Source: Lautropia mirabilis (GTDB lineage: Bacteria; Pseudomonadota; Gammaproteobacteria; Burkholderiales; Burkholderiaceae_E). Taken from it: 64,000 bases of DNA. Below the pieces are notes generated by a model. It was not told where the DNA came from and did no database searches. It saw only the letters and a program-made list of their open reading frames with translations. Shown piece after piece: positions 1 through 64,000 of this stretch; the stretch's first letter is position 1; every line of letters starts with the position of its first letter. Where the stretch lies: NCBI RefSeq assembly GCF_900637555.1, contig NZ_LR134378.1:3074784-3138783 (forward strand). The letters run 5' to 3'. A program made the position numbers and the translations under genes.

Positions 1-697
1 GGCCATCGAGCTGGATCATCCGGTCGCCATCGAAGAGCAGGTCCACCGGGTTGCCCGGCAGGTGGCCGCCCTTGAGCAGCACCCAGCGCCCGTCGGCATC
101 GGCCAGCAGGCGGCGCAGCCGCTCGGCCATCCGGCGCATGCCCGCCACGTCGTCGGGGGCGGACTGATCCAGCAGCAGCGCGGCCTCGGGCAGGTTGGGC
201 GTGATGACGGTGGCCAGCGGCAGCACGGCCTCAGTCAGCATGCGGATGGCGTCGGCGGGCAGCAGCACGTCGCCGCCCTTGGAGACCATCACCGGGTCGA
301 CCACCAGCGCCGGCAGCTGACCCGAAGCCAGCAGCGGCTCCAGCGCGTCGGCCACCGTGCGCGCAATGGCGGCGGTGCCCAGCATGCCCAGTTTGGCACT
401 GTCGATGCGCACGTCATCGAACAGCGTGTCGATCTGCAGCCGGATGAAATCGGTGGAGACACCCTCGATGCCGGTGACGGCTCGGGTGTTCTGGGCGGTG
501 AGCGCGCAGATGACCGCACAGCCATAGGCCCCCAGCGCCGAGAAGGTCTTGATGTCGGCCAGCACGCCGGCCCCGCCACTGGGGTCGACGCCAGCGACGG
601 TCAGCAGGTTGGGAATGGCGCGCGCGGCCGCGCCAGGCTGGCCGGCAAGCGCCGCAGGATCGAAGTGGCCCGACACGGGGTTGTCGGAACGGGACAT
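1..697 (-). CDS. thiD: Hydroxymethylpyrimidine/phosphomethylpyrimidine kinase (3' end cut by window)
   Basis: ThiD phosphorylates HMP and HMP-phosphate in thiamine pyrophosphate synthesis in the cytoplasm. The 232 visible codons show the ribokinase-fold N-terminus (VAGVDPSGGAGVLADIKTF at about residue 35), the AQNT segment, VVDPVM and the LLKGGH strand. The C-terminal anion-hole region (GTGC type) lies beyond the window edge. I chose the ATG at 697 because it gives a short leader before the conserved VAGVDPSGGAG. A second ThiD-type kinase lies head-to-head with it at 1036. Family is sure. Whether this copy or the other is the main HMP-P kinase cannot be told from sequence alone. Confidence 0.93.
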   Translation of the reverse strand, partial: MSRSDNPVSGHFDPAALAGQPGAAARAIPNLLTVAGVDPSGGAGVLADIKTFSALGAYGCAVICALTAQNTRAVTGIEGVSTDFIRLQIDTLFDDVRIDSAKLGMLGTAAIARTVADALEPLLASGQLPALVVDPVMVSKGGDVLLPADAIRMLTEAVLPLATVITPNLPEAALLLDQSAPDDVAGMRRMAERLRRLLADADGRWVLLKGGHLPGNPVDLLFDGDRMIQLDG

Positions 698-1035
698 GGC
701 AGGACTCCGGAAACGGACACCGAGACGGATGGCATCCTATCACCCCTGGCAGGGGAAGCTGCCTGCCGGGATGCGGGTATGCCCTGAAGCACACCCCGCA
801 TGAGTGGCAGCCGGTGCTGCTCGGCCTTCATCCCGTCCGGATCCGCGAAGACCGGAAGCCGATACTCCTATCCTTGAGGATTCCGGCAGACAACGCGTCA
901 TCTGGATATCCTTGGGGCCGGCAGGTCGTGCGCCCTTCATTCCCTGTCCCTGGCACCGCATCGCGGGTGACGGCGCTACCCCGCAGGTTCTCCTCTCCGC
1001 CCTTGTTTTCCTTGCTTCTTTCCCGACATACCGCC
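698..1035. other. Divergent thiD/thiD intergenic region with two similar hairpins
   Basis: No credible gene lies in these 338 bases. Two stem-loops share a GCGGGT...ACCCCGC pattern: one at 771-801 (ATGCGGG pairing with CCCGCAT, further pairs inside) and one at 963-984. Both promoters must lie here. I looked for a TPP riboswitch, expected upstream of thiamine genes, but the conserved CUGAGA and GUAGGGAA blocks are absent on both strands. The function of the hairpins is unknown. Confidence 0.4.
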
Positions 1036-1914
1036 ATGTCCCCCACCTCGACCCCGGCCTCCACGCCCTGCCCTGCGCCCACCGCCCCCGCCAACGTACT
1101 TTCCATCGCCGGCACCGATCCGACCGGCGGGGCTGGCATCCAGGCCGACCTGAAGACCTTCGGCGCGCTGGGCGCCTATGGCATGGCGGTGGTGACGGCC
1201 GTGGTGGCGCAGAACACGCAGGCCGTGCGCATGGTCTCACCGCTGACGCCAGAGCTGGTACAGGCGCAGCTGGAAGCCGTGTTCGAGGACGTGACGGTGG
1301 CCGCCGTGAAGATCGGCATGGTGGCCAACGCCGGGATTGCCGAGGCGATTGCCGAAGTGCTGACCCGCCATCGGCCGCCCTTCGTGGTATTCGACCCCGT
1401 GATGGCGGCCAGCACCCACAAGCGCCTGATGAATGAAAGCGACCTGGAGCGGATCCGCACCGTGCTGCTTCCGCAGGTGAGTCTGCTGACCCCCAACCTG
1501 AAGGAAGCCGCCCGGCTGCTGGGCATCGCGCAGCCCGTCGATGAAGCCGGCATGCACGCCTGCCTGCCCGCACTGCAGGCGCTGGGGGTGCCCAACGTGC
1601 TGCTGAAGGGCGGGCATCTGGCCGACGACACCCCCGACGCCCCCGAATCCACCGACCTGCTGGCCACGCCCGAGGGCGTCATCCGCCTGTCCGCGCCCCG
1701 CATTGCCACGCGGCACGGGCATGGCACGGGCTGCACGCTGTCGTCAGCCATCGCGGCGCTGTGGCCGCAGCACGGGCTGGAAAAGGCCACCCGGATGGCC
1801 AAGGACTACGTGCATGGCGCGCTGCTGCACGCCGATACGCTGCAGGTGGGACATGGCCGCGGGCCGTTGCACCATTTCTGGCAGGCGGTTCACCTTCCCG
1901 GGCAGCTGGCGTAA
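1036..1914 (+). CDS. thiD: Second ThiD-type (hydroxymethylpyrimidine kinase family) protein
   Basis: A complete 292-residue ribokinase-fold kinase of the ThiD family. It has SIAGTDPTGGAGIQADLKTF near residue 25, the AQNT segment, FDPVMAAS, LLTPNLKEA, LLKGGH and the C-terminal RHGHGTGCTLSSAIAA motif, where the GTGC turn forms the anion hole. The ATG at 1036 was chosen because homology begins soon after; an in-frame ATG at 814 would add 74 residues of non-conserved sequence. No clear Shine-Dalgarno precedes 1036. It is divergent from the other thiD. It could be HMP-P kinase, a pyridoxal-type kinase, or a redundant copy. Confidence 0.9.
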   Translation: MSPTSTPASTPCPAPTAPANVLSIAGTDPTGGAGIQADLKTFGALGAYGMAVVTAVVAQNTQAVRMVSPLTPELVQAQLEAVFEDVTVAAVKIGMVANAGIAEAIAEVLTRHRPPFVVFDPVMAASTHKRLMNESDLERIRTVLLPQVSLLTPNLKEAARLLGIAQPVDEAGMHACLPALQALGVPNVLLKGGHLADDTPDAPESTDLLATPEGVIRLSAPRIATRHGHGTGCTLSSAIAALWPQHGLEKATRMAKDYVHGALLHADTLQVGHGRGPLHHFWQAVHLPGQLA

Positions 1915-2070
1915 CATGCCGGCAGTGAGGCCATTGCTCCGAGGAGCCCGGCCTGCGGGCAGACCCGGGGTGCCATGGCCGCCCCCTGCGAAGGCCTGCC
2001 CCCTCCACCACGGCCTGTCCGGCAGGATGCCCTCATCCGCCACAGTGCCCTTCCTGTCGCGGAGTCGAGC

Positions 2071-2454
2071 GTGAACCTCGAAAAAGTCGTCTTTGCCTTC
2101 TTCACGATCCTGGCCTGTACCCTGAACTTCGGGTTCTTTCTGGGCGAGATCGACCGTGCCGACTTCCACCACCCGGCCGAGCTGTTCATCGCCGTGGTCA
2201 TCAACCTGATCACGCTGATCATCAAGTTCGGCGACCGTACCCAGATGGGCGCCACGCACCTGGCCACCAGCCTGGTGGCGACGCTGCAGCTGCTCTTTGC
2301 CTCGCTGGTCTGGATGTGGGTCGAACAGTTCAACAACACCCCGCTGGACGGCCACACGGTCAGCATCATCGTGTCGCTGTCGGGCGGTGCGCTGCTGGCC
2401 AACCTGGTCTCGGTCATCCTGCTGATCGGCGAGACGCTGCGCCAGACGCGCTGA
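2071..2454 (+). CDS. Small integral membrane protein, DUF6394-like
   Basis: A 127-residue hydrophobic protein with about four predicted membrane segments (starting at residues near 5, 30, 60 and 95). It resembles the betaproteobacterial DUF6394 family, whose function is not known to me. The GTG at 2071 is preferred: GGAG lies just upstream, and the in-frame ATG at 1975 adds a Pro/Arg-rich leader that does not look like a membrane protein. It lies 27 bp before a K+ channel gene, so the two are probably co-transcribed and it may be a channel partner. That role is inferred from position only. Confidence 0.75.
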   Translation: MNLEKVVFAFFTILACTLNFGFFLGEIDRADFHHPAELFIAVVINLITLIIKFGDRTQMGATHLATSLVATLQLLFASLVWMWVEQFNNTPLDGHTVSIIVSLSGGALLANLVSVILLIGETLRQTR

Positions 2455-2481
2455 GTCGGGCTGCCGCACGGATCCCCCGCC

Positions 2482-4209
2482 ATGATCGACGTCATCTACA
2501 TGATCCTGCGGCGCCTGCGGGTGCCGCTGATCATCCTGATCGCGGTCTACGCCATCTCGATCTTCGGGCTGGCCATTGCGCCCGGCGTCGATCCGGACGG
2601 CAACCCCTGGCGGATGGGGTTCTTCCACGCCACCTACGTGATGAGCTACACGGCCACCACGATCGGCTTCGGCGAGGTGCCCTTTCCCTTTTCCGACCAG
2701 CAGCGGGCCTGGCTGATCATCTCCATCTACCTGTCGGTGCTGGCCTGGACCTACGCGGTGGGTTCGGTGTTTGCCATGACCACCGACCGCACCTTCCGGC
2801 GCACGGTGGCACGCAACGTGTTCCGCTGGCAGGTCAAGCGTCTGTCGGGCCCCTTCTTCGTGATCTGCGGTGCCGGTCGCAGTGCTCTGGCACTGGCCCA
2901 GGCCCTGGACCAGCTGGGCCACCGGGTGGTGGTGGTGGAGATCGACGGCGAGCGCGCCACCCGCTTTGCGCTCAACGAGTTCCTCAGCCCGCCGCTGATC
3001 ATGGAGGCCGATGCCAGCCATCCGGGCTCCCTGAAGGATGCCGGCATCCACCGGCGCTGGTGCCAGGGCGTCATTGCCCTCACCAGCAACGAGCACGCCA
3101 ACCAGACCATCGCCATCGGCGCCAAGCTGCTGCGTGAGGACATCACCGTCATTGCGCGCGTGACCGACGCCGAGGGCACCAACAACCTGCACGCCTTCGG
3201 CAACGTGCATGCCGTCAACCCGTTCCAGGTGCTGGCCACCAACCTGTCGCTGGACATCGCCGCACCCGAGGTGCTGCGCATGGAGGACTGGGTGACGGCC
3301 GCGCCGGGCACGCCCATTCCCACCCGCATCAATCTGCCCAAGGGCAAGTGGGTGCTGATCGGCTACGGCCGCTTCGGCCAGACCATCTCGGCCACACTGG
3401 ACGAGGCGCGCGTGCCCTGGAAGGCCATCGACCCCGACCGGGACCTGGCCGGCGAAGCACGCCTGCAGCGCGGCGACAACTCCGAGGGCTCGCTGAAGGC
3501 CGCCGGCGTGGCACGGGCCAGCGTGCTGGTGGCCGGCACCGACAACGACACCATCAACCTGAGTGTCACCACCATTGCGCGCCGCCTCAACCCCGACATC
3601 TACGTCATCATCCGCCAGAACCAGTCGGCCGACCGGCTGCTGATCGATGCAGCACGCGCCAACCTGCGCGTGGTGCATTCGCAGCTGGTGGTGCGCGAGA
3701 TCCTGCAGACGCTCAAGACCCCGCTGCTGGGCGATTTCATCAGCCTGGTGCGCCAGCAGGGCAACACGGCCGCCAGCCGGGTCATCGAACGCGTGATGGC
3801 CACGGTCGGCAACGCCGCACCCCGCAACTGGGCCTTCCACTGCGACCCCACCCAGCCCGGGCTCTTCAATGCCTTCTTCCGCAACCGGGGCGGCCGTGCG
3901 CTCACCATCGAGCAGATCCTGCGCGACCCGCGCCACCACGAGACCCGGCTGACGGCCCTGGCCGTGATGCTGGTGCGGCGTGGCGAGCGCACCCTGCTGC
4001 CCGATCCGTCGACCGAGCTGCGCCCCGGCGACCGGCTGCTGTTCATGGGTCAGGAAATGGCCCGGCAGCTGCAGCTCAACTTCCTGGAAGACCCGCTGGC
4101 GGTCGACTACGTGCGCACCGGCATCCAGCAACCGCGGGGCTGGCTGTTCCGCCGGCTGGACGCCTGGTGGCGGATGCGCCAGGAAGCGCGCCAGGTGCGG
4201 CAGGATTGA
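2482..4209 (+). CDS. Two-TM potassium channel with tandem RCK (TrkA-N) domains
   Basis: A 575-residue protein with an inner-membrane pore and two cytoplasmic nucleotide-binding regulatory domains. Residues 8-35 form TM1. The pore loop holds TATTIGFGE around residue 60, a K+-type selectivity filter. TM2 follows at about 75-95. RCK domain 1 starts near residue 126 (FFVICGAGRSALALAQAL) and domain 2 near 292 (WVLIGYGRFGQTIS), each followed by a TrkA-C-like segment. Expected role: ligand-gated K+ flux. It lies directly downstream of a small membrane protein gene (27 bp gap). Substrate rests on the filter motif, and the regulating nucleotide is unknown. Confidence 0.9.
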   Translation: MIDVIYMILRRLRVPLIILIAVYAISIFGLAIAPGVDPDGNPWRMGFFHATYVMSYTATTIGFGEVPFPFSDQQRAWLIISIYLSVLAWTYAVGSVFAMTTDRTFRRTVARNVFRWQVKRLSGPFFVICGAGRSALALAQALDQLGHRVVVVEIDGERATRFALNEFLSPPLIMEADASHPGSLKDAGIHRRWCQGVIALTSNEHANQTIAIGAKLLREDITVIARVTDAEGTNNLHAFGNVHAVNPFQVLATNLSLDIAAPEVLRMEDWVTAAPGTPIPTRINLPKGKWVLIGYGRFGQTISATLDEARVPWKAIDPDRDLAGEARLQRGDNSEGSLKAAGVARASVLVAGTDNDTINLSVTTIARRLNPDIYVIIRQNQSADRLLIDAARANLRVVHSQLVVREILQTLKTPLLGDFISLVRQQGNTAASRVIERVMATVGNAAPRNWAFHCDPTQPGLFNAFFRNRGGRALTIEQILRDPRHHETRLTALAVMLVRRGERTLLPDPSTELRPGDRLLFMGQEMARQLQLNFLEDPLAVDYVRTGIQQPRGWLFRRLDAWWRMRQEARQVRQD

Positions 4210-4236
4210 CGGAAATGTCGCAATGACGCTATATTG

Positions 4237-4252
4237 ATGACTTGACAGTCAT
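4237..4252. promoter_or_regulatory. Palindrome at the tetR start, probable autoregulatory operator
   Basis: ATGACT-TGAC-AGTCAT is a perfect inverted repeat with 6-bp arms. It ends two bases before the tetR start codon and contains a TTGACA-like -35 element. TetR proteins usually bind such palindromes at their own promoters, so autorepression is likely. No binding data are available. Confidence 0.6.
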
Positions 4253-4254
4253 TA

Positions 4255-5001
4255 ATGCGTCAGGTGAACACGACCACACCATCCCCTGCCCGCTGCAAGC
4301 GCCCCCGTGCCTGGGAGCGCCGCAAGGAACAGCGTCCCGGCGAACTGCTGGACGCCGCGCTGGAAGTCTTTGTGGCCCGGGGCTATGCCGCCGCCCGCCT
4401 GGATGACGTGGCCGCGCGTGCAGGCGTGTCCAAGGGCACGCTCTACCTGTATTACGCCGGCAAGGAAGACCTCTTCAAGGCCGTGGTGCGCGCCACCATC
4501 CTGCCGGTCATCGAGCAGTTCCGTCACCACATCGAGCAGGCCACCGGCAGCAGCGAACAGCTGCTGGCCGACGTGCTGAAAGGCTGGTGGAGCTGCTTCA
4601 GCAAGCCGCAGATGGGCGGCATCATGAAGCTCATCCTCGGAGAAGCCAGCAACTTCCCGGAAATTGCGCGCTTCTTCAACGACGAAGTGACCCTGCCCAC
4701 CCATGAGGTGATCCGTCGGCTGGTGCAGCGCGGCATCGAACGGGGGGAGTTCCGTCAGCCCTGTGACCTGGACACGGCCACCCACCTGATCATGTCCCCG
4801 CTCATACTGAAATTGGTCTGGAACCATTCGGTGGGCCAGTGCTGCAAGCCCATCATCGATCCGGCCGACTTCATCCGCCATCACGCCGACCTGGTGCTGA
4901 CGCTGCTGCGCCCGGACACGGCAACTGCGGCGCCTTGCGCCAGCACGCACACGCCCGACGCCCCGGCCCAGGACGCGCTCCCGCCCCCCCTGCCTGCCTG
5001 A
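4255..5001 (+). CDS. TetR/AcrR-family transcriptional regulator
   Basis: A 248-residue repressor. The N-terminal HTH spans about residues 25-72 (ALEVFVARGYAAARLDDVA, then GVSKGTLYLYYAGKEDLF), typical of TetR. A helical ligand-binding domain follows. The last 30 residues are a Pro/Ala/Thr-rich tail with no family counterpart. It starts at the ATG directly after the 16-bp palindrome. The genes downstream (methyltransferase, rhodanese, tolC) suggest a link to efflux or envelope stress, but no RND pump gene is in the window. The ligand is unknown. Confidence 0.92.
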   Translation: MRQVNTTTPSPARCKRPRAWERRKEQRPGELLDAALEVFVARGYAAARLDDVAARAGVSKGTLYLYYAGKEDLFKAVVRATILPVIEQFRHHIEQATGSSEQLLADVLKGWWSCFSKPQMGGIMKLILGEASNFPEIARFFNDEVTLPTHEVIRRLVQRGIERGEFRQPCDLDTATHLIMSPLILKLVWNHSVGQCCKPIIDPADFIRHHADLVLTLLRPDTATAAPCASTHTPDAPAQDALPPPLPA

Positions 5002-5106
5002 GGCCTCCTGCGCGGGATTCCCGACGGCTTCTCTCCTTCCCGATGTTTCGTCGTTCCCGGCATGCTGGCATACTTCATCCAGAGACATCACCCGGCGCTG
5101 AACACC

Positions 5107-5775
5107 ATGAACATCGAGCAAGCCCGCTTCAACATGATCGAACAGCAGATCCGCCCCTGGCGGGTCAATGATGGACGGGTGCTCGGCATCCTGGCAGAAG
5201 TCCGCCGTGAGGACTTCGTGCCGGCCGCCTCGCAGGGCATGGCCTTTGCCGACACCGAGGTACCGCTCAACATCGACGGTCATGCCTCGGGCCAGGTGAT
5301 GCTGGCGCCGAAGGTGGAAGCCCGCCTGCTGCAAGATCTGGCCATCCAGCCCCACGAAAAGGTGCTGGAGGTAGGCACCGGATCAGGCTACGGCACGGCG
5401 CTGGCGGCACACTGCAGCCGCCACATCAGCTCCTGGGAAATCGACCCGGCGCTTGCCGCTTTCGCCGCGGCCAACCTGGCCCGCGCAGGCCTGACCGACC
5501 TGCAGCTGCACACCGGCGACGGCCACGAGGCCCTGAAGGCCTCCGATGCCCGCTGGGACGTGATCATCCTGTCGGGAGCCGTGGCCACCGAGCCGGCCGA
5601 CTTCCTGGCCCGGCTGAACGCCGGCGGGCGGCTCTTCTGCTTCATCGGCGAGGCTCCCGTCATGGAAGCCCGCGTCTACACCCGCACCGACCAGGGCCTG
5701 CAGTCGCTCAACCTGTTCGAGACAATGGCTCCGGCCCTGCAGGGCTTCCCCTCGGTCAGCCATTTCCATTTCTGA
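5107..5775 (+). CDS. pcm: Protein-L-isoaspartate O-methyltransferase family protein
   Basis: A 222-residue SAM-dependent methyltransferase. It shows the N-terminal MIEQQIRPW segment, the SAM motif VLEVGTGSGYGTALAA near residue 85, then ISSWEID and WDVIILSGA. Members like this one, encoded next to tolC in beta- and gammaproteobacteria, are annotated Pcm. The Ser/Thr residues that mark true PIMT catalysis are not obvious here, so the substrate is uncertain. The ATG at 5107 is used because MNIEQARFNMIEQQ is the usual start; an upstream in-frame ATG at 5062 adds 15 unconserved residues. It lies 13 bp before the rhodanese gene, probably in one operon. Confidence 0.88.
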   Translation: MNIEQARFNMIEQQIRPWRVNDGRVLGILAEVRREDFVPAASQGMAFADTEVPLNIDGHASGQVMLAPKVEARLLQDLAIQPHEKVLEVGTGSGYGTALAAHCSRHISSWEIDPALAAFAAANLARAGLTDLQLHTGDGHEALKASDARWDVIILSGAVATEPADFLARLNAGGRLFCFIGEAPVMEARVYTRTDQGLQSLNLFETMAPALQGFPSVSHFHF

Positions 5776-5788
5776 CCACCGCGCCGAG

Positions 5789-6112
5789 ATGAGCCGCCTC
5801 TCGCCCGCACAGCTGGCCCAGTGGCTGGGAGACCCTCGACGCGAATCTCCCCTGCTGCTGGACGTGCGCGAGGAATGGGAGTTCGAACACGTCAGCCTGC
5901 CCGAGTCGCAGCACGTGCCGCTGGCCGAGCTGCCCGCCATGGTGCACGAGCTGGATCCCGAGCAGCCCATCGTCTGCATCTGCCACCACGGCGTGCGCAG
6001 CCTGCGGGCGGTCCACTTTCTGGCACACCATGGCTTTGCCGAGGTCCACGACCTGGCCGGCGGCATCGACGCCTGGGCCGTGCAGCAGGATCCGACCATG
6101 GCCCGGTACTGA
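5789..6112 (+). CDS. Single-domain rhodanese-like protein
   Basis: A 107-residue cytoplasmic protein made of one rhodanese domain. The LLDVREEWEFEH strand-loop sits near residue 25. The active-site loop is CICHHGVRS near residue 66; the persulfide cysteine is the second Cys, in a CxxGxR-type loop. It ends with AGGIDAWA, the usual rhodanese C-terminal motif. A sulfurtransferase or sulfur-carrier role is expected. It lies between the methyltransferase and tolC genes with short gaps (13 and 30 bp), an arrangement recurring in betaproteobacteria. The physiological partner is unknown. Confidence 0.9.
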   Translation: MSRLSPAQLAQWLGDPRRESPLLLDVREEWEFEHVSLPESQHVPLAELPAMVHELDPEQPIVCICHHGVRSLRAVHFLAHHGFAEVHDLAGGIDAWAVQQDPTMARY

Positions 6113-6142
6113 GACCCGGCGGGCCACACACACGGAAGGGCA

Positions 6143-7546
6143 ATGATCAAGACACATCGGCTCACCCGCCTGCTGCTGGCAACGCTGCTGCTGCCCGCCC
6201 TGCCCGCCTGGGCCACCAACCTGCAGGAAGCCTTTGATGCCGCGCAGCGGCAGGACCCCACCGTACAGGCCGCCCGACTGCAGGTGGACATCGACAACCA
6301 GCAGCGCAAGGCAGCGCGCTCCCGACTTCGGCCCAGCCTGGGTGCCGAGCTGAGCACCACCAACGGCCAGCTGCACACCAACCTGTTCTCCCGGCACTAC
6401 TACGACAACCGGCTGGCCGGCATCAACCTGAGCATTCCGGTGTACAGCCCGCAGGACGCGGCCCGTCTGCAGCAGGCCCAGGTAGCCGAACTGCTGGCGC
6501 AGAGCCGTCTGGCGCAGGCCCTGCAGAGCCTGGCCGAACAGGTGGCCTCCAGCTACTTTGCCGTGCTGTCGGCACAGGATGCCCTGGACGTGGTCGAGGC
6601 GCAGCGCCACGCCATCCAGGAACAGTTTGAAGCGGCCCGAGAAGGCTTTGCAGCGGGCAATGCCACCATCACCGACCAGCAGGAAGCCCAGGCCCGGCTG
6701 GACCTGAACCGCGCCCAGCTGGCGGCGGCCCGTCATGCGCTGCAGGGCCGCCAGGCCTCCTTCACCCAGCTGACCGGTCTGCCGGCCGATCGCCTGCAGC
6801 GCCTGGCCCCCGATACCCGCCTGCCGCTGGCACCGGCGCAGTCACAGGCCTACTGGGAAGACCAGGCGCGCACCCGCAGCTTCCTGGTGCGTCAGGCAGA
6901 AATGGGGGTTCAGGGCGCCCGTCACGGTGTGGATGCTGCCCGTGCGGGCCACTACCCCACCGTCACCATCGGCGCTCAGGCCGGTGCCCTCAATGGCCAG
7001 ACCAACGTCACCGTAGGCACCCAGGTGCACCGCTCCCGCGACATTTCCGCGGGCGTGAAGGTCCGGATCCCGCTCTATGCCGGCGGCGGACTGGTGGCCC
7101 AGGAACGCGCCAGCGTGGCCACGCTGGAACAGCGGGAAAGTCAGCTGGAAGCGGCCCGGCGTGGCGCCGCCCAGCAGGTGCGCGACCTGTACCTGGCCCT
7201 GCAAAGCAGCATGGAGCAGGCCGATGCGCTGCAGGCGGCCGTGCGCTCCAGCCAGCTGGCCCTGGAGGCCAACCATGAGGGCTATCGTGCCGGTGTGCGC
7301 GTCAACATCGACGTGCTGAACGCCCAGCAGCAGCTCTTTCAGGCCCGTCAGAACCTGGCCTCCACCCGCTACGCCGTGCTGCTGAACCAGCTGCGACTCA
7401 AGGCAGCCATCGGCGCACTCGATGACGCCGACATCGCGGCGGTCGACGGTTATCTGAAGGCCCCTGCCGGGTCGAGCACGGCCACCGCGCCGGTGTCGCC
7501 CGGCAACGGTCAGCCCGTCAAAGCTCGACCTGCGGCGGCGCGGTGA
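6143..7546 (+). CDS. tolC: TolC-family outer membrane efflux protein
   Basis: A 467-residue outer-membrane channel subunit for type I secretion or RND efflux. A Sec signal peptide covers residues 1-24 (cleavage after LPAWA). Mature TolC hallmarks follow: NLQEAFDAAQRQDP at the start, two structural repeats of about 200 residues each, and ANHEGYRAGVRVNIDVLNAQ near residue 375, the usual second-repeat motif. The C-terminus has a short Ala/Pro/Thr-rich tail. Its end overlaps the convergent waaA gene by 29 bp. No pump genes are adjacent, so its partners must be elsewhere. Confidence 0.93.
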   Translation: MIKTHRLTRLLLATLLLPALPAWATNLQEAFDAAQRQDPTVQAARLQVDIDNQQRKAARSRLRPSLGAELSTTNGQLHTNLFSRHYYDNRLAGINLSIPVYSPQDAARLQQAQVAELLAQSRLAQALQSLAEQVASSYFAVLSAQDALDVVEAQRHAIQEQFEAAREGFAAGNATITDQQEAQARLDLNRAQLAAARHALQGRQASFTQLTGLPADRLQRLAPDTRLPLAPAQSQAYWEDQARTRSFLVRQAEMGVQGARHGVDAARAGHYPTVTIGAQAGALNGQTNVTVGTQVHRSRDISAGVKVRIPLYAGGGLVAQERASVATLEQRESQLEAARRGAAQQVRDLYLALQSSMEQADALQAAVRSSQLALEANHEGYRAGVRVNIDVLNAQQQLFQARQNLASTRYAVLLNQLRLKAAIGALDDADIAAVDGYLKAPAGSSTATAPVSPGNGQPVKARPAAAR

Positions 7547-8942
7547 CCAGCGGGGCCACCGGAGGCCCCAGTGCCGATTCCATCAGCGGGCCAATGGCCT
7601 CCAGCGTGCGCTCCAGCGAGCCCCGATGCGCCTGGGCAAAGGCGGCCCCGGCCGCGGACATGGCGCCCCGTCGCGCCGTGTCGGCTGCGAGCTCCAGCGC
7701 CACCGGAATGGCCTCGCGCGGGTCACTGACCTGGATGGAGGCGCTGAACAGGATGGACGCCTCGGCGGCCTGCTGGAAGTTGTAGACCGACGGTCCCAGC
7801 ACCACCGGACAGCCGGCCGCATTGGCCTCGATCAGGTTCTGCGATCCGAAGGGCAGCAGCGAGCCGCCCATCACCGTCACGTCGGCCGCCGCGTACCAGG
7901 CCTGCATCTCGCCCATGGAGTCGCCCAGCAGCACGTTGCAGTGCGAGAAATCGGTGTTCGGATCATCCAGCGCCTTGCGCTGCATCGGCGCCTCGCCCAT
8001 GTGGCGGGTGATGAGTCGGGCCACCGCCTCGAAGCGGTTGGGGTGGCGCGGCACGATGATCAGCATGGGTGGCAGGCTGTCACCGATGCCACCGAGCCGG
8101 GGATCACGGTGCTGCATCACGCGCTTCCAGCTCTCCAGCACCAGGGCTTCCTCGCCCTCACGAGTGCTGGCCGCCAGAATCACCAGACGGTCGCCGAAAC
8201 GCTTTCGCCAGCCCCGGCCGCGCGCCTGCAGCACGAAGTCGGCCGGCTGGTCGAACTTCAGGTTGCCGGTGACGAACTCGGGGCGCTGCCCCAGATGGGC
8301 GATGCGCTCGGCGTCGTCCTGGGTCTGGGCGATGATCATCGAATAGCCGCGTACCGCAGGCTCGATCAGCGAGCGGAAGCGCTGCCCGCGCGCCAGCGAA
8401 CGGGGCGAAAGACGGGCGTTGACGGCAATGAGCGGCACCTGGTGACGATTGGCGGCCGCCACCAGGTTGGGCCAGACCTCAGTCTCGACGATCAGGCCGA
8501 TGGCGGGATTCCAGTGCTGGAAGAACCGTTCCACCGCCCCCGGCAGGTCATAGGGCAGATAGCTCTGCGCAATGCGGCCGGGCAGATCCTTCAGACGCAG
8601 CGCACCGGTGGCCCGTCCGGTGGGCGTGCCGTGCGTCAGCAGGATGGGCACCTCGGGCCAGGCGGCCGCACATTGGCGCAGCAGCGGCAGCACGGCGGCC
8701 GTCTCGCCCACCGACACGGCATGCACCCACAGCGGCCGCACCTGACCGGTGTGATAGCTGTGCGTGTCTGGCGTGTTGCTGGGCGCGCGCCAGTAGCCGA
8801 AGCGCTCGTCCCAGTGCTGACGGTACTCAGGCTGCCAGAGACTGCGGTAGAGCAGATAGCTGCCCAGAAGCGGGGTGGCCAGGCGCCAGCCCCAGCCGTA
8901 GAGACAGCGGGCAATGTTCTGGGCGCCGGAGGACTGGGTCAT
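7518..8942 (-). CDS. waaA: 3-deoxy-D-manno-octulosonic acid (Kdo) transferase
   Basis: A 474-residue GT-B glycosyltransferase that adds Kdo to lipid A precursor at the inner membrane. An N-terminal hydrophobic stretch (residues 12-30) gives membrane association. PLWVHAVSVGETAAVLPLL, near residue 70, is the family signature that includes the catalytic Glu. Also visible are ETEVWPNL, NARLSPRSLARG and the C-terminal sugar-nucleotide site GGSLLPFGSQNLIEANA. It is about 45 residues longer than typical KdtA, mostly from N-terminal spacer. It lies 16 bp downstream of algC on the same strand, likely one operon. Confidence 0.95.
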   Translation of the reverse strand: MTQSSGAQNIARCLYGWGWRLATPLLGSYLLYRSLWQPEYRQHWDERFGYWRAPSNTPDTHSYHTGQVRPLWVHAVSVGETAAVLPLLRQCAAAWPEVPILLTHGTPTGRATGALRLKDLPGRIAQSYLPYDLPGAVERFFQHWNPAIGLIVETEVWPNLVAAANRHQVPLIAVNARLSPRSLARGQRFRSLIEPAVRGYSMIIAQTQDDAERIAHLGQRPEFVTGNLKFDQPADFVLQARGRGWRKRFGDRLVILAASTREGEEALVLESWKRVMQHRDPRLGGIGDSLPPMLIIVPRHPNRFEAVARLITRHMGEAPMQRKALDDPNTDFSHCNVLLGDSMGEMQAWYAAADVTVMGGSLLPFGSQNLIEANAAGCPVVLGPSVYNFQQAAEASILFSASIQVSDPREAIPVALELAADTARRGAMSAAGAAFAQAHRGSLERTLEAIGPLMESALGPPVAPLVTAPPQVEL

Positions 8943-8958
8943 GATGGGAAACGGGCAC

Positions 8959-10380
8959 TCAGAACGGAATGGAGAGATCGGGGCGGATGGCCAGCAGCGC
9001 GGCCTTCACGGCCTGCTGGATGCGCGCCAGTGCGGCCGCATCGTCAGCCTCGAAGCGTAGCACCAGCACCGGCGTGGTGTTGGAGGCACGCACCAGGCCA
9101 AAGCCGTCGGGGTATTCCACGCGCAGCCCGTCGACGGTGATGATCTCGGCCTCCTCGAAGTGTCCGCGCTCACGCAGCGCCTGGACCAGCGCCGCATTCT
9201 CGCCTTCGGCCAGCGGCACCTGCAGCTCGGGCGTGCTGCTGGCATCGGGCAGGCCTTCCAGCAGCGCGCCCGGATCGGGCACGCGCGCCAGGATCTCCAG
9301 CAGCCGCGCTGCCGTGTAGAGCCCGTCATCAAAGCCGTACCAGCGATCATTGAAGAAGATGTGGCCACTCATCTCGCCGGCCAGCTTCGCGCCGGTTTCC
9401 TTCATCTTGGCTTTGACCAGCGAATGGCCGGTGCACCACATCAGCGGCTCCCCGCCCCGCTCGCGGATCCACGGCGCCAGGTTGCGGGTGCACTTCACGT
9501 CGTAGATGATGGTGGCGCCGGGGTTCTTCTCGAGCACGTCGGCCGCGTACAGCATCAGCTGCCGGTCGGGGAAGATCATCTGACCGCTGCGCGTGACCAC
9601 GCCCAGCCGGTCGCCGTCCCCATCGAAAGCCAGGCCGATATCGGCATCGCGGGCCTGCACCTCACGGATCAGGTCACGCAGGTTCTCGGGGTGGGCCGGA
9701 TCGGGGTGATGGTTCGGGAAATGCCCGTCCACCTCGCAATACAGCTCGGTAAGGTCCGTGATGCCCAGCGCCCGCAGCAGCGCCGGAGCCACCGCACCCG
9801 CCACGCCATTGCCAGCATCCACCACCACTTTCAGGGGACGGGCCAGCTTCACCTCGCCTGCAATGCGGGCGATGTAGTCAGGCACCACGTCCAGCGTGCG
9901 CACCGTGCCCGGCGTGGCGGCAAACAGGGCCGCATAACGTGCCGGATCAGCCAGCGTGGCCGCGATGTCACGGATGTCCTCGCCGTGCAGCGTGGCGCCG
10001 CCCAGCATCATCTTCAGGCCGTTGTATTCCGGCGGGTTGTGGCTGCCGGTGACGGCTACGCCCGTGCCACAGCCAGTCAGCACCGTGGCGAAGTACACCA
10101 GCGGCGTGGGCACCATGCCGATGTCGATCACGTCCACCCCGGCGGCACACAGCCCGGCCGACAGCGCCCGCGCCAGCGCAGGGCCCGACAGCCTGCCGTC
10201 GCGGCCCACCACCACCTGGCCAATGCCCCGGGCACGTGCCTTGGCGCCCAGCGTCAGGCCAATGGCCGAGACGGCCTCTTCCGTCAGTGCGGTCTCGACG
10301 ATGCCGCGGATGTCATAGGCCTTGAAGATGGCCGCGGAGACCACAGGCGCCTGGGCAGGTGGAAGGACTTGATCGATCAT
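8959..10380 (-). CDS. algC: Phosphomannomutase/phosphoglucomutase
   Basis: A 473-residue alpha-D-phosphohexomutase that interconverts hexose 1- and 6-phosphates for LPS and exopolysaccharide precursors. IFKAYDIRGIV is near residue 15. The catalytic phosphoserine loop is AVTGSHNPPEYNGLK near residue 105. The Mg site is AFDGDGDRLGVV near 235, and the sugar-binding loop GEMSGHIFF lies near 330. The ATG at 10380 is used because an N-terminal extension possible up to 10518 is not conserved. It is upstream of waaA in a likely two-gene operon. Dual PMM/PGM activity is inferred from AlgC-type sequence. Confidence 0.95.
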   Translation of the reverse strand: MIDQVLPPAQAPVVSAAIFKAYDIRGIVETALTEEAVSAIGLTLGAKARARGIGQVVVGRDGRLSGPALARALSAGLCAAGVDVIDIGMVPTPLVYFATVLTGCGTGVAVTGSHNPPEYNGLKMMLGGATLHGEDIRDIAATLADPARYAALFAATPGTVRTLDVVPDYIARIAGEVKLARPLKVVVDAGNGVAGAVAPALLRALGITDLTELYCEVDGHFPNHHPDPAHPENLRDLIREVQARDADIGLAFDGDGDRLGVVTRSGQMIFPDRQLMLYAADVLEKNPGATIIYDVKCTRNLAPWIRERGGEPLMWCTGHSLVKAKMKETGAKLAGEMSGHIFFNDRWYGFDDGLYTAARLLEILARVPDPGALLEGLPDASSTPELQVPLAEGENAALVQALRERGHFEEAEIITVDGLRVEYPDGFGLVRASNTTPVLVLRFEADDAAALARIQQAVKAALLAIRPDLSIPF

Positions 10381-10770
10381 GGGAAATTCGCGACTTCCTG
10401 AGACGTGTTGTTCTGCTGTTTCCTGCCCGGGACATGCCCTGTCCCGCAGGGCTCCCGACGTGACGGAGCACGCCCGAAAACCTGAGATTTGCCGGCGCAC
10501 AGGCCCGCCAGGACACATTCCGGGATGTGTCTAACGATACTCCAGATTGCCCATCCACGCACGCCGCCACGCGCACCCGCGCAGTGCCGAAACACGCCGC
10601 CGAACCTGATGCCTGTCCCCGGTCTGCACACCGGGGCGGCCCACCCGCGCGAAAGCGCGCAAGCCATGGACAACCCTACTGGCACGAACGCCCGGGCCCT
10701 GCCGGAAAACACCCAGAACCCATGCGGCGCCCACCCGGGCCGTCCGGGCGCAACTATACAATCTTCCGCC
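10381..10770. other. Intergenic region between algC and wbiG-like gene
   Basis: 390 bases with no credible gene. Two inverted repeats are visible: CGGGAC/GTCCCG at 10428-10446 and GACACAT-N6-ATGTGTC at 10512-10531. The second could be an operator for the algC promoter. A TATACA hexamer at 10755-10760, ten bases before the wbiG-like ATG, could be a -10 box giving a nearly leaderless mRNA, but I see no convincing -35. Confidence 0.35.
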
Positions 10771-11847
10771 ATGGAAAACTGTAACGTCTGCCCATCCGAC
10801 ACTGCGCCGTCCACTTCCGCACCGATTGTTGTCACCGGTGCCGGCGGCTTCATCGGTCAGCACCTGGTGCGCCAGCTTCTGGAAGCCGGCTACAGCGTGC
10901 GCGCCGTCACGCGCAACCCCGCAACCTTCCGGCTGTCACCCTCTTCCCCTGGGGAGGCTGCTGCACGCAGCGGCCAGGCCGACACCTCGCCCGCAGGCAC
11001 CAGCCATGACGAGACCATGGAAGACTGGATCCACAGCAAGCGTCTGCAGGTTCTTGCCCATCCGGGCGTCGGACCCGATGCCGACTGGCAGCCGGTGCTG
11101 ACAGGCGCCCGCGCCGTCATCCACGGCGCCGGCATTGCCCACGTGCCGCTGGATGCCAACCGCGACAGCCAGCGCCAGCTCTGGCGCGTGAACGTGCGAG
11201 CACCGCGCCGGCTGGCGCGCGATGCCGCCCGTGCCGGCGTGGCGCAGTTCATCTTTCTCAGCTCGATCAAGGCCGCCGGCGAATGGTCGGCCCCCGGACA
11301 CCCCCTGCGCGAGGACGACCCGCCCCGCCCCGAGGATTGCTACGGCTTTGCCAAGCTGGCGGCAGAGCGCCACCTGCAGCGTCTGAAGCACGGCCTGGTC
11401 ATCACCATCCTGCGGCCGCCGCTGGTCTATGGCCCGGGCGTGAAGGCCAACTTTGCGGCCCTGCAGAAACTGGCCACCAGCGGGCTACCGCTGCCGCTGG
11501 GGTCCGTCGACAACCAGCGCAGCTTCCTGGCCATCGACAACCTGTGCAGCGCCATCATGGCCATTCTGGAGAACCCCGGGCGCGCGGCCGGGCTCTTTCA
11601 CCTCAGCGATGGTCCGGCACTCTCCACACCGGCCCTCATCCGGGCCATGGCCCAGGCCGCCGGCAAGCCGGCCCGCCTGCTGCCCGTGCCACCGGCGCTG
11701 CTGGCCAGTCTGGCCAGGCTGGCGGGCAAGTCGGGCATCTGGCAGCGCCTGGCCGGATCTCTGGCCGTGGACAACCAGCGCTTCTGCCAGCAGCTGGGCT
11801 GGAAGCCCCCGGTGGATGCCCCAACGGCGCTGAAACGGATGCAGTGA
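10771..11847 (+). CDS. NAD-dependent epimerase/dehydratase, WbiG-like
   Basis: A 358-residue extended-SDR protein of sugar-nucleotide metabolism. The Rossmann motif is VVTGAGGFIGQ near residue 18. The catalytic YxxxK is YGFAK near 193, with SSIKAAGEW supplying the Ser. It resembles Burkholderia WbiG-type UDP-hexose epimerases encoded with a WbpL-like transferase and a WbpM-like dehydratase; both are present 7-9 kb downstream. Expected product: the first sugar of an O-antigen or other glycan repeat. An insertion of about 35 residues rich in Ser/Ala/Pro follows the NAD motif. Start at 10771 is chosen because homology begins there. Confidence 0.82.
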   Translation: MENCNVCPSDTAPSTSAPIVVTGAGGFIGQHLVRQLLEAGYSVRAVTRNPATFRLSPSSPGEAAARSGQADTSPAGTSHDETMEDWIHSKRLQVLAHPGVGPDADWQPVLTGARAVIHGAGIAHVPLDANRDSQRQLWRVNVRAPRRLARDAARAGVAQFIFLSSIKAAGEWSAPGHPLREDDPPRPEDCYGFAKLAAERHLQRLKHGLVITILRPPLVYGPGVKANFAALQKLATSGLPLPLGSVDNQRSFLAIDNLCSAIMAILENPGRAAGLFHLSDGPALSTPALIRAMAQAAGKPARLLPVPPALLASLARLAGKSGIWQRLAGSLAVDNQRFCQQLGWKPPVDAPTALKRMQ

Positions 11848-11851
11848 CGTC

Positions 11852-11886
11852 AGGCGCCCCGGTCACGGGCGCAGAACCGGGCGCCT
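11852..11886. terminator. GC-rich stem-loop between convergent genes
   Basis: AGGCGCC-C-CGGT pairs with ACCG-GGCGCCT in an 11-bp stem with one bulged C, just after the stop of the wbiG-like gene and before the convergent asnB end. It lacks a T-tract on either strand, so it may end transcripts poorly or mainly block 3' exonucleases. Confidence 0.45.
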
Positions 11887-12014
11887 AAGCGGGTCAAGAA
11901 ACGGGGGTGGCATGTCTGCGCCCCCGCGCCCTTCACGCGCTGCGCCATGGCGCAGCCGTCTCCTCCGAAGACGGGGTCAGGCACGCCGGCATCCCGGCAG
12001 GCCTGCCCCGAATC

Positions 12015-13979
12015 TCACTTCTTCTGTTCCTCGGCCCAGGCCTGGTACATCAGCACATCCCACAGCCAGTGCTGCCAGTTGCGCTTGCCGGACAGGTGCT
12101 CGGCCCACTTCTGGCGTACCGCGGCCACCTGGAAGATGCCCTCGTCGCGCAGGCGCGATTCGTCCAGCAGGCTTTCAGCCCAGTCACGCAGCGGACCGCG
12201 CAGCCAGGCGTCGATGGGCACCGCAAACCCCTGCTTGGGCCGCTCGATGAGCTGACGAGGCACGTACTGGTACAGCACCTGCCGCAACAGCCACTTGCCC
12301 TGGCCATTGCGCAGCTTCAGCGACTGCGGCAGCCGCCAGGCAAACTCCACCACCCGATGATCCAGGAAGGGCACCCGGCTTTCCAGCGACACGCCCATCG
12401 AGGCACGGTCCACCTTCACCAGGATGTCGTCGGCCATGTAGGTCAGCGCATCCAGCGCCATCATCTGCTGCACACCATCCAGACCACGCAGGTCGGGCCG
12501 GTTGCCCGTCACCAGCGTGGGCGGCTCCCGCCCGTCGATCACCACCGACGCCGGGTCCGGCCAGTGGCTGACAAAGCCCAGGTACAGGTCCTCGATGGAA
12601 CGCGCGCCCATCACGCTCGCGCCCTTGTGCAGCTTCTCGCCCAGATTCACGTAGCGGGAGCCTGCCCCCGGGAGCTTGCGCGCCAGCTGGTTCCACTGCG
12701 TGGGAGACAGCAGGTGAATGCCCCCAGCCAGCATTCGGCGCAGCGGCAGCGGCAGCGAACCCAGACGGTTCCAGAGCTGGGCCGTCATCTGATAGCGGTT
12801 GTAGCCGCAGAAGAGCTCATCGCCCCCATCGCCCGACAGCGACACCGTCACACTCTTGCGCGCCAGCTCCGACACCAGGAAGGTGGGAATCTGCGACGAA
12901 TCGGCAAAGGGCTCGTCATAGAGCGTGGGCAGACGCGGAATGACCGCCTGCGCCTGTGCCGGCTGCACATACAGCTCGGTATGCTCGGTCTTCAGGTGAT
13001 CGGCCACTGCCTTGGCGTACACGGCCTCGTTGTAGCCCGCTTCGTCAAACCCGATGGAAAAGGTCTTCACCGGTTTTGACGACTGCGCCTGCATCAGCGC
13101 CACGATGGTGGACGAATCGATGCCGCCCGACAGGAAGGCGCCCAGCGGCACGTCGGCCACCATCTGCTGGCCGATGGCATTGCGCAGCAGTGCATCCAGC
13201 TCGCGGATGGCCTCGGCATCGGAGCCCTGCCAGGGAGCCGCCACGCCGGCCACCGCCACTTCGGCCAGCGACCAGTAAGGCGTGGAAGCCGGCAGACGCT
13301 GCGCCTGCAGGTCCTGCTCGGTCAGCGTGAGATAGTGCCCGGGCATGAGCTTGGCAATGCCCCGGTAGATGGAATACGGCGCCGGCACGCAGTTGTAGCG
13401 CAGCAGCAGGCACACCGCCGAACGATCCACCTCGCCCGCAAAGGACGGATGCTCACGCAGCGCCTTCAACTCGGAGCCGAACAGGAAGGCCGGCTGCTGT
13501 CCCTGCATCTGCCAGCCGTAGTAGAGCGGCTTTTCGCCCAGCCGGTCACGCGCCAGCGTGAGTGTCCGGTTCTGACGGTCCCACAGCGCCAGGGCAAACA
13601 TGCCCCGCGCACGCTTGAGCGTCTGCTCGACGCCCCAGGCCTCGAAGGCCGCCAGCAGCGTCTCGGTATCGGAATGCCCCCGCCAGGCCGGGGCCCGGCC
13701 CTGCTGCTCCAGCTCGGCATGCAGCTCGGTGAAGTTGTAGATCTCGCCGTTGAAGACCAGCACCCGCTGGCCCGAGGCCGAGACCATGGGCTGATGGCCC
13801 GCCGGCGACAGATCCATGATGGAGAGGCGCCGATGCCCCAACCCCAGACCCACCCCCTCATCCGTCCATGCCCCTGCGTCGTCCGGTCCGCGATGATGGA
13901 TGGCCTTGGCCATCTTCAGCAACAGATCCGGCGACGCACGTCGCTGGCCAGGTTCAAAATATCCCGTGATTCCGCACAT
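12015..13979 (-). CDS. asnB: Asparagine synthase (glutamine-hydrolysing), AsnB type
   Basis: A 654-residue class II amidotransferase. The mature N-terminus would be Cys2 (MCGITGYF), the glutaminase nucleophile. HHRGPDDAG, GHRRLSIMDLSP and FNGEIYNF complete the Ntn domain. The synthetase domain has the PP-loop LSGGIDSS near residue 290 and SGDGGDELFCGY near 405. Homologues inside polysaccharide loci often amidate sugar acids rather than make asparagine, so its substrate is open. It stands alone on the minus strand inside the surface-glycan region, with an AT-rich upstream region. Confidence 0.93.
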   Translation of the reverse strand: MCGITGYFEPGQRRASPDLLLKMAKAIHHRGPDDAGAWTDEGVGLGLGHRRLSIMDLSPAGHQPMVSASGQRVLVFNGEIYNFTELHAELEQQGRAPAWRGHSDTETLLAAFEAWGVEQTLKRARGMFALALWDRQNRTLTLARDRLGEKPLYYGWQMQGQQPAFLFGSELKALREHPSFAGEVDRSAVCLLLRYNCVPAPYSIYRGIAKLMPGHYLTLTEQDLQAQRLPASTPYWSLAEVAVAGVAAPWQGSDAEAIRELDALLRNAIGQQMVADVPLGAFLSGGIDSSTIVALMQAQSSKPVKTFSIGFDEAGYNEAVYAKAVADHLKTEHTELYVQPAQAQAVIPRLPTLYDEPFADSSQIPTFLVSELARKSVTVSLSGDGGDELFCGYNRYQMTAQLWNRLGSLPLPLRRMLAGGIHLLSPTQWNQLARKLPGAGSRYVNLGEKLHKGASVMGARSIEDLYLGFVSHWPDPASVVIDGREPPTLVTGNRPDLRGLDGVQQMMALDALTYMADDILVKVDRASMGVSLESRVPFLDHRVVEFAWRLPQSLKLRNGQGKWLLRQVLYQYVPRQLIERPKQGFAVPIDAWLRGPLRDWAESLLDESRLRDEGIFQVAAVRQKWAEHLSGKRNWQHWLWDVLMYQAWAEEQKK

Positions 13980-14424
13980 TTATCGGCTCGCTGCCAGCCA
14001 GAATTCAAAGCTGTAGCATTCTACCCACACAGAAAAGCGCACCCATCAAAAACAATACGACGTCTCTGGTTTTACCAATTTGCCAAAATTTAATACAAAC
14101 CGAACAATTAGATGTATTTGCAACGTTTGACAATCAAAATCGCCCATCTTTGTATTGAATCAGACACAGCAGCTTGACGGGATCCGATATTTTGGTTCCG
14201 TTTCGTAAAAATACCCCGCAAGCGATCTTTCATGCGCGCAGAAAACCGCTTCACGGCTGAAACGCCAGCCGTCGGCGCAGCCCCAATGCCCATGATTCGC
14301 GCATGACCGACATGCACCCTGTATGCAAAAAAGAGACGCTCCCGGCATCCTGCCGGAAGCGTCCCCTCGGTCCTGAATGACACGCGGGCGGCCACGCATT
14401 CAGCGTGACTGCCTGCTGCGGCGA
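13980..14424. other. AT-rich intergenic region between asnB and rmlD
   Basis: 445 bases, noticeably AT-richer than the surroundings at 14020-14220, with no credible gene. It must hold the asnB promoter and holds the rml terminator (14327-14363). A 95-codon minus-strand frame here has no recognisable features. The composition shift may mark an old insertion or deletion inside the polysaccharide locus. Confidence 0.4.
14327..14363 (-). terminator. Rho-independent terminator of the rml operon
   Basis: On the minus strand GACGCT-N-CCGGCA pairs with TGCCGG-N-AGCGTC in a 12-bp stem with a single mismatch and 3-nt loop, followed by CT and then six T residues. It lies about 60 bp past the rmlD stop codon, as expected for the operon end. 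Confidence 0.85.
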
Positions 14425-15351
14425 TCAGGCGTCGCGCAGCACCGTCTTCAGCAGCTCATCCCACGGCGGCATCCGCAGCCCCCACACCTGCTGGATGCGG
14501 GAAAGGTCCAGCCGCGAATTGCTGGGCCGCTTGCTGGGCACCGGGAATTCCGTGGCCGGCACGGCTTCCAGCGTGGGCATGCGCGGCACCTGCCATTCGG
14601 GGCGCGGACGCTGGGCGGTGTTCTCGCCGGCGGCCAGCGTGGCCTCGTGCAGCAGCTTCAGCCCGGTCTGGGCGTAGCCGTGCCAGGTGGTCTCGCCCGA
14701 CGGCGCCAGATTCAGGATGCCCGACCAGTCGGCCAGCTTCGGATCGAAGCTGCGGCGACGGATCAGCTCGGCCGTCACGTCGGCGATGAACGAGGCCGGC
14801 GTGGGCACGCCGTACTGGTCGGCCACCACCTTCAGGTGATCACGGCTGGAAGCCAGCCGCACCATCGTCTTCAGGAAGTTGCCGCCGTGCAGCGAATACA
14901 CCCAGCAGGTGCGCAGGATCAGGTGCGCGCAGCCGCTCTTCTGGATGGCCTGTTCACCCGCCAGCTTGGTGGCGCCATAGACGTTCAGCGGCGCCGTGGC
15001 GTCGTCTTCCTTCCAAGGGCGCGTGCCTTCGCCGTTGAACACATAGTCGGTGGAGTAATGCACCAGCAGCGCGCCATGGGCCTTGCACCAGTCGGCCAGC
15101 ACGGCCGGCACGTCGGCGTTCAGCACCCGGGCCAGCTCCTGCTGCTCGGTCTCGGCCTTGTCCACCGCCGTATGCGCGGCCGGGTTCACCACCACATCGG
15201 GCTTCACGCGGTCCAGCAGCCGGCGCGTGGCCTCGGCATCGGTCAGGTCCAGGTCGTCGATGGAGACCGGCACCACCTCGCCCAGCGGCTGCAGCGCGCG
15301 GACCAGCTCCCAGCCCACCTGCCCGGTGGTTCCCGTCACGACGAATTTCAT
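14425..15351 (-). CDS. rmlD: dTDP-4-dehydrorhamnose reductase
   Basis: A 308-residue SDR that makes dTDP-L-rhamnose, the last step of the pathway. It has the N-terminal VTGTTGQVGWEL motif, HYSTDYVFNGEG near residue 100, and YGATKLAGE supplying the catalytic Tyr/Lys. It ends the rmlBACD operon: its start overlaps the rmlC stop by 4 bp (15348-15351), and a terminator follows. Length is normal. Confidence 0.96.
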   Translation of the reverse strand: MKFVVTGTTGQVGWELVRALQPLGEVVPVSIDDLDLTDAEATRRLLDRVKPDVVVNPAAHTAVDKAETEQQELARVLNADVPAVLADWCKAHGALLVHYSTDYVFNGEGTRPWKEDDATAPLNVYGATKLAGEQAIQKSGCAHLILRTCWVYSLHGGNFLKTMVRLASSRDHLKVVADQYGVPTPASFIADVTAELIRRRSFDPKLADWSGILNLAPSGETTWHGYAQTGLKLLHEATLAAGENTAQRPRPEWQVPRMPTLEAVPATEFPVPSKRPSNSRLDLSRIQQVWGLRMPPWDELLKTVLRDA

Positions 15352-15920
15352 GGCTGCCCCTCTGCGTAGACGTCAGCTTCGGCCAGCGGCTTGCCGATCT
15401 TGTCCTTGTCGGACACCAGCACGGCCGACAGACCGCCCACCTGATCCAGCGGCCACTCGATGCCCAGCACCGGGTCGGACCACAGCAGCGAGCGCTCATG
15501 CGCCGGCGCGTAGAAATCGCTGGCCTTGTACAGCACCGTGGTGCCGTCTTCCAGCGACAGGAAGCCGTGAGCAAAGCCCGGCGGAATCCAGGCCATGCGC
15601 TTGTTCTCGGCCGACAGCACGAAACCGGCCGACTTGCCGAAGGTGGGCGAGCCACGGCGGATGTCCACGGCCACGTCGAAGATGGCGCCTTCCATCACGC
15701 GGATGAGCTTGCCCTGCGCCTGCTGGATCTGATAGTGCAGACCGCGCAGCACGCCCTTGGCCGAACGGGACTGGTTGTCCTGCACGAATTCCACGTGCGA
15801 CCCCGCCATCTCGTCGAAGACCTTCTGGTTGTAGCTTTCGTAGAAATAGCCACGGCTGTCGCCGAACACCTTCGGTTCGATCAGGAAAACATCCGGCAGG
15901 GCGGTATCGATACGCTTCAT
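15348..15920 (-). CDS. rmlC: dTDP-4-dehydrorhamnose 3,5-epimerase
   Basis: A 190-residue cupin enzyme, the third step of dTDP-L-rhamnose synthesis. FLIEPKVFGDSRGYFYESY opens the domain, GVLRGLHYQ contains the catalytic His, and PPGFAHGFLSL follows. It overlaps rmlD by 4 bp downstream and shares its first base region with the rmlA stop at 15920, showing tight translational coupling in the order B-A-C-D. Confidence 0.96.
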   Translation of the reverse strand: MKRIDTALPDVFLIEPKVFGDSRGYFYESYNQKVFDEMAGSHVEFVQDNQSRSAKGVLRGLHYQIQQAQGKLIRVMEGAIFDVAVDIRRGSPTFGKSAGFVLSAENKRMAWIPPGFAHGFLSLEDGTTVLYKASDFYAPAHERSLLWSDPVLGIEWPLDQVGGLSAVLVSDKDKIGKPLAEADVYAEGQP

Positions 15921-16795
15921 CAGAAAATCCGTTCAGTCAGAATGGTTTGCAGGTACTGGCCATAGCCGCTCTTCTTCAGCGGCTCGGCCAGCTTGGCCAG
16001 CTGGTCTGCCGTGATGTAACCCTTGCGGAAGGCCACTTCCTCGGGGCAGCAGATCTTCAGGCCCTGGCGCTTCTCGATGGTGCGCACGAACATCGACGCC
16101 TCGATCAGCGACTCCTGCGTGCCGGTGTCCAGCCACGCATAGCCGCGACCCATCGTCTTCACCTTCAGCTGGCCCGCCTTCAGGTAGTGCTGGTTCACGT
16201 CGGTGATTTCCAGCTCGCCACGCGGCGACGGCTTCAGGTTGCGGGCGATGTCCACCACCTGGTTGTCATAGAAGTACAGGCCGGTGACCGCATAGCGGCT
16301 CTTGGGCTGCGTGGGCTTCTCTTCCAGGCTGACGGCGCGGCCTTCGGCGTCGAACTCCACCACGCCGTAGCGCTCGGGATCATGCACACGATAGGCAAAG
16401 ACCGTGGCGCCGCTTTCCTGGCGGCCGGCCTGCGCCAGATCCTCGCCCAGCGCGTGGCCGTAGAAGATGTTGTCGCCCAGCACCAGCGCGCAGCTGTCGT
16501 TTCCGATGAAGGACTCACCGATGATGAAGGCCTGCGCCAGGCCGTCCGGCGAGGGCTGCACCGCATAGCTGAGCGACACGCCCCAGCGGCTGCCGTCGCC
16601 CAGCAGCTGCTGGAAGCGTGGCGTGTCCTGCGGGGTGGAGATGATCAGGATGTCGCGGATGCCGGCCAGCATCAGGCACGACAGCGGGTAGTAGATCATC
16701 GGCTTGTCATAGATGGGCAGCAGCTGCTTGGACACAGCCTGCGTCACCGGGTACAGCCGGGTGCCGGAACCTCCGGCAAGGATGATGCCTTTCAT
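15920..16795 (-). CDS. rmlA: Glucose-1-phosphate thymidylyltransferase
   Basis: A 291-residue nucleotidyltransferase that makes dTDP-glucose, the first step towards dTDP-rhamnose. It begins [18 protein letters not shown], the nucleotide-binding signature. [11 protein letters not shown] supplies the metal-binding Asp, and [20 protein letters not shown] follows near residue 160. GYAWLDTGT is near 220. It is complete and of normal length, coupled to rmlC, and follows rmlB by about 50 bp. Confidence 0.97.
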
Positions 16796-16846
16796 GGGAT
16801 TTGGCTCGCTAGGTTTGGATTCGTCAGTGCCAGGCTTCGGCCACGC

Positions 16847-17923
16847 TCACTGCTTCGCGTCGCCCTTGCGATCCTGGTAGTTGTGCTCGATCCACTCGCG
16901 GTAGGCGCCCGACTGCACGTTGGCCACCCAGTCCTGGTTGTCCAGGTACCAGCGCACCGTCTTGCGGATGCCCGTCTCGAAGGTCTCGGCCGGCGTCCAG
17001 CCCAGCTCGCGGCCAATCTTGGCGGCGTCGATGGCATAGCGGCGGTCGTGACCGGGGCGGTCCTTCACGAAGGTGATGAGACGCTCATAGGAACCGGCCG
17101 CATCGGGCTTCATCTCGTCGAGCAGCTTGCAGATCTGCCGCACGATGTCGATGTTGGTCTTCTCGTTGTGACCGCCCACGTTGTAGGTCTCGCCCGGCTT
17201 GCCGGCTTCCAGCACACGGCGGATGGCGCTGCAGTGGTCCTTCACGAACAGCCAGTCACGCACGTTCTTGCCGTCGCCGTAGATGGGCAGGTTCTTGCCG
17301 GCCAGCGCGTTGGTGATCACCAGCGGGATGAGCTTCTCGGGGAAGTGGTAGGGCCCGTAGTTGTTCGAGCAGTTGGTGGTGAGCACCGGCATGCCATAGG
17401 TATGGAAATAGGCGCGCACCAGGTGGTCGGACCCGGCCTTGCTGGCCGAATACGGACTGTTGGGCTGATAGGGCGTGGTCTCGGTGAAGGCCGGATCGTC
17501 GGCTTCCAGCGAACCATAGACCTCGTCGGTGGAGACATGCAGGAAGCGGAAGTTCTCCTTCTCGGCGCCCTGCAGCTGGTTCCAGTACTGACGGGCGGCT
17601 TCCAGCAGCGTGAACGTGCCCACCATGTTGGTCTGCACGAAGGCGGCCGGACCGTGGATGGAGCGGTCGACGTGGCTTTCGGCCGCGAAGTGCACCATGG
17701 CGCGGGGCTTGTACTTGGCCAGCAGCGCGTCGATGGCCTCGCGATCGCAGATGTCGACCTGCTCGAAGTGGTGCGCCGGATTGCCTTCCAGCGACGCCAG
17801 GTTCTGCCGGTTTCCGGCGTAGGTGAGCTTGTCGACGTTGACCACCGGCTCGTCACTGCCAGCCAGCCAGTCCAGCACGAAGTTCGAGCCGATGAAACCG
17901 GCACCACCTGTCACGAGAATCAT
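16847..17923 (-). CDS. rmlB: dTDP-glucose 4,6-dehydratase
   Basis: A 358-residue extended SDR, the second step of dTDP-L-rhamnose synthesis. [16 protein letters not shown] is the NAD site, [11 protein letters not shown] contains the catalytic Thr-Asp-Glu triplet, and [10 protein letters not shown] supplies Tyr/Lys. It is first in the rml operon. The ATG at 17923 is the true start, since the open frame continues far upstream antisense to the next gene. The promoter must lie in 17924-18085, shared with the divergent glycosyltransferase gene. Confidence 0.96.
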
Positions 17924-18085
17924 GTATTCAGTATCCTTCCGATTGAGGCCGGACCGCTGTCCGGCAATGGAACGCGCCCCGGCGGCAACGCTCGGATCAG
18001 CCCCGAACAGGCGCATAATTTTTGGAGTATAAGCGGTCCCGACCGTCGCCCACGTGGCATTCCCCCCATTCCCAGGAAGACTTAG

Positions 18086-19426
18086 GTGACCTCCATCACG
18101 CTTTTGCTGATACTTGCCGCCACCGCCGCCCTCGCCTGGGCAGGCACCGGTCTCATCATCCGGAACGCCGTGACCTGGGGGCTGGAAGACGTTCCCAACG
18201 AACGCTCCTCCCACACCCGCGTCACCCCGCGTGGCGGTGGCGCGGCCATCGTGGCCGCCAGTCTGGCGGGCTTCCTGCTGCTGACCCTGGCCGTGGTCAC
18301 CCTGCCACATCTGGTAGGTCTGGGCCAGCCCCTCGACCAGGGCGCCTTCGCCAACCTGCTGGCGCAGGATGCGGCCTGGCTCTACAGCCTGGGCCCCCTG
18401 GTCTGGATCGCCCTTCCACTCCTCCTTGCCGCGCTGGTCCTGGGCATCCTGGGCCTGCAGGACGACCGCGAGCCGCTCAGCATCCGCCTGCGGCTGGGCT
18501 TTCAGCTCTTCTGCTGCGCCTGGCTGCTGGTGGTGCTCTCCAGCCTGCCCGGTGCAGGCAGCGCCTGGGCCGGCCTGAAGGAACAGCTCTGGCAGCTGCT
18601 GTCCGGCTGGGGCCTGCCTGGCATGTCCGAGACCTTCACCCAGGCCGAGGCCCGCGACGCCCTGCTGCCCGCCTTCATGACCCTGGGCCTGGTGGTGGCC
18701 CTGATGCTGCTGGGCACCTGGTGGATCAACCTCTACAACTTCATGGACGGCATCGACGGCATCGCCGCCAGCCAGGCCCTCTTCATGCTGCTGGCCGGCG
18801 TGCTGCTGCGCAGCCTCATGCTGGCCGAAAACGGCGCCGATACCGCCTCCGGCCTGCTGGAGCGCCTGCAGCTGCAGTTCCTCATGACCGACCCGTGGTC
18901 GGTCGGCAGCCTCATCATCGCCGCCGCCACTGCAGGCTTTCTGGTGCACAACTGGGCGCCGGCCCGCATCTTCATGGGCGATGCCGGCAGCCTCTTCCTG
19001 GGCTTTTCCATCCTGGCCGTGGCCGGACTGGACATCACCGGCCACCTGACCTGGCTGCGCGAGGCCCAGCTGACCGGCGAGACCGATGTCAGCGCAGGCT
19101 ACGGCATACCCGTTACCAGCTGGATGATCCTGGGTGCCCTCTTCATCACCGATGCAACCGTCACGTTGCTGCGCCGCCTGCTCAGCGGCCAGCGTGTGGG
19201 CGATGCGCATCGCAGCCACGCCTACCAGCGCCTCAGCAGGCATTGGAACAGCCACGCACGGGTCACACTTGTATACTGCCTGATCAACGTACTCTGGCTT
19301 CTGCCCCTGGCAGCGCTTGCCCGCCTGCAGCCCGGCCAGGCCTGGCATCTGGTTGCCCTGGCCTACCTGCCGCTCATCATCGCCGCCTACCTGCTGGGCG
19401 CCGGCCGCAAGGAGCCCGTTTCCTGA
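18086..19426 (+). CDS. MraY/WbpL-like undecaprenyl-phosphate sugar-1-phosphate transferase
   Basis: A 446-residue multi-spanning inner-membrane glycosyltransferase family 4 protein. It starts lipid-linked glycan synthesis by adding a HexNAc-1-phosphate to undecaprenyl phosphate. Visible motifs are [15 protein letters not shown] near residue 38, the acidic [11 protein letters not shown] loop near 215 and [12 protein letters not shown] near 295, all typical of the PNPT family. The start is GTG at 18086, with AGGAAG 7 bp upstream. Two long loops (around residues 80-110 and 170-190) are longer than in WbpL. The next gene begins 1 bp after its stop. Confidence 0.88.
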
Positions 19427-19427
19427 C

Positions 19428-22217
19428 ATGAGATTGTTCAACGTCAATCCGCGCACCTTCATTGCCATCGGCCACGACATCGTCGTGGCCGCCCTGGTCT
19501 GGACCTTCACCTTCTCGCTGCGCTGGAACTTCGAGCTGGACCGCTCCACGCAGATCATCCTCTTCCAGACCCTGCCCGCCGTGCTGGCCGTGCAGGTGGG
19601 CTGCTTCGTCTACTTCGGGCTGTACCGGGGCATCTGGCGCTACGCCTCCATCCACGACATGCGGCTCATCGCCATGTCGGTGGGCACCTCGGCACTCATC
19701 ATCCCCATCCTGCTGCTGCTCTGGCGCAACGGCCTGGGCGTGCCGCGCTCGCTCTACTTCCTCAACCCGCTGCTGCTCATCCTTTTCATGTGCGCCGGGC
19801 GCCTGCTCTACCGCTGGTGGAAGGAAAAGGCCATGGGCGCCAAGGGGGTCGAGCCCCAGCCCGTCATCCTGCTGGGCGCGGGCAACGCCGCCCTCTCCCT
19901 CATCGACGAGCTCAATCGCAACCCGTACTGGTACGTCATCGGCGTGCTGGACGACAACCCCAACAAGGTTGGCCGCCAGATGGGCGGCGTGCGCATCCTG
20001 GGTCACTGGGAACAGCTTGAACAGATCGCCCGCGACAGCAACTGCAAGCACGCCGTGCTGGCCGTCGGCGCCACCAACCACGCCACCCGCCGGCGCGTCT
20101 TCGAGCTGTGCGAACGCGCCCACATCAAGCTGCTGGTCATCCCCGACGTGCAGGAACTGATGAGCGGCCAGGTCAAGGTCTCCCAGATCCGCTACGTGGA
20201 CGTGGACGACCTGCTGGGCCGCGACCCCGTCAGCCTCGACACCGGCGGCCTGCGCCAGATGCTGGAAGGCAAGTCCGTCCTCGTCACTGGCGGTGGCGGC
20301 TCCATCGGCTCCGAACTCTGCCGCCAGATCGCCCGCTTCAAGCCCGGCCAGATCATCATCTACGAGCTGAGCGAGTTCGCCCTCTACCGCGTCACCGAAG
20401 ACCTCAAGCGCGCCTTCCCCGAACAGCGCCTCGTGCCCATCGTCGGTGACATCAAGGACGCCGCGCGCCTGCAGGAGATCTTCGAGCGCCACCGTCCCAC
20501 CATCGTCTACCACGCCGCCGCCTACAAGCACGTTCCCATCCTGGAAGAGAACAACGCCTGGCAGGCCGTGCGCAACAACGCCTGGGGCACCCGCGTCCTG
20601 GCCGACGTGGCCTCGCGCTTCGACATCGAGCGCTTCGTCTACATCTCCAGCGACAAGGCGGTCAACCCCACCAACGTCATGGGCGCCACCAAGCGCCTGG
20701 CCGAGATGATCCTGCAGTACCAGCACAGCATGGCCACCCTGCCCATGGTGCTGGTGCGCTTCGGCAACGTGCTGGGCTCCAGCGGCAGCGTCATTCCCAA
20801 GTTCCGCGAGCAGATCGCCAACGGCGGCCCCATCACCGTCACCCACCCCGACATCACCCGCTACTTCATGTCCATCCCCGAGGCCACCCAGCTCGTGCTG
20901 CAGGCCGGCCTCATGGGACGCGGCGGCGAGACCTTCGTCCTGGACATGGGCCAGCCCATCCGCATCGTCGACCTGGCCCGCACCATGGTGCGCCTGTCGG
21001 GCTACACCGAAGCCGACATCCCCATCGCCTTCACCGGCCTGCGCCCGGGCGAGAAACTCTTCGAGGAACTGCTGGCCGACAACGAGAAGACCCTGCCCAC
21101 CCCGCACGCCAAGCTGCGTGTCTCCCGCCCCATCGATCCCCCGGGCACCAGCTGGGACATCTCCGTCAAGCGCTGGCTGGAATCCCCCGGCCCCGTGGGC
21201 GACGCCGAGGTGCGCCAGATGCTGACCCTGTGGGTGCCCGAATACAAGCCGGCCCCGCTGTACCCGCCCGTGGCCACCCCGGGCGCTCGCCCGGCTACCT
21301 TGCCGTCGGCCACAGAGACCAGCCCCGCACCGGATGCCGGCGCCACCAAGGCACCGTCGACCACCGCGGCCACGGCTCCGGCCACACCCCGGCAACCTGT
21401 CTCGGCACCCGCCACCTCGGCCGCATCCCGACCGGCGGCCGCCCCCCAGGGCGCGACCACGACTGCCCCGACCAGCACACCCGCCACAGCCGGAAGCACC
21501 GTCGCCGCCCGGCTGGCAGGTGCTGCCCTGGCCCCTGCGGCAATCGAGCCCTCCCCGCTCGCCGTCTCCATGCTGCGCGACCCCGTGGCCCAGCCCATTC
21601 CGGTCAACCGGCAGACACCGACGGCCAGCCCTGCCGTGCCTGACACCACACCGGCTCCCCTGGCAGAAAGCCGCCAGGACGACGCCGTGCAGTCCCGCGA
21701 AGAACTGGCCGCCCTGCTGCCCGACAACGACGCCCTGCTGGCCCGCCTGAAGCACCTGGCCCAGGTGGCCACCCGGACCGAGACGGCTGATGAGCCTGTC
21801 GCTGCGTCGGCTGAGCCAACCACACCAGCCGATTCGGCCATGCCGGCAGAATCGGTGGCTTCGCCCACGCCGACGGCCTCATCCGCCGCTGCGGCCACCA
21901 CGTCGCAGGCCACGGAAGCAACCCCGGTCGCCGAGGAAGCTGCTGCCCCGGCTGAAATGGACGCCGAACCCGAAACACAAAACAAGGTTCAGGCCAGGCC
22001 GGCAGAAGACGAGCCCGCCAAGGCAGACGCAGTCGCGCCTGAACAGGAGGCCACTGCCACAGCCGAAGCCGCCGACGCCGAACCGGCAGCCGCTGCCACC
22101 GCCGACGCACCCGAAGCGGAAGCTGACGCTGACGAGCCGGCCGACACCACGCCCACCCAGCCCGCGGCCAAAGCCGCCAAAGGCAGCAACCGACGCGGAC
22201 GAAAGCGAAAACACTGA
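19428..22217 (+). CDS. WbpM/CapD-type nucleotide-sugar 4,6-dehydratase with long disordered tail
   Basis: A 929-residue membrane-bound dehydratase. Four N-terminal membrane segments occupy residues 10-130. A first Rossmann-like domain follows ([17 protein letters not shown]). The catalytic SDR domain starts near 282 ([18 protein letters not shown]) and includes [13 protein letters not shown] and [17 protein letters not shown]. Such proteins convert UDP-GlcNAc to its 4-keto-6-deoxy form for QuiNAc/FucNAc. Homologues end near residue 620. Here about 300 further residues follow, rich in Ala, Pro, Thr and Glu, ending in the basic [11 protein letters not shown]. The tail has no recognised domain. 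Confidence 0.92.
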
Positions 22218-22233
22218 CACGGGGGACCTCGAC

Positions 22234-23052
22234 GTGACACTGGCCTTTGGAGATCTGCAAGGCTGCCGCCAGCCGCTGGAACAACTGCTGAAGAAAATCG
22301 GTGCCGCCCCCACCGAACCGCTCTGGTTCTGCGGCGACCTGGTCAACCGCGGCCCCGACTCCCTGGGCACCCTGCGCCAGATCCGCCAACTGGGCCTGCG
22401 CGCCCGCACCGTCCTAGGCAACCACGACCTGCACCTGCTGGCCCAGTACGCCGGCATCCGCACCCCGCGTCCCGGCGACACCCTGGAACCCATCCTGCGC
22501 GCCCCCGACGCCCCCGAACTCATCGACTGGCTGCGCACCCGCCCCCTGGCCCTGCGCCAGGGCGACTTCCTCATGGTGCACGCCGGCCTGTTCCCCGAAT
22601 GGGAATTCGAACAGGCCCGCGACTTGGCCCACGAAGTGGAAAAAGTCCTGAGCGGCCCCCACTGGCAGGACTTCCTGGCCGTCATGTACGGCAACACCCC
22701 CGACCGCTGGAGCGACAGCCTGCGCGGCGACGACCGCCTGCGCTGCATCGTCAACGGCCTCACCCGCCTGCGCTACCTGCACGCCGACGGCCGCATGGAC
22801 TTCAAATGCACCGAAGCCCCGGCCTATGCCCCCGAAGGGCTCATCCCCTGGTTCCAGGCCCCTAACCGCCGTTCCGCCGGCCGCCCCATCATCTTCGGCC
22901 ACTGGTCATCCCTGGGCCTGAGACTGCAACCCGACCTCATCGCCTTGGACACCGGTTGCGTCTGGGGCGGCAGCCTCACCGCCATCCGCCTGGAAAACCG
23001 CCACGTCTTCCAGCAGCCCTGCCCGGGGCGAAAACGCGGCGGGAAGGACTGA
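22234..23052 (+). CDS. apaH: Symmetrical bis(5'-nucleosyl)-tetraphosphatase
   Basis: A 272-residue metallophosphatase that hydrolyses Ap4A to two ADP. Metal-site motifs are in order: FGDLQGC, CGDLVNRGPDSL, LGNHDLHLL, HAGLFPEW, and FGHWSSLGL near the end. The GTG at 22234 is preferred: GGGGG lies upstream and family length (about 270-280) is met. It follows the WbpM-like gene by 16 bp, so it may be co-transcribed with it. It is the last core gene before the accessory island. Confidence 0.94.
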   Translation: MTLAFGDLQGCRQPLEQLLKKIGAAPTEPLWFCGDLVNRGPDSLGTLRQIRQLGLRARTVLGNHDLHLLAQYAGIRTPRPGDTLEPILRAPDAPELIDWLRTRPLALRQGDFLMVHAGLFPEWEFEQARDLAHEVEKVLSGPHWQDFLAVMYGNTPDRWSDSLRGDDRLRCIVNGLTRLRYLHADGRMDFKCTEAPAYAPEGLIPWFQAPNRRSAGRPIIFGHWSSLGLRLQPDLIALDTGCVWGGSLTAIRLENRHVFQQPCPGRKRGGKD

Positions 23053-23360
23053 CGCATGGACGCGGGCGCGCACACTCGCGCGCCCCATCACGGCAGGCTG
23101 CCTTACGGGCAGCCCATGACAACGCCTCTGCCCTGCAGGCTGCTGAAGCTCGCAGCTGCCTGATCACTCAAGCCAGGCGCGACAAACTCCCTGCCAACGC
23201 CGCCTTGCGGCAGCCTTCGTCGCTGCCGCACGACAGACCGCGCCCCTCGCCCTGCTGCGACTGATGCTTTTTGGCCGAAACATCTGGCACCACCCAAGGT
23301 CAAGAATATGATTCCTCCATGGTCCATCTTGTGCAATACGTTGCACCCTGGAGACGCAAC
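23053..23360. other. Intergenic region after apaH with two perfect hairpins
   Basis: 308 bases without a credible gene. GGGCGCGC-N6-GCGCGCCC (23064-23085) and GGCTGCC-N5-GGCAGCC (23096-23114) are adjacent perfect stem-loops just past the apaH stop; they probably terminate or stabilise the upstream mRNA although T-tracts are absent. The rest must hold the promoter of the lipoprotein gene. Base composition becomes more AT-rich towards 23300. Confidence 0.45.
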
Positions 23361-24593
23361 ATGGCATCCAGACATCCCCATATCCTTCGCACTACCTGCA
23401 ACGCCACCGCACTAAGCGTGATGCTCGCCGCCTGCGGCGGCGGTGGCGGCAGCGAACGGGACAAAGCCGTATCCGCCAGCCCCGTAGCCCCCACGCCGAC
23501 GCAGAACATCGTCGCCACCGCCCCCTCCACGCCCTCGGTCACCACGCCACAGAACAACCCTGCACCCACTGGCCAGGTGAACACGCCTGCCGTTGGACAG
23601 CCCAACTCTGTACAGCCGGCACCCACCGTACCGCAGAACCAGACAACCAATCTGCCCCCGACCACGCTTGCCCCGACGCAGCCGGTGGCACAGGCAGATA
23701 CCAAGCCTGCCCCCACGCCGACGCCGACTCCAACTCCGGAACCCAAGACGGTGCCCAGCATCAGCAACACGGGCGTTCGTGGGGACGTGTTGTTGGCGAT
23801 GATTGAACAGAACTATTGCCAGACAAGAGCCTACGCAAGCCAGTCATTTGACAAGCCATATCTGGAAAAGCAGAAACCTCTGGGGATTGCGAAAGTACGC
23901 ATATCCGCTGCACTTTCATCAAATAACTACATCGACGACCCGAATCGTCTCTGGGTCAGAGCCCCAATTTACGACTCATATGGTCTATGTAGCCGGCGCT
24001 ACTATCACGCCACGCCCCCCGGAACTTACGTCTACAAGGTTACAAGCGAAAGCGAATATACGCGCTTTCGCAACCCCTCCATGTACGGCGAACCTTGGCT
24101 AACCCGCGGCTTCAATACGATGGAGATTAGTTACACAATCAACATCCGTGAGGACAGTTTTGAAATCGGTCCTTCCGTCAGCGGCTATGCTGCAGTGGAC
24201 CTCGGATACCAAGCAACGGACAGGGATACACCTCCTCCATCAGGGGGCGGAACATCCCTTCCTATGGGGGGCCATAGAACGAACATCACCAGAAGTCAGG
24301 AGGTTCCTTATGGCGTGATCAACACCTGGAGCCAAGGTCTTCAACTGATACTGATAAAAGGCGACCGGAACGACGAAGCAAAGATCTGCACAAGTTTAAA
24401 TTCACCCCAGGTCAAACGACTGCAATGCACAGTCTGGCACGTTCCATCAGACTGGAAGTGGGGACAGGAACTCAAAGACCCCGAGTCATACGTTGTGGAT
24501 GACCGATCTGTCTATCCAAACGAAAGTGGCCTGATGTACTGGCGTAGCTATCAGGGACCATACGTACAGGATCTGGACGATCTATACAGCTGA
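23361..24593 (+). CDS. Predicted lipoprotein of unknown function with Pro/Thr linker
   Basis: A 410-residue protein I do not recognise. Residues 1-26 are a lipoprotein signal peptide ending in a lipobox (LAAC), followed by five Gly. Residues 30-135 are a low-complexity Pro/Thr/Ala/Gln linker ending in PTPTPTPTPEPK. The remaining 270 residues form a Tyr-rich, probably globular domain with cysteines near residues 150, 210, 340 and 355. Start 23361 has GGAGA upstream; an in-frame ATG at 23271 would bury the signal peptide. The C-terminal half is AT-richer with codon use unlike neighbours, suggesting transfer. Confidence 0.75.
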   Translation: MASRHPHILRTTCNATALSVMLAACGGGGGSERDKAVSASPVAPTPTQNIVATAPSTPSVTTPQNNPAPTGQVNTPAVGQPNSVQPAPTVPQNQTTNLPPTTLAPTQPVAQADTKPAPTPTPTPTPEPKTVPSISNTGVRGDVLLAMIEQNYCQTRAYASQSFDKPYLEKQKPLGIAKVRISAALSSNNYIDDPNRLWVRAPIYDSYGLCSRRYYHATPPGTYVYKVTSESEYTRFRNPSMYGEPWLTRGFNTMEISYTINIREDSFEIGPSVSGYAAVDLGYQATDRDTPPPSGGGTSLPMGGHRTNITRSQEVPYGVINTWSQGLQLILIKGDRNDEAKICTSLNSPQVKRLQCTVWHVPSDWKWGQELKDPESYVVDDRSVYPNESGLMYWRSYQGPYVQDLDDLYS

Positions 24594-24605
24594 TCGAGCC
24601 GTCCC

Positions 24606-24643
24606 GGGTTGCAAGAACAGATTTCGGCTGTTTCTTGCAACCC
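24606..24643 (+). terminator. Strong stem-loop after the lipoprotein gene
   Basis: GGGTTGCAAGAACAG pairs with CTG-T-TTCTTGCAACCC in a 15-bp stem with one bulged T and a 7-nt loop, starting 12 bp after the stop codon. There is no following T-run, so termination may be imperfect. Confidence 0.6.
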
Positions 24644-24713
24644 ACAACGATTAAAGCCCATAAAATGGCCAACAGCCGACAATACTCTATTACGTATAGA
24701 ACTATAACCTGTG

Positions 24714-24732
24714 ATACGCTATAGCGTATAAT
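24714..24732 (+). promoter_or_regulatory. hipBA promoter: 16-bp palindrome overlapping a -10 box
   Basis: ATACGCTATAGCGTAT (24714-24729) is a perfect 16-bp palindrome. A consensus TATAAT (24727-24732) overlaps its right end, 27 bp before the hipB start. A related degenerate half (CTATTACGTATAG, about 24687-24699) lies upstream. HipB-type antitoxins repress their own operon, so this is probably the HipB operator. Confidence 0.75.
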
Positions 24733-24758
24733 TTAAGCACTCCCACGCCAGCCACACC

Positions 24759-25136
24759 ATGTCCACCCCACGCTCCCCCCACAACGCTGACGTACTGGCC
24801 CACCTGGGCCAGCAGCTGCGCCAAATACGTGAAGCCGCCGGCCGCAGCCAGGGCGGCCTGCGCCACTACCGCCAAGGCCAGCCACGCCCCCTGCGCCAGG
24901 CCACTGTCTCGCACATCGAGAACGGCCACGACGTGACCCTGGACAGCTTCATCAGCTACGTGTCGGCACTGGGCCTGGAAATTGCTCTCGTCCCCGTCGG
25001 CCAGGCCGCCCTCATCCAGCAGAACCTGCGTGGCCGAGGCAGACTGCCGCCTCAGAACCCGGCCCATGAGCCAGACGAGGACTTCGGCCCGATGGACCTG
25101 ATGACTCGCTACGCCTATCTGGCGGATCCCGAATGA
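24759..25136 (+). CDS. hipB: HipB-like antitoxin, XRE-family DNA-binding protein
   Basis: A 125-residue protein with a Cro/CI-type helix-turn-helix at about residues 14-62 (LGQQLRQIREAAGRSQ, then QATVSHIENG). The position before hipA and a 4-bp ATGA overlap with it (25133-25136) identify it as the antitoxin that binds the HipA kinase and represses the operon. The HTH loop is longer than in E. coli HipB by an Arg/Gly-rich insert, and the C-terminal 40 residues are Pro/Asp-rich. Confidence 0.88.
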   Translation: MSTPRSPHNADVLAHLGQQLRQIREAAGRSQGGLRHYRQGQPRPLRQATVSHIENGHDVTLDSFISYVSALGLEIALVPVGQAALIQQNLRGRGRLPPQNPAHEPDEDFGPMDLMTRYAYLADPE

Positions 25137-26476
25137 AAGCGCCGCGCACCCTGGGCGTGTGGCTGTCAGATACCCTCGTCGGCTACCTGACCCATTACCC
25201 GGACGAACGGACCGTCTTCAGCGTCAGCGAGGAGTATCTGGACGCTGGCCCCGCTCGGCCAATCCTCTCGCTGGCATGGACCCATCCGGACGATGAAGCC
25301 CAGACACGCCGCCTGCTGCTGGACCCGCGCCACAAGTCGGCTTCCATCAAGGCGCCGCCCTTCTTCTCCAACCTGCTGCCCGAAGGCGGCATGCGCGCGC
25401 GCATCGCCCAGCAGCTGAAAGTCCACGAAGACCGCGAGTTCCTGCTGCTGGAAGCACTGGGCCATGACCTGCCGGGAGCCGTCATCCTGCGGCCAGTTAA
25501 CGCGCCGCCGCCGGGGCACAAGAATCACGCAACACAAGCCGGCGCGCTCCCCATCAATGCCGATACAGCCGACGATGGCGCACCTCAGACAGCAGGTTCC
25601 ACCCACCTGAAATTCTCGCTGGGCGGCATGCAGCTCAAATTCTCCATGCTGCGGCAGGGAGAACGCTACACCCTCAATACCGGCGGTCGGCTGGGCAATT
25701 ACATCATCAAGCCCCCTTCCCACGATTTTCCCGGCCTGCCGCAAGTGGAAGCCGCCGCCATGGCCACCGCCCGCGCCGTAGGCATCGACGTACCCGAAAC
25801 CCTGCTGCTGCACCCCGACCAACTGGAAGGCCTTTCCAATATTCTGGGCCATCTACCCGACGAACCCTTCTACGCCATTCGTCGCTTCGATCGGAACGAC
25901 ACCTCCCGCCCACAAAACGACAGCGACGCGCCCCTTTCCCTTAAGGAACGCATCCACGTTGAAGACTTCGTCCAGGTATTCAGCCTGCGCACCAGCCAGA
26001 AATACAACCGCGTCAACTACGACATGATGGCGATGACGCTGCTGCAATACGCCGGCGGCATCGATGACCTGAAGGAGATGACCCGCCGCCTGGTGCTCAA
26101 CGTCCTGCTGGGCAACGGAGACGCCCACATCAAGAACTGGTCGCTCATCTACCGTACCCCCAACAAACCCCGACTGGCTCCCGCCTACGACCTGGTATCC
26201 ACCGTCGCCTGGACCCAGCACGACCAGACCATCGCCCTCAACATGGCAGGCACCAAGCGCTTTGATGCCATCGGGCTGGATACCTTCAACGCCTTCTTCC
26301 AGCGCTTGGGGCTACCAGGGCAGGTTCGGGAAGAACTGCTTGCGGAAGTGTGTACCACAACGCGCCGGATACTGGATGTTTGGGGCAAGCGCTATGAAGA
26401 TCACGGCGTGCCGGCAGGGCTGATGCAGCGCGTGGAGGTACATATACGGGGGTGCCCGTTGCGAGACGCTGTCTAA
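25133..26476 (+). CDS. hipA: HipA-family serine/threonine kinase toxin
   Basis: A 447-residue kinase. In E. coli HipA phosphorylates glutamyl-tRNA synthetase and induces persistence. An N-terminal subdomain (LGVWLSDTLVGYL, FFSNLLPEG) precedes the P-loop-like SLGGMQLKFSM near residue 160 and NYIIKPP near 187. The catalytic loop is LLGNGDAHIKNWSL near 320, and the metal site is LAPAYDLVST near 343. All key residues are present, so an active kinase is likely. Codon use is GC-rich like the core, unlike the reverse transcriptase unit that follows. The gap to the downstream promoter at 26535 is only 58 bp. Confidence 0.92.
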   Translation: MKAPRTLGVWLSDTLVGYLTHYPDERTVFSVSEEYLDAGPARPILSLAWTHPDDEAQTRRLLLDPRHKSASIKAPPFFSNLLPEGGMRARIAQQLKVHEDREFLLLEALGHDLPGAVILRPVNAPPPGHKNHATQAGALPINADTADDGAPQTAGSTHLKFSLGGMQLKFSMLRQGERYTLNTGGRLGNYIIKPPSHDFPGLPQVEAAAMATARAVGIDVPETLLLHPDQLEGLSNILGHLPDEPFYAIRRFDRNDTSRPQNDSDAPLSLKERIHVEDFVQVFSLRTSQKYNRVNYDMMAMTLLQYAGGIDDLKEMTRRLVLNVLLGNGDAHIKNWSLIYRTPNKPRLAPAYDLVSTVAWTQHDQTIALNMAGTKRFDAIGLDTFNAFFQRLGLPGQVREELLAEVCTTTRRILDVWGKRYEDHGVPAGLMQRVEVHIRGCPLRDAV

Positions 26477-26534
26477 AAACAACAACCATCACAAGCACAA
26501 AACCAACAATGCGAACCTATAACACAACAAAAAT

Positions 26535-26562
26535 TAGACAAATCTCTAAAAACATCTAGAAT
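26535..26562 (+). promoter_or_regulatory. Promoter for the retron-like RNA
   Basis: TAGACA (26535-26540, 5/6 to the -35 consensus) and TAGAAT (26557-26562, 5/6 to the -10 consensus) are 16 bp apart in AT-rich DNA. Transcription would start near 26569. This separates the RNA/RT unit from hipBA, although read-through from hipA is possible. Confidence 0.6.
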
Positions 26563-26568
26563 CGGTGC

Positions 26569-26899
26569 GTGGTTAGAAAAAGGAGATGTTGTAGTAGCAA
26601 ATTGAGCGCGAAAGTGCTTGTGGGGACCTCGGTCTCTAACTTCGCCTAGCAGGCCTCTCGCTGCCGATCCGAGGACGCGCGACGACCGACGATCCATGCG
26701 TACAGTCTGTGAAGCGAGACATAGCCGCACTTACGACAGGTAAGCGGCGGTTGGATGGGGGTAAGAATCTTGCAGTTTCTCCTGTCACACATATACCCAA
26801 ATGACGCGACAGCGACGGTAATTGTGCCGTCGGTCTTTGGAGATTTTTTATGTGTGACCAATCTAGCCTCAACTGCAAGAAGGATAGCCAGACTAACAC
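26569..26899 (+). ncRNA. Putative retron msr-msd non-coding RNA
   Basis: This non-coding stretch ahead of the reverse transcriptase folds strongly on the same strand. 26768-26777 pairs with 26871-26880 (10 bp, perfect). Inside, 26784-26793 pairs with 26849-26858 (10 bp, perfect). Deeper, CCAAA/TTTGG and CGACGG/CCGTCG pair. Together this is a 113-nt msd-like hairpin. Upstream hairpins, msr-like, lie at 26605-26618 (GAAA loop), 26627-26674 and 26724-26748. AGC at 26723-26725, directly at the last one, could hold the branching G. Candidate a1/a2 pairs are short: 26704-26709 with 26889-26894, or 26569-26576 with 26893-26899. Ends are approximate. Confidence 0.65.
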
Positions 26900-27060
26900 T
26901 AGTCGAGCTCGGTGTGAAACGATCACCACAAAGCTGAAGCAAATTTCGTTCAGCCAGGTGCTTCACGCAATTCAAGCTTTCTATAGGCTTGCAAAAATAG
27001 CTCACTGGATCCAAGACTGGCTTTCCTAACCCCCTCCATTAAAAGAAAGAGAAGAACAAC

Positions 27061-28029
27061 ATGATCTCGAAAAAACAATACAACAAAGATCAATCACCTC
27101 TTTATTCGATCAAATCCAAAAGGAGGCTTGCGCGCATACTTGAAACAGATGCAAAAACTATCATTCGCCTCGCATCAGACACAAGCAAGCACTATAAGTT
27201 ATGGGAGACAAAACAAAAACCTAGAGATAAGATTTGCAACATCACCCACACACCAAGAAAAATCCAGGAGCCCAAAGAAGACCTTCTCAAGATTCACAAA
27301 AAAATAGCAAAATTCCTTTCTAGAATCAAGAAGGAAGAATTTGTCTATTCTGCGACGAAAGGCCGCTCTTACTTAAACAATGCTGAGTTCCACAAAGACA
27401 GAATCCACGAACCATCATTCAAAGTAGATATAGAAAAATTCTATCCATCCGTAAAAATTAAGAAAGTACATAACTTCTTCCAAAATGAGATGAAGTGCGC
27501 CCCCGACATTGCTAGACTCCTGGCAAAAATATGCTGCATCCACGGCGCACTCCCTACCGGAAGCCCAATCAGCCCGACCCTATCGTACTTCGCTTGCAAG
27601 GACATGTTTTCATGGATAGGAAACCTCGCAAGAAGCAATAACCTCTGTTTTTCTCTTTATGTCGACGACATGTTCTTTTCTGGAGAGGCAGCCTCCCAAG
27701 AGCTTAGAAATAAGGTCATCACGCACCTCAAAAAAAACGATCTGCGCGGACACAAAATCTCGCATTTCTCCGCCAATAAAACCCGAGTTATAACAGGAGT
27801 CGCCATTACTCCGAAAGGGCTTCGAATAACAAATAAGAGACATAAGAAAATAAGAATATATAGCAACGCATTCTTCAGATCAAAATCTCCTGACAATATT
27901 CAAACCCTCGGAAAGACACTGCTCGGCCAATACCGAGAAGCGTCGAGGGTAGAACCCCATCTTCTACAACGCACCGGAAAAGTACAAAGTCGCATGGACC
28001 TGTTCAAAGACAAATCTCAGAACATGTAG
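27061..28029 (+). CDS. Retron-type reverse transcriptase
   Basis: A 322-residue RNA-directed DNA polymerase with no added domain. It carries NAEFH (107-111), matching the retron NAxxH motif. Catalytic Asp in FKVDIEKFYPSV is D123. The LPTGSPISP block is at 164-172. YVDD at 200-203 is the active site. RVITGV at 242-247 corresponds to the retron VTG motif. In retrons the RT copies msd RNA into msDNA linked to the RNA, and this controls a toxic effector in phage defence. AT-rich codon use unlike neighbours shows transfer. A weak GA-rich RBS precedes the ATG. Its end overlaps plsC by 26 bp. No effector gene follows. Confidence 0.9.
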   Translation: MISKKQYNKDQSPLYSIKSKRRLARILETDAKTIIRLASDTSKHYKLWETKQKPRDKICNITHTPRKIQEPKEDLLKIHKKIAKFLSRIKKEEFVYSATKGRSYLNNAEFHKDRIHEPSFKVDIEKFYPSVKIKKVHNFFQNEMKCAPDIARLLAKICCIHGALPTGSPISPTLSYFACKDMFSWIGNLARSNNLCFSLYVDDMFFSGEAASQELRNKVITHLKKNDLRGHKISHFSANKTRVITGVAITPKGLRITNKRHKKIRIYSNAFFRSKSPDNIQTLGKTLLGQYREASRVEPHLLQRTGKVQSRMDLFKDKSQNM

Positions 28030-28789
28030 CCAGCCATACCATCGGATATGGCCCTCCGCAACCTCTCCCCCACCTCCCGCCGTTCCCTCCCCCCGAGGGA
28101 ACGGCATCCAACACCACCACCCGAACCACCAGCCCCTTCGCCCCCACCACGGCCCACAGCGACTGCATGAACGTCGTCTCGTCCAGGTAGTACGCCTCCA
28201 CGCCCGGGGTGCCGTCGGTGTGCAGGTATTTCAGGCCCACGGGCACGATCTCGGCTTCTTCGTCGATGGCGGCCTGCAGCAGGTTGCCGTGGAAGGGTTT
28301 CAGTTCCGGTCCGGCGTTGGTGGTGCCTTCAGGGAAAAGCGCCACCGGAAAGCCGGTGCGCAGGCGTTCGCGCATCTGGCGCAGCACGTCGGGGACGGCG
28401 CGGCGGTTACCCCGCGCGATGTAGACGGTGCCGGCCAGGCTCACCAGCCAGCCAATGACGGGCCAGCGTTTTATTTCGGCCTTGGCCACGAAGGCCGAGG
28501 TGGCCAGGGAGTTGATGGCAAAGATGTCCAGCCACGAGACGTGGTTGGCCACCAGCAGGCGGCCGGGGGCCAGTTCGGCCAATGTGCGGGGCCGGGCGGG
28601 GTCGCCGGCCCAGGTTTCCTGCACTTTCACGCCGCAGATGCGCATCAGCAGGCACGACCACCAGCGGATGAGGACGCGCCTGCCCTGCTGAGGCAGCCAG
28701 GGCTGCATCAGCGCCAGTCCCACCAGGCCCGCTACCAGCAGCAGCGTCAGCAGGGGCAGACGCGCCGCACGGCGCAGGGCGGGGATCAC
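28004..28789 (-). CDS. plsC: 1-acyl-sn-glycerol-3-phosphate acyltransferase
   Basis: A 261-residue membrane acyltransferase that makes phosphatidic acid. A hydrophobic N-terminus (residues 10-32) is followed by VANHVSWLDIF (the HX4D catalytic motif) near residue 80 and LFPEGTTNAG near 153. From about residue 230 the sequence becomes Gly/Arg-rich and then ends in residues read antisense to the reverse transcriptase 3' end. The native C-terminus therefore appears replaced or extended by the island junction. Its start overlaps the pyrC' stop by 4 bp (28786-28789), so it ends the ruvX-pyrR-pyrB-pyrC' series. Confidence 0.88.
   Translation of the reverse strand: MIPALRRAARLPLLTLLLVAGLVGLALMQPWLPQQGRRVLIRWWSCLLMRICGVKVQETWAGDPARPRTLAELAPGRLLVANHVSWLDIFAINSLATSAFVAKAEIKRWPVIGWLVSLAGTVYIARGNRRAVPDVLRQMRERLRTGFPVALFPEGTTNAGPELKPFHGNLLQAAIDEEAEIVPVGLKYLHTDGTPGVEAYYLDETTFMQSLWAVVGAKGLVVRVVVLDAVPSGGGNGGRWGRGCGGPYPMVWLATCSEICL
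28079..28105. repeat. 11-bp inverted repeat at the plsC/retron junction
   Basis: GCCGTTCCCTC and GAGGGAACGGC are perfect 11-bp arms around a CCCCC loop, inside the aberrant C-terminal codons of plsC and about 50 bp from the reverse transcriptase stop. There is no T-tract. It may be a former terminator of the plsC operon or part of the recombination site. Confidence 0.5.
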
Positions 28790-30135
28790 CGCGTGAAGAC
28801 CAGGCGGCCGCCCACGGCGGTAAGGCGCACGCGGCCCTGCACTTCACGGCCCAGCCACGGGGTGTCGGTGCATTGGCCCCACAGGGTTTTCTCGTTCACC
28901 ACCCACGATTCTTCGGGGTCGAAGACGCACAGGTCAGCCCGGGCGCCGACGGAAAGGCCGGCGGGCTCGTTCTTGCGGGCAGGGTCGATGCCGGCAATGC
29001 CGGCCGGGATGCGGGTGAGCCGATCCAGCACGGACACGAGGTTCAGGCCCTGTTCCTTGCCCCATTTCAGGGACAGGGGCAGCAGCAGCGACAGGCCCAC
29101 GGCACCCGGTTCGGCTTCGCCGAAGGGCAGGCGCTTGGCGTCTTCCACCACCGGCGTGTGGTCCGAGCAGATGGCGTCCAGCGTGCCGTCGGCCAGACCG
29201 GCGCGCAGGGCGTCACGGTCGCGCTGGGCGCGCAGCGGCGGCTCCAGCCGGTAGGCCGAGTCGAAGAAGCCCACATCGACATCGGTCAGGTGCAGGTGAT
29301 TGATGGCCACGTCGGCAGTGATGGGCAGGCCGGCCTTGCGGGCCTGGCGCACCAGCTCCACACCGGCGGCCGACGACAGGCGGCACAGGTGCACGGGGCA
29401 GCCCACCGAGGCCACCAGTTCGCAGATGGTGTGCAGCGCCACGGTCTCGCTGGTGACGGGGTTGCCGGGCAGCCCCAGCCGCGAGGCAAACGGCCCGGCG
29501 TGCATCACGCCGCCCCGCGACAGGAAGGGGTCGACGGGGTTCAGCCACACGGTGTAGCCGAAGGAATGGGCATACTGCATGGCGCGCAGCAGCACCTGGG
29601 TGTCCTGAATGGGCTGGCTGGCCTGGGCAAAGCCCACGCAGCCGGCGGCGGTCAGCTCGGCCATTTCGGTCAGCGCCTGGCCCTTCAGGCCCACGGTCAG
29701 GGCGCCCAGCGGGTACAGGTGCGCCAGTCCCAGGTTGTGGGCGCGGTATTTCAGCATTTCCACCAGGCCCGGCTCGTCCAGCGGCGGGTCGGTGTCGGGC
29801 GGGCATGCCAGCGCCGTCACGCCCCCGGCCACGGCGGCCTGCATCTCGGATTCCAGCGAGGCCTTGTATTCGAAGCCCGGCTCGCGCAGGCGGGCGGACA
29901 GGTCCACCAGTCCCGGCGACACCACCAGGCCCGTGCCGTCGATGGTCCGTGCCGGCCGGAAACCATGGGGCGCAGCGCCCACGGCGATGATGCGGCCATC
30001 GGCCACATGCAGGTCGGCCTGCATGTCCAGTTTCACCCAGGGGTCCACCAGGCGCGCGCCGGTGATGGAAAACGAGGCTTCATGCCCGCTGCGGCCTGCC
30101 TTGATCACACCTTCTTGCATCATGTTCTCCTTCAT
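28786..30135 (-). CDS. Dihydroorotase-like subunit without metal site (PyrC')
   Basis: A 449-residue amidohydrolase-fold protein. Active dihydroorotases have DxHxHLREPG; here the segment is [14 protein letters not shown], with both metal-binding His lost. Later motifs are partly kept ([15 protein letters not shown]). It is therefore probably the inactive PyrC' that forms a structural complex with PyrB, as in Pseudomonas, and a catalytic PyrC should be encoded elsewhere. Its start overlaps the pyrB stop by 4 bp (30132-30135). The closely spaced in-frame ATGs at the start leave the exact initiation codon open by a few residues. Confidence 0.9.
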
Positions 30136-31085
30136 CCCGCTGCCAGCATGCTCATCACGGCCATGCGCACTGCAATGCCGAAGGTCACCTGCTGCAGGAT
30201 GACCGATTGCGGCCCGTCGGCCACGGCCGATTCGATTTCAACGCCCCGGTTCATCGGCCCCGGGTGCATGACGATGGCATCGGGCTTGGCCAGTGCCAGT
30301 TTCTCGCGCGTGAGGCCGTAGCGGCTGAAGTATTCCTGCGGGCTGGGCAGCAGCGCGCCGCGCATCCGCTCGTTCTGCAGTCGCAGCATGATCACCACGT
30401 CCACGTCCTTCAGGGCAGTGCGCATGTCGGTGTGCAGCGACACGCCCATCTGCTCCAGACCGCCCGGCAGCAGCGTCAGCGGCCCCACCACGCGCACGTC
30501 AGGCACGCCCAGCGTGGTGAGTGCATGGATGTCCGAGCGCGCCACCCGCGAATGGGTGATGTCGCCCACGATGGCCACGGACAGCTTCGTGAAGTCCTTC
30601 TTGAAGTGGCGGATGGTGTACATGTCCAGCAGCCCCTGCGTGGGGTGCGCATGCCGTCCGTCACCGGCGTTGACCACGTGCACATGGTCGCCCACGTGCT
30701 GCGCAATGAGGTGCGCCGCCCCGCTCTGGCTGTGCCGCACCACGAACACATCGGCCGCCATGGCCTGCAGGTTGTCGATGGTGTCCAGCAGCGATTCGCC
30801 CTTGGAGGTGGACGAGGTGCTGATGTTGAGGTTCACCACGTCGGCCGACAGCCGGGTGGCGGCAATCTCGAAGGTCGTGCGCGTGCGGGTCGAATCCTCG
30901 AAGAACAGATTGAACACCGAACGGCCGCGCAGCAGCGGCACCTTCTTGATTTCCCGGTTGGACACGTTCAGGAACGACGCCGCGTTGTCCAGGATCTGAT
31001 GGATCATGTCACGCGACAGCCCTTCCAGTGTGAGCAGGTGGCGCAGTCGCCCGTCCTTGCCCACTTGCACCTGTTGCATCTGCAT
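30132..31085 (-). CDS. pyrB: Aspartate carbamoyltransferase catalytic subunit
   Basis: A 317-residue enzyme that condenses carbamoyl phosphate with aspartate in pyrimidine synthesis. [13 protein letters not shown] near residue 62 binds carbamoyl phosphate, [11 protein letters not shown] is near 143, and MHPGPMNRG closes the aspartate site. Adjacent pyrC' suggests a PyrB/PyrC' holoenzyme; no pyrI is present. Upstream pyrR lies 68 bp away on the same strand. Confidence 0.96.
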
Positions 31086-31153
31086 GTCTTGCCTCTCTAC
31101 CTCTGCTGAACTCTTCCGGCCTTCCCGGCCCGGTCACGCCTGATCAGCGCCAA

Positions 31154-31738
31154 TCACGCCTGTACCGTTTCCACCCGCAGCTCGAACATCCCGTTGGTCC
31201 GCTGGCTGAGCGCCAGTTTCTCGCCGGGCTGCAGCACCAGCCGCGTCCCGACATGATCGGGCTGCACCGGCAGCTCCCGTTCGCCGCGGTCGATGAGCAC
31301 GGCCAGACGCACCCGCGCCGGCCGGCCATAGTCAAAGATCTCGTTGAGCGCCGCGCGGATGGTGCGCCCCGTATGCAGGATGTCGTCCACCAGCACGATG
31401 TCGCGCCCGTTCACGTCAAAATCGATGCGCGTGGGCTGCATCCGCATCGACAGGCCGCGCGCCTGCACGTCGTCGCGGTAGAAGGCACTGGACAGGAAGC
31501 CCAGCGGCGACGACAGCCCCAGCTCGGCATGCAGCCGGGCCGCCAGCCACGCCCCGCCCGTGTGGATGCCGATGAAGGCGGGCGCGTCTTCAGCACCCGC
31601 CGAGGCTGCGCCCTCGCCCTTCGGGGCATCTGCTCCGCCCTGTGCCAGGCCGTTGCAGGAAACGCCCAGAGCGTCCTTCAGGGAATCGCGCAGACGCGCA
31701 AAGAGGGTCTCGGCATCGGCCGGCAGAGGGGTCGTCAT
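31154..31738 (-). CDS. pyrR: PyrR-like uracil phosphoribosyltransferase/regulator
   Basis: A 194-residue type I phosphoribosyltransferase. The PRPP-binding motif is IVLVDDILHTGRTIRA near residue 118, and an N-terminal GIHTGGAWLAARL segment follows an Ala/Gly-rich insert (about residues 28-48) absent from typical PyrR. In Gram-positives PyrR controls pyr attenuation; in proteobacteria its regulatory role is less clear. Its start overlaps the ruvX stop by 4 bp, and pyrB follows. Confidence 0.9.
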   Translation of the reverse strand: MTTPLPADAETLFARLRDSLKDALGVSCNGLAQGGADAPKGEGAASAGAEDAPAFIGIHTGGAWLAARLHAELGLSSPLGFLSSAFYRDDVQARGLSMRMQPTRIDFDVNGRDIVLVDDILHTGRTIRAALNEIFDYGRPARVRLAVLIDRGERELPVQPDHVGTRLVLQPGEKLALSQRTNGMFELRVETVQA

Positions 31739-32205
31739 GATCGTGTCTCGCTCAGGTACTGTTCAAGGATGATGGCCGCAGCTGTCGCATCGTCGCCCTG
31801 CGACGCCCCGCCCTTGCGACGCCGGCCACCGCGCGTGACGTGCTCGTCGTCCTCGTCGCGCATCCGCTCCTGGGCCGCCACCGAACTGTAGCGTTCATCC
31901 ACCAGAAAGACGGGCAGCCCGAAGCGGCCTTCCAGCCGGCGCGCAAAACGCTCGGCCAGCGCCGTGACTTCATGCGGGGTGCCGTCGGGGTGCAGCGGCC
32001 GCCCCACCACCAGCCCGGTGGGTTGCCATTCCTTCAGAAGCGTCTGGATGCGGGCAAAGCGACCATCCGTGGTCTGCTCGGTCAGCGTGGCCAGCGGTCG
32101 CGCCGCACCAGTGAGGCTGTTGCCCACCGCCACGCCAATGCGCTTCTGGCCAAAGTCGAAGGCCAGCAGGGTCTGGACGGTGGATGTGGCGGCAGAAAGG
32201 GTCAT
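31735..32205 (-). CDS. ruvX: RuvX/YqgF-family Holliday junction resolvase-like protein
   Basis: A 156-residue RNase H-fold protein, implicated in 16S rRNA 5' maturation and predicted resolvase activity. LLAFDFGQKRIGVAVG (catalytic Asp) is near residue 13, LVVGRPLHPDGTP near 65, and FLVDERYSSVAAQE near 98; a C-terminal DDATAAAIILEQYL gives the last acidic residues. The ATG at 32205 is used; open frame upstream to 32382 is not conserved. First gene of the ruvX-pyrR-pyrB-pyrC'-plsC series. Confidence 0.93.
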   Translation of the reverse strand: MTLSAATSTVQTLLAFDFGQKRIGVAVGNSLTGAARPLATLTEQTTDGRFARIQTLLKEWQPTGLVVGRPLHPDGTPHEVTALAERFARRLEGRFGLPVFLVDERYSSVAAQERMRDEDDEHVTRGGRRRKGGASQGDDATAAAIILEQYLSETRS

Positions 32206-32437
32206 GATGCGCTCCCGTGCCCGTTGCCCGGACGCAACGAACGCGCCATCACGGCCTGCTCCGCAGCCCGCGACGTGAAGTGACCTGCTCCTGCCCAGAA
32301 CACCACAAGGCTCCCCGGAAATGCGATTCGGTTCGACGACAGCGCATTGTATCCCTGTCAGGCCGAGTATCATCAAAAGCAACGCCTGATCCAGGGAGGT
32401 CGGCCCTCTTCCTTCATACCCTCAACACGGCGAGCCC

Positions 32438-33610
32438 ATGCAGATCGAATCCATCAAGATCCAGAACTATCGCACCTTCCGCCATGCACATCTGGATGGG
32501 CTGCCCAGGCTCGTGACGCTGGTCGGCGCCAATGGCACCGGCAAGAGCACCCTATTCGACGTCTTCTCCTTTCTGAAGGATGCGCTTGCCCATAATGTAG
32601 GCAAGGCCGTGGCCCGACGCGGGTCCATGCGGGAACTGCGCAGCCGCGACCAGCGGGGGCCCATCCGGATCGAGATCAAGTTCCGCGAGTCGGGCGGGCG
32701 CCTGGCCACCTATGAGCTGGCCTTCGACGAGCTGGATGGGCGGGTCGTCATTGAGCGCGAGGTCCTCAAGTACCGCCGCGGGCAGGAGGGAAGACCGTGG
32801 CACTTCGTCGACTTCCAACGGGGTACGGGAACGGCCATCACCAATGAATCCGCATATGGACTGGCTGGCACAGACGAACAGCGTGCCGTATTCGCGCTGG
32901 ACGAGCCAGATGTGTTGGCCATCAAGGGGCTAGGCCAGTTCAAGGAGTTCCGGGTCGTGGCCGAGTTCCGCAGCCTGATCGAGAACTGGCAGATCTCCGA
33001 TTTCCACATTGCCGACGCACGCCCCTCTACGGAAGAAGGCTTTGCCGAGCACCTGTCCACTCGGGGTGACAACCTGGCCCAGGTGGCCCAGTACCTGCAT
33101 CAATATCATCCGGAACGTTTCCAGGCCGTCCTGGAGGCCATGAAGCGTCGTGTCCCCGGCATCAGCCATATCGAAGCGAAATCCACGGAAGACGGCCGCC
33201 TGGTCCTGCGCTTTCAGGACGGGAAATTCCACGATCCCTTCATCGCCCGTTTCGTCTCCGACGGCACCATCAAGATGTTCGCCTACCTGGTCCTGTTGCA
33301 GGATCCCAGGCCGTTTCCGCTACTGGCCGTCGAGGAACCCGAGAACCAGCTCTATCCCGATCTGCTGCCGGAACTGGCCGAGGAATTCAGAAGCTATGCC
33401 CGTCGTGGTGGCCAGGTCTTCGTTTCCACGCACTCCCCAGATTTCCTGAACGCACTAAAGCTGGAAGAGATCTACTGTCTGAAGAAAGAAAACGGCTTCA
33501 CCACCATCACCCATGCCAGTGATTCGGCCAACCTGCAGGCACTGGTTGACGCCGGCGACCTGCCCGGCTATCTGTGGAAGCAAGGGGTCTTTGAAGGGCT
33601 GAACACGTGA
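32438..33610 (+). CDS. AAA ATPase (AAA_21, SMC/OLD-like), probable defence component
   Basis: A 390-residue ABC-type ATPase. QIESIKIQNYRTF and Walker A GANGTGKST (30-38) open the protein. The signature/Walker B region LLAVEEPENQLYPDLLPEL lies near residues 293-311, and the switch His is in FVSTHSPDFLNAL near 330. The middle region lacks a long coiled coil. Its start codon lies in a region with no upstream partner, and its stop overlaps the next gene (GTGA). ATPases of this kind paired with DUF4276 or TOPRIM proteins resemble OLD, PARIS and related anti-phage pairs. The trigger and target are unknown. Confidence 0.88.
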   Translation: MQIESIKIQNYRTFRHAHLDGLPRLVTLVGANGTGKSTLFDVFSFLKDALAHNVGKAVARRGSMRELRSRDQRGPIRIEIKFRESGGRLATYELAFDELDGRVVIEREVLKYRRGQEGRPWHFVDFQRGTGTAITNESAYGLAGTDEQRAVFALDEPDVLAIKGLGQFKEFRVVAEFRSLIENWQISDFHIADARPSTEEGFAEHLSTRGDNLAQVAQYLHQYHPERFQAVLEAMKRRVPGISHIEAKSTEDGRLVLRFQDGKFHDPFIARFVSDGTIKMFAYLVLLQDPRPFPLLAVEEPENQLYPDLLPELAEEFRSYARRGGQVFVSTHSPDFLNALKLEEIYCLKKENGFTTITHASDSANLQALVDAGDLPGYLWKQGVFEGLNT

Positions 33611-34173
33611 GCGGCCGCGTCATCTTCCTGCTGGAAGAACCTTCCATGAAGGTCATGCTGGCAGAATACCTGCCTCGTCTGGTCCCCGGATGGATACAGG
33701 GGCAGCACTTTCTTCTGCTCCCGCACCAAGGCAAGAGTGATCTCGACAAGAGCATTCCGATCAAGCTGAAAGCATGGCAGGAACCTGGTGCCCGCTTCGT
33801 CGTTGTCCGGGACAATGACAATGCCGATTGCCTTGCCCTGAAGGCACGGCTACAGACCATGTGCGCCACCAGTGGCCGCAAGACCCTGATACGCCTCGTC
33901 TGTCAGGAGCTGGAGTCCTGGTACCTGGCCGACCCCGACGCATTGATCGCAGCCTATCCAGAGGCCCAGAAGAAGATCCGGACCCTTGCCAAACGATTCC
34001 CCGACCCTGACGAGTGCCAAAAACCCTCGCACGAGCTTGAGCGGAACATCAAGGACTTCCAGAAGAACGAAGGAGCCCGGAGGCTGGGAAGGCTGCTGGA
34101 TGCAGACCGGGCAACGTCGCGTAGCCTGAAGGTCTTTGCACAAGGTGTCAGGATGTTGGCCGAACGTGCCTGA
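33607..34173 (+). CDS. DUF4276 (TOPRIM-like) protein, partner of the ATPase
   Basis: A 188-residue protein starting with GTG that overlaps the ATPase stop by 4 bp. VIFLLEEPS has the conserved Glu10/Glu11. VVVRDNDNADC at 66-75 gives a DxDxxD cluster (D69, D71, D74), as in TOPRIM metal sites. CQELESWYLADPDAL at 99-113 is the DUF4276 signature. The likely role is a metal-dependent nuclease or regulator controlled by the ATPase. That function is inferred from fold and gene pairing. It is slightly AT-richer than core genes. Confidence 0.85.
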   Translation: MSGRVIFLLEEPSMKVMLAEYLPRLVPGWIQGQHFLLLPHQGKSDLDKSIPIKLKAWQEPGARFVVVRDNDNADCLALKARLQTMCATSGRKTLIRLVCQELESWYLADPDALIAAYPEAQKKIRTLAKRFPDPDECQKPSHELERNIKDFQKNEGARRLGRLLDADRATSRSLKVFAQGVRMLAERA

Positions 34174-34241
34174 CGCAATTTCAGCGACATATCGTTGAGA
34201 CAGCCACTCTGCCCCGCCAGACTGGATCACACATAGTTATT

Positions 34242-34254
34242 AATAAGCATTATC
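34242..34254. promoter_or_regulatory. Possible Fur box
   Basis: AATAAGCATTATC matches the Fur core GATAATCATTATC at 11 of 13 positions. It lies 70 bp after the DUF4276 stop and 340 bp before cytochrome c, so its target is unclear. In AT-rich DNA a chance match is possible. Confidence 0.35.
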
Positions 34255-34390
34255 ATCCGAATCTCGTTTATTCCTGACAAACACCGTCGCATGGCCAACC
34301 TCCCAGAATGACAGAACGACCGAGCGGACCAAACGGATCAGCAAAACAAAGGGACTGAGAATAAAAATAAATATCCTTCAATGCCGTATC

Positions 34391-34427
34391 TTGATCCCCG
34401 TCAGCCCGATAAGTTGATGAATATCAG
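34391..34427. promoter_or_regulatory. Two FNR/DNR-like sites
   Basis: TTGATCCCCGTCAG (34391-34404, 8/10 to TTGAT-N4-ATCAA) and TTGATGAATATCAG (34414-34427, 9/10) start 23 bp apart, about two helical turns. They lie 170-206 bp upstream of the cytochrome c gene. Oxygen-responsive control of a cytochrome c551-type gene would fit. Confidence 0.5.
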
Positions 34428-34596
34428 TTCATGCAATATTCCTTTCATGCCGGGCAAGTCCTTTTGAAAATACAAACCCGGCAAATGCATCTGTCTTGAG
34501 GGCGGTCAAGGATTTTCCTGCCCCCATGCAAACAATTGATTCTTCGGAACGGTTCACCACCAGTTCACCCCGAGTTCACTACCCGGAGAAATCAAC

Positions 34597-34923
34597 ATGA
34601 ACAAAAGCACTTTCATCCCCGGCATCCTGGCTGCCATGCTGGTCGGATCCGTCGCCTCCCCCGCACTGGCCGGCGACCCGCAGACGGCCATGAACAAGGC
34701 CTCCTGCACCACCTGTCACTCGGTGGACAAGAAGATGGTCGGCCCTGCCTTCAAGGACGTGGCCGCGAAGTACAAGGGCCAGGACGTCAACCAGCAGCTC
34801 TTCGACAAGGTGCGCAAGGGCGGCAAGGGCAGCTTCGGCAAGATCCCCATGCCCCCCAACAGCAAGGCCGCCATCAGCGACGACGAACTGAAGGAAGTCA
34901 TCACCTTCATCCTCAAGCAATGA
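34597..34923 (+). CDS. Small periplasmic class I cytochrome c (c551/c552 type)
   Basis: A 108-residue electron-transfer protein. Residues 1-25 are a Sec signal peptide (cleavage after PALA). The heme site is CTTCH near residue 37; the distal Met is in IPMPPN near residue 85. After cleavage it is about 83 residues, the usual size of c551/c552, which carries electrons to terminal oxidases or nitrite reductase. It is monocistronic, with a terminator following. Confidence 0.93.
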   Translation: MNKSTFIPGILAAMLVGSVASPALAGDPQTAMNKASCTTCHSVDKKMVGPAFKDVAAKYKGQDVNQQLFDKVRKGGKGSFGKIPMPPNSKAAISDDELKEVITFILKQ

Positions 34924-34976
34924 AGGCCTGATGGGTGAAACCGTTCCGGTTTCGTCCAGACAAAGCCATAAAGCAG

Positions 34977-35013
34977 AAAGGGGCAGCCTCCTCATCGGAG
35001 GTCTGCCCCTTTT
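34977..35013. terminator. Bidirectional terminator between cytochrome c and chpA
   Basis: AAAGGGGCAG-CCTCC pairs with GGAGG-T-CTGCCCCTTT, a 15-bp stem with one bulge and 5-nt loop, followed by T on the plus strand and by a T-rich stretch on the minus strand. It serves cytochrome c and the convergent chpA operon. Confidence 0.85.
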
Positions 35014-35054
35014 CTCTGCTGCCAGCCGAAGCCGGCAGCCCTTCACCCCGATGC

Positions 35055-38000
35055 TCAGTTCGTCATCGCCCGGGGTGCACGCTGGCTGGCAAAGCTTCGC
35101 ACGTGGCGCAGCAGGTCGTCCTCGGAGAACGGCTTGCCCAGGAACACGTCCACACCCAGCGACAGCGCGTGGTTGCGGTGCTTGTCGGCCGTCCGCGAGG
35201 TGATCATGATGATCGGCACGTTGGCGAAGTCGGCGTGCTCGCGCACGTTCTTCGTCAGGTCGAAGCCGTCCATGCGCGGCATCTCGATGTCCACCAGCAT
35301 CACGTCGGGAATCAGTTCCTGCATCTGCCGCAGGGCATCCACGCCGTCCTTGGCCAGCACGACGTTGTAGCCTTCGCGCATCAGCAGTCGCTGCGTCACC
35401 TTGCGCACCGTCACCGAGTCGTCCACCACCATCACGGTGGCGGCCGTCTGCAGTTCGCTGGCACTGAAGGTGGCGGCCTTGCCCTTGCCCAGCTGACCGG
35501 CCACGCGAGCCATGGCCAGTTGCACCGGGTTCAGGATCAGCACGATGTCACCGTTACCCAGCACCGTGGCGCCAGCCACACCCGCCAGACGGGCCAGCTG
35601 CGGGCCAATGTGCTTGATGACCACCTCCTGGTTGGGCACCACGGTGTCCACGTGCAGGGCGATCCGCGTGGCGCCGGCACGCAGCACCACCACCGGGGCC
35701 ACACGCTGGGCGACCGGCTTCACGCCGGGGATCTCCAGCAGGCTGCCCAGGAAGTAGAAGGGAACGCGCTCGCCGGCAATCTCCAGGCGCTGGGCCTGGT
35801 AGGCCTCGGTCAGCGCCTCGGGCTTCATCTGCACGATCTGCTCGACCAGGGCGCTCTGAACCGCGAACTTGCCACCCTCGATTTCCAGCAGCACCACCTG
35901 CGTGACCGCCAGCGAGACCGGCAGGTGCACGGTGAAGCAGCTGCCCTTGCCCGTCGTGGAATCCACGTCGATACGGCCGCCCAGACCCGCCACTTCGGCG
36001 CGCACCACGTCCATGCCCACACCCCGGCCAGCCAGCGCCGTCACCTGCTTGGCGGTGGAAAAGCCCGGCGCAAAGATCATCTGGGCCAGCTCACGCTCGG
36101 ACGGCTGGTGATCGGGGGCAATCAGGCCGCGTTCGCGTGCCCGTGCCTCGATGCGGGGATAGTCCAGGCCCTGGCCATCGTCCAGGAAGCGCATGATGAC
36201 TTCGTTGCCATCCTGCGAGACCTCGATGGTCAGTTCCCCGATGTCCGGCTTGCCGCTGGCGGCCCGCTTGGCGCGTTCCTCGATGCCGTGGGCCACCGAG
36301 TTGCGCAGGATGTGCTCGATGGGGCCCGCCATGCGGTCCAGCACGTTGCGGTCGATCTCGGCCTGCCCGCCCTTGATCTCCAGGGTCACGCGCTTGTCGG
36401 TGTCCTTGCCGGCCTGACGCACCACGCGGTAGAGGCGGTCGTTGATGGTCGAGAACTGCACCATCCGCACACGCATCAGGCTCTGCTGCAGACTGCGGCT
36501 CACCTGCCCCTGCCGCGCCAGGTCCTGCATGGCGGCATCCAGGGCACGCAGGGCGTTCTGCTGCACGGTGGACACGTCGTTGACCGATTCGGCCAGCATC
36601 CGCGTCACTTCCTGGAAGCGGGTGTAACGGTCGAACTCCAGCGGGTCGAACTCGGTTTCGGTCTCGTTGGAGTGGGCGATCTTGGCCTGGATCTGGTTGT
36701 CGGCCTGGATCTCGATCTCGCGCAGCTGCAGGCGCAGGCGGTTGACGTTCTCGGTCAGCTCGTTGATGGCGCCACGGATCAGGCCCATCTCGCTGTCCAG
36801 ACGTGCCCGGGCAATGGCCACCTCGCCGGCCTCGGCCACCATGCGGTCCAGCAGGTCGGCGCGCACGCGGATCACATGCTGGGCCGCCGCGGCCGGGTTG
36901 GCCGCTCCACCCATCGACGGATCCAGAAGGGCTCCACCCGCCTTGGCCGCATCATGTGCATGGCCATCCGCAGCGGCTTGGGCGGCTGCCTGGGCAGCCT
37001 GCTGGCGTGCCAGGGCCTCGCATTGCGGCAACGGTGCCGCCGGCTGGGCCTGCGGCGCAGCAGCAGCCTCGGGCGCCGCCTCCTGGGCCTTGGCAGCCTG
37101 GGCCGCGCAGGTCTGCTGCAGGGCCTTGGTCTCGGCAGCACGCTGCTCGGCCAGCTCGGGATGCAGCATCACCTCGTAGGCGGACACGGCCTGGTCATAG
37201 CCGGCCAGCACCGCCTCAATGACCGCCGGCTGCACCGGCGGCTGGGCCAGCGCGTCCTCGACCTGGGTTTCCAGTTCGTGGATCATCTGGCCGAAGCGCA
37301 TGGCACCGGCCATCCGGGCGCTGCCCTTGATGGTGTGGAAGAGCCGCATCAGCGCGCCAGGCACCGAGCCATCGGCCGGGCGCTCGCGCCATTCGCGCAG
37401 GTTGTTGTCCACCTGCGGCATCAGCTCCTCGGCTTCCTCGAAGAACACCGGGCCCAGGTCCGGATCGATCTCGTCGACCAGGCCGGCCAGCGGATCGCTC
37501 TTTTCCTCGGTCTCGCGCCGGGCAGCCCCCAGCACTTCGGCCGCCTTCTTCAGCAGGTCCTCGCCGCGCATCTCGCGGTCGGACTTCGGCTCGACCGCCG
37601 GCTTGGCCGGCTGGCTGTCGGCGTTGATCTCGGCATCCCAGTTGGCCAGCAGCGCTTCCATGCGCTGGGTCGTCTCGGGATCGGCCGCCGGCTCGATGCG
37701 CGAAGCGAATTCGGCCAGCATCCGGTCGATGACGCCCAGCGCAGCCTGCATGCTGGCCTTCATGCCATCGGGCAGCGGCTTGGCCACTTCGCGCTGCTTC
37801 ACCAGCAGCTTTTCCATGGCGGCGGCAATGCCGCGCACCTGGACCAGCCCCACGTGACGTGACGTGCCCACCAGGGTGTGCAGCGCACGAATCAGCGGCT
37901 CGGGTGCGCGCAGCGCGTCGGAGGCATGCCAATCCTGCCAGTCCTCGTTCATCCGCATGCGGGCCTGCGTGGCCTCGGCATTGAAGATCTCGAAGAGTTC

Positions 38001-41000
38001 GGCATCCACCAGGCGCTCGCCGATGCGAACCATCGATTCCTGGGGCTCGGGCTGTGCCACCTTGGCAACCGGAACAGGTGCAGACGGCACGACAGGAGCC
38101 TCGGGCACCACCGGTGCGACCGGGGCCGGCTGGGCAGCCACGGGCGCGGCGGGCGCCGGCGTCTCGGCGACCGGCTTCACCTCATGGTCCGGCTGAACGG
38201 ATTCGGACACCGATTCGTCATCGAACTTGAAGGCGCCAAAGTCCAGCGTATCTTCCTGCGAAGGCTCGGAAGGCACTTCGGCCGCAAACGACTTCGTTTC
38301 AACACCCAGCGAAGCGGCGCTGAAGTCGAACGGATCATGCGAAACCGGCGCAGCCTCGACCGGTTTCTCGACGGGCTTCCCGGCCGGCAGGGCTGACCCC
38401 ATGTCCAGCAGCGGAATGTCGTCATCCTCGCCGAGATCAGCCGGCACCATGAAGGCATCGGCCAGATCCAGGTCGGCAGCCTCGACATTGTTCAGTGCCA
38501 GCTCGTCACCATTGGGCAGCTCGCCCAGCAGGGAATCGAAGTCCGCAGACTCGCCCGCCATGGCATTGGACCAGGCATCCAGATCGGCCTGATCGCTGGA
38601 GGATTCGTCCTCGTCCTGGGCTTCAAAGGCGCCGTTGCCCAGCAAGTCGTCCTGCTGACTTCCGAAGTCCTCATCCCGCAGGGAATCCGCCGGACGGACC
38701 GGATCGCTGTGCAGGGAAGCCAGATCGGCCACGGGCATGTCGGCCTGGCGATGGCTGGCGTCGTCCAGGAAGCCTTCCAGCGACTGGCGCAGATCGCCTT
38801 CGGGCATCGACCGGGAGACACTGGCGAAGTTGTGGCTCTGCGAGAAACCGTCCGCCCGCGAGGCAGGCAGCGCACTGGCCGACAGGGCGTCGTCCAGCGA
38901 CGGCACCTCCAGCGTGGGCAGCTCCGGTGCATGCACTTCGGGCATGGGCAGCGTGTCGGCCTCGCCATCCAGTTCCAGCAGGGGCAGCGTCTCGACCTCT
39001 TCTTCGTCAGGCTGCGCAGCCACCGGTGCCGGCTGAACGGCAGGCTTGGCAGCCGGCTGGGCCACTGACGGAGCGGCAGGCTGAGCAACGGGTTGAGCAG
39101 CCGCCGGCGCAGCAGGCTTGGCGGCCGGCACGGCAGCGGGCTTGTCGGGGAATGCGTTGCAACGGGCCGTCAGCAGGCTGGCGTCCAGCACACGGCGCGG
39201 CGCGGCCTGCAGCTGCTCGCACCAGCTGCGGAAGAAGTTGGCACCGTCCTGGATCAGCTCGAAGAGCGGCGTGGTGCCATCCTTGTCCTCGGACAGCCAG
39301 TGGTTCATCATCTGCTCGAAGGCCCAGGCAGCTTCGCCGAAGGCGTCCAGACCCACCATGCGGCTGGAACCCTTCAGCGTGTGGAAGCCGCGGCGGATGG
39401 TGGTCATCGCCTCGCGGTCATCCGGTGCCTTGCGCACCACGCCCAGGTTCTCGTCGATGGCATCCAGCACCTCGGCAGCTTCCAGCAGGAAGATCTCGTG
39501 CAGCTCGGCCTCATCGGCCGACAGCTCGACAGTGCCGTCCTCCAGCACGCCCTCGGGCAGGGCCGGTTCAGCCACCTCGGTTGTCACGTCGGCCTGCACG
39601 CTTTCTGGTGCCGGGAATGCCAGGCCTTCGTCGGCAGCCGGCTGCATGGCAGCCTCAGCAACGGGTTGCGACGGCAGCTCGAATGCCAGCGCATCCCCTG
39701 CCCCGTCATGGTCCTTCGATGCGGGCGCTTCAGCTGCACCCTGTGCCGCTGCCAGACCCGCAGCCGCCGTCAGGCCAGCCGCAGCGACGGCCGCCTCGGG
39801 AGCGGCTTCATGCGAAGCATCCGCGGCCTGTTCGGCCCCTGCCGATGCGTCGTCAGCAAACGAGCGAAGCAGTGCATTGGAATCGGCATCCGAGACAACC
39901 TCTTCCGGCGTTTCAGGAATGGAGGTGTCCTCGAACAGCATGCCGCGCTGCGCATCGAAGCGGAAACGGCGGGCGCGCGATGCCGACTGCAGCATCGTCT
40001 CGACAAAGAATCCCACCGAACTCAGACCATCGGCCAGGCGGGCGCGGCCGGCATCATTCAGCGTGACGCGGGCACGGATGATGTCGTCAACCTGCTTGCT
40101 GATGGCACGGCAGGCCTGGGCCGCATCCCGGTACTCCAGGACGGTCAGCACGGCGCTCGTCTCGGCCAGCAGCGGCTCCACCGTCTCCAGACGATTCACC
40201 GCCGTTTCATCCCGGAAGTAATCGTCCAGCGCCTGCTCGCAGGTGGACAGGTTGTGCTTCAGTTCATTGACGAAGGCCGCCTGCGTCATGCGCTCGGAGG
40301 CCTGGTTCGACAGCGCCACCAGCCACGGCAGCGGCGTGGGATCGAAGGACTCCGGGTTTGCCAGCAGACTGCTGATGCGGGCTGCCAGTTCCTGCGCCCG
40401 GTCGTCATAGGCCGGGTTGGAGCGCAGTGCGCCCGCCAGCGCCTCTTCCATGAACAGCACCGCGGTGGCCACCTCGATGGCCAGCATCTCGCGCGTCCGG
40501 CCCTGCTGTCCGGCCAGCGCCGCCGGCATGGTGGCCAGCGTCTTGCCCAGCATGCCCAGACCGGCGTAATGGGTCTTGGCCAGCGCCTGGTTCAGATGGC
40601 CAACAGCCTCGACGAAGGCAGGCTCCTCGGCCTGCGTGCCGCCTGCCAGTTTCTCCCAGGTGCGATGCACCAGCACCAGCGCCTCTCGGGCGATACGGAT
40701 GGTCTCCGGATCGGCCAGGCCATAGCGGCGACGCTCGTAGTCGGCTGGCACCAGGCTGGCCAGATGGAAGTGACGCTTGACCTCTTCCACAACAGCCGAG
40801 CCGCTTCCGGCCTGCGCCAGGATGATCAGCAGTTCCTTGATGAACTGCGGCGGCACGTCGGACTGGCCGGTGAACAGGTGGCGGTTCTGGATGTTGATGC
40901 GACCGACCGCACGACGGGTGGCCAGATCAACCTTCAGCGCACCGTGCTTGAGGCCGTCGAGCAAGGCATACGACAGCCAGTAGAAGAGCCGCGCACCCAC

Positions 41001-41624
41001 ATGCGGCTGATTGCGCAGCATGCGGCCCATGGACTCGTGCAGCCCGTCGATGGCCGCCACGACGTTCTCGCCGCGGATCAGCGCCGGCAGCGCACGCTCG
41101 AAGCCGCGTGCGGCAGATTTCGCCCGCTCTTCACGGTCCGGCGCGTCGGAAATCATGGCGCGCACCGAGGCCGGCAGCGCACGATCCAGGTCCACGTCGA
41201 AGAGCGCGGCCGGATCGGGCTGGACGGCCTTGCGCAGACCCACGAGATCACGGTAGTACGGATACAGGACCAGCACCGGAATTGACGTGCCGCTGGCCTG
41301 CATGTCCTCCAGGTATTCGGTGATGGCACGCATCACCATCTTGAGGACATCGATGCTCGATTCGTCGGCTTCCAGCACCCCGTCCTCGAAGGCCGAGATC
41401 ACATGCTCGGCTTCTTCGGTCAGCAGTGCCACACCGGAAATGCCCGCAACCTGCAGCGCACCATGAGTCTGATGCAGGTGCAGGCGTGCGCGCTTGATGG
41501 CGTCCTGGCCATGCGGGTTGGCCCGCAGCTCGTCCAGCGCATGCGCGACGTGCTGCAGCGACTCCCGAATCTCTGGCACGAACCAGGACAGAGTCATCAT
41601 ATCGATATTGTTGCCGTGTTCCAC
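35055..41624 (-). CDS. chpA: ChpA/PilL-type hybrid histidine kinase of type IV pilus chemotaxis
   Basis: A 2189-residue CheA-like kinase controlling twitching motility. Histidine phosphotransfer domains with phosphoacceptor sites appear near residue 748 (FHTLKGSSRM) and 1430 (FHTIKGSARM). A Hpt-like LHTLVGTSRHVGL near 1250 has retained His but an altered following residue. Long Pro/Ala/Asp-rich linkers separate them. The kinase core follows (dimerisation helices near 1600, HILRNSVAHGIEER, LDDGQGL, GRGVGMDVV). A CheW-like domain and a C-terminal receiver (VDDS, LVDIEMPRMDG, Asp near 2112) end the protein. It is last in the pilGHIJ-chpA operon. Confidence 0.93.
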   Translation of the reverse strand: MEHGNNIDMMTLSWFVPEIRESLQHVAHALDELRANPHGQDAIKRARLHLHQTHGALQVAGISGVALLTEEAEHVISAFEDGVLEADESSIDVLKMVMRAITEYLEDMQASGTSIPVLVLYPYYRDLVGLRKAVQPDPAALFDVDLDRALPASVRAMISDAPDREERAKSAARGFERALPALIRGENVVAAIDGLHESMGRMLRNQPHVGARLFYWLSYALLDGLKHGALKVDLATRRAVGRINIQNRHLFTGQSDVPPQFIKELLIILAQAGSGSAVVEEVKRHFHLASLVPADYERRRYGLADPETIRIAREALVLVHRTWEKLAGGTQAEEPAFVEAVGHLNQALAKTHYAGLGMLGKTLATMPAALAGQQGRTREMLAIEVATAVLFMEEALAGALRSNPAYDDRAQELAARISSLLANPESFDPTPLPWLVALSNQASERMTQAAFVNELKHNLSTCEQALDDYFRDETAVNRLETVEPLLAETSAVLTVLEYRDAAQACRAISKQVDDIIRARVTLNDAGRARLADGLSSVGFFVETMLQSASRARRFRFDAQRGMLFEDTSIPETPEEVVSDADSNALLRSFADDASAGAEQAADASHEAAPEAAVAAAGLTAAAGLAAAQGAAEAPASKDHDGAGDALAFELPSQPVAEAAMQPAADEGLAFPAPESVQADVTTEVAEPALPEGVLEDGTVELSADEAELHEIFLLEAAEVLDAIDENLGVVRKAPDDREAMTTIRRGFHTLKGSSRMVGLDAFGEAAWAFEQMMNHWLSEDKDGTTPLFELIQDGANFFRSWCEQLQAAPRRVLDASLLTARCNAFPDKPAAVPAAKPAAPAAAQPVAQPAAPSVAQPAAKPAVQPAPVAAQPDEEEVETLPLLELDGEADTLPMPEVHAPELPTLEVPSLDDALSASALPASRADGFSQSHNFASVSRSMPEGDLRQSLEGFLDDASHRQADMPVADLASLHSDPVRPADSLRDEDFGSQQDDLLGNGAFEAQDEDESSSDQADLDAWSNAMAGESADFDSLLGELPNGDELALNNVEAADLDLADAFMVPADLGEDDDIPLLDMGSALPAGKPVEKPVEAAPVSHDPFDFSAASLGVETKSFAAEVPSEPSQEDTLDFGAFKFDDESVSESVQPDHEVKPVAETPAPAAPVAAQPAPVAPVVPEAPVVPSAPVPVAKVAQPEPQESMVRIGERLVDAELFEIFNAEATQARMRMNEDWQDWHASDALRAPEPLIRALHTLVGTSRHVGLVQVRGIAAAMEKLLVKQREVAKPLPDGMKASMQAALGVIDRMLAEFASRIEPAADPETTQRMEALLANWDAEINADSQPAKPAVEPKSDREMRGEDLLKKAAEVLGAARRETEEKSDPLAGLVDEIDPDLGPVFFEEAEELMPQVDNNLREWRERPADGSVPGALMRLFHTIKGSARMAGAMRFGQMIHELETQVEDALAQPPVQPAVIEAVLAGYDQAVSAYEVMLHPELAEQRAAETKALQQTCAAQAAKAQEAAPEAAAAPQAQPAAPLPQCEALARQQAAQAAAQAAADGHAHDAAKAGGALLDPSMGGAANPAAAAQHVIRVRADLLDRMVAEAGEVAIARARLDSEMGLIRGAINELTENVNRLRLQLREIEIQADNQIQAKIAHSNETETEFDPLEFDRYTRFQEVTRMLAESVNDVSTVQQNALRALDAAMQDLARQGQVSRSLQQSLMRVRMVQFSTINDRLYRVVRQAGKDTDKRVTLEIKGGQAEIDRNVLDRMAGPIEHILRNSVAHGIEERAKRAASGKPDIGELTIEVSQDGNEVIMRFLDDGQGLDYPRIEARARERGLIAPDHQPSERELAQMIFAPGFSTAKQVTALAGRGVGMDVVRAEVAGLGGRIDVDSTTGKGSCFTVHLPVSLAVTQVVLLEIEGGKFAVQSALVEQIVQMKPEALTEAYQAQRLEIAGERVPFYFLGSLLEIPGVKPVAQRVAPVVVLRAGATRIALHVDTVVPNQEVVIKHIGPQLARLAGVAGATVLGNGDIVLILNPVQLAMARVAGQLGKGKAATFSASELQTAATVMVVDDSVTVRKVTQRLLMREGYNVVLAKDGVDALRQMQELIPDVMLVDIEMPRMDGFDLTKNVREHADFANVPIIMITSRTADKHRNHALSLGVDVFLGKPFSEDDLLRHVRSFASQRAPRAMTN

Positions 41625-41694
41625 CCGTCACCCTCTTCGACTGATTGGATCGCGCAGCCGGACCATCCGGAGATGCGCTCACACCCCTGAAACT

Positions 41695-43896
41695 TCACCC
41701 CACCCGGAAGCGGGCCACTGAATTCTTGAGTTCCCGTGCCAGCTCGGACAGCTGCAGAATGGATCCTGCCGTCTGCTGCGTGCCCTCGTTGGTCTGGCTG
41801 TTGACCAGCAGAATGCGCTGGATGCTCTGCGCCACCGACGAGGCCGAAGCTGCCTGGTTCTCGGTCGTGCGGGAAATCCGCATGATCAGGTCCGCCAGTT
41901 CCTGCGACACCTGGCCGATGCCGATCAGCGCCATGCCAGCCTCATCGGACAGCTTGGCTCCCCGCACCACACCCTGCGTACTGCGCTCCATGGCCGCCAC
42001 CGCATCGTGCGTGTCGGTCTGAATGGCCTTGACCAGGGCCGAGATCTGGCGCGTGGCCTCGGCCGAGCGTTCAGCCAGACGCTGCACCTCTTCGGCAACC
42101 ACGGTAAAGCCACGACCTGCCTCGCCCGCCGATGCCGCCTGAATGGCAGCGTTCAGCGCCAGCACGTTGGTCTGTTCGGTAATGTTGGAAATCAGCTCGA
42201 CGATCTCGCCGATCTCCTGACTGGATTCACCCAGGCGCTTGATGCGCTTGGCGGTGTCCTGAATCTGCTCGCGGATGCCGCCCATGCCGGCAATGGCGTT
42301 CTGCACGGCGTCACGACCACGGCTGGCCGCCGACAGCGACTGGCGCGCCACTTCGGCCGACTCGGAAGCAGACGCAGACACCTGCTTGATCTGCGCCGCC
42401 ATGTTCAGGACAGCCTCACCGGTCTCGCGAATCTCGCGCGATTGCTGTTCACTGACGGCCTGCAGGTGCGAAGCCGTGACCTGCGCACTGGCAGACGCCT
42501 CGGCCACGGCCGCGGCGGTACGGTTGATTCGGCCCACCAGGCTGCGCAGCTCCTCGACCGTGTAGTTGATCGAGTCGGCGATGGCACCCGTGATGTCGTC
42601 GGACACCGTGGCCTGCACGGTCAGGTCACCGTCGGCCACGTTCTGCAGTTCGTTCATCAGGCGCAGAATGGCAGCCTGGTTCTGGTCGTTGATGCGGCTG
42701 GCTTCCTGCTCCAGTCGTTCGGCCTCCAACCGCTTGTCGATGGAGCGGTCCGCCTGAATCTTGGAATCGTCATAGTAGGCCTTGCACAGCAGCAGCAGCG
42801 ACAGCACCGCGGCCGACGCAAAGCCCAGAATGGCCCACTGCATCGAGTTCTGCGTATTGCGCTGCTCGATGAGACGTGCCCGCAGCGCGTTGGCCGCGCC
42901 CATCAGCACATCACTCTTCTTGAAAACGTCCATACCGGCATGACGTGCCTGCGCCAGGGCCGGCAGTGCCTTCTGCGCCTCCAGCGCAAGCCGGACAAAC
43001 TTCGCAGCCAGCGCATTGTTCTTGCGCAGGGCTTCACGCGCCTCGGTGTTCTTCAGCGGGGCGATGTTGCGACTGGCGTCGCCATCGAGTGCCGTCTCGC
43101 GTGTCACGGCAAAGCTCTCGATCGCATCAGCCAGCGACACGGCATCACGACTATCAAACTGGCTGCTGCCGTGCATGCGGATGATCTCGCCCACAATGGT
43201 GCGCATCTTCGCGCTCAGACGCGAGAACAGCAGCAGGTCGGGCGCGTTTCCGGCGCCATCACGAATATTGGCCCTTGCGGCACGCTGCGAGGCGGACAGT
43301 TCACGCTCCAGCGCAGCCACTTCGTTGACCAGGCTGTCAAAGCGCACCAGCACATCCTGCTGCTCAATCAGGGCCTTGACCGAAGGAGAGATCTCATCCC
43401 AGGCCTTGCTGAAGCGCTGCTCTTCCGTCCGGTAGCTTTCCGGCAGGGGCGAGACCCGCAGGCGATCCACCTCGCCGCCCTCTTTCAGCGCCTTGACGGC
43501 ATCCGACAGGAAGGCCCGGCTGCTCTTGAGCTGATCATAGGCTTCTTCGTTGCCCTGCACCGCCATGTTGGCCGCCTTGGCCAGGCGCTGCGAGTGCATC
43601 AACGCATCGCCCACCACTTCGTTCTGCAGGGCATTGACACGGTCGGACTGGCGTTCGTAGGCGCTGATCGCAATGGCCGCACCGACGGTGATGGCCAGCG
43701 CCCCCAGCAGGATGATCGATTGCCACTTCAGGCTGAGCCTGCCCAGCAGCGGGGTGGTGCGCACACGCGCACGTGCCGGGGTTGCAGCGGCAGCCGCCTT
43801 GCCGGATGCCTTTCCGGCGGCCACAGGTGCAGGCGACGCGGGGACGGCGGGTTGTGCCCCGTCCATCGATCCCTGCAACGAAGACAATGCCGACAT
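41695..43896 (-). CDS. pilJ: Methyl-accepting chemotaxis protein PilJ
   Basis: A 733-residue membrane receptor for the Chp system. An Ala/Pro-rich N-terminal extension of about 50 residues precedes TM1 (about 58-80). A large periplasmic domain follows up to TM2 (about 350-372). HAMP and the cytoplasmic MCP helix bundle come next, with the highly conserved tip [20 protein letters not shown] near residue 600. It lies between pilI and chpA (70 bp gap to chpA). Proposed signals in homologues are pilin subunits and surface contact. Confidence 0.93.
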
Positions 43897-43924
43897 TTGC
43901 CCTATTCCTCTTTCTGCGCTCGGG

Positions 43925-44482
43925 TCAGCGACCCACCATCAGGAACGACGACGACGACACCAGCTTGGACAGGCTGAGCCGACGCCACGTCTGCCCTTCT
44001 GCGTCACGGAACTGCTCGGACAGCCAGGGCTTGTCGAAAGTCTGTTTCTCTGGAACCGGCGTCATGGTTGCCACGTTGCGCAGGCCCAGCATCCGGCTCA
44101 CCACCAGCGTGGCGTTGAAGGTCAGTGCAGGCGACAGCGTGAGCAGGCGCGATTCCTTGGACACGGGTGTGAAGTTGCCACCCATGAAGCGGGCCAGATC
44201 CACCACCGTGAAGAGTGCACCGCGCACGTTCACCACGCCCAGGAACCAGTCCTGCGTCAGCGGAACCTGCATGATCGAGGTGGACGGCATCGGCACGATC
44301 TCGCCGGCTTCAGCCAGCTCGACCAGGTAGCGATCCTCTCCGATCATCAGCGCCAGATGCGATGCTGCAGCGCCGTTGCTCCCCTTCTCTGCCCCATCCT
44401 TCGCTGCACCTGCATGGGTGGGGATGGCGGCAGCCTTGGCGACCTGACCGGCTTCCTGACCCAGGGTCTCGATGGCACTCAT
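43925..44482 (-). CDS. pilI: CheW-like coupling protein PilI
   Basis: A 185-residue CheW-domain scaffold that links PilJ to ChpA. The domain spans about residues 42-180 ([36 protein letters not shown]). A 40-residue Ala/Gly/Lys-rich N-terminus precedes it. The ATG at 44482 is chosen because it lies one base after the pilH stop; upstream in-frame codons run into pilH. Part of the pilGHIJ-chpA operon. Confidence 0.92.
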
Positions 44483-44483
44483 G

Positions 44484-44867
44484 TCACTGCTCCGTGGCCA
44501 GGTCAGCGATCTTGGACAGCAGCACCTCCGGCTCGACCGGCTTGACCAGGTAGTCACGCGCCCCTTGGCGCAGACCCCAGATGCGGTCGCTCTCGGCGTT
44601 CTTGCTGGTGCACAGGATCACATGCACGTCCTTCATCGCCGGATCCCGGGCGATGGCACGCGTGGCCTGGAAGCCGCTCTTGCCGGGCATCACCACGTCC
44701 ATGATGACGATGGAGGGTCGTTCGGCCTGCACCTTCTCCAGCGCTTCATCACCGTTTTCGGCCGTGATCACTTCATAGCCTTCCTTCACCAGCAGCGAGG
44801 CCATGAAAAAGCGCTCGGTGGGCGAATCGTCAACGATCAGGATCTTGCGCGCAGTCTGTGCATTCAT
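44484..44867 (-). CDS. pilH: Response regulator PilH
   Basis: A 127-residue single receiver domain with no output domain. ILIVDDSPTERFFM holds the acidic pocket, VIMDVVMPGKSG the phosphoacceptor Asp near residue 57, LCTSKN the conserved Ser/Thr, and YLVKPVEP the Lys. In Pseudomonas PilH is proposed to control retraction or act as phosphate sink. It follows pilG by 16 bp. Confidence 0.93.
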   Translation of the reverse strand: MNAQTARKILIVDDSPTERFFMASLLVKEGYEVITAENGDEALEKVQAERPSIVIMDVVMPGKSGFQATRAIARDPAMKDVHVILCTSKNAESDRIWGLRQGARDYLVKPVEPEVLLSKIADLATEQ

Positions 44868-44883
44868 GCTGTTTCTCCGCCAA

Positions 44884-45309
44884 TCAGTTCGGCATGCCTG
44901 CTGCAGCCAGCTCCTGATCGGCGCGACGGCTGTGCGACTGCACGCACTTGAGCAGGCTGTCCTTGGTGAAGGGCTTGGTCAGATACTCTTCAGACCCCAC
45001 CAGGCGACCGCGCGCACGGTCGAAGAGACCATCCTTGCTGGAGAGCATGATGACCGGGGTGTTCTTGAAACGCGGACTCTTCTTGATCAGCGCACAGGTC
45101 TGATACCCGTCCAGTCGCGGCATCAGCACGTCGCAGAAGACGATGTCCGGCCCGTGGTCGGACAGTTTGGCCAGCGCATCGAAACCGTTCTCGGCCAGCA
45201 CGACCACGCAGCCAGCCTGTTTCAGAAAGATCTCCGCACTCCGGCGAATGGTGTTGCTGTCGTCGATCACCATGACCGTCAGTCCGGCGATGCTTTGGGT
45301 GCCGCTCAT
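44884..45309 (-). CDS. pilG: Response regulator PilG
   Basis: A 141-residue single receiver domain and first gene of the Chp operon. VMVIDDSNTIRRSAEIFL gives the acidic pocket, VFCDVLMPRLDGYQTC the phosphoacceptor Asp near residue 60, MLSSKDGLFDRARGRLVGS the Ser and the PilG-typical region, and YLTKPF the Lys. PilG promotes pilus extension in Pseudomonas and activates adenylate cyclase; a cyclase gene lies 3-5 kb away. Confidence 0.94.
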   Translation of the reverse strand: MSGTQSIAGLTVMVIDDSNTIRRSAEIFLKQAGCVVVLAENGFDALAKLSDHGPDIVFCDVLMPRLDGYQTCALIKKSPRFKNTPVIMLSSKDGLFDRARGRLVGSEEYLTKPFTKDSLLKCVQSHSRRADQELAAAGMPN

Positions 45310-45720
45310 TTCCTGCCCTCAAGTCCAGTTGATACCGATGTGAGCGCCGCTGCACGCCTTTCGGAAAGCCGGCAAGCCGACTCCCAGGCATTCCCGCATC
45401 GGTCACTTCCGCGTATTAAAGGGAAAGATGTCACGCCTCGCCCCCCATCTCCGACGAGCCCGCAACAGTGCCGGACCAATGGTTGACGGGTTGTGGCGCG
45501 CCGTGGCACGGACTTCGCCCCATCGGCGGGGCAGAAGACAGGGGCCGGCACGGCCGGCTCCGGTATGATCAGGCGTGCCGGAACGGAGCTGCCTGGCCCG
45601 CGATCCGGCCTGCTTTCCTGCGCTGGGTGGGGTGGCGGCCGGAAGGCTGACAAGCCATTTCATGCCCCGTTCGACCCCTGCCGCCGTCATCCTTGCCCAC
45701 CATCATTCATGGAGACCGCC
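45310..45720. other. Divergent pilG/thiE intergenic region
   Basis: 411 bases with no convincing gene and high GC. It must hold the chp operon promoter and the thiE promoter. A TATGAT hexamer at 45564-45569 is the best plus-strand -10 candidate, but I see no matching -35. No TPP riboswitch elements are visible ahead of thiE. Confidence 0.35.
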
Positions 45721-46389
45721 ATGCTTCCCGCCTCTTCCCCCGACCATCCGGAAAGACAGGCTCGCCGCGCCCTCATCCGCGGGGTCTATGCCATCACTGC
45801 CGACGAAGGGGACACAACACGTCTTCTTGCCGACGTGGAGGCTGCGCTCTCAGGCGGCATCCGCATCCTGCAGTACCGCAACAAGCATGCCAACAGGGCG
45901 CTGAAGCGGCAGCAGCTGGAAGCCCTGAAAGGCGTCTGTGCCCGCCATCAGGCATTGCTGATCGTGAACGATGACTGGCAGCTGGCCGCCGAGCTGGGCA
46001 TTGATGCCGTGCATCTGGGTGAGGACGACGGCGATATCGAGGAGGCCCGTCGGGCGCTGGGGCCCGGGTCGCTGATCGGTGTGTCGTGCTATGCCAGCGT
46101 GGAGCGGGCCCGGGCACTGGCACCAGTGGCCGACTATCTGGCGTTCGGGGCGCTCTTTGCGTCGGGCACCAAGCCGCTGGCGCGCCCTGCCCCGCTGTCG
46201 GTCTTTCGGGAGGTGCAGGCGCTGTCTCTGGCGCGCCCGCTGGTGGGCATTGGCGGCATCGATGCCGACAACATCGGTTTGGTGCTGGCTGCCAGGGCCG
46301 ATGCTGCCGCCGTCATCGGCTCGCTGTTCCGGCAGGGGGATATTCGGGCGGCCGCGCAGCGGCTGGTGGCCGCTGCAGCCCGCCCCTGA
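45721..46389 (+). CDS. thiE: Thiamine-phosphate synthase
   Basis: A 222-residue TIM-barrel enzyme that joins HMP-PP and thiazole phosphate. GVYAITADEGDTTRLL opens the barrel, ILQYRNKHANRALK binds pyrophosphate, LLIVNDDWQLAAELGIDAVHLGEDD follows, with VSCYAS, FASGTKP and VGIGGIDADN. The ATG at 45721 has GGAG 6 bp upstream; an ATG at 45709 is also in frame. Its stop abuts the stop of the convergent gene with no gap. It completes a thiamine set with the thiD copies and thiL in this window. Confidence 0.95.
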   Translation: MLPASSPDHPERQARRALIRGVYAITADEGDTTRLLADVEAALSGGIRILQYRNKHANRALKRQQLEALKGVCARHQALLIVNDDWQLAAELGIDAVHLGEDDGDIEEARRALGPGSLIGVSCYASVERARALAPVADYLAFGALFASGTKPLARPAPLSVFREVQALSLARPLVGIGGIDADNIGLVLAARADAAAVIGSLFRQGDIRAAAQRLVAAAARP

Positions 46390-47220
46390 TCACCAGGGTT
46401 TCAGCGGCAGCACGTCCAGCACGCGGCCATCCTTGCGATCCAGCAGCACGGTGGCGTCGCTTTCCTCACCCTTCAGCGGCAGGTAGCCGGCCTCGGTGTC
46501 GGAAAGGCCGGCCTTCTTCAGTGCGGCGTCCAGCACGGTCTGGTCATCCGGGTTGAGATCCCGAAGCGCCTTCAGGTCCAGTGCCCGCGCTTTCACGGTT
46601 TCCTTCTGGTTTTCCAGCGGTTCGTACCACTGCGGGAAGTGCTGCAGATCACGGCCGCCAAAGGCCGATTCCACCAGCACGTCCTGGCGCAGCTTCTCGT
46701 CAGCAGGCGGGTTTGCTGCCGACCATCGGGGACCGAACCAGTCCCGTTGTGCCAGCGGGTTGCTGGCAGCGGCCTGCAGGTCTTCGGCCTGCAGGTCGGC
46801 ACGCGAGACGGCCTCGAAGCGGTCCTTCACGAAGACGAGATAATGCGGGCGCCCTGCTTCGACGGTGTGCAGGCCATAGCCCAGGGCCAGCAGCTGCACC
46901 AGGCCGATCAGCGCCAGGTCCATCGGCAGGCTCTTCTTGCGCCGATCAAAGACCATGAAGGTCATGATGGGGCCCAGGCTCACGTCCACCGCCAGCAGCA
47001 GCACCAGGATGGTGCCCACGCCGGCCACGGCCGCCAGCGGTCCGGCGTACCAGTACTGGTAGACGACGAGCAGCACCAGGCTGGCGATGGCCAGCGAGAT
47101 GCCCAGGTGGCAGCCTGCTGCACGGAATCGTGCCCGCAGGGCATCACCACGCCAGCTGTCCCGCCACGGCAGCTTCTGTGGAGGGGTTGTGGAAGTCGCT
47201 GCGGAGCTTGCATGTGCCAT
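46390..47220 (-). CDS. TfpX/TfpZ-family type IV pilin accessory protein
   Basis: A 276-residue inner-membrane protein. Three or four membrane segments lie within residues 35-120, including LGISLAIASLVLLVVYQYWY and VDVSLGPIMTFMVFDRRKKS, features of TfpX/TfpZ. These assist pilin assembly or modification in Pseudomonas and are usually encoded next to pilA. A periplasmic C-terminal half (residues 125-276) is hydrophilic. No pilin gene is in the window. Family call rests on the membrane-region pattern. Confidence 0.75.
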   Translation of the reverse strand: MAHASSAATSTTPPQKLPWRDSWRGDALRARFRAAGCHLGISLAIASLVLLVVYQYWYAGPLAAVAGVGTILVLLLAVDVSLGPIMTFMVFDRRKKSLPMDLALIGLVQLLALGYGLHTVEAGRPHYLVFVKDRFEAVSRADLQAEDLQAAASNPLAQRDWFGPRWSAANPPADEKLRQDVLVESAFGGRDLQHFPQWYEPLENQKETVKARALDLKALRDLNPDDQTVLDAALKKAGLSDTEAGYLPLKGEESDATVLLDRKDGRVLDVLPLKPW

Positions 47221-47365
47221 GGTCAGCCAGTCCTTCAGGTTGCATCTTGAACACGGCGGGCAAGGCTAATCCCCGGGGTGCAGACGGGCAGCGCCGGGCG
47301 GACGGACGGCTATTGGCAGCGGCTGTCGTCCGGAGGCTGGTGCGGTGATGCAACAGAGACGACAG

Positions 47366-48172
47366 TCAGTCGATGACCAGCACGTCGCCGGTCTGCAGGA
47401 TGCGGGGCTGGAAGCGCCCGGCCCAGGTCTCGATCTCGCGGGCGATCAGCTCGCGGTCGGAGGGCTTGAGATGCGTGATGTGTATCTGGGGATCGACACA
47501 CAGCCGGGCCAGCTCTTCGGAAAGCTGGATGGGGTACAGGTGCTTGGCGGTGACGGCCAGGTCACGCTCGCGGTTGGCGAAGGCCGTTTCCAGAATGAGA
47601 TGGCGCAGGTCCGAAATGCCATTGACGGTGCGCCAGAATTCCTCGGTGGGCAGCGTGTCGCCCGAATAGACGAGGCTGCCGGCCGTGGCCCCGATGTGAA
47701 AGCCCACGGCCGGCACGGTGTGGTTGGCCGTGATGGGGCGGATGGTGCGGTTGCCGATCTGCACGGGGTGGCCCACCTGCAGCGGGCTGTAGACCATCCA
47801 CGGCCGCTCGAAGTGCGGGATCTCGGTGAAGTCGGGCCAGATGACCCAGTTGAAGATGTGGTCCTTCAGCGCCTGGATGGTCTCGGGCAGGGCATGGACA
47901 ATGATGGGCCGTTCCCGGCTGCTGCCCACGGTGTCGAGCATCAGCGGCAGCGCGCAGATGTGGTCAAGGTGGGAGTGGGTGAGAAAGACGTGGTCGATGC
48001 GCCGCATGTCCTCGACGGACAGGTCCTCGACGCCGGTGCCGGCATCGACCAGGATGTCGTGGTCGACGAGGAAGGATGATGTGCGAGCCGGACGCCCCGG
48101 CCTGCCCGCCGTTCCCGGCGTGCCACCGAGTCCACCGCTGCAGCCGAGGATATGGAAGCGCATGGATCGCAT
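47366..48172 (-). CDS. MBL-fold hydrolase, class II cyclic-nucleotide phosphodiesterase-like
   Basis: A 268-residue metallo-beta-lactamase-fold protein. The metal motif is FLTHSHLDHICALPL near residue 60. SLVYSGDTLPTEEFW near residue 165 and HLILETAFANRERDLA supply further ligands, and ITHLKPSDRELI the last His. The pattern matches class II 3',5'-cAMP phosphodiesterases. The ATG at 48172 overlaps the cyclase stop as TAATG, which suggests coupled translation; an ATG at 48163 is also possible. With the cyclase gene before it, it probably degrades the cyclase product. Confidence 0.82.
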   Translation of the reverse strand: MRSMRFHILGCSGGLGGTPGTAGRPGRPARTSSFLVDHDILVDAGTGVEDLSVEDMRRIDHVFLTHSHLDHICALPLMLDTVGSSRERPIIVHALPETIQALKDHIFNWVIWPDFTEIPHFERPWMVYSPLQVGHPVQIGNRTIRPITANHTVPAVGFHIGATAGSLVYSGDTLPTEEFWRTVNGISDLRHLILETAFANRERDLAVTAKHLYPIQLSEELARLCVDPQIHITHLKPSDRELIAREIETWAGRFQPRILQTGDVLVID

Positions 48173-50106
48173 TAGAGCACTGCCGTGCCCTCCGGCGACA
48201 CCCTGTTGACATAGCGTCTCGGGCAAAATACACGCACTCTTTCGGTCCTGCCCGGAACGTCTGCTTCACCCAACGACGCCAGCTCGACACGGATCACCTG
48301 GCGGGCCGTCATCTCGCCCAGCAGCACCGGCAGGCCGAAGCGCTTGGTGAGCGCTTCCAGCCGGGCAGCCAGGTTCACGGCATCGCCAATGGCGGTGTAG
48401 GCACGCCGCAGCTGGGAGCCCATGTCCCCGACACGGGCGGTGCCGGAGTTGATGCCGATGCCGATGACCAGCGGGGGCAGGCCGCGCCGCGCAAAGTCGC
48501 GGCTCAGTTCCTCGGCGGCATCCTGCATGGCAATGGCGGCGACGACGGCGTGGTCTTCCTGCTCCAGGTCATCGACCGGCGCGCCCCAGAAGGCCATGAT
48601 GGCATCGCCCATGTACTTGTCGACGGTACCCTGATGCTGGTGGATGACTTCAGTCATCCGGGTCAGGAAGGTGTTCAGGTATTCCCGCAGCACCTGCGGG
48701 TCCATCGATTCGGCAATGCGCGTGAAGCCGCGGATATCGGCAAACAGGATGGTGAGCCGCTTGTTCTGGCTCTCCATGGGATAGGCCGCGGGCTCGCGGG
48801 CCATGCGCTGCACCAGCTTGGGCGAGACGTACTGGCCAAAGAGGGCCACGACGGCCTGGCGGGCCTTGCTCTCGATGAAATGGCCAGTGGCCAGGTTGAG
48901 GATGGCAATCAGCACGACGGCCATCATGGGCGCAGCCACCGGGGTGATCCAGTCCAGCACACCGAACATCAGGGCGTTGGCAGACTGCAGCACCAGCAAC
49001 AGCGCAGCGGCCAGCAGCACGATGCCGGCCGCCCCCAGCCGGGGCATGACGAGTGCGGCGGCCCCGGCCACCAGCAGGGTGATGAGGGAAACCGTCAGCT
49101 CGGCATGCCAGGGCACGTAAGGCATGTGTCCGGCCAGAGCACCAGCGATGAGCGTGGCCTGCACTTCCACGCCCGGCGTGTCGATGCTGACCGGCGTGGT
49201 GTGCCGGTCACCGATGCCGGGGGCCGAGGCGCCCACCAGCACGATGCGGTCCCGAAAACGCGCCGGGTCCACCCTGCCCTCGATGACATCGGTGGCGGAG
49301 ATGTACTCGAAGCGCCCGGCCTGCGGGCCGGCCTGACCGGCGAAGGGGACGCGCGCCGTCAGGTCGCGCGCCAGCGGCAGCCGGGTCTGGGCATCCAGCG
49401 ACAGCAGCTGCCCGTCCAGGGCGATGGGCGGGTTGTCGCCGTAGACGCGCAGCATGGCCAGTGCCAGCGATTCGTAGACCTGACCATTGAAGAGCGTGAG
49501 CACCGGGACGGAACGGACCACGCCGTCGTCGTCGAGCTGGGCGTTGTAGAAACCGCTGCTGCGCGCGGCGTCGCTGAGGCGCTCCTGGCTGGCGCCAAAG
49601 CCATCCCACTGGGGCAGCAACCAGCCATCGAAGACATCCCCTTCAAAGACCGAGGACGGCAGGCGGCCGATGCGGCGGGCACCGGCCTGACGGGAGAAGT
49701 AGTAGCCCAGCACCACCGGCCGGCTGCGGATGGCCTCGGCCAGCGACAGATCCCCGGCCGGCTCGGGCTCGGCAAACACAATGTCGAAGCCCAGCACGCG
49801 GGCCCGCCCTTCATCGACGATGCGCTCGACCAGCCTGGCCAGCGTCCGGCGCGGCCAGGTCCAGCGCCCCTGCTCCTGCAGGCTCTTCTCGTCGATGTCG
49901 ACGATGAGCACCCGGGGTTCGAATTCCGGTGGCTGCCAGCGCAGCCGGTGATCCTGGTTCAGTCGGTCGAAGGTCTGCACGGCCGGCATGGGCACATGGC
50001 CCAGCAGCACCAGGATGGCCAGTGCCGTGATGGCCAGCCCCCCGACGGAGGCCCACAGCCGGAACGAGCGCAACAGCGCATGCACCGACTGCAGCAGGCG
50101 GTTCAT
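48172..50106 (-). CDS. CHASE2-domain adenylate/guanylate cyclase
   Basis: A 644-residue membrane class III nucleotide cyclase. An N-terminal TM lies near residues 18-38. A periplasmic CHASE2 sensor domain covers about 45-320 (VLIVDIDEKSLQEQGRW, VLGFDIVFAEPE). Three TM segments follow (about 330-400). The catalytic domain begins near 430 with LTILFADIRGFTRIAES, whose two Asp bind metal, and continues with GDAIMAFWGAP and GIGINSGTARVGDMGS. Whether ATP or GTP is used cannot be decided by eye. It overlaps the FHA gene by 4 bp and the phosphodiesterase-like gene by 1 bp. Confidence 0.92.
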   Translation of the reverse strand: MNRLLQSVHALLRSFRLWASVGGLAITALAILVLLGHVPMPAVQTFDRLNQDHRLRWQPPEFEPRVLIVDIDEKSLQEQGRWTWPRRTLARLVERIVDEGRARVLGFDIVFAEPEPAGDLSLAEAIRSRPVVLGYYFSRQAGARRIGRLPSSVFEGDVFDGWLLPQWDGFGASQERLSDAARSSGFYNAQLDDDGVVRSVPVLTLFNGQVYESLALAMLRVYGDNPPIALDGQLLSLDAQTRLPLARDLTARVPFAGQAGPQAGRFEYISATDVIEGRVDPARFRDRIVLVGASAPGIGDRHTTPVSIDTPGVEVQATLIAGALAGHMPYVPWHAELTVSLITLLVAGAAALVMPRLGAAGIVLLAAALLLVLQSANALMFGVLDWITPVAAPMMAVVLIAILNLATGHFIESKARQAVVALFGQYVSPKLVQRMAREPAAYPMESQNKRLTILFADIRGFTRIAESMDPQVLREYLNTFLTRMTEVIHQHQGTVDKYMGDAIMAFWGAPVDDLEQEDHAVVAAIAMQDAAEELSRDFARRGLPPLVIGIGINSGTARVGDMGSQLRRAYTAIGDAVNLAARLEALTKRFGLPVLLGEMTARQVIRVELASLGEADVPGRTERVRVFCPRRYVNRVSPEGTAVL

Positions 50107-51326
50107 CGCGGTGGCCCCGACGGAGGCTGGCTGCCTGCCGGGGACTGGCTGAACTGGATGATGGTGCCGCTCAGCTCGATCAGATCATGGTTGCGCAAGG
50201 GGTGCGCCCCCAGGCCGATCGATTCGCCGTTGACCATCGGATAGGCGCTGCCCTCGACGTGCGTCAGGAAGAAGTTGCCGTTGCGGTTGGTGACGACCGC
50301 CACCTGTCCGCAGCCATTGCGGATGCTGACAATGGGGCGGTCGATGATCAGAAGCCGCCCGGCGTCATGCCCGCCCAGAAAGCGCAGCGAGACGCCCTGG
50401 AAGTCGGCGGGACGATCCAGCGCCGGCCGGGCCCTGGGCATGGGCGGCGGCGCATGGGGCAGCATGGCGGGCGGCAACGCGGCCTGCCCCTGCATCGGCG
50501 TGGGCGGCAGGCGCGGGGCGCGGTTGAAGCCTTCGATGAAGCCGGCCGGGCCACCCTCTTCCGGTGCGGGCGGCAACGGGGAGGAAAAGATGCCTGGTTG
50601 TTGCGAGACTGATTGTTGCGAGGCTGGTTGTTGCGAGCCCCCGGACAAGGGTGGCAGTCTGCCCGGCACCCGGGGCGGTTCCGAGGGAGTACCACTCAGC
50701 GAGGATGTGCCGCCCCGCCGTGAGTCCGGAGTGCCAGACGGCGGCAAGGACGACGGATCGACCGGCGGCAGGGAGGCCGAGGGGTTGGGCGCCCCCGGCG
50801 TCTGGAAAAGTGGAAAGTCCGGCGCCAGCCTGTCCAGCAGGAAGGCCGTATCGCCCATGGAAAGCAGCGGGAATGTGTCGGAAACGGAAGCGTCCCGAGA
50901 CGAGGCGTCGTGTCCTGACGCATCGGGGGGCTGGGCGCTGCCGGACGGCGCGCCCTGTTCATGGGCATCCGTTGGGCCGATGGTTCCGGCACGTCGATAG
51001 ACGAGGCGATAGATGCCGATGTCGATGCTGTCGCCGTCGTTGAGCAATGCGCGCGCCACGGGGGCGCCGTTGACCAGGGTGCCATTGCGGCTGCCCAGAT
51101 CCTGGATCACCACATCCTGCTGGCCGGCCATCAGCACGGCGTGCTCGCCGGAGACGGTCAGGTCATCGAGCACCAGGGTATTGGTGGCACGCCGGCCAAT
51201 GACCGTGCGTGTCTGTGTCAGCCAATAGGTGCGCAGCGGCTGGCCGGCTGCCGACAGCACGAGCTGCCCGTACCTGCTGCCTTGCTGCTGCATTTCCCCG
51301 TCCTGGTGATCGGCGCCCATCTGCAT
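50103..51326 (-). CDS. Tandem FHA-domain protein
   Basis: A 407-residue cytoplasmic protein with two forkhead-associated domains. The first is near residues 25-105 (IGRRATNTLVLDDLTVSGEHA, SRNGTLVNG), a full phosphothreonine-binding site. The second, at about 310-400 (LIIDRPIVSIRNG, YPMVNGES), lacks the canonical SxxH and is probably degenerate. A 190-residue Pro/Ser/Gln-rich linker with short QQP/SQQ repeats joins them. It heads the FHA-cyclase-phosphodiesterase operon, implying Ser/Thr phosphorylation input to the cyclase. Confidence 0.88.
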   Translation of the reverse strand: MQMGADHQDGEMQQQGSRYGQLVLSAAGQPLRTYWLTQTRTVIGRRATNTLVLDDLTVSGEHAVLMAGQQDVVIQDLGSRNGTLVNGAPVARALLNDGDSIDIGIYRLVYRRAGTIGPTDAHEQGAPSGSAQPPDASGHDASSRDASVSDTFPLLSMGDTAFLLDRLAPDFPLFQTPGAPNPSASLPPVDPSSLPPSGTPDSRRGGTSSLSGTPSEPPRVPGRLPPLSGGSQQPASQQSVSQQPGIFSSPLPPAPEEGGPAGFIEGFNRAPRLPPTPMQGQAALPPAMLPHAPPPMPRARPALDRPADFQGVSLRFLGGHDAGRLLIIDRPIVSIRNGCGQVAVVTNRNGNFFLTHVEGSAYPMVNGESIGLGAHPLRNHDLIELSGTIIQFSQSPAGSQPPSGPPR

Positions 51327-51409
51327 CCCCTGACCCCGGGAGCCTGGGCAGAAAAGACCGTCGACGCTCCCGGCAGCGACTGTAGCCGCCGGGAGGCGGA
51401 AGGGGAAAG

Positions 51410-51434
51410 GGTGCCGGCGCCAACGGCCGGCACC
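51410..51434 (-). terminator. Stem-loop after sucD
   Basis: GGTGCCGGC pairs with GCCGGCACC (9 bp, 7-nt loop), starting 20 bp beyond the sucD stop. On the minus strand it is followed by a C/T-rich stretch (CTTTCCCCTTCC), a weak U-tract. Probable terminator of sucCD. Confidence 0.6.
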
Positions 51435-51453
51435 ATGGGCCCGACGGCGGGCC

Positions 51454-52335
51454 TCAGAGCACCTTCTTCAGCAGGCGCCCCATTTCGGACGGGTCGCGGG
51501 TCGTGCGGATGCCACAGGCTTCCATCACTTCCAGCTTGGCGTCGGCCGTGTCGGCACCACCGGAGATGAGCGCACCGGCGTGGCCCATGCGCTTGCCCGG
51601 AGGCGCGGTGACGCCAGCGATGAAGCCGACCACCGGTTTCTTCATGTTGTCCTTGGCCCAGCGCGCGGCGTTCACTTCGTCCGGTCCGCCGATCTCGCCG
51701 ATCATGATGACGGCGTCGGTGTCGGGATCGTCGTTGAACATCTGCAGCACGTCGATGTGCTTCAGGCCGTTGATGGGGTCGCCCCCGATGCCGACGGCGG
51801 TGGACTGGCCCAGGCCCAGGTCGGTGACCTGCGCAACGGCTTCATAGGTCAGTGTGCCGGAACGCGACACGATGCCGATGCGGCCCTTGCGGTGGATGTG
51901 ACCCGGCATGATGCCGATCTTCAGCTCGTCAGGCGTGATGACGCCCGGGCAGTTGGGGCCCAACAGCAGCGTCTTCTTGTTGGCCTTGCGCATCTTGTCA
52001 CGCACGACCAGCATGTCACGCACGGGGATGCCCTCGGTGATGCAGATGACCAGATCCAGGTCGGCGTCGACCGCTTCCCAGATGGCATCGGCAGCGCCTG
52101 CCGGCGGCACATAGATGACGGAGACGGTGGCACCGGTCTCGGCCTTGGCTTCCTTCACCGAGCCGTAGATGGGAATGCCCTCGAAATCCTCGCCGGCACG
52201 CTTGGGATTGACGCCTGCCACGAAGCAGTTCTTGCCATTGGCATAGTCCCGGCACATGCGCGTATGGAACTGGCCGGTCTTGCCGGTGATGCCCTGGGTG
52301 ATGACCTTGGTGTCCTTGTTGATCAGAATCGACAT
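51454..52335 (-). CDS. sucD: Succinyl-CoA synthetase alpha subunit
   Basis: A 293-residue TCA-cycle subunit that carries the phosphohistidine. It begins MSILINKDTKVITQGITGKT, the CoA-binding fold. GHIHRKGRIGIVSRSGTLTYEA follows near residue 145, and the phospho-His lies in GHAGALISGG near 245. It is 30 bp downstream of sucC in the usual sucCD order and of normal length. Confidence 0.97.
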   Translation of the reverse strand: MSILINKDTKVITQGITGKTGQFHTRMCRDYANGKNCFVAGVNPKRAGEDFEGIPIYGSVKEAKAETGATVSVIYVPPAGAADAIWEAVDADLDLVICITEGIPVRDMLVVRDKMRKANKKTLLLGPNCPGVITPDELKIGIMPGHIHRKGRIGIVSRSGTLTYEAVAQVTDLGLGQSTAVGIGGDPINGLKHIDVLQMFNDDPDTDAVIMIGEIGGPDEVNAARWAKDNMKKPVVGFIAGVTAPPGKRMGHAGALISGGADTADAKLEVMEACGIRTTRDPSEMGRLLKKVL

Positions 52336-52365
52336 TGCGATTGTCCTCGAAGTTCAGGGCTGTTG

Positions 52366-53532
52366 TTATTTACCGGCTGCAGCGGCAACCACCTGGCGCG
52401 CGGCGTCGGCCATCGTGTCTGCCGCGATGATCGGCAGGCCGGAGTCGGCCAGCATCTGCTTGCCCAGCTCTTCATTGGTGCCCTTCATGCGCACCACCAG
52501 CGGCACGCTCAGATTGACGGCCTTGCTGGCAGCGATGACGCCGGCTGCGATGGTGTCGCAACGCATGATGCCGCCGAAGATGTTGACCAGGATGGCCTTG
52601 ACACCCTTGTTCTTCAGCATCAGCTTGAAGGCCTCGGTGACCTTTTCTGCCGTGGCGCCACCGCCCACGTCCAGGAAGTTGGCCGGCGAGCCGCCGAACA
52701 GCTTGATGGTGTCCATGGTGGCCATGGCCAGACCGGCACCGTTGACCAGGCAGCCGATGTTGCCGTCGAGCTGGATGTAGGCCAGATCGAACTTCGAGGC
52801 TTCCACCTCGGCCGGGTCTTCCTCGTCCAGGTCGCGCATCTCGACGATGTCGGCGTGGCGGAACAGGGCGTTGGAATCAAAATTGAGCTTGGCGTCGAGC
52901 GCGATGACATCACCCGAACCGGTGAGGATCAGCGGGTTGATCTCGGCCAGCGAGGCATCGGTCTCGAAGAAGGCCTTGTACAGACCCTGCAGTACCTGAC
53001 GGGCCTTGGGCAGGCTGGCGGCCGGGATGCCGATGCGGGTGGCCAGATCATCGGCCTCGGCGTCGGTGAGGCCCTGGGCCACGTCGCAGAAGACCTTGTG
53101 GATTTTCTCGGGCGTCTTGGCAGCCACTTCCTCGATGTCCATGCCGCCTTCGCTGGAGGCCATGACGCAGATCTTCTGGGATTGGCGGTCGATGACGATA
53201 CCGACGTAGAGTTCTTTCTTGATGTCGGCGCCTTCCTCGATCAGCAGCCGGCGGACCTTCTGTCCTTCCGGGCCGGTCTGGTGGGTGACCAGCTGCATGC
53301 CGAGGATGGAAGTGGCGTGCTGACGAACTTCATCCAGCGAACGGGCCAGCTTGACGCCGCCGCCCTTGCCGCGGCCACCGGCGTGGATCTGGGCCTTGAC
53401 GACCCAGACGGGGCCGCCCAGCTGCTCGGCCGCCTTGACCGCTTCTTCGACATTGAAGCATGGAATACCCCGGGGCACCGTTACACCATAGCGCTTCAGG
53501 ATTTCTTTGCCTTGATACTCGTGGATTTTCAT
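52366..53532 (-). CDS. sucC: Succinyl-CoA synthetase beta subunit
   Basis: A 388-residue ATP-grasp subunit, partner of Suc[18 protein letters not shown] opens the protein, [20 protein letters not shown] binds nucleotide, [10 protein letters not shown]-type sequence (here [10 protein letters not shown]) is near residue 198, and [11 protein letters not shown] and [10 protein letters not shown] complete the active site. Its promoter should lie in 53533-53683. Confidence 0.97.
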
Positions 53533-53631
53533 GGTGATCTCGGTTGGGTCACATATGCCGCGTTGATGCTATCACAGCGGTCATGACGATTAACCCGGAG
53601 AAAACGCGCCACGTGGCCCGTCGCACCATGA

Positions 53632-53667
53632 ATAAGGGAATACCCGGATATAAGGGAATGTCCGAAT
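53632..53667. repeat. 18-bp tandem direct repeat upstream of sucC
   Basis: ATAAGGGAATACCCGGAT (53632-53649) is followed directly by ATAAGGGAATGTCCGAAT (53650-53667), 15 of 18 identical. It lies between the sucC start and the recX stop, 100-135 bp upstream of sucC, in unusually AT-rich DNA. It may be a pair of regulator sites. Confidence 0.7.
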
Positions 53668-53683
53668 ATGAATTCGGTGCGTC

Positions 53684-54379
53684 TCAGAAGCCGGCATCGA
53701 ATGCCGATGAATCTTCATCCTCGTCGGGCGCATCGACGATGCGGGGCACGACGGCAGACACGATGCCCGGTGCAAACCCCCGCCCCACCAGGAAGCGATA
53801 TTGCCGGGCCTTTTCCTTCAGGCTGGTGGGGGGCTTTCCGAAACGACGCTGCCAGACGGCCTGGGCACGGCTCTTCTCGTCCTCGGCCAGCGGCTGCAGC
53901 ACGTTGGAAATGAGGTTTTCATCCAGCCCCTTGCGCTGCAGGTCCTGCGACAGGCGGGCGCGACCAAAACGCTCTGCCCCGTTTCGCACCAGGGATTCGG
54001 CCATGCGACGATCGGACAGCAGCTTCATGCCCTCCAGTTCGTCCAGAACCGATTCGACCAGTTCAGGTGACGGAGCACGCGGCGCCGGGCTGCCACCCTC
54101 AGCACCGTCGAACGAGGCAGCACCGCCCCGGGCACCGAATGGGCGGTCGAACGAATCGTCAGGCGCCGGTGAGCCTTCGTAGTCACCCGGGCCCCCTGCC
54201 CTGCCGCCAGCACGCCGGCGACGGCGAACAGGCGGGGGTGTGAGCAGCTTGCGCGTGAGTTCGGCCCGGCTGTGCTCACGCCGGGCCAGCAGGGTAATGG
54301 CCCGCCGCTTGAGTGCGCTGCGCTGGGCCGACTCGGATTCGTCGGCCCGCACCAGCGCCTGAAGATCACGAAAGCTCAT
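53684..54379 (-). CDS. recX: RecX regulatory protein
   Basis: A 231-residue inhibitor/regulator of RecA filaments. The RecX core is split: RAITLLARREHSRAELTRKLL near residue 25 (first helical unit), then an insert of about 50 residues rich in Gly, Ala, Pro and Arg, and then MLSDRRMAESLVRN-type and AQAVWQRRFGKPP sequences from residue 115 on. Typical RecX is about 150 residues, so the insert and a 30-residue acidic tail are additions. It follows recA by 23 bp, the usual arrangement. Confidence 0.9.
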   Translation of the reverse strand: MSFRDLQALVRADESESAQRSALKRRAITLLARREHSRAELTRKLLTPPPVRRRRRAGGRAGGPGDYEGSPAPDDSFDRPFGARGGAASFDGAEGGSPAPRAPSPELVESVLDELEGMKLLSDRRMAESLVRNGAERFGRARLSQDLQRKGLDENLISNVLQPLAEDEKSRAQAVWQRRFGKPPTSLKEKARQYRFLVGRGFAPGIVSAVVPRIVDAPDEDEDSSAFDAGF

Positions 54380-54402
54380 GCTGCCCCGCCTGCTTCACGG
54401 CC

Positions 54403-55506
<1,104 letters not shown>

Positions 55507-55541
55507 GACGGATGTCCTGTGAGGAGATTGAAGCAGCCCCG

Positions 55542-55574
55542 ATTATGACACCAGACCACTGTACATACAATCAG
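55542..55574 (-). promoter_or_regulatory. recA promoter with LexA (SOS) box
   Basis: CTGTACATACAATCAG (55559-55574) fits the LexA consensus CTG-N10-CAG. On the minus strand it overlaps a -35 TTGTAT (55565-55570); 17 bp on is the -10 CATAAT (55542-55547), 36 bp before the recA ATG. LexA binding would block the polymerase. Confidence 0.8.
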
Positions 55575-55658
55575 TCTTCTGGTCTCGGCCGGATGATGGT
55601 AGCCATCAGGTGAGCGAATCGGCCGGATGGATGATGTCCGCGCAACAAGGGACTTGAG

Positions 55659-55682
55659 AAGGCCACGGCAAAGCGGCCTTTT
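55659..55682. terminator. Stem-loop between SDR and recA genes
   Basis: AAGGCC-N10-GGCCTT forms a 6-bp stem, with TT following on the plus strand. It lies just after the SDR stop (minus strand) and probably ends that transcript, though the U-tract on the minus side is poor. Confidence 0.45.
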
Positions 55683-55689
55683 CAGACGC

Positions 55690-56457
55690 TCACAGCAGGG
55701 CTTCGGCCGATTCAGGCAGGATCTGGCCGCCGTCAATGATGATGGTCTGTCCCGTGATGTAGGCCGCTTCGCGGCTGGCCAGGAAGCAGGCGGCGTAGCC
55801 GATGTCCTGCGGGGTGCCCAGGGTGTGCGTCGGCACGGCGGCGCGCATCTGGTTCAGGTATTCCTCGCCCTGGGCAATCAGGCCTTCACTGAGCACGTTG
55901 CCCGGCATGACGGCGTTGATGGTGATGCCGAATCGCGCATATTCAAGCGCGACGCTGCGCATGAAGCCGAGCTGCCCGGCCTTGCTGGCGCCGTAGTGGC
56001 TCCAGCCCGGGAAGCCGGTGACGGGCCCGGTGATGGAGGACGTGATGACGATGCGGCCATAGCCGCGCGGCTGCATGGCAGCCAGTGCAGCCTGCACCAT
56101 CAGGAAGGTGCCCTTGAGGTTGATGCCGTGCGTCTGGTCCCAGTCCGCCTCGGTCATGTCGGCCAGTTTCTTCTGCGGGAAGATGCCGGTATTGGAGCAA
56201 AGGATGTCGAGTGCGCCGAAACGTTCGACGACGGCTGCCACGGCATCCTGGCAGCTTTGCTGCACGCGGACATCGGTGTGCTGGTAATGGGCGCCCAGCT
56301 CCTTGGCCGTTGCCTGACCCTGCTCACGGTCGATGTCGGCAATGACGACATTGGCCCCCGCCTGCCTCAGCACGGAAACAATGCCCTTGCCGATACCCTT
56401 CGCACCACCGGTGACAAGCGCGGTCTGTCCTTGCAGGGAAAAAAGTGAAGCGGTCAT
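55690..56457 (-). CDS. SDR-family oxidoreductase (FabG-like)
   Basis: A 255-residue classical short-chain dehydrogenase. TALVTGGAKGIGKGIV is the cofactor site, SNTG stands in place of the usual NNAG, SSITGP gives the catalytic Ser and YGASK the Tyr/Lys. ITINAVMPG and the C-terminal TGQTIIIDGGQ are typical. The substrate is unknown. The ATG at 56457 is used, with GGGAG 7 bp upstream. It may be transcribed with pncC, which lies 25 bp upstream on the same strand. Confidence 0.88.
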   Translation of the reverse strand: MTASLFSLQGQTALVTGGAKGIGKGIVSVLRQAGANVVIADIDREQGQATAKELGAHYQHTDVRVQQSCQDAVAAVVERFGALDILCSNTGIFPQKKLADMTEADWDQTHGINLKGTFLMVQAALAAMQPRGYGRIVITSSITGPVTGFPGWSHYGASKAGQLGFMRSVALEYARFGITINAVMPGNVLSEGLIAQGEEYLNQMRAAVPTHTLGTPQDIGYAACFLASREAAYITGQTIIIDGGQILPESAEALL

Positions 56458-56482
56458 GATTGTCTCCCGATGCGCAGGTAAG

Positions 56483-57055
56483 TCAGACCACGACAGGCTG
56501 CTGGTCCTGCGCCTGGTCCAGCAACTGCAGGGCACGCCGCAGGGCGTGGATGGCGGTCTGACGACGAATGTCGGCCCGGTCACCGGAGAAGTGCCGTGTT
56601 TCGGTCAGCACCAGCGGTTCGGGCGTGCCGGGCGGCCAGCGCAGCGCCCAGCCAAAGCAGACGGTACCGACGGGTTTTTCAGCCGTGCCACCGTCCGGAC
56701 CGGCAATGCCGCTGACGGCCATCGACAGCAGGGCATCGCTGCTGCGCAGTGCGCCCAGCGCCATCTGGCTGGCCACCGAGGTGCTGACAGCGCCTTCTGT
56801 TTCCAGCGTGGCGGCATTCACGCCCAGCATTTCGATCTTGGCCTGGTTGGCGTAGGTGACGTAACCCCGGCTGAACCAGGCGCTGGAGCCGGCGGTCTCG
56901 GTCAGGGCCGCGGCAATCAGGCCGCCGGTGCAGGATTCTGCCGTGGTGATCAGCCCTGCCCCAAGTGTCGCCACGCGCTGGCCCAGCAGGCGTGCCCAGG
57001 CAACCAGGTCGCCCTGCGGGTCGGGGTGCTCGTTCTGTCGATCAACATCTTTCAT
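56483..57055 (-). CDS. pncC: Nicotinamide-nucleotide amidase (CinA C-terminal family)
   Basis: A 190-residue single-domain CinA-C protein that deamidates NMN to NaMN in NAD recycling. TTAESCTGGLIAAALTETAGSS near residue 38 holds the catalytic Ser; YVTYANQAKIEMLGV and AVSGIAGPDGGTAEKPVGTV follow. The ATG at 57055 has GGGGAGG 5 bp upstream; the in-frame ATG at 57094 does not. Directly upstream lies a CCTGCTG tandem repeat. Confidence 0.93.
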   Translation of the reverse strand: MKDVDRQNEHPDPQGDLVAWARLLGQRVATLGAGLITTAESCTGGLIAAALTETAGSSAWFSRGYVTYANQAKIEMLGVNAATLETEGAVSTSVASQMALGALRSSDALLSMAVSGIAGPDGGTAEKPVGTVCFGWALRWPPGTPEPLVLTETRHFSGDRADIRRQTAIHALRRALQLLDQAQDQQPVVV

Positions 57056-57113
57056 CGCGTCCTCCCCTTTCTCCATCCGCATATCCGGTTGCACCGGACA
57101 TGCCGCTTGTGAA

Positions 57114-57157
57114 CCTGCTGCCTGCTGCCTGCTGCCTGCTGCCTGCTGCCTGCTGCC
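57114..57157. repeat. Heptanucleotide tandem repeat (CCTGCTG, six copies)
   Basis: Six perfect consecutive copies of CCTGCTG start at 57114 and end in a partial CC at 57157. They lie between pgpA and pncC, 60-100 bp upstream of pncC. Such short repeats change copy number by slippage; here only leader length would change, since no coding frame runs through. Confidence 0.9.
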
Positions 57158-57259
57158 AGTCTATGGTGACACCTCACATCAGGGCGAGACACCCCCCTGG
57201 AGCACAGGCTGCTCTGCTTCCCCGAAAGCCGAAAAATCCGGCTCCCGGAAAGCCCGCCA

Positions 57260-57802
57260 TCAGCCAAACAGCCGGGTCCAGACCGCCATGACGATGAGGG
57301 TGTAGGCAGCGGCCAGCAGATCGTCCAGCAATACACCGGTGGCATTCTGCCACTGGCTGTCGATGGTGCGGATGGGCGCCGGCTTGGTGATGTCGAAGAG
57401 GCGGAACAGCAGGAAACCCACCAACTGGTCGGAGAAGTCCTGCGGGATGACCCACAGCACCAGCCAGAAGGCCACGATCTCGTCCCAGACGATGGCGCTA
57501 TGGTCATGCACGCCCACGTCGCGGCCGGTACGTTCGATGGCCCAGTGCCCCACCACCAGGCTCAGGGCAATGAGCACGCCCATGCCGGTATCACCCAGCA
57601 GCGGCGCCAGGATGGCGAAGGCGACCCACGCGAACAGTGTGCCCATGGTGCCGGGCACGACGTTGCTGAGGCCGCTGCCCAGGCCAAAGGCGATCCACCG
57701 CGACAGGCGCGGCTTCATGAATTCAAAGGTCGGCCGGATCCGGCCGAAGGTTCCGTCGGCGCGGACCAGATCGGTCACGTCCTCTACCTTGTTGTCATTC
57801 AT
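57260..57802 (-). CDS. pgpA: Phosphatidylglycerophosphatase A
   Basis: A 180-residue inner-membrane phosphatase of phosphatidylglycerol synthesis. FGLGSGLSNVVPGTMGTL near residue 40 and HDHSAIVWDEIVAFW near residue 100 carry the conserved charged active-site residues. FRLFDITKPAPI follows. Four membrane segments are apparent. Its start overlaps the thiL stop by 4 bp (57799-57802). Confidence 0.95.
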   Translation of the reverse strand: MNDNKVEDVTDLVRADGTFGRIRPTFEFMKPRLSRWIAFGLGSGLSNVVPGTMGTLFAWVAFAILAPLLGDTGMGVLIALSLVVGHWAIERTGRDVGVHDHSAIVWDEIVAFWLVLWVIPQDFSDQLVGFLLFRLFDITKPAPIRTIDSQWQNATGVLLDDLLAAAYTLIVMAVWTRLFG

Positions 57803-58824
57803 GTCGAGAAATGGTCATGTCCACGAGCTGCCAGTGGCCGGGACTGGCCTTTGGCGTCAACCAGAAGCATAGCGCTTTCAGCCACGATCCTTCCGATCAT
57901 GCGGGCATCAGGCCAGCATTGCAAGATGGTATCGGTCTGCGCTGTCGGTGCGGTGAACAGCAGCTCGTAATCATCACCACCATGCAGGGCAAGCTGCAGG
58001 GCCTCATCATGTGCCACGCCGCTTTCACGCAGCACCGGGTCCAGCGGCAGGCGGTCTTCCCACAGCTCGGCCCCCAGGGACAGGCCCTGTCGGCGGCCCG
58101 AAGCGGTCAGCAGATGCCCCAGATCCCCGGCCAAGCCGTCAGAGATGTCCATGGCGGCACTGGCGACGCCGGCAAGTCCCAGGCCCGCGGCCAGCCGAGG
58201 CTCGGGCCAGTCCAGGCGACGGGCTGCAGCGTCGGGTACGGGCTGCCCCTGGCTGCGCCGTGCCACGGCCAGAGCCGCGGCCCCCAGCGGGCCGCTCACC
58301 CAGATGGCATCGCCCACGCGGGCTCCGTCGCGACGCAGGGCATGCGTGGCAGGCACCTGCCCCAGGACGGTGATGGAGATGTTGAGCGGGCCGCGAGTGG
58401 TGTCGCCCCCGATCAATGGGCAGGCTGCCCGGGTGGCCAGCCTGAACAGGCCATCCGCAAAGCCCTGAAGCCAGGCGGCATCGGCCGTCGGCAGCGCCAG
58501 CGCCAGCGTGAAGCCGACGGGTCGCGCACCCATGGCAGCCAGGTCCGACAGATTGACGGCCAAGGCCTTGTGGCCGATGGCTGCGGGGTCGGTACCCTCG
58601 AAGAAATGACGCCCCGCCACCAGCATGTCGGTGGAAATGGCCAGTTGCTGGCCAGGGGGCACGGGATCGAGCAGCGCGCAGTCGTCACCGATGCCCAGCT
58701 TCACCAGGCTCTCGGCCGCCGGGCCTGTCGAGGCAGGCAACGGCAGCAGGGACTGCGGGTGTCCGGCAGGCAACGGCGCCGGCTGGCGCTCGAAGTACTG
58801 CCGGATCAGTGCGAACTCGTTCAT
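57799..58824 (-). CDS. thiL: Thiamine-monophosphate kinase
   Basis: A 341-residue PurM-fold kinase that converts thiamine phosphate to thiamine pyrophosphate. IGDDCALLD binds ATP-Mg near residue 45, STDMLVAGRHF is near 66, and NLSDLAAMGA near 90. GGDTTRG and MDISDGLAGDL follow, then GGDDYELLF near 270. It has the proteobacterial order nusB-thiL-pgpA, with 0-4 bp between genes. With thiE and the thiD pair it shows a complete route from HMP to TPP in this region. Confidence 0.96.
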   Translation of the reverse strand: MNEFALIRQYFERQPAPLPAGHPQSLLPLPASTGPAAESLVKLGIGDDCALLDPVPPGQQLAISTDMLVAGRHFFEGTDPAAIGHKALAVNLSDLAAMGARPVGFTLALALPTADAAWLQGFADGLFRLATRAACPLIGGDTTRGPLNISITVLGQVPATHALRRDGARVGDAIWVSGPLGAAALAVARRSQGQPVPDAAARRLDWPEPRLAAGLGLAGVASAAMDISDGLAGDLGHLLTASGRRQGLSLGAELWEDRLPLDPVLRESGVAHDEALQLALHGGDDYELLFTAPTAQTDTILQCWPDARMIGRIVAESAMLLVDAKGQSRPLAARGHDHFST

Positions 58825-59292
58825 TCAGCCGGCCGGCCGCACCTCATGGGGTCGCACGGAAGGCGCGATGCGGTCCAGCACGCCGTTGACGTACTTGTAG
58901 CCGTCGGTGCCGCCGAAGTTCTTGGCCAGCTCCACTGCCTCGTTGATGACCACGCGGTAGGGGATCTCCTGCAGGTCCTTCAGTTCGAAGGTGGCCTGCA
59001 TCAGGATGGCCCGTTCGACGGGGCTGAGCAGGTTGAGCGGCCGGTCCAGGCTGGGCAGCAGGATGGCCTCCAGGGCGCTGGCCTGGCTGATGGTCCCCTT
59101 GAGCAGGGTGTCGAAGTGGCTGCGATCGGCCTTGTCGAAACCGGGGCTGGTCTCGATGTGGGCCTGGATGGCACCGATGTCCTCAGCCGACAGCAGCCAC
59201 TGGTAGATGCCCTGCATGGCGAATTCCCGCGAGCGCCGCCGCGCGCTGCGTGTGCGATTTCCTGCGGCGGCGGCCGGAGAACGTCCCTGCAT
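58825..59292 (-). CDS. nusB: Transcription antitermination factor NusB
   Basis: A 155-residue all-helical RNA-binding protein of rRNA antitermination. [18 protein letters not shown] is near residue 22, and [30 protein letters not shown] near 110 is the conserved C-terminal half. GAGGA lies 9 bp before the ATG at 59292; a GTG at 59301 overlapping the ribH stop is the alternative. It lies between ribH and thiL. Confidence 0.94.
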
Positions 59293-59297
59293 GCTGC

Positions 59298-59789
59298 TCA
59301 CTCCTCGTCGTCGCCGTCGTCACCGTGCAGTGCGTCCAGCGACTCGCCCAGGCGAACCATCTCGACCGCCACCCTGGCAGCCTCGGCACCTTTCTCGGCG
59401 GTGCGCTGACGGGCCTGCTCTTCGTTGTAGGTGGTGAGGATGGCGTTGGCCACGGGGATGCCCAGCTCCAGGCTCACGCGGCTCACGCCGGCGGCGCTCT
59501 CGTTGCAGACAACCTCGAAGTGGTAGGTCTCACCCTTGATGATGGTGCCGATGGCGATCAGGGCGTCGTATTCACCCGAGTTGCCCAGCTGCAGCAGCAC
59601 CAGCGGCACTTCCAGGGCGCCCGGCACGCTGCAGACCAGGATGTCGCTTTCAGCCACGCCCAGCTTCTTCAGCTCGGCCAGGCAGGCTTCCAGCGATTCC
59701 TTGCCGAATTCCTCGTTGAAGCGCGCCTGCACGATGCCGATGCGCAGGCCCTGACCGTTTTCCGATCCCTTGATTTGATCGACGCTCAT
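59298..59789 (-). CDS. ribH: 6,7-dimethyl-8-ribityllumazine synthase
   Basis: A 163-residue subunit of an icosahedral or decameric enzyme of riboflavin synthesis. [14 protein letters not shown] is near residue 18. [29 protein letters not shown] (catalytic His within HFEVV), and [19 protein letters not shown] follow. It has an acidic tail ending in DDGDDEE. It follows ribBX by 32 bp. Confidence 0.96.
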
Positions 59790-59821
59790 GTGTCTTTCTC
59801 CGCTGTATGCGTTGGTCTATG

Positions 59822-60982
59822 TCAGTTTGATCCGGCTGGACGGCCGTCGGCGTCCGCTTCCAGATAGCCGGTCACTTCCAGGTTGAAGCCCGCCATGCTC
59901 GGCATCCGGCGCTCGCGTGTCAACAGTTTCATGCGCCCCACCCCCAGGTCCCGCAGGATCTGGGCGCCGATGCCGTAACTGCGCAACGTGCGCGAGTCAT
60001 TGGCGCTGCCGGCGCGGCCGGCACCCGGCTCGGGATTGGCCCATTGCTCGATCTGGTCGGTGACCGTCTCGGCATCGGGGGCACAGTTGAGCATCAGCAG
60101 CACGCCGTTGCCGTGGGACTGGATGGCCTGAAGCGCCGGATCCAGCGGCCAGGCATGGCGGCTGGCCACGCCCAGCAGATCCAGCGGCGAGAGCGGCTCG
60201 TGCACGCGCACCCAGGCTTCGTGGTCGGGCTGCGGCTTGCCCACGACCAGCGCCAGATGCGGCTGGCCCACGGTTTTGTCGCGGTAGGCGATCAGGTCCA
60301 GCTCACCCACCACGGTCTGCACCTTGTGCTGGCCGATGCGCTCGATCATCGATTCATGGGCGCTGCGATAGGCGATCAGGTCGGCAATGGTGCCGATCTT
60401 CAGGCCATGCTCGCGGGCGAACTCGATCAGGTCCGGCAGGCGCGCCATGGTGCCGTCTTCCTTCATGATCTCGCAGATCACGGCGGAAGGCGTGAGGCCC
60501 GTCAGTGCCCCCAGGTCGCAGCCGGCTTCGGTATGGCCAGCACGTGTCAGCACGCCACCGGGGCGCGCCATGACGGGGAAGACGTGGCCAGGCTGCACGA
60601 TGTCGGAGGGCTTGGCGTCCGCGGCCACGGCGGCCTGGATGGTGCGCGCCCGGTCGGCCGCCGAGATGCCGGTGGTCACGCCTTCAGCCGCCTCGATGGA
60701 CATCGTGAAGTTGGTGCTCATCTTGGTGCCGTTGACGGCCGTCATCAGCGGCAGCCGCAGCCGGCGGCAACGCTCTTCGGTCAGCGTCAGACAGACCAGG
60801 CCCCGCGCATGGCGGGCCATGAAGTTGATCGCCTCGGGCGTGACGAAGTCGGCCGCGATCAGCAGGTCGCCTTCGTTCTCGCGGTCCTCGTCATCGATCA
60901 GGATGACCATCTTGCCCGCACGGAAGTCCGCCAGGATCTCGGCGGTGCTTGCCACGGACGACAGCATCTCGTTCTTGGTCAC
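59822..60982 (-). CDS. ribB: 3,4-dihydroxy-2-butanone 4-phosphate synthase with degenerate RibA domain (RibBX)
   Basis: A 386-residue protein. The N-terminal RibB half (1-205) is complete: DDEDRENEGDLLIAADFVT near residue 30 and RPGGVLTRAGHTEAGCDL near 145. The C-terminal half resembles GTP cyclohydrolase II, but the zinc cysteine cluster (CLTGDVFGS-RCDC) is replaced by SPLDLLGVASRHAWPLD, so that activity should be lost. The YGIGAQILRDLGV segment remains. This matches the RibBX hybrids of proteobacteria; a separate RibA should exist elsewhere. Confidence 0.93.
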   Translation of the reverse strand: MTKNEMLSSVASTAEILADFRAGKMVILIDDEDRENEGDLLIAADFVTPEAINFMARHARGLVCLTLTEERCRRLRLPLMTAVNGTKMSTNFTMSIEAAEGVTTGISAADRARTIQAAVAADAKPSDIVQPGHVFPVMARPGGVLTRAGHTEAGCDLGALTGLTPSAVICEIMKEDGTMARLPDLIEFAREHGLKIGTIADLIAYRSAHESMIERIGQHKVQTVVGELDLIAYRDKTVGQPHLALVVGKPQPDHEAWVRVHEPLSPLDLLGVASRHAWPLDPALQAIQSHGNGVLLMLNCAPDAETVTDQIEQWANPEPGAGRAGSANDSRTLRSYGIGAQILRDLGVGRMKLLTRERRMPSMAGFNLEVTGYLEADADGRPAGSN

Positions 60983-61013
60983 GTGTATCTCCTGCGCGTG
61001 TGCGCTTTTTTCC

Positions 61014-61775
61014 TCAATTCTGTGCGGGCAGCTTGCCAGCCACCTCCTGCATCCGTGCCAGGTAGCGGGCCACCGTGTCGATTTCCAGGTTGACCAGTCT
61101 GCCGGGGGCCTGGTGCTTGAGCGTGGTCTGCGCCACCGTGTGCGGGATCAGGTTGATCTGGAAGGCGCAGCACCACGGTTCCGACTCGGCATGTGCGCCA
61201 CCGTGGGCGCCGGTCGCCGTGCCCGGGGCACCCGCCGAGGCAACCGAGGGGCCGCGCCCGGCCAGCACGGCGCGGGCCGCCTCCGGCCAGGCCGGGTCCG
61301 CAGCCTTGGCCAGCGGCAGGTCTTCCACGTGGTTGACGGTCAGGCTGACACCATCGACGGTGATGGATCCCTTGTAGACGAGAAAACCGGCCAGGGCCTG
61401 CGGCGCCAGGATCTCCAGCAGGTGGCTCTCGCCCACCGGCTCGAAGCGGCGCACCACCCCCAGACCATCCACGTGCCCCGACACCAGGTGGCCCCCCACC
61501 CGGTCCGACAGGCGCATGGCCTTCTCCAGATTGACCGGCCCCTTGCCGGCCAGGCCGGTGGTGCGGCGCAGGCTCTCGGCCGACACATCCACGGCAAAGC
61601 CGTCGGCCGTCTTTTCGACCACCGTCATGCAGGCGCCCTGGATGGCAATGGAGTCACCGATGGCAACATCCGACATGTCCAGCTCTCCGGCGGCGACATC
61701 CAGCCTGACGCCATCCTCTCCCAGCGGGGATACCTGGCGGATGCTGCCGATGGCGGCGACGATACCTGTGAACAT
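61014..61775 (-). CDS. ribE: Riboflavin synthase alpha chain
   Basis: A 253-residue enzyme that dismutates lumazine to riboflavin. MFTGIVAAIGSIRQV is the signature N-terminus. GDSIAIQGACMTVV and HLVSGHVDGLGVV are the first barrel; KGSITVDGVSLTVNHVE is the second. An insertion of about 45 residues, rich in Ala/Gly (residues about 180-225), interrupts the second barrel; typical length is 205-215. The insertion may be a loop because conserved flanks resume at FQINLIPHTVAQTTL. Confidence 0.93.
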   Translation of the reverse strand: MFTGIVAAIGSIRQVSPLGEDGVRLDVAAGELDMSDVAIGDSIAIQGACMTVVEKTADGFAVDVSAESLRRTTGLAGKGPVNLEKAMRLSDRVGGHLVSGHVDGLGVVRRFEPVGESHLLEILAPQALAGFLVYKGSITVDGVSLTVNHVEDLPLAKAADPAWPEAARAVLAGRGPSVASAGAPGTATGAHGGAHAESEPWCCAFQINLIPHTVAQTTLKHQAPGRLVNLEIDTVARYLARMQEVAGKLPAQN

Positions 61776-61898
61776 GGTCTGCTTCCTGCGCTTGGAAAGG
61801 GAAGGCCGACGGACATCATCCGCAGCCTGAATAAGAGGATGATAAAGAGAAAAGCGTCGCCGCGCCCTGCCCCGGGATCAATATCCTTGCTGCGGTGA

Positions 61899-61915
61899 CG
61901 GTGCATCATGCACCG
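61899..61915. promoter_or_regulatory. 17-bp palindrome between ribD and ribE
   Basis: CGGTGCAT-C-ATGCACCG is a perfect palindrome with a one-base centre, eight bases from the ribD stop and 124 bp upstream of the ribE start. It is operator-like. No FMN riboswitch elements are visible here. Confidence 0.6.
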
Positions 61916-61923
61916 AAGATGTA

Positions 61924-63081
61924 TCATGAAGCACGGACTGCCCCATTTGCGCCGGACGAGGCAGGTGATTCGTCCTGGGCCTCGGTCAGCACCCGAAGGC
62001 GCAGACGCAGATCATCACCCACCGGCGTGGCCTCCCGCCACGCCAGCCGGATGCGATCATCCAGGCCCGGCACGGCCGGCAGCGCAAAGGCAGGCAGCCC
62101 CTGCCCCAGCAACGCGGGCGCCACATACAGCAGCAGCTCGTCCACACAGCCGGCCTGGATCAGCGCCGCATTCAGCCCCGCACCGGCCTCCACGTGCACC
62201 TCGTTGAAGCCAGCCTCGCCCATGGCGCGCATGAGCGCCGGCAGATCAACATGCCGACCATCCGCCGCCGGCAGGTACAGCAGCCGCACGCCACGATCCA
62301 GCAGCCGCTGGCGGTGACCATCGTCAGGCCAATCGGGCGGCATGGCATGAGCCACCCAGGTCTCGCCCGGGCCGAAGATGGCGGCGTGCTCGCTGACCTG
62401 CAGCCGGGCATCCACCAGCACGCGCACCGGCTGGCGCTCTGTCGCCACGTGGCGCACCGTCAGCGCGGGATTGTCGGCCTGCACGGTGCCGCTGCCCGTG
62501 AGGATGGCGCTAGCCCGCGCCCGCCAAGCATGGCCATCGGTGCGCGCTGCCTCCCCCGTGATCCACTGGCTTTCGCCATCCGGCAAGGCGATGAAGCCAT
62601 CCAGCGAGGTGGCCGCCTTCAGGCGTACCCAGGGCCTGCCCCTCTGCATCCGCGAGATGAACCCCTCGTTCAGTGCCCGGGCCTCTTCTTCCAGCAGCCC
62701 GCAGCGAACATCAATGCCTGCTGCCCGCAGCCGGCCCAGCCCCTGCCCGTTGACCAGCGGGTTGGGGTCTTCCATGGCTGCCACCACGCGCGCCACCCCG
62801 GCCTCGACCAGACGGTCGGCACAGGGCCCGGTCCGTCCGTGATGGGAACAGGGTTCGAGCGTGACATAGGCCGTCGCGCCACGCGCCCGCTCGCCGGCCT
62901 GCTGCAGCGCCAGCACTTCGGCATGGGGCTCGCCGGCCCGCCGATGCCAGCCTTCGCCCACCACCTCGCCATCCCGCACGATGACGCAGCCCACACGCGG
63001 ATTGGGCATGGTGGTATTGACGCCCTGCCAGGCCAGGTCGATGGCCCGCTGCATGGCCCGGCGATCGTCTTCGGTGTACAT
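61924..63081 (-). CDS. ribD: Bifunctional riboflavin deaminase/reductase
   Basis: A 385-residue enzyme with an N-terminal cytidine-deaminase-like domain and a C-terminal reductase. HAEVLAL and LEPCSHHGRTGPCADRL near residue 75 hold zinc ligands. The reductase spans about 150-365 (LKAATSLDGFIALPDGESQWIT, EAGAGLNAALIQAG). The ATG at 63081 is right before the nrdR stop (1-bp gap). Open frame upstream runs into nrdR antisense sequence and is not used. Confidence 0.95.
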   Translation of the reverse strand: MYTEDDRRAMQRAIDLAWQGVNTTMPNPRVGCVIVRDGEVVGEGWHRRAGEPHAEVLALQQAGERARGATAYVTLEPCSHHGRTGPCADRLVEAGVARVVAAMEDPNPLVNGQGLGRLRAAGIDVRCGLLEEEARALNEGFISRMQRGRPWVRLKAATSLDGFIALPDGESQWITGEAARTDGHAWRARASAILTGSGTVQADNPALTVRHVATERQPVRVLVDARLQVSEHAAIFGPGETWVAHAMPPDWPDDGHRQRLLDRGVRLLYLPAADGRHVDLPALMRAMGEAGFNEVHVEAGAGLNAALIQAGCVDELLLYVAPALLGQGLPAFALPAVPGLDDRIRLAWREATPVGDDLRLRLRVLTEAQDESPASSGANGAVRAS

Positions 63082-63082
63082 G

Positions 63083-63643
63083 TCAGTTTTTCTTCCTGAC
63101 CGAGGCCTCCGACAGGCCCGAGGCGTCATTCCGGGGCGTGTCGTCATCGGCCAGCGTCGGGTCGGCAGCCTGTGCCTGTCCGGCGGACTCCTGCCGGCCC
63201 CCGATCTCCTGGATGGCGTCGGCAAAGGCCTCGATGTCCTCGAACTGTCGATAGACCGAGGCAAAGCGGATGTAGGCCACCGTGTCCAGCTCGCGCAGCA
63301 CGCCCATCACCTGCTCGCCGATGGACTGACTGGGAATCTCGCGCACGCCCAGCTTGAAGAGCCGGGTCTCGACCTGATCCAGCGCATTTTCCAGCGCCTC
63401 ATCCGACACCGGGCGCTTGCGGAGCGCCAGCCGCATCGAATACTCCAGCTTGGAGCGCTCGTAGGGCACGCGCCGACCGTCACTCTTGATGACATCGGGC
63501 ATCGACAGCTCGACGCGCTCATAGGTCGTGAAGCGCCGGTCGCAGGCCGTGCAGCGGCGGCGGCGGCGGATGCGATCGCCGCCGTCGAGCACCCGGGTTT
63601 CCATCACCTGGGTGTCGGTATGGTTACAGAATGGGCAATGCAT
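63083..63643 (-). CDS. nrdR: Transcriptional repressor NrdR
   Basis: A 186-residue repressor of ribonucleotide reductase genes. The zinc ribbon is MHCPFCNHTDTQV...RRRRRCTACDRRFTTYERVE (four Cys). The ATP-cone domain runs from about residue 45 to 135 (VIKSDGRRVPYERSKLE, VAYIRFASVYRQFED). The last 40 residues are a Gln/Ala/Asp-rich tail beyond the usual length. Order glyA-nrdR-ribD is a known betaproteobacterial arrangement. Confidence 0.96.
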   Translation of the reverse strand: MHCPFCNHTDTQVMETRVLDGGDRIRRRRRCTACDRRFTTYERVELSMPDVIKSDGRRVPYERSKLEYSMRLALRKRPVSDEALENALDQVETRLFKLGVREIPSQSIGEQVMGVLRELDTVAYIRFASVYRQFEDIEAFADAIQEIGGRQESAGQAQAADPTLADDDTPRNDASGLSEASVRKKN

Positions 63644-63673
63644 GCGGCCTCATCCCCATTCGGTCAGCGCATC

Positions 63674-64000
63674 TCAGCCATAGACCGGGAAACGCGCCGT
63701 CAGCTCATCCACTCGCTCGCGGACGGCGGCCAGGTGTGCCTCGTCGTTCGGCTTGTCCAGCACGTCGGAAATCAGCTCGCCCACCAGGCGTGCTTCCTGC
63801 GTGCCGAAGCCGCGCGTGGTCATGGCCGGCGAACCGACACGGATGCCGCTGGTGACGAAGGGCTTCTCGGGGTCGTTCGGGATGGCGTTCTTGTTGACCG
63901 TGATGTGCGCCCGGCCCAGAGCGGCCTCGGCGTCCTTGCCGGTGATGCCGCGCGAACGCAGATCCACCAGCATCACGTGCGATTCGGTCCGCCCCGACAC
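63674..64000 (-). CDS. glyA: Serine hydroxymethyltransferase (N-terminal part beyond window)
   Basis: The last 108 codons of a PLP-dependent enzyme that interconverts serine and glycine. [42 protein letters not shown] and [10 protein letters not shown] are strong SHMT C-terminal motifs. The active-site lysine lies upstream, outside the window. It reads into nrdR with a 30-bp gap. Confidence 0.95.

Follow-up and report, generated by a model that had tools for sequence, protein, structure and literature searches.

Our analysis points to a compact type VI retron without the HTH gene of its clade in the window (by which we mean the whole 64,000-nucleotide stretch of Lautropia mirabilis DNA that was analysed). 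In this retron, translation of a toxic small open reading frame (ORF) would be held shut by a lock that depends on msDNA and that phage attack on the msDNA would release. We put the probability of this reading at roughly 45%. Comparison among related loci establishes, at the level of sequence, the kinship of the reverse transcriptase (RT), the gene order, a hairpin conserved in the leader of the small ORF, a segment of the retron RNA that is complementary to early small-ORF codons (X:X'), a short string that recurs in the msd loop and in the leader-hairpin bulge (L=L'), and the loss of both the HTH gene and a palindrome. The window itself displays all three couplings between the RNA and the small gene (the hairpin, X:X', and L=L'), which are weak evidence when this locus is taken alone. 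The features of the locus are collected in Table 1.

Table 1. Features of the retron locus and their basis, in window coordinates.
Feature	Position	Strand	Basis or remark
Promoter-like site TTAGAC-N17-TAGAAT	26534..26562	+	Sequence; consensus scan gives TAGACA-N16-TAGAAT, 10/12
a1 (AGGAGA), 5' end of candidate retron RNA	26581..26586	+	Exact complement of 26778-26783
Putative msr stem-loop 1	26603..26620	+	Inside covariance-model R2 hit 26576-26646
Putative msr stem-loop 2 (UGG...CUA-AC)	26621..26638	+	Recurs in relatives; covariance model
Long imperfect hairpin, possible 5' part of msd	26641..26718	+	Fold only
Putative msd hairpin; apical loop motif L = CGACAG 26734-26739	26723..26752	+	Fold, family comparison
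X (TCTTGCAGTT)	26768..26777	+	Complementary to small-ORF codons 26871-26880
a2 (TCTCCT)	26778..26783	+	Pairs with a1
GTCACACATA	26784..26793	+	Exact complement of 26849-26858 (TATGTGTGAC), covering the small-ORF start codon
Hairpin before small ORF	26796..26840	+	7-nt bulge GCGACAG 26806-26812 with L' CGACAG 26807-26812
Small ORF, 59 aa, candidate effector/toxin	26850..27029	+	Unannotated, 31 nt upstream of RT
X' inside small ORF (AACTGCAAGA)	26871..26880	+	Perfect 10-mer with X
Retron reverse transcriptase, type VI clade, 322 aa	27061..28029	+	ORF, motifs, profiles, tree

The preliminary description of this DNA had called the 322-residue product a retron-type RT, with NAEFH from residue 107, YVDD from residue 200, and RVITGV from residue 242, all of which are present. 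In an alignment of the window RT with 29 relatives, N107, A108, H111, Y200, D202, D203, T245, and G246 are invariant; therefore, the motifs are not due to chance. The retron-type assignment is further borne out by profile and sequence matches. PADLOC returns RT_VI at 255 bits, with the next retron model at 137 bits, and the NCBIfam St85-family and other retron models match, all below their own cut-offs. In a sequence search against solved structures, the Ec86, Ec67, Ec83, and Kva2 retron RTs are among the 10 distinct chains matched. RVT_1 is the sole Pfam match, and the maturase/GIIM domain of group II intron RTs is absent from the window RT by the same scan. No DRT/Abi family cut-off was reached, the only such NCBIfam match at E ≤0.001 being Drt3a, with 37 bits against a cut-off of 200. 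Phylogenetic placement, which had been named as a way to check the assignment, nests the window RT inside the type VI clade. In a tree of 55 RTs, it falls among 48 type VI rows (support 100/99 against seven distant RTs) and is sister to four HTH-bearing loci (two Nevskia MAGs and two viral contigs; support 99/97); its branch is long (0.99, compared with a median end branch of 0.56). The NAxxH, YxDD, and VTG motifs together with the retron profile identify the protein as a retron RT, and the profile scores and the tree place it in the RT_VI clade.

The relatives used for comparison were gathered by tblastn (84 plasmid and 17 phage records, six of which were opened), by pattern scans of viral and genome contigs (the genome-contig pattern being built from five closer rows), and from sampled genomes; single-sequence scans of genome contigs and viral contigs found no relative. 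The resulting 47 non-redundant relatives, with RTs 27-39% identical, give a comparison set of 48 loci including the window; four loci that turned up later lie outside this set. The family HTH lies just before the RT in 77 of 85 loci with an RT match. The eight loci without it are the window, four distant RTs below 90 bits, and L043, L044, and L088, which begin inside the RT match or at most 122 nt before it. Of the 78 loci whose RT match reaches 100 bits, 74 have the HTH and the others are the three cut loci and the window, so that the HTH precedes the RT in every one of the 74 relatives at this level that have upstream DNA (47 non-redundant). The HTHs of four relatives were scanned and match PADLOC HTH_VI at 105-121 bits. 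No HTH_VI partner was found upstream of the window RT, and the best HTH_VI match anywhere in the genome of the window scores 24.8 bits; at the limit of this search, all 14 control genomes give matches as well. Because the window RT is nested as sister to HTH-bearing loci, this absence is most simply explained by loss. Similarly, the palindrome TTCGC-N5-GCGAA, which 28 of the 47 relatives carry 220-480 nt upstream of the small ORF (0.02 expected from mononucleotide shuffles), was not found in the window. The palindrome may be the operator of the HTH, with which the loss of both would fit. Among the relatives, L002, L006, and L007 are type VI loci carried by phages (Peduoviridae and Mu-like), where genes for portal or head proteins lie nearby, and a distant RT_VI subgroup with the HTH (L056, L058, L059, and L061) carries a longer, different small ORF before the HTH (79-137 aa, longest frame).

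The RT had also been described as solitary, with no effector and outside the usual RNA-RT-effector layout. This reading was rejected, since a candidate retron RNA and a small ORF lie directly upstream of the RT, and it is the HTH of the clade that is missing instead. Directly before the HTH (in the window, before the RT), each of the 48 non-redundant loci has a small ORF (43-67 aa) preceded by a Shine-Dalgarno (SD) sequence; this ORF thus stands before HTH-RT in 47/47 non-redundant relatives, a set chosen for having the HTH. Since the small ORF was chosen using SD, ATG, and composition, this regularity is partly built in. The ORF is annotated as a hypothetical protein in three of the six named records opened. 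Its position and composition, rather than sequence similarity, match the small partner protein of type VI retrons. The encoded products are basic, with a median net charge of +7 over the 48 loci, and their Kyte-Doolittle mean over 15 residues exceeds 1.0 in 43 of 48, the window peptide being less hydrophobic than most (0.96). The pN/pS of the small ORF is 0.34 over 55 close pairs, which are not independent because 52 of them belong to a single group, that of the Klebsiella phage locus L006. For the window peptide, no Pfam or PADLOC family match was found, and PHROGs gave only a 14.4-bit match.

The candidate retron RNA spans about 26581-26783, before the small ORF. The promoter-like site preceding it is weak, given that the region holds two such sites against 1.6 expected. 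Two adjacent msr stem-loops recur in relatives, the automatic pick being off in several loci. A covariance model of the msr built from 19 relatives, without the window, has its best window hit over both stem-loops (15.1 bits, E 0.11 in 64 kb; next hit, 8.6 bits). When applied to 28 held-out loci, the model found 15 at E ≤5 (14 close to where they were expected) and missed 13. The a1 and a2 zones are more complementary in the family than permuted pairs are, with P of about 0.006 (294/50,000 with 39 loci and 332/50,000 with 25 loci). An Rfam search over 23000-30000 returned no retron family and only a chance CrcZ match.

The hairpin in the leader of the small ORF was modelled from 11 relatives, again without the window (model R3, in whose seed alignment three of the 11 rows were judged by eye to be one base off register in the outer stem). 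It gives a single window hit, at 26790-26855 (17.4 bits, E 0.41; 64 kb, E ≤10). Among the 47 relatives it finds 20 at E ≤1, 11 of those being seeds. Another model, R1, held the inner stem only and was left aside. In the alignment of these 20 sequences, which was built on the structure and is biased in its favour, the covariation score of the hairpin is 0.754, compared with 0.249 after shuffling and at most 0.218 after sliding, and pairing cells make up 83.9%, compared with 55.5 for shuffled and 50.2 for the best slid alignment. Two-sided changes occur at all 20 hairpin pairs, a state that 5/500 shuffles also reach. In a separate two-part hairpin search, 29 of the 48 loci, including the window, beat 30/30 mononucleotide shuffles. 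In the window, folding pairs the 3' arm with the first two bases of GGAG (26839-26842). The automatic parse has the 3' arm covering at least three SD bases in 19 of 48 loci; in the window the arm then stops just short of GGAG and covers no SD base. The energy needed to open the SD is as high in at most 5% of shuffles for 17 of 48 loci; in the window it is 3.8 kcal/mol, compared with 3.6 for shuffles, 32% of which are as high.

In many loci, the bulge of this hairpin repeats a short string of the apical loop of the putative msd hairpin. Over the 48 loci, the longest string common to the msd loop and the leader bulge averages 5.77 for a locus's own pair, compared with 4.25 for permuted pairs (0/50,000). 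Matches of at least 6 nt occur in 30 of 48 loci and shorter ones in the other 18, while 12% of mismatched pairs reach 6 nt. The signal peaks at the msd loop centre against leader position -46 (z 8.5; 9.9 with a variant scoring), whereas the reverse complement gives z of at most 1.5 and the reversed string up to 2.8; the other high cell in the position map is, by coordinates, the overlap of two search intervals. The flanks of the CGA core match as well, in the 35 of 48 loci with the core at both places (leader core chosen blind). The identity holds at RT identities below 60, 50, 45, and 40% (n = 36, 28, 21, and 12; 0/50,000 each) and also without the window (n = 27). Judged by eye on the tree, matched changes of L and L' have occurred several times, in L079 and L087 (G to A), L012 (GAGAG to GAAAG), L052 (GCGA to GTGA), and the L003 group (GGTGGA); changes on one side only are seen in L018, L065, L085, and L006 and, in the window, at the base that precedes CGACAG. 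A form of the comparison that took the longest common substring over wide zones picked an off-target CGCGAC in the window, and the hairpin-centred form was used instead.

The second coupling involves X, which lies just 3' of the msd hairpin. Complementarity of X to the early codons is 7.42 within a locus and 5.45 after permutation (0/50,000; 48 loci). It extends over at least 7 nt in 27 of 48 loci, mostly at +17 to +33 (codons about 6-13), with a peak z of 10.2 at -76 x +29, and it holds at RT identities below 60, 50, and 45% (0/50,000) and below 40% (n = 12; 34/50,000). In the window, TCTTGCAGTT:AACTGCAAGA and GTCACACATA:TATGTGTGAC are both perfect 10-mers. The relative L008 also has a complementary 10-mer over the ATG, and 10-mers are found in 0.7% of mismatched pairs. 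Since X is inside the a1:a2 span and X' is outside it, both helices together would form a pseudoknot.

To account for these couplings, we propose that a single transcript would carry the retron RNA, the small ORF, and the RT. The small ORF would encode a toxic peptide whose translation is blocked by RNA structure, i.e., by the hairpin at the ribosome-binding site and the X:X' helix with the early codons. In known retrons, reverse transcription starts next to a2. As X lies directly 5' of a2, it would be the earliest part to be copied and would no longer exist as RNA. Reverse transcription would in this way remove X, and the X:X' lock would give way to msDNA, the loop of which would be complementary to the bulge L'. 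Identical RNA segments can pair only through a cDNA, and msDNA is therefore probably an antisense DNA that acts on the toxin mRNA. We infer that this pairing of msDNA with mRNA represses. The lock would require intact msDNA, and a phage that destroys, modifies, or strips the msDNA would release toxin synthesis and halt the infected cell, which would amount to phage defence. Extended to the whole clade, for which we give it somewhat less than even odds, the proposal is that msDNA is an antisense DNA on the toxin mRNA leader, that the RNA lock (X:X') is swapped for a DNA lock, and that toxin synthesis hinges on msDNA integrity, with the window as the minimal form (RNA, peptide, and RT).

The direction of control could also be the opposite, with reverse transcription turning the toxin on: X' would be freed once X is copied, and the anti-SD arm would be detached, opening translation, either by msDNA bound to the bulge or by RNase H cleaving the resulting hybrid. 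Both effects of reverse transcription would then act in one direction, an RNA-only lock would suffice at rest, and many type I toxin mRNAs are, according to PMC11228461, activated by processing. We nevertheless consider activation unlikely, given that a window without the HTH would be constitutively exposed and that the retrons described in PMC12548924, and Ec83 in PMC12948488, hold their effector off with RT-DNA. Ec86, which is activated through modified msDNA (PMC12948488), is the exception.

Another account of the L=L' identity dispenses with DNA:RNA pairing. The msd loop and the hairpin bulge would each present the same binding site, recognised by the RT (or another protein), and the leader-bound RT would repress translation, an autoregulation by mimicry. 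Many copies do share a GNGA/CGA core typical of structured loops; however, the matching reaches beyond the core, other motifs match too (e.g., GGTGGA, CGAAGAC, CTGGT, and TGGCGTGA), and in L079, by our own reading, an A of the msd stem opposes a C yet matches the bulge. We hold such a protein reader to be unlikely. The HTH in particular is unlikely to read the elements of the retron RNA and leader because the window keeps them without it, and a motif pair read by the HTH was rejected. It is more doubtful still that the locus is a functionless remnant, a type VI-like retron that lost its HTH and whose other parts are drifting. The missing HTH and palindrome, the long RT branch, and the weak single-locus statistics are what such decay would leave, but the RT and the small ORF are open, the RT motif residues are kept, two 10-nt stretches perfectly complementary to the small ORF are present, and the hairpin motifs are retained.

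For a long time it was not clear what msDNA does; in the retrons that have been studied more closely, its targets are effector proteins. In tripartite retron toxin-antitoxin systems, RT-msDNA serves as the antitoxin. The target in the tripartite systems is the effector protein, whereas the predicted target of the msDNA in the window is the mRNA of the effector. The window resembles these systems, as presented in PMC12548924, in that RT, candidate RNA, predicted msDNA, and candidate effector share one locus. With type I toxin-antitoxin pairs it has in common a small peptide, a leader that hides the ribosome-binding site, and long-range helices (timP/TimR, PMC11228461; tisB/IstR, PMC7708055), except that the type I antisense is an sRNA and that of the window would be DNA, made by the RT from the same transcript. 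DRT2 likewise joins an RT to a structured RNA controlling a toxic product (PMC12039810); unlike DRT2, the window gives no hint of a gene put together by reverse transcription and has a conventional small ORF. Type VI retrons consist of an RT, a DNA-binding protein, and small auxiliary proteins, according to PMC8541194. With this type (PADLOC RT_VI plus HTH_VI; Mestre et al. 2020, as cited in PMC8541194) the window shares RT clade, small protein gene, and operon order, along with a candidate upstream RNA, and it differs in having neither HTH_VI nor the palindrome. Among the matches listed, we found no title or abstract opening describing msDNA or leader elements that control the translation of a retron effector, most preprints and subscription papers lying outside this search. 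The match between msd loop and toxin leader amounts to a concrete base-pairing hypothesis that compensatory changes can decide, and the HTH-less window offers a small form suited to testing the antisense-DNA idea. If the proposal is true, type VI retrons would be, to our knowledge, the first known systems by which a cell produces antisense DNA of its own to gate a gene.

With regard to its origin, the preliminary description had noted that the RT is AT-rich relative to its neighbours and concluded that it arrived by transfer. The composition agrees (GC 0.42 and GC3 0.47 for the RT, compared with 0.62/0.76 for HipA, 0.67/0.83 for plsC, and 0.70/0.88 for pyrC), and the low GC is common to the RT and the small ORF upstream (0.46), which had been overlooked. 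Transfer is further supported by the absence of the RT from congeners and by a congener plsC locus without it. The RT is single-copy in its own genome (one contig, 3.17 Mb) and was not found in 73 other genomes of the family, eight of them of the same genus (E ≤1e-20), or in 398 other genomes sampled from the order (E ≤1e-25). The statement that plsC follows at once needs amending: this gene runs towards the RT from the other strand, and their ORFs share 26 nt. In eight congeners, plsC homologues match only up to residue 234-239 of 261, and therefore the insertion probably cut into the 3' end of plsC; the sequence encoding the residues beyond (28004-28150) has no match in congeners and is the probable insertion junction. 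The congener whose plsC is closest (72% identity) has a homologue (38%) of the window's hyp440 adjoining plsC, and no HipA or RT match was found there within the 12.5 kb examined. In the window, hyp440 (23271-24593, 440 aa) has no Pfam match, and a second homologue (30%) lies near yqgF in another congener.

Directly upstream of the retron is a pair of genes for an HTH protein and a HipA-like kinase (24759-26476), which has no match in the examined region of the closest congener. HipBA finds no support as a retron effector pair: its end lies 57 nt upstream of the promoter-like site, and HipA stands beside the RT in none of the six annotated relatives examined. A second candidate defence module, an AAA ATPase and DUF4276 pair (32438-34173; PADLOC HEC-01, 571 and 167 bits), lies 4 kb away.
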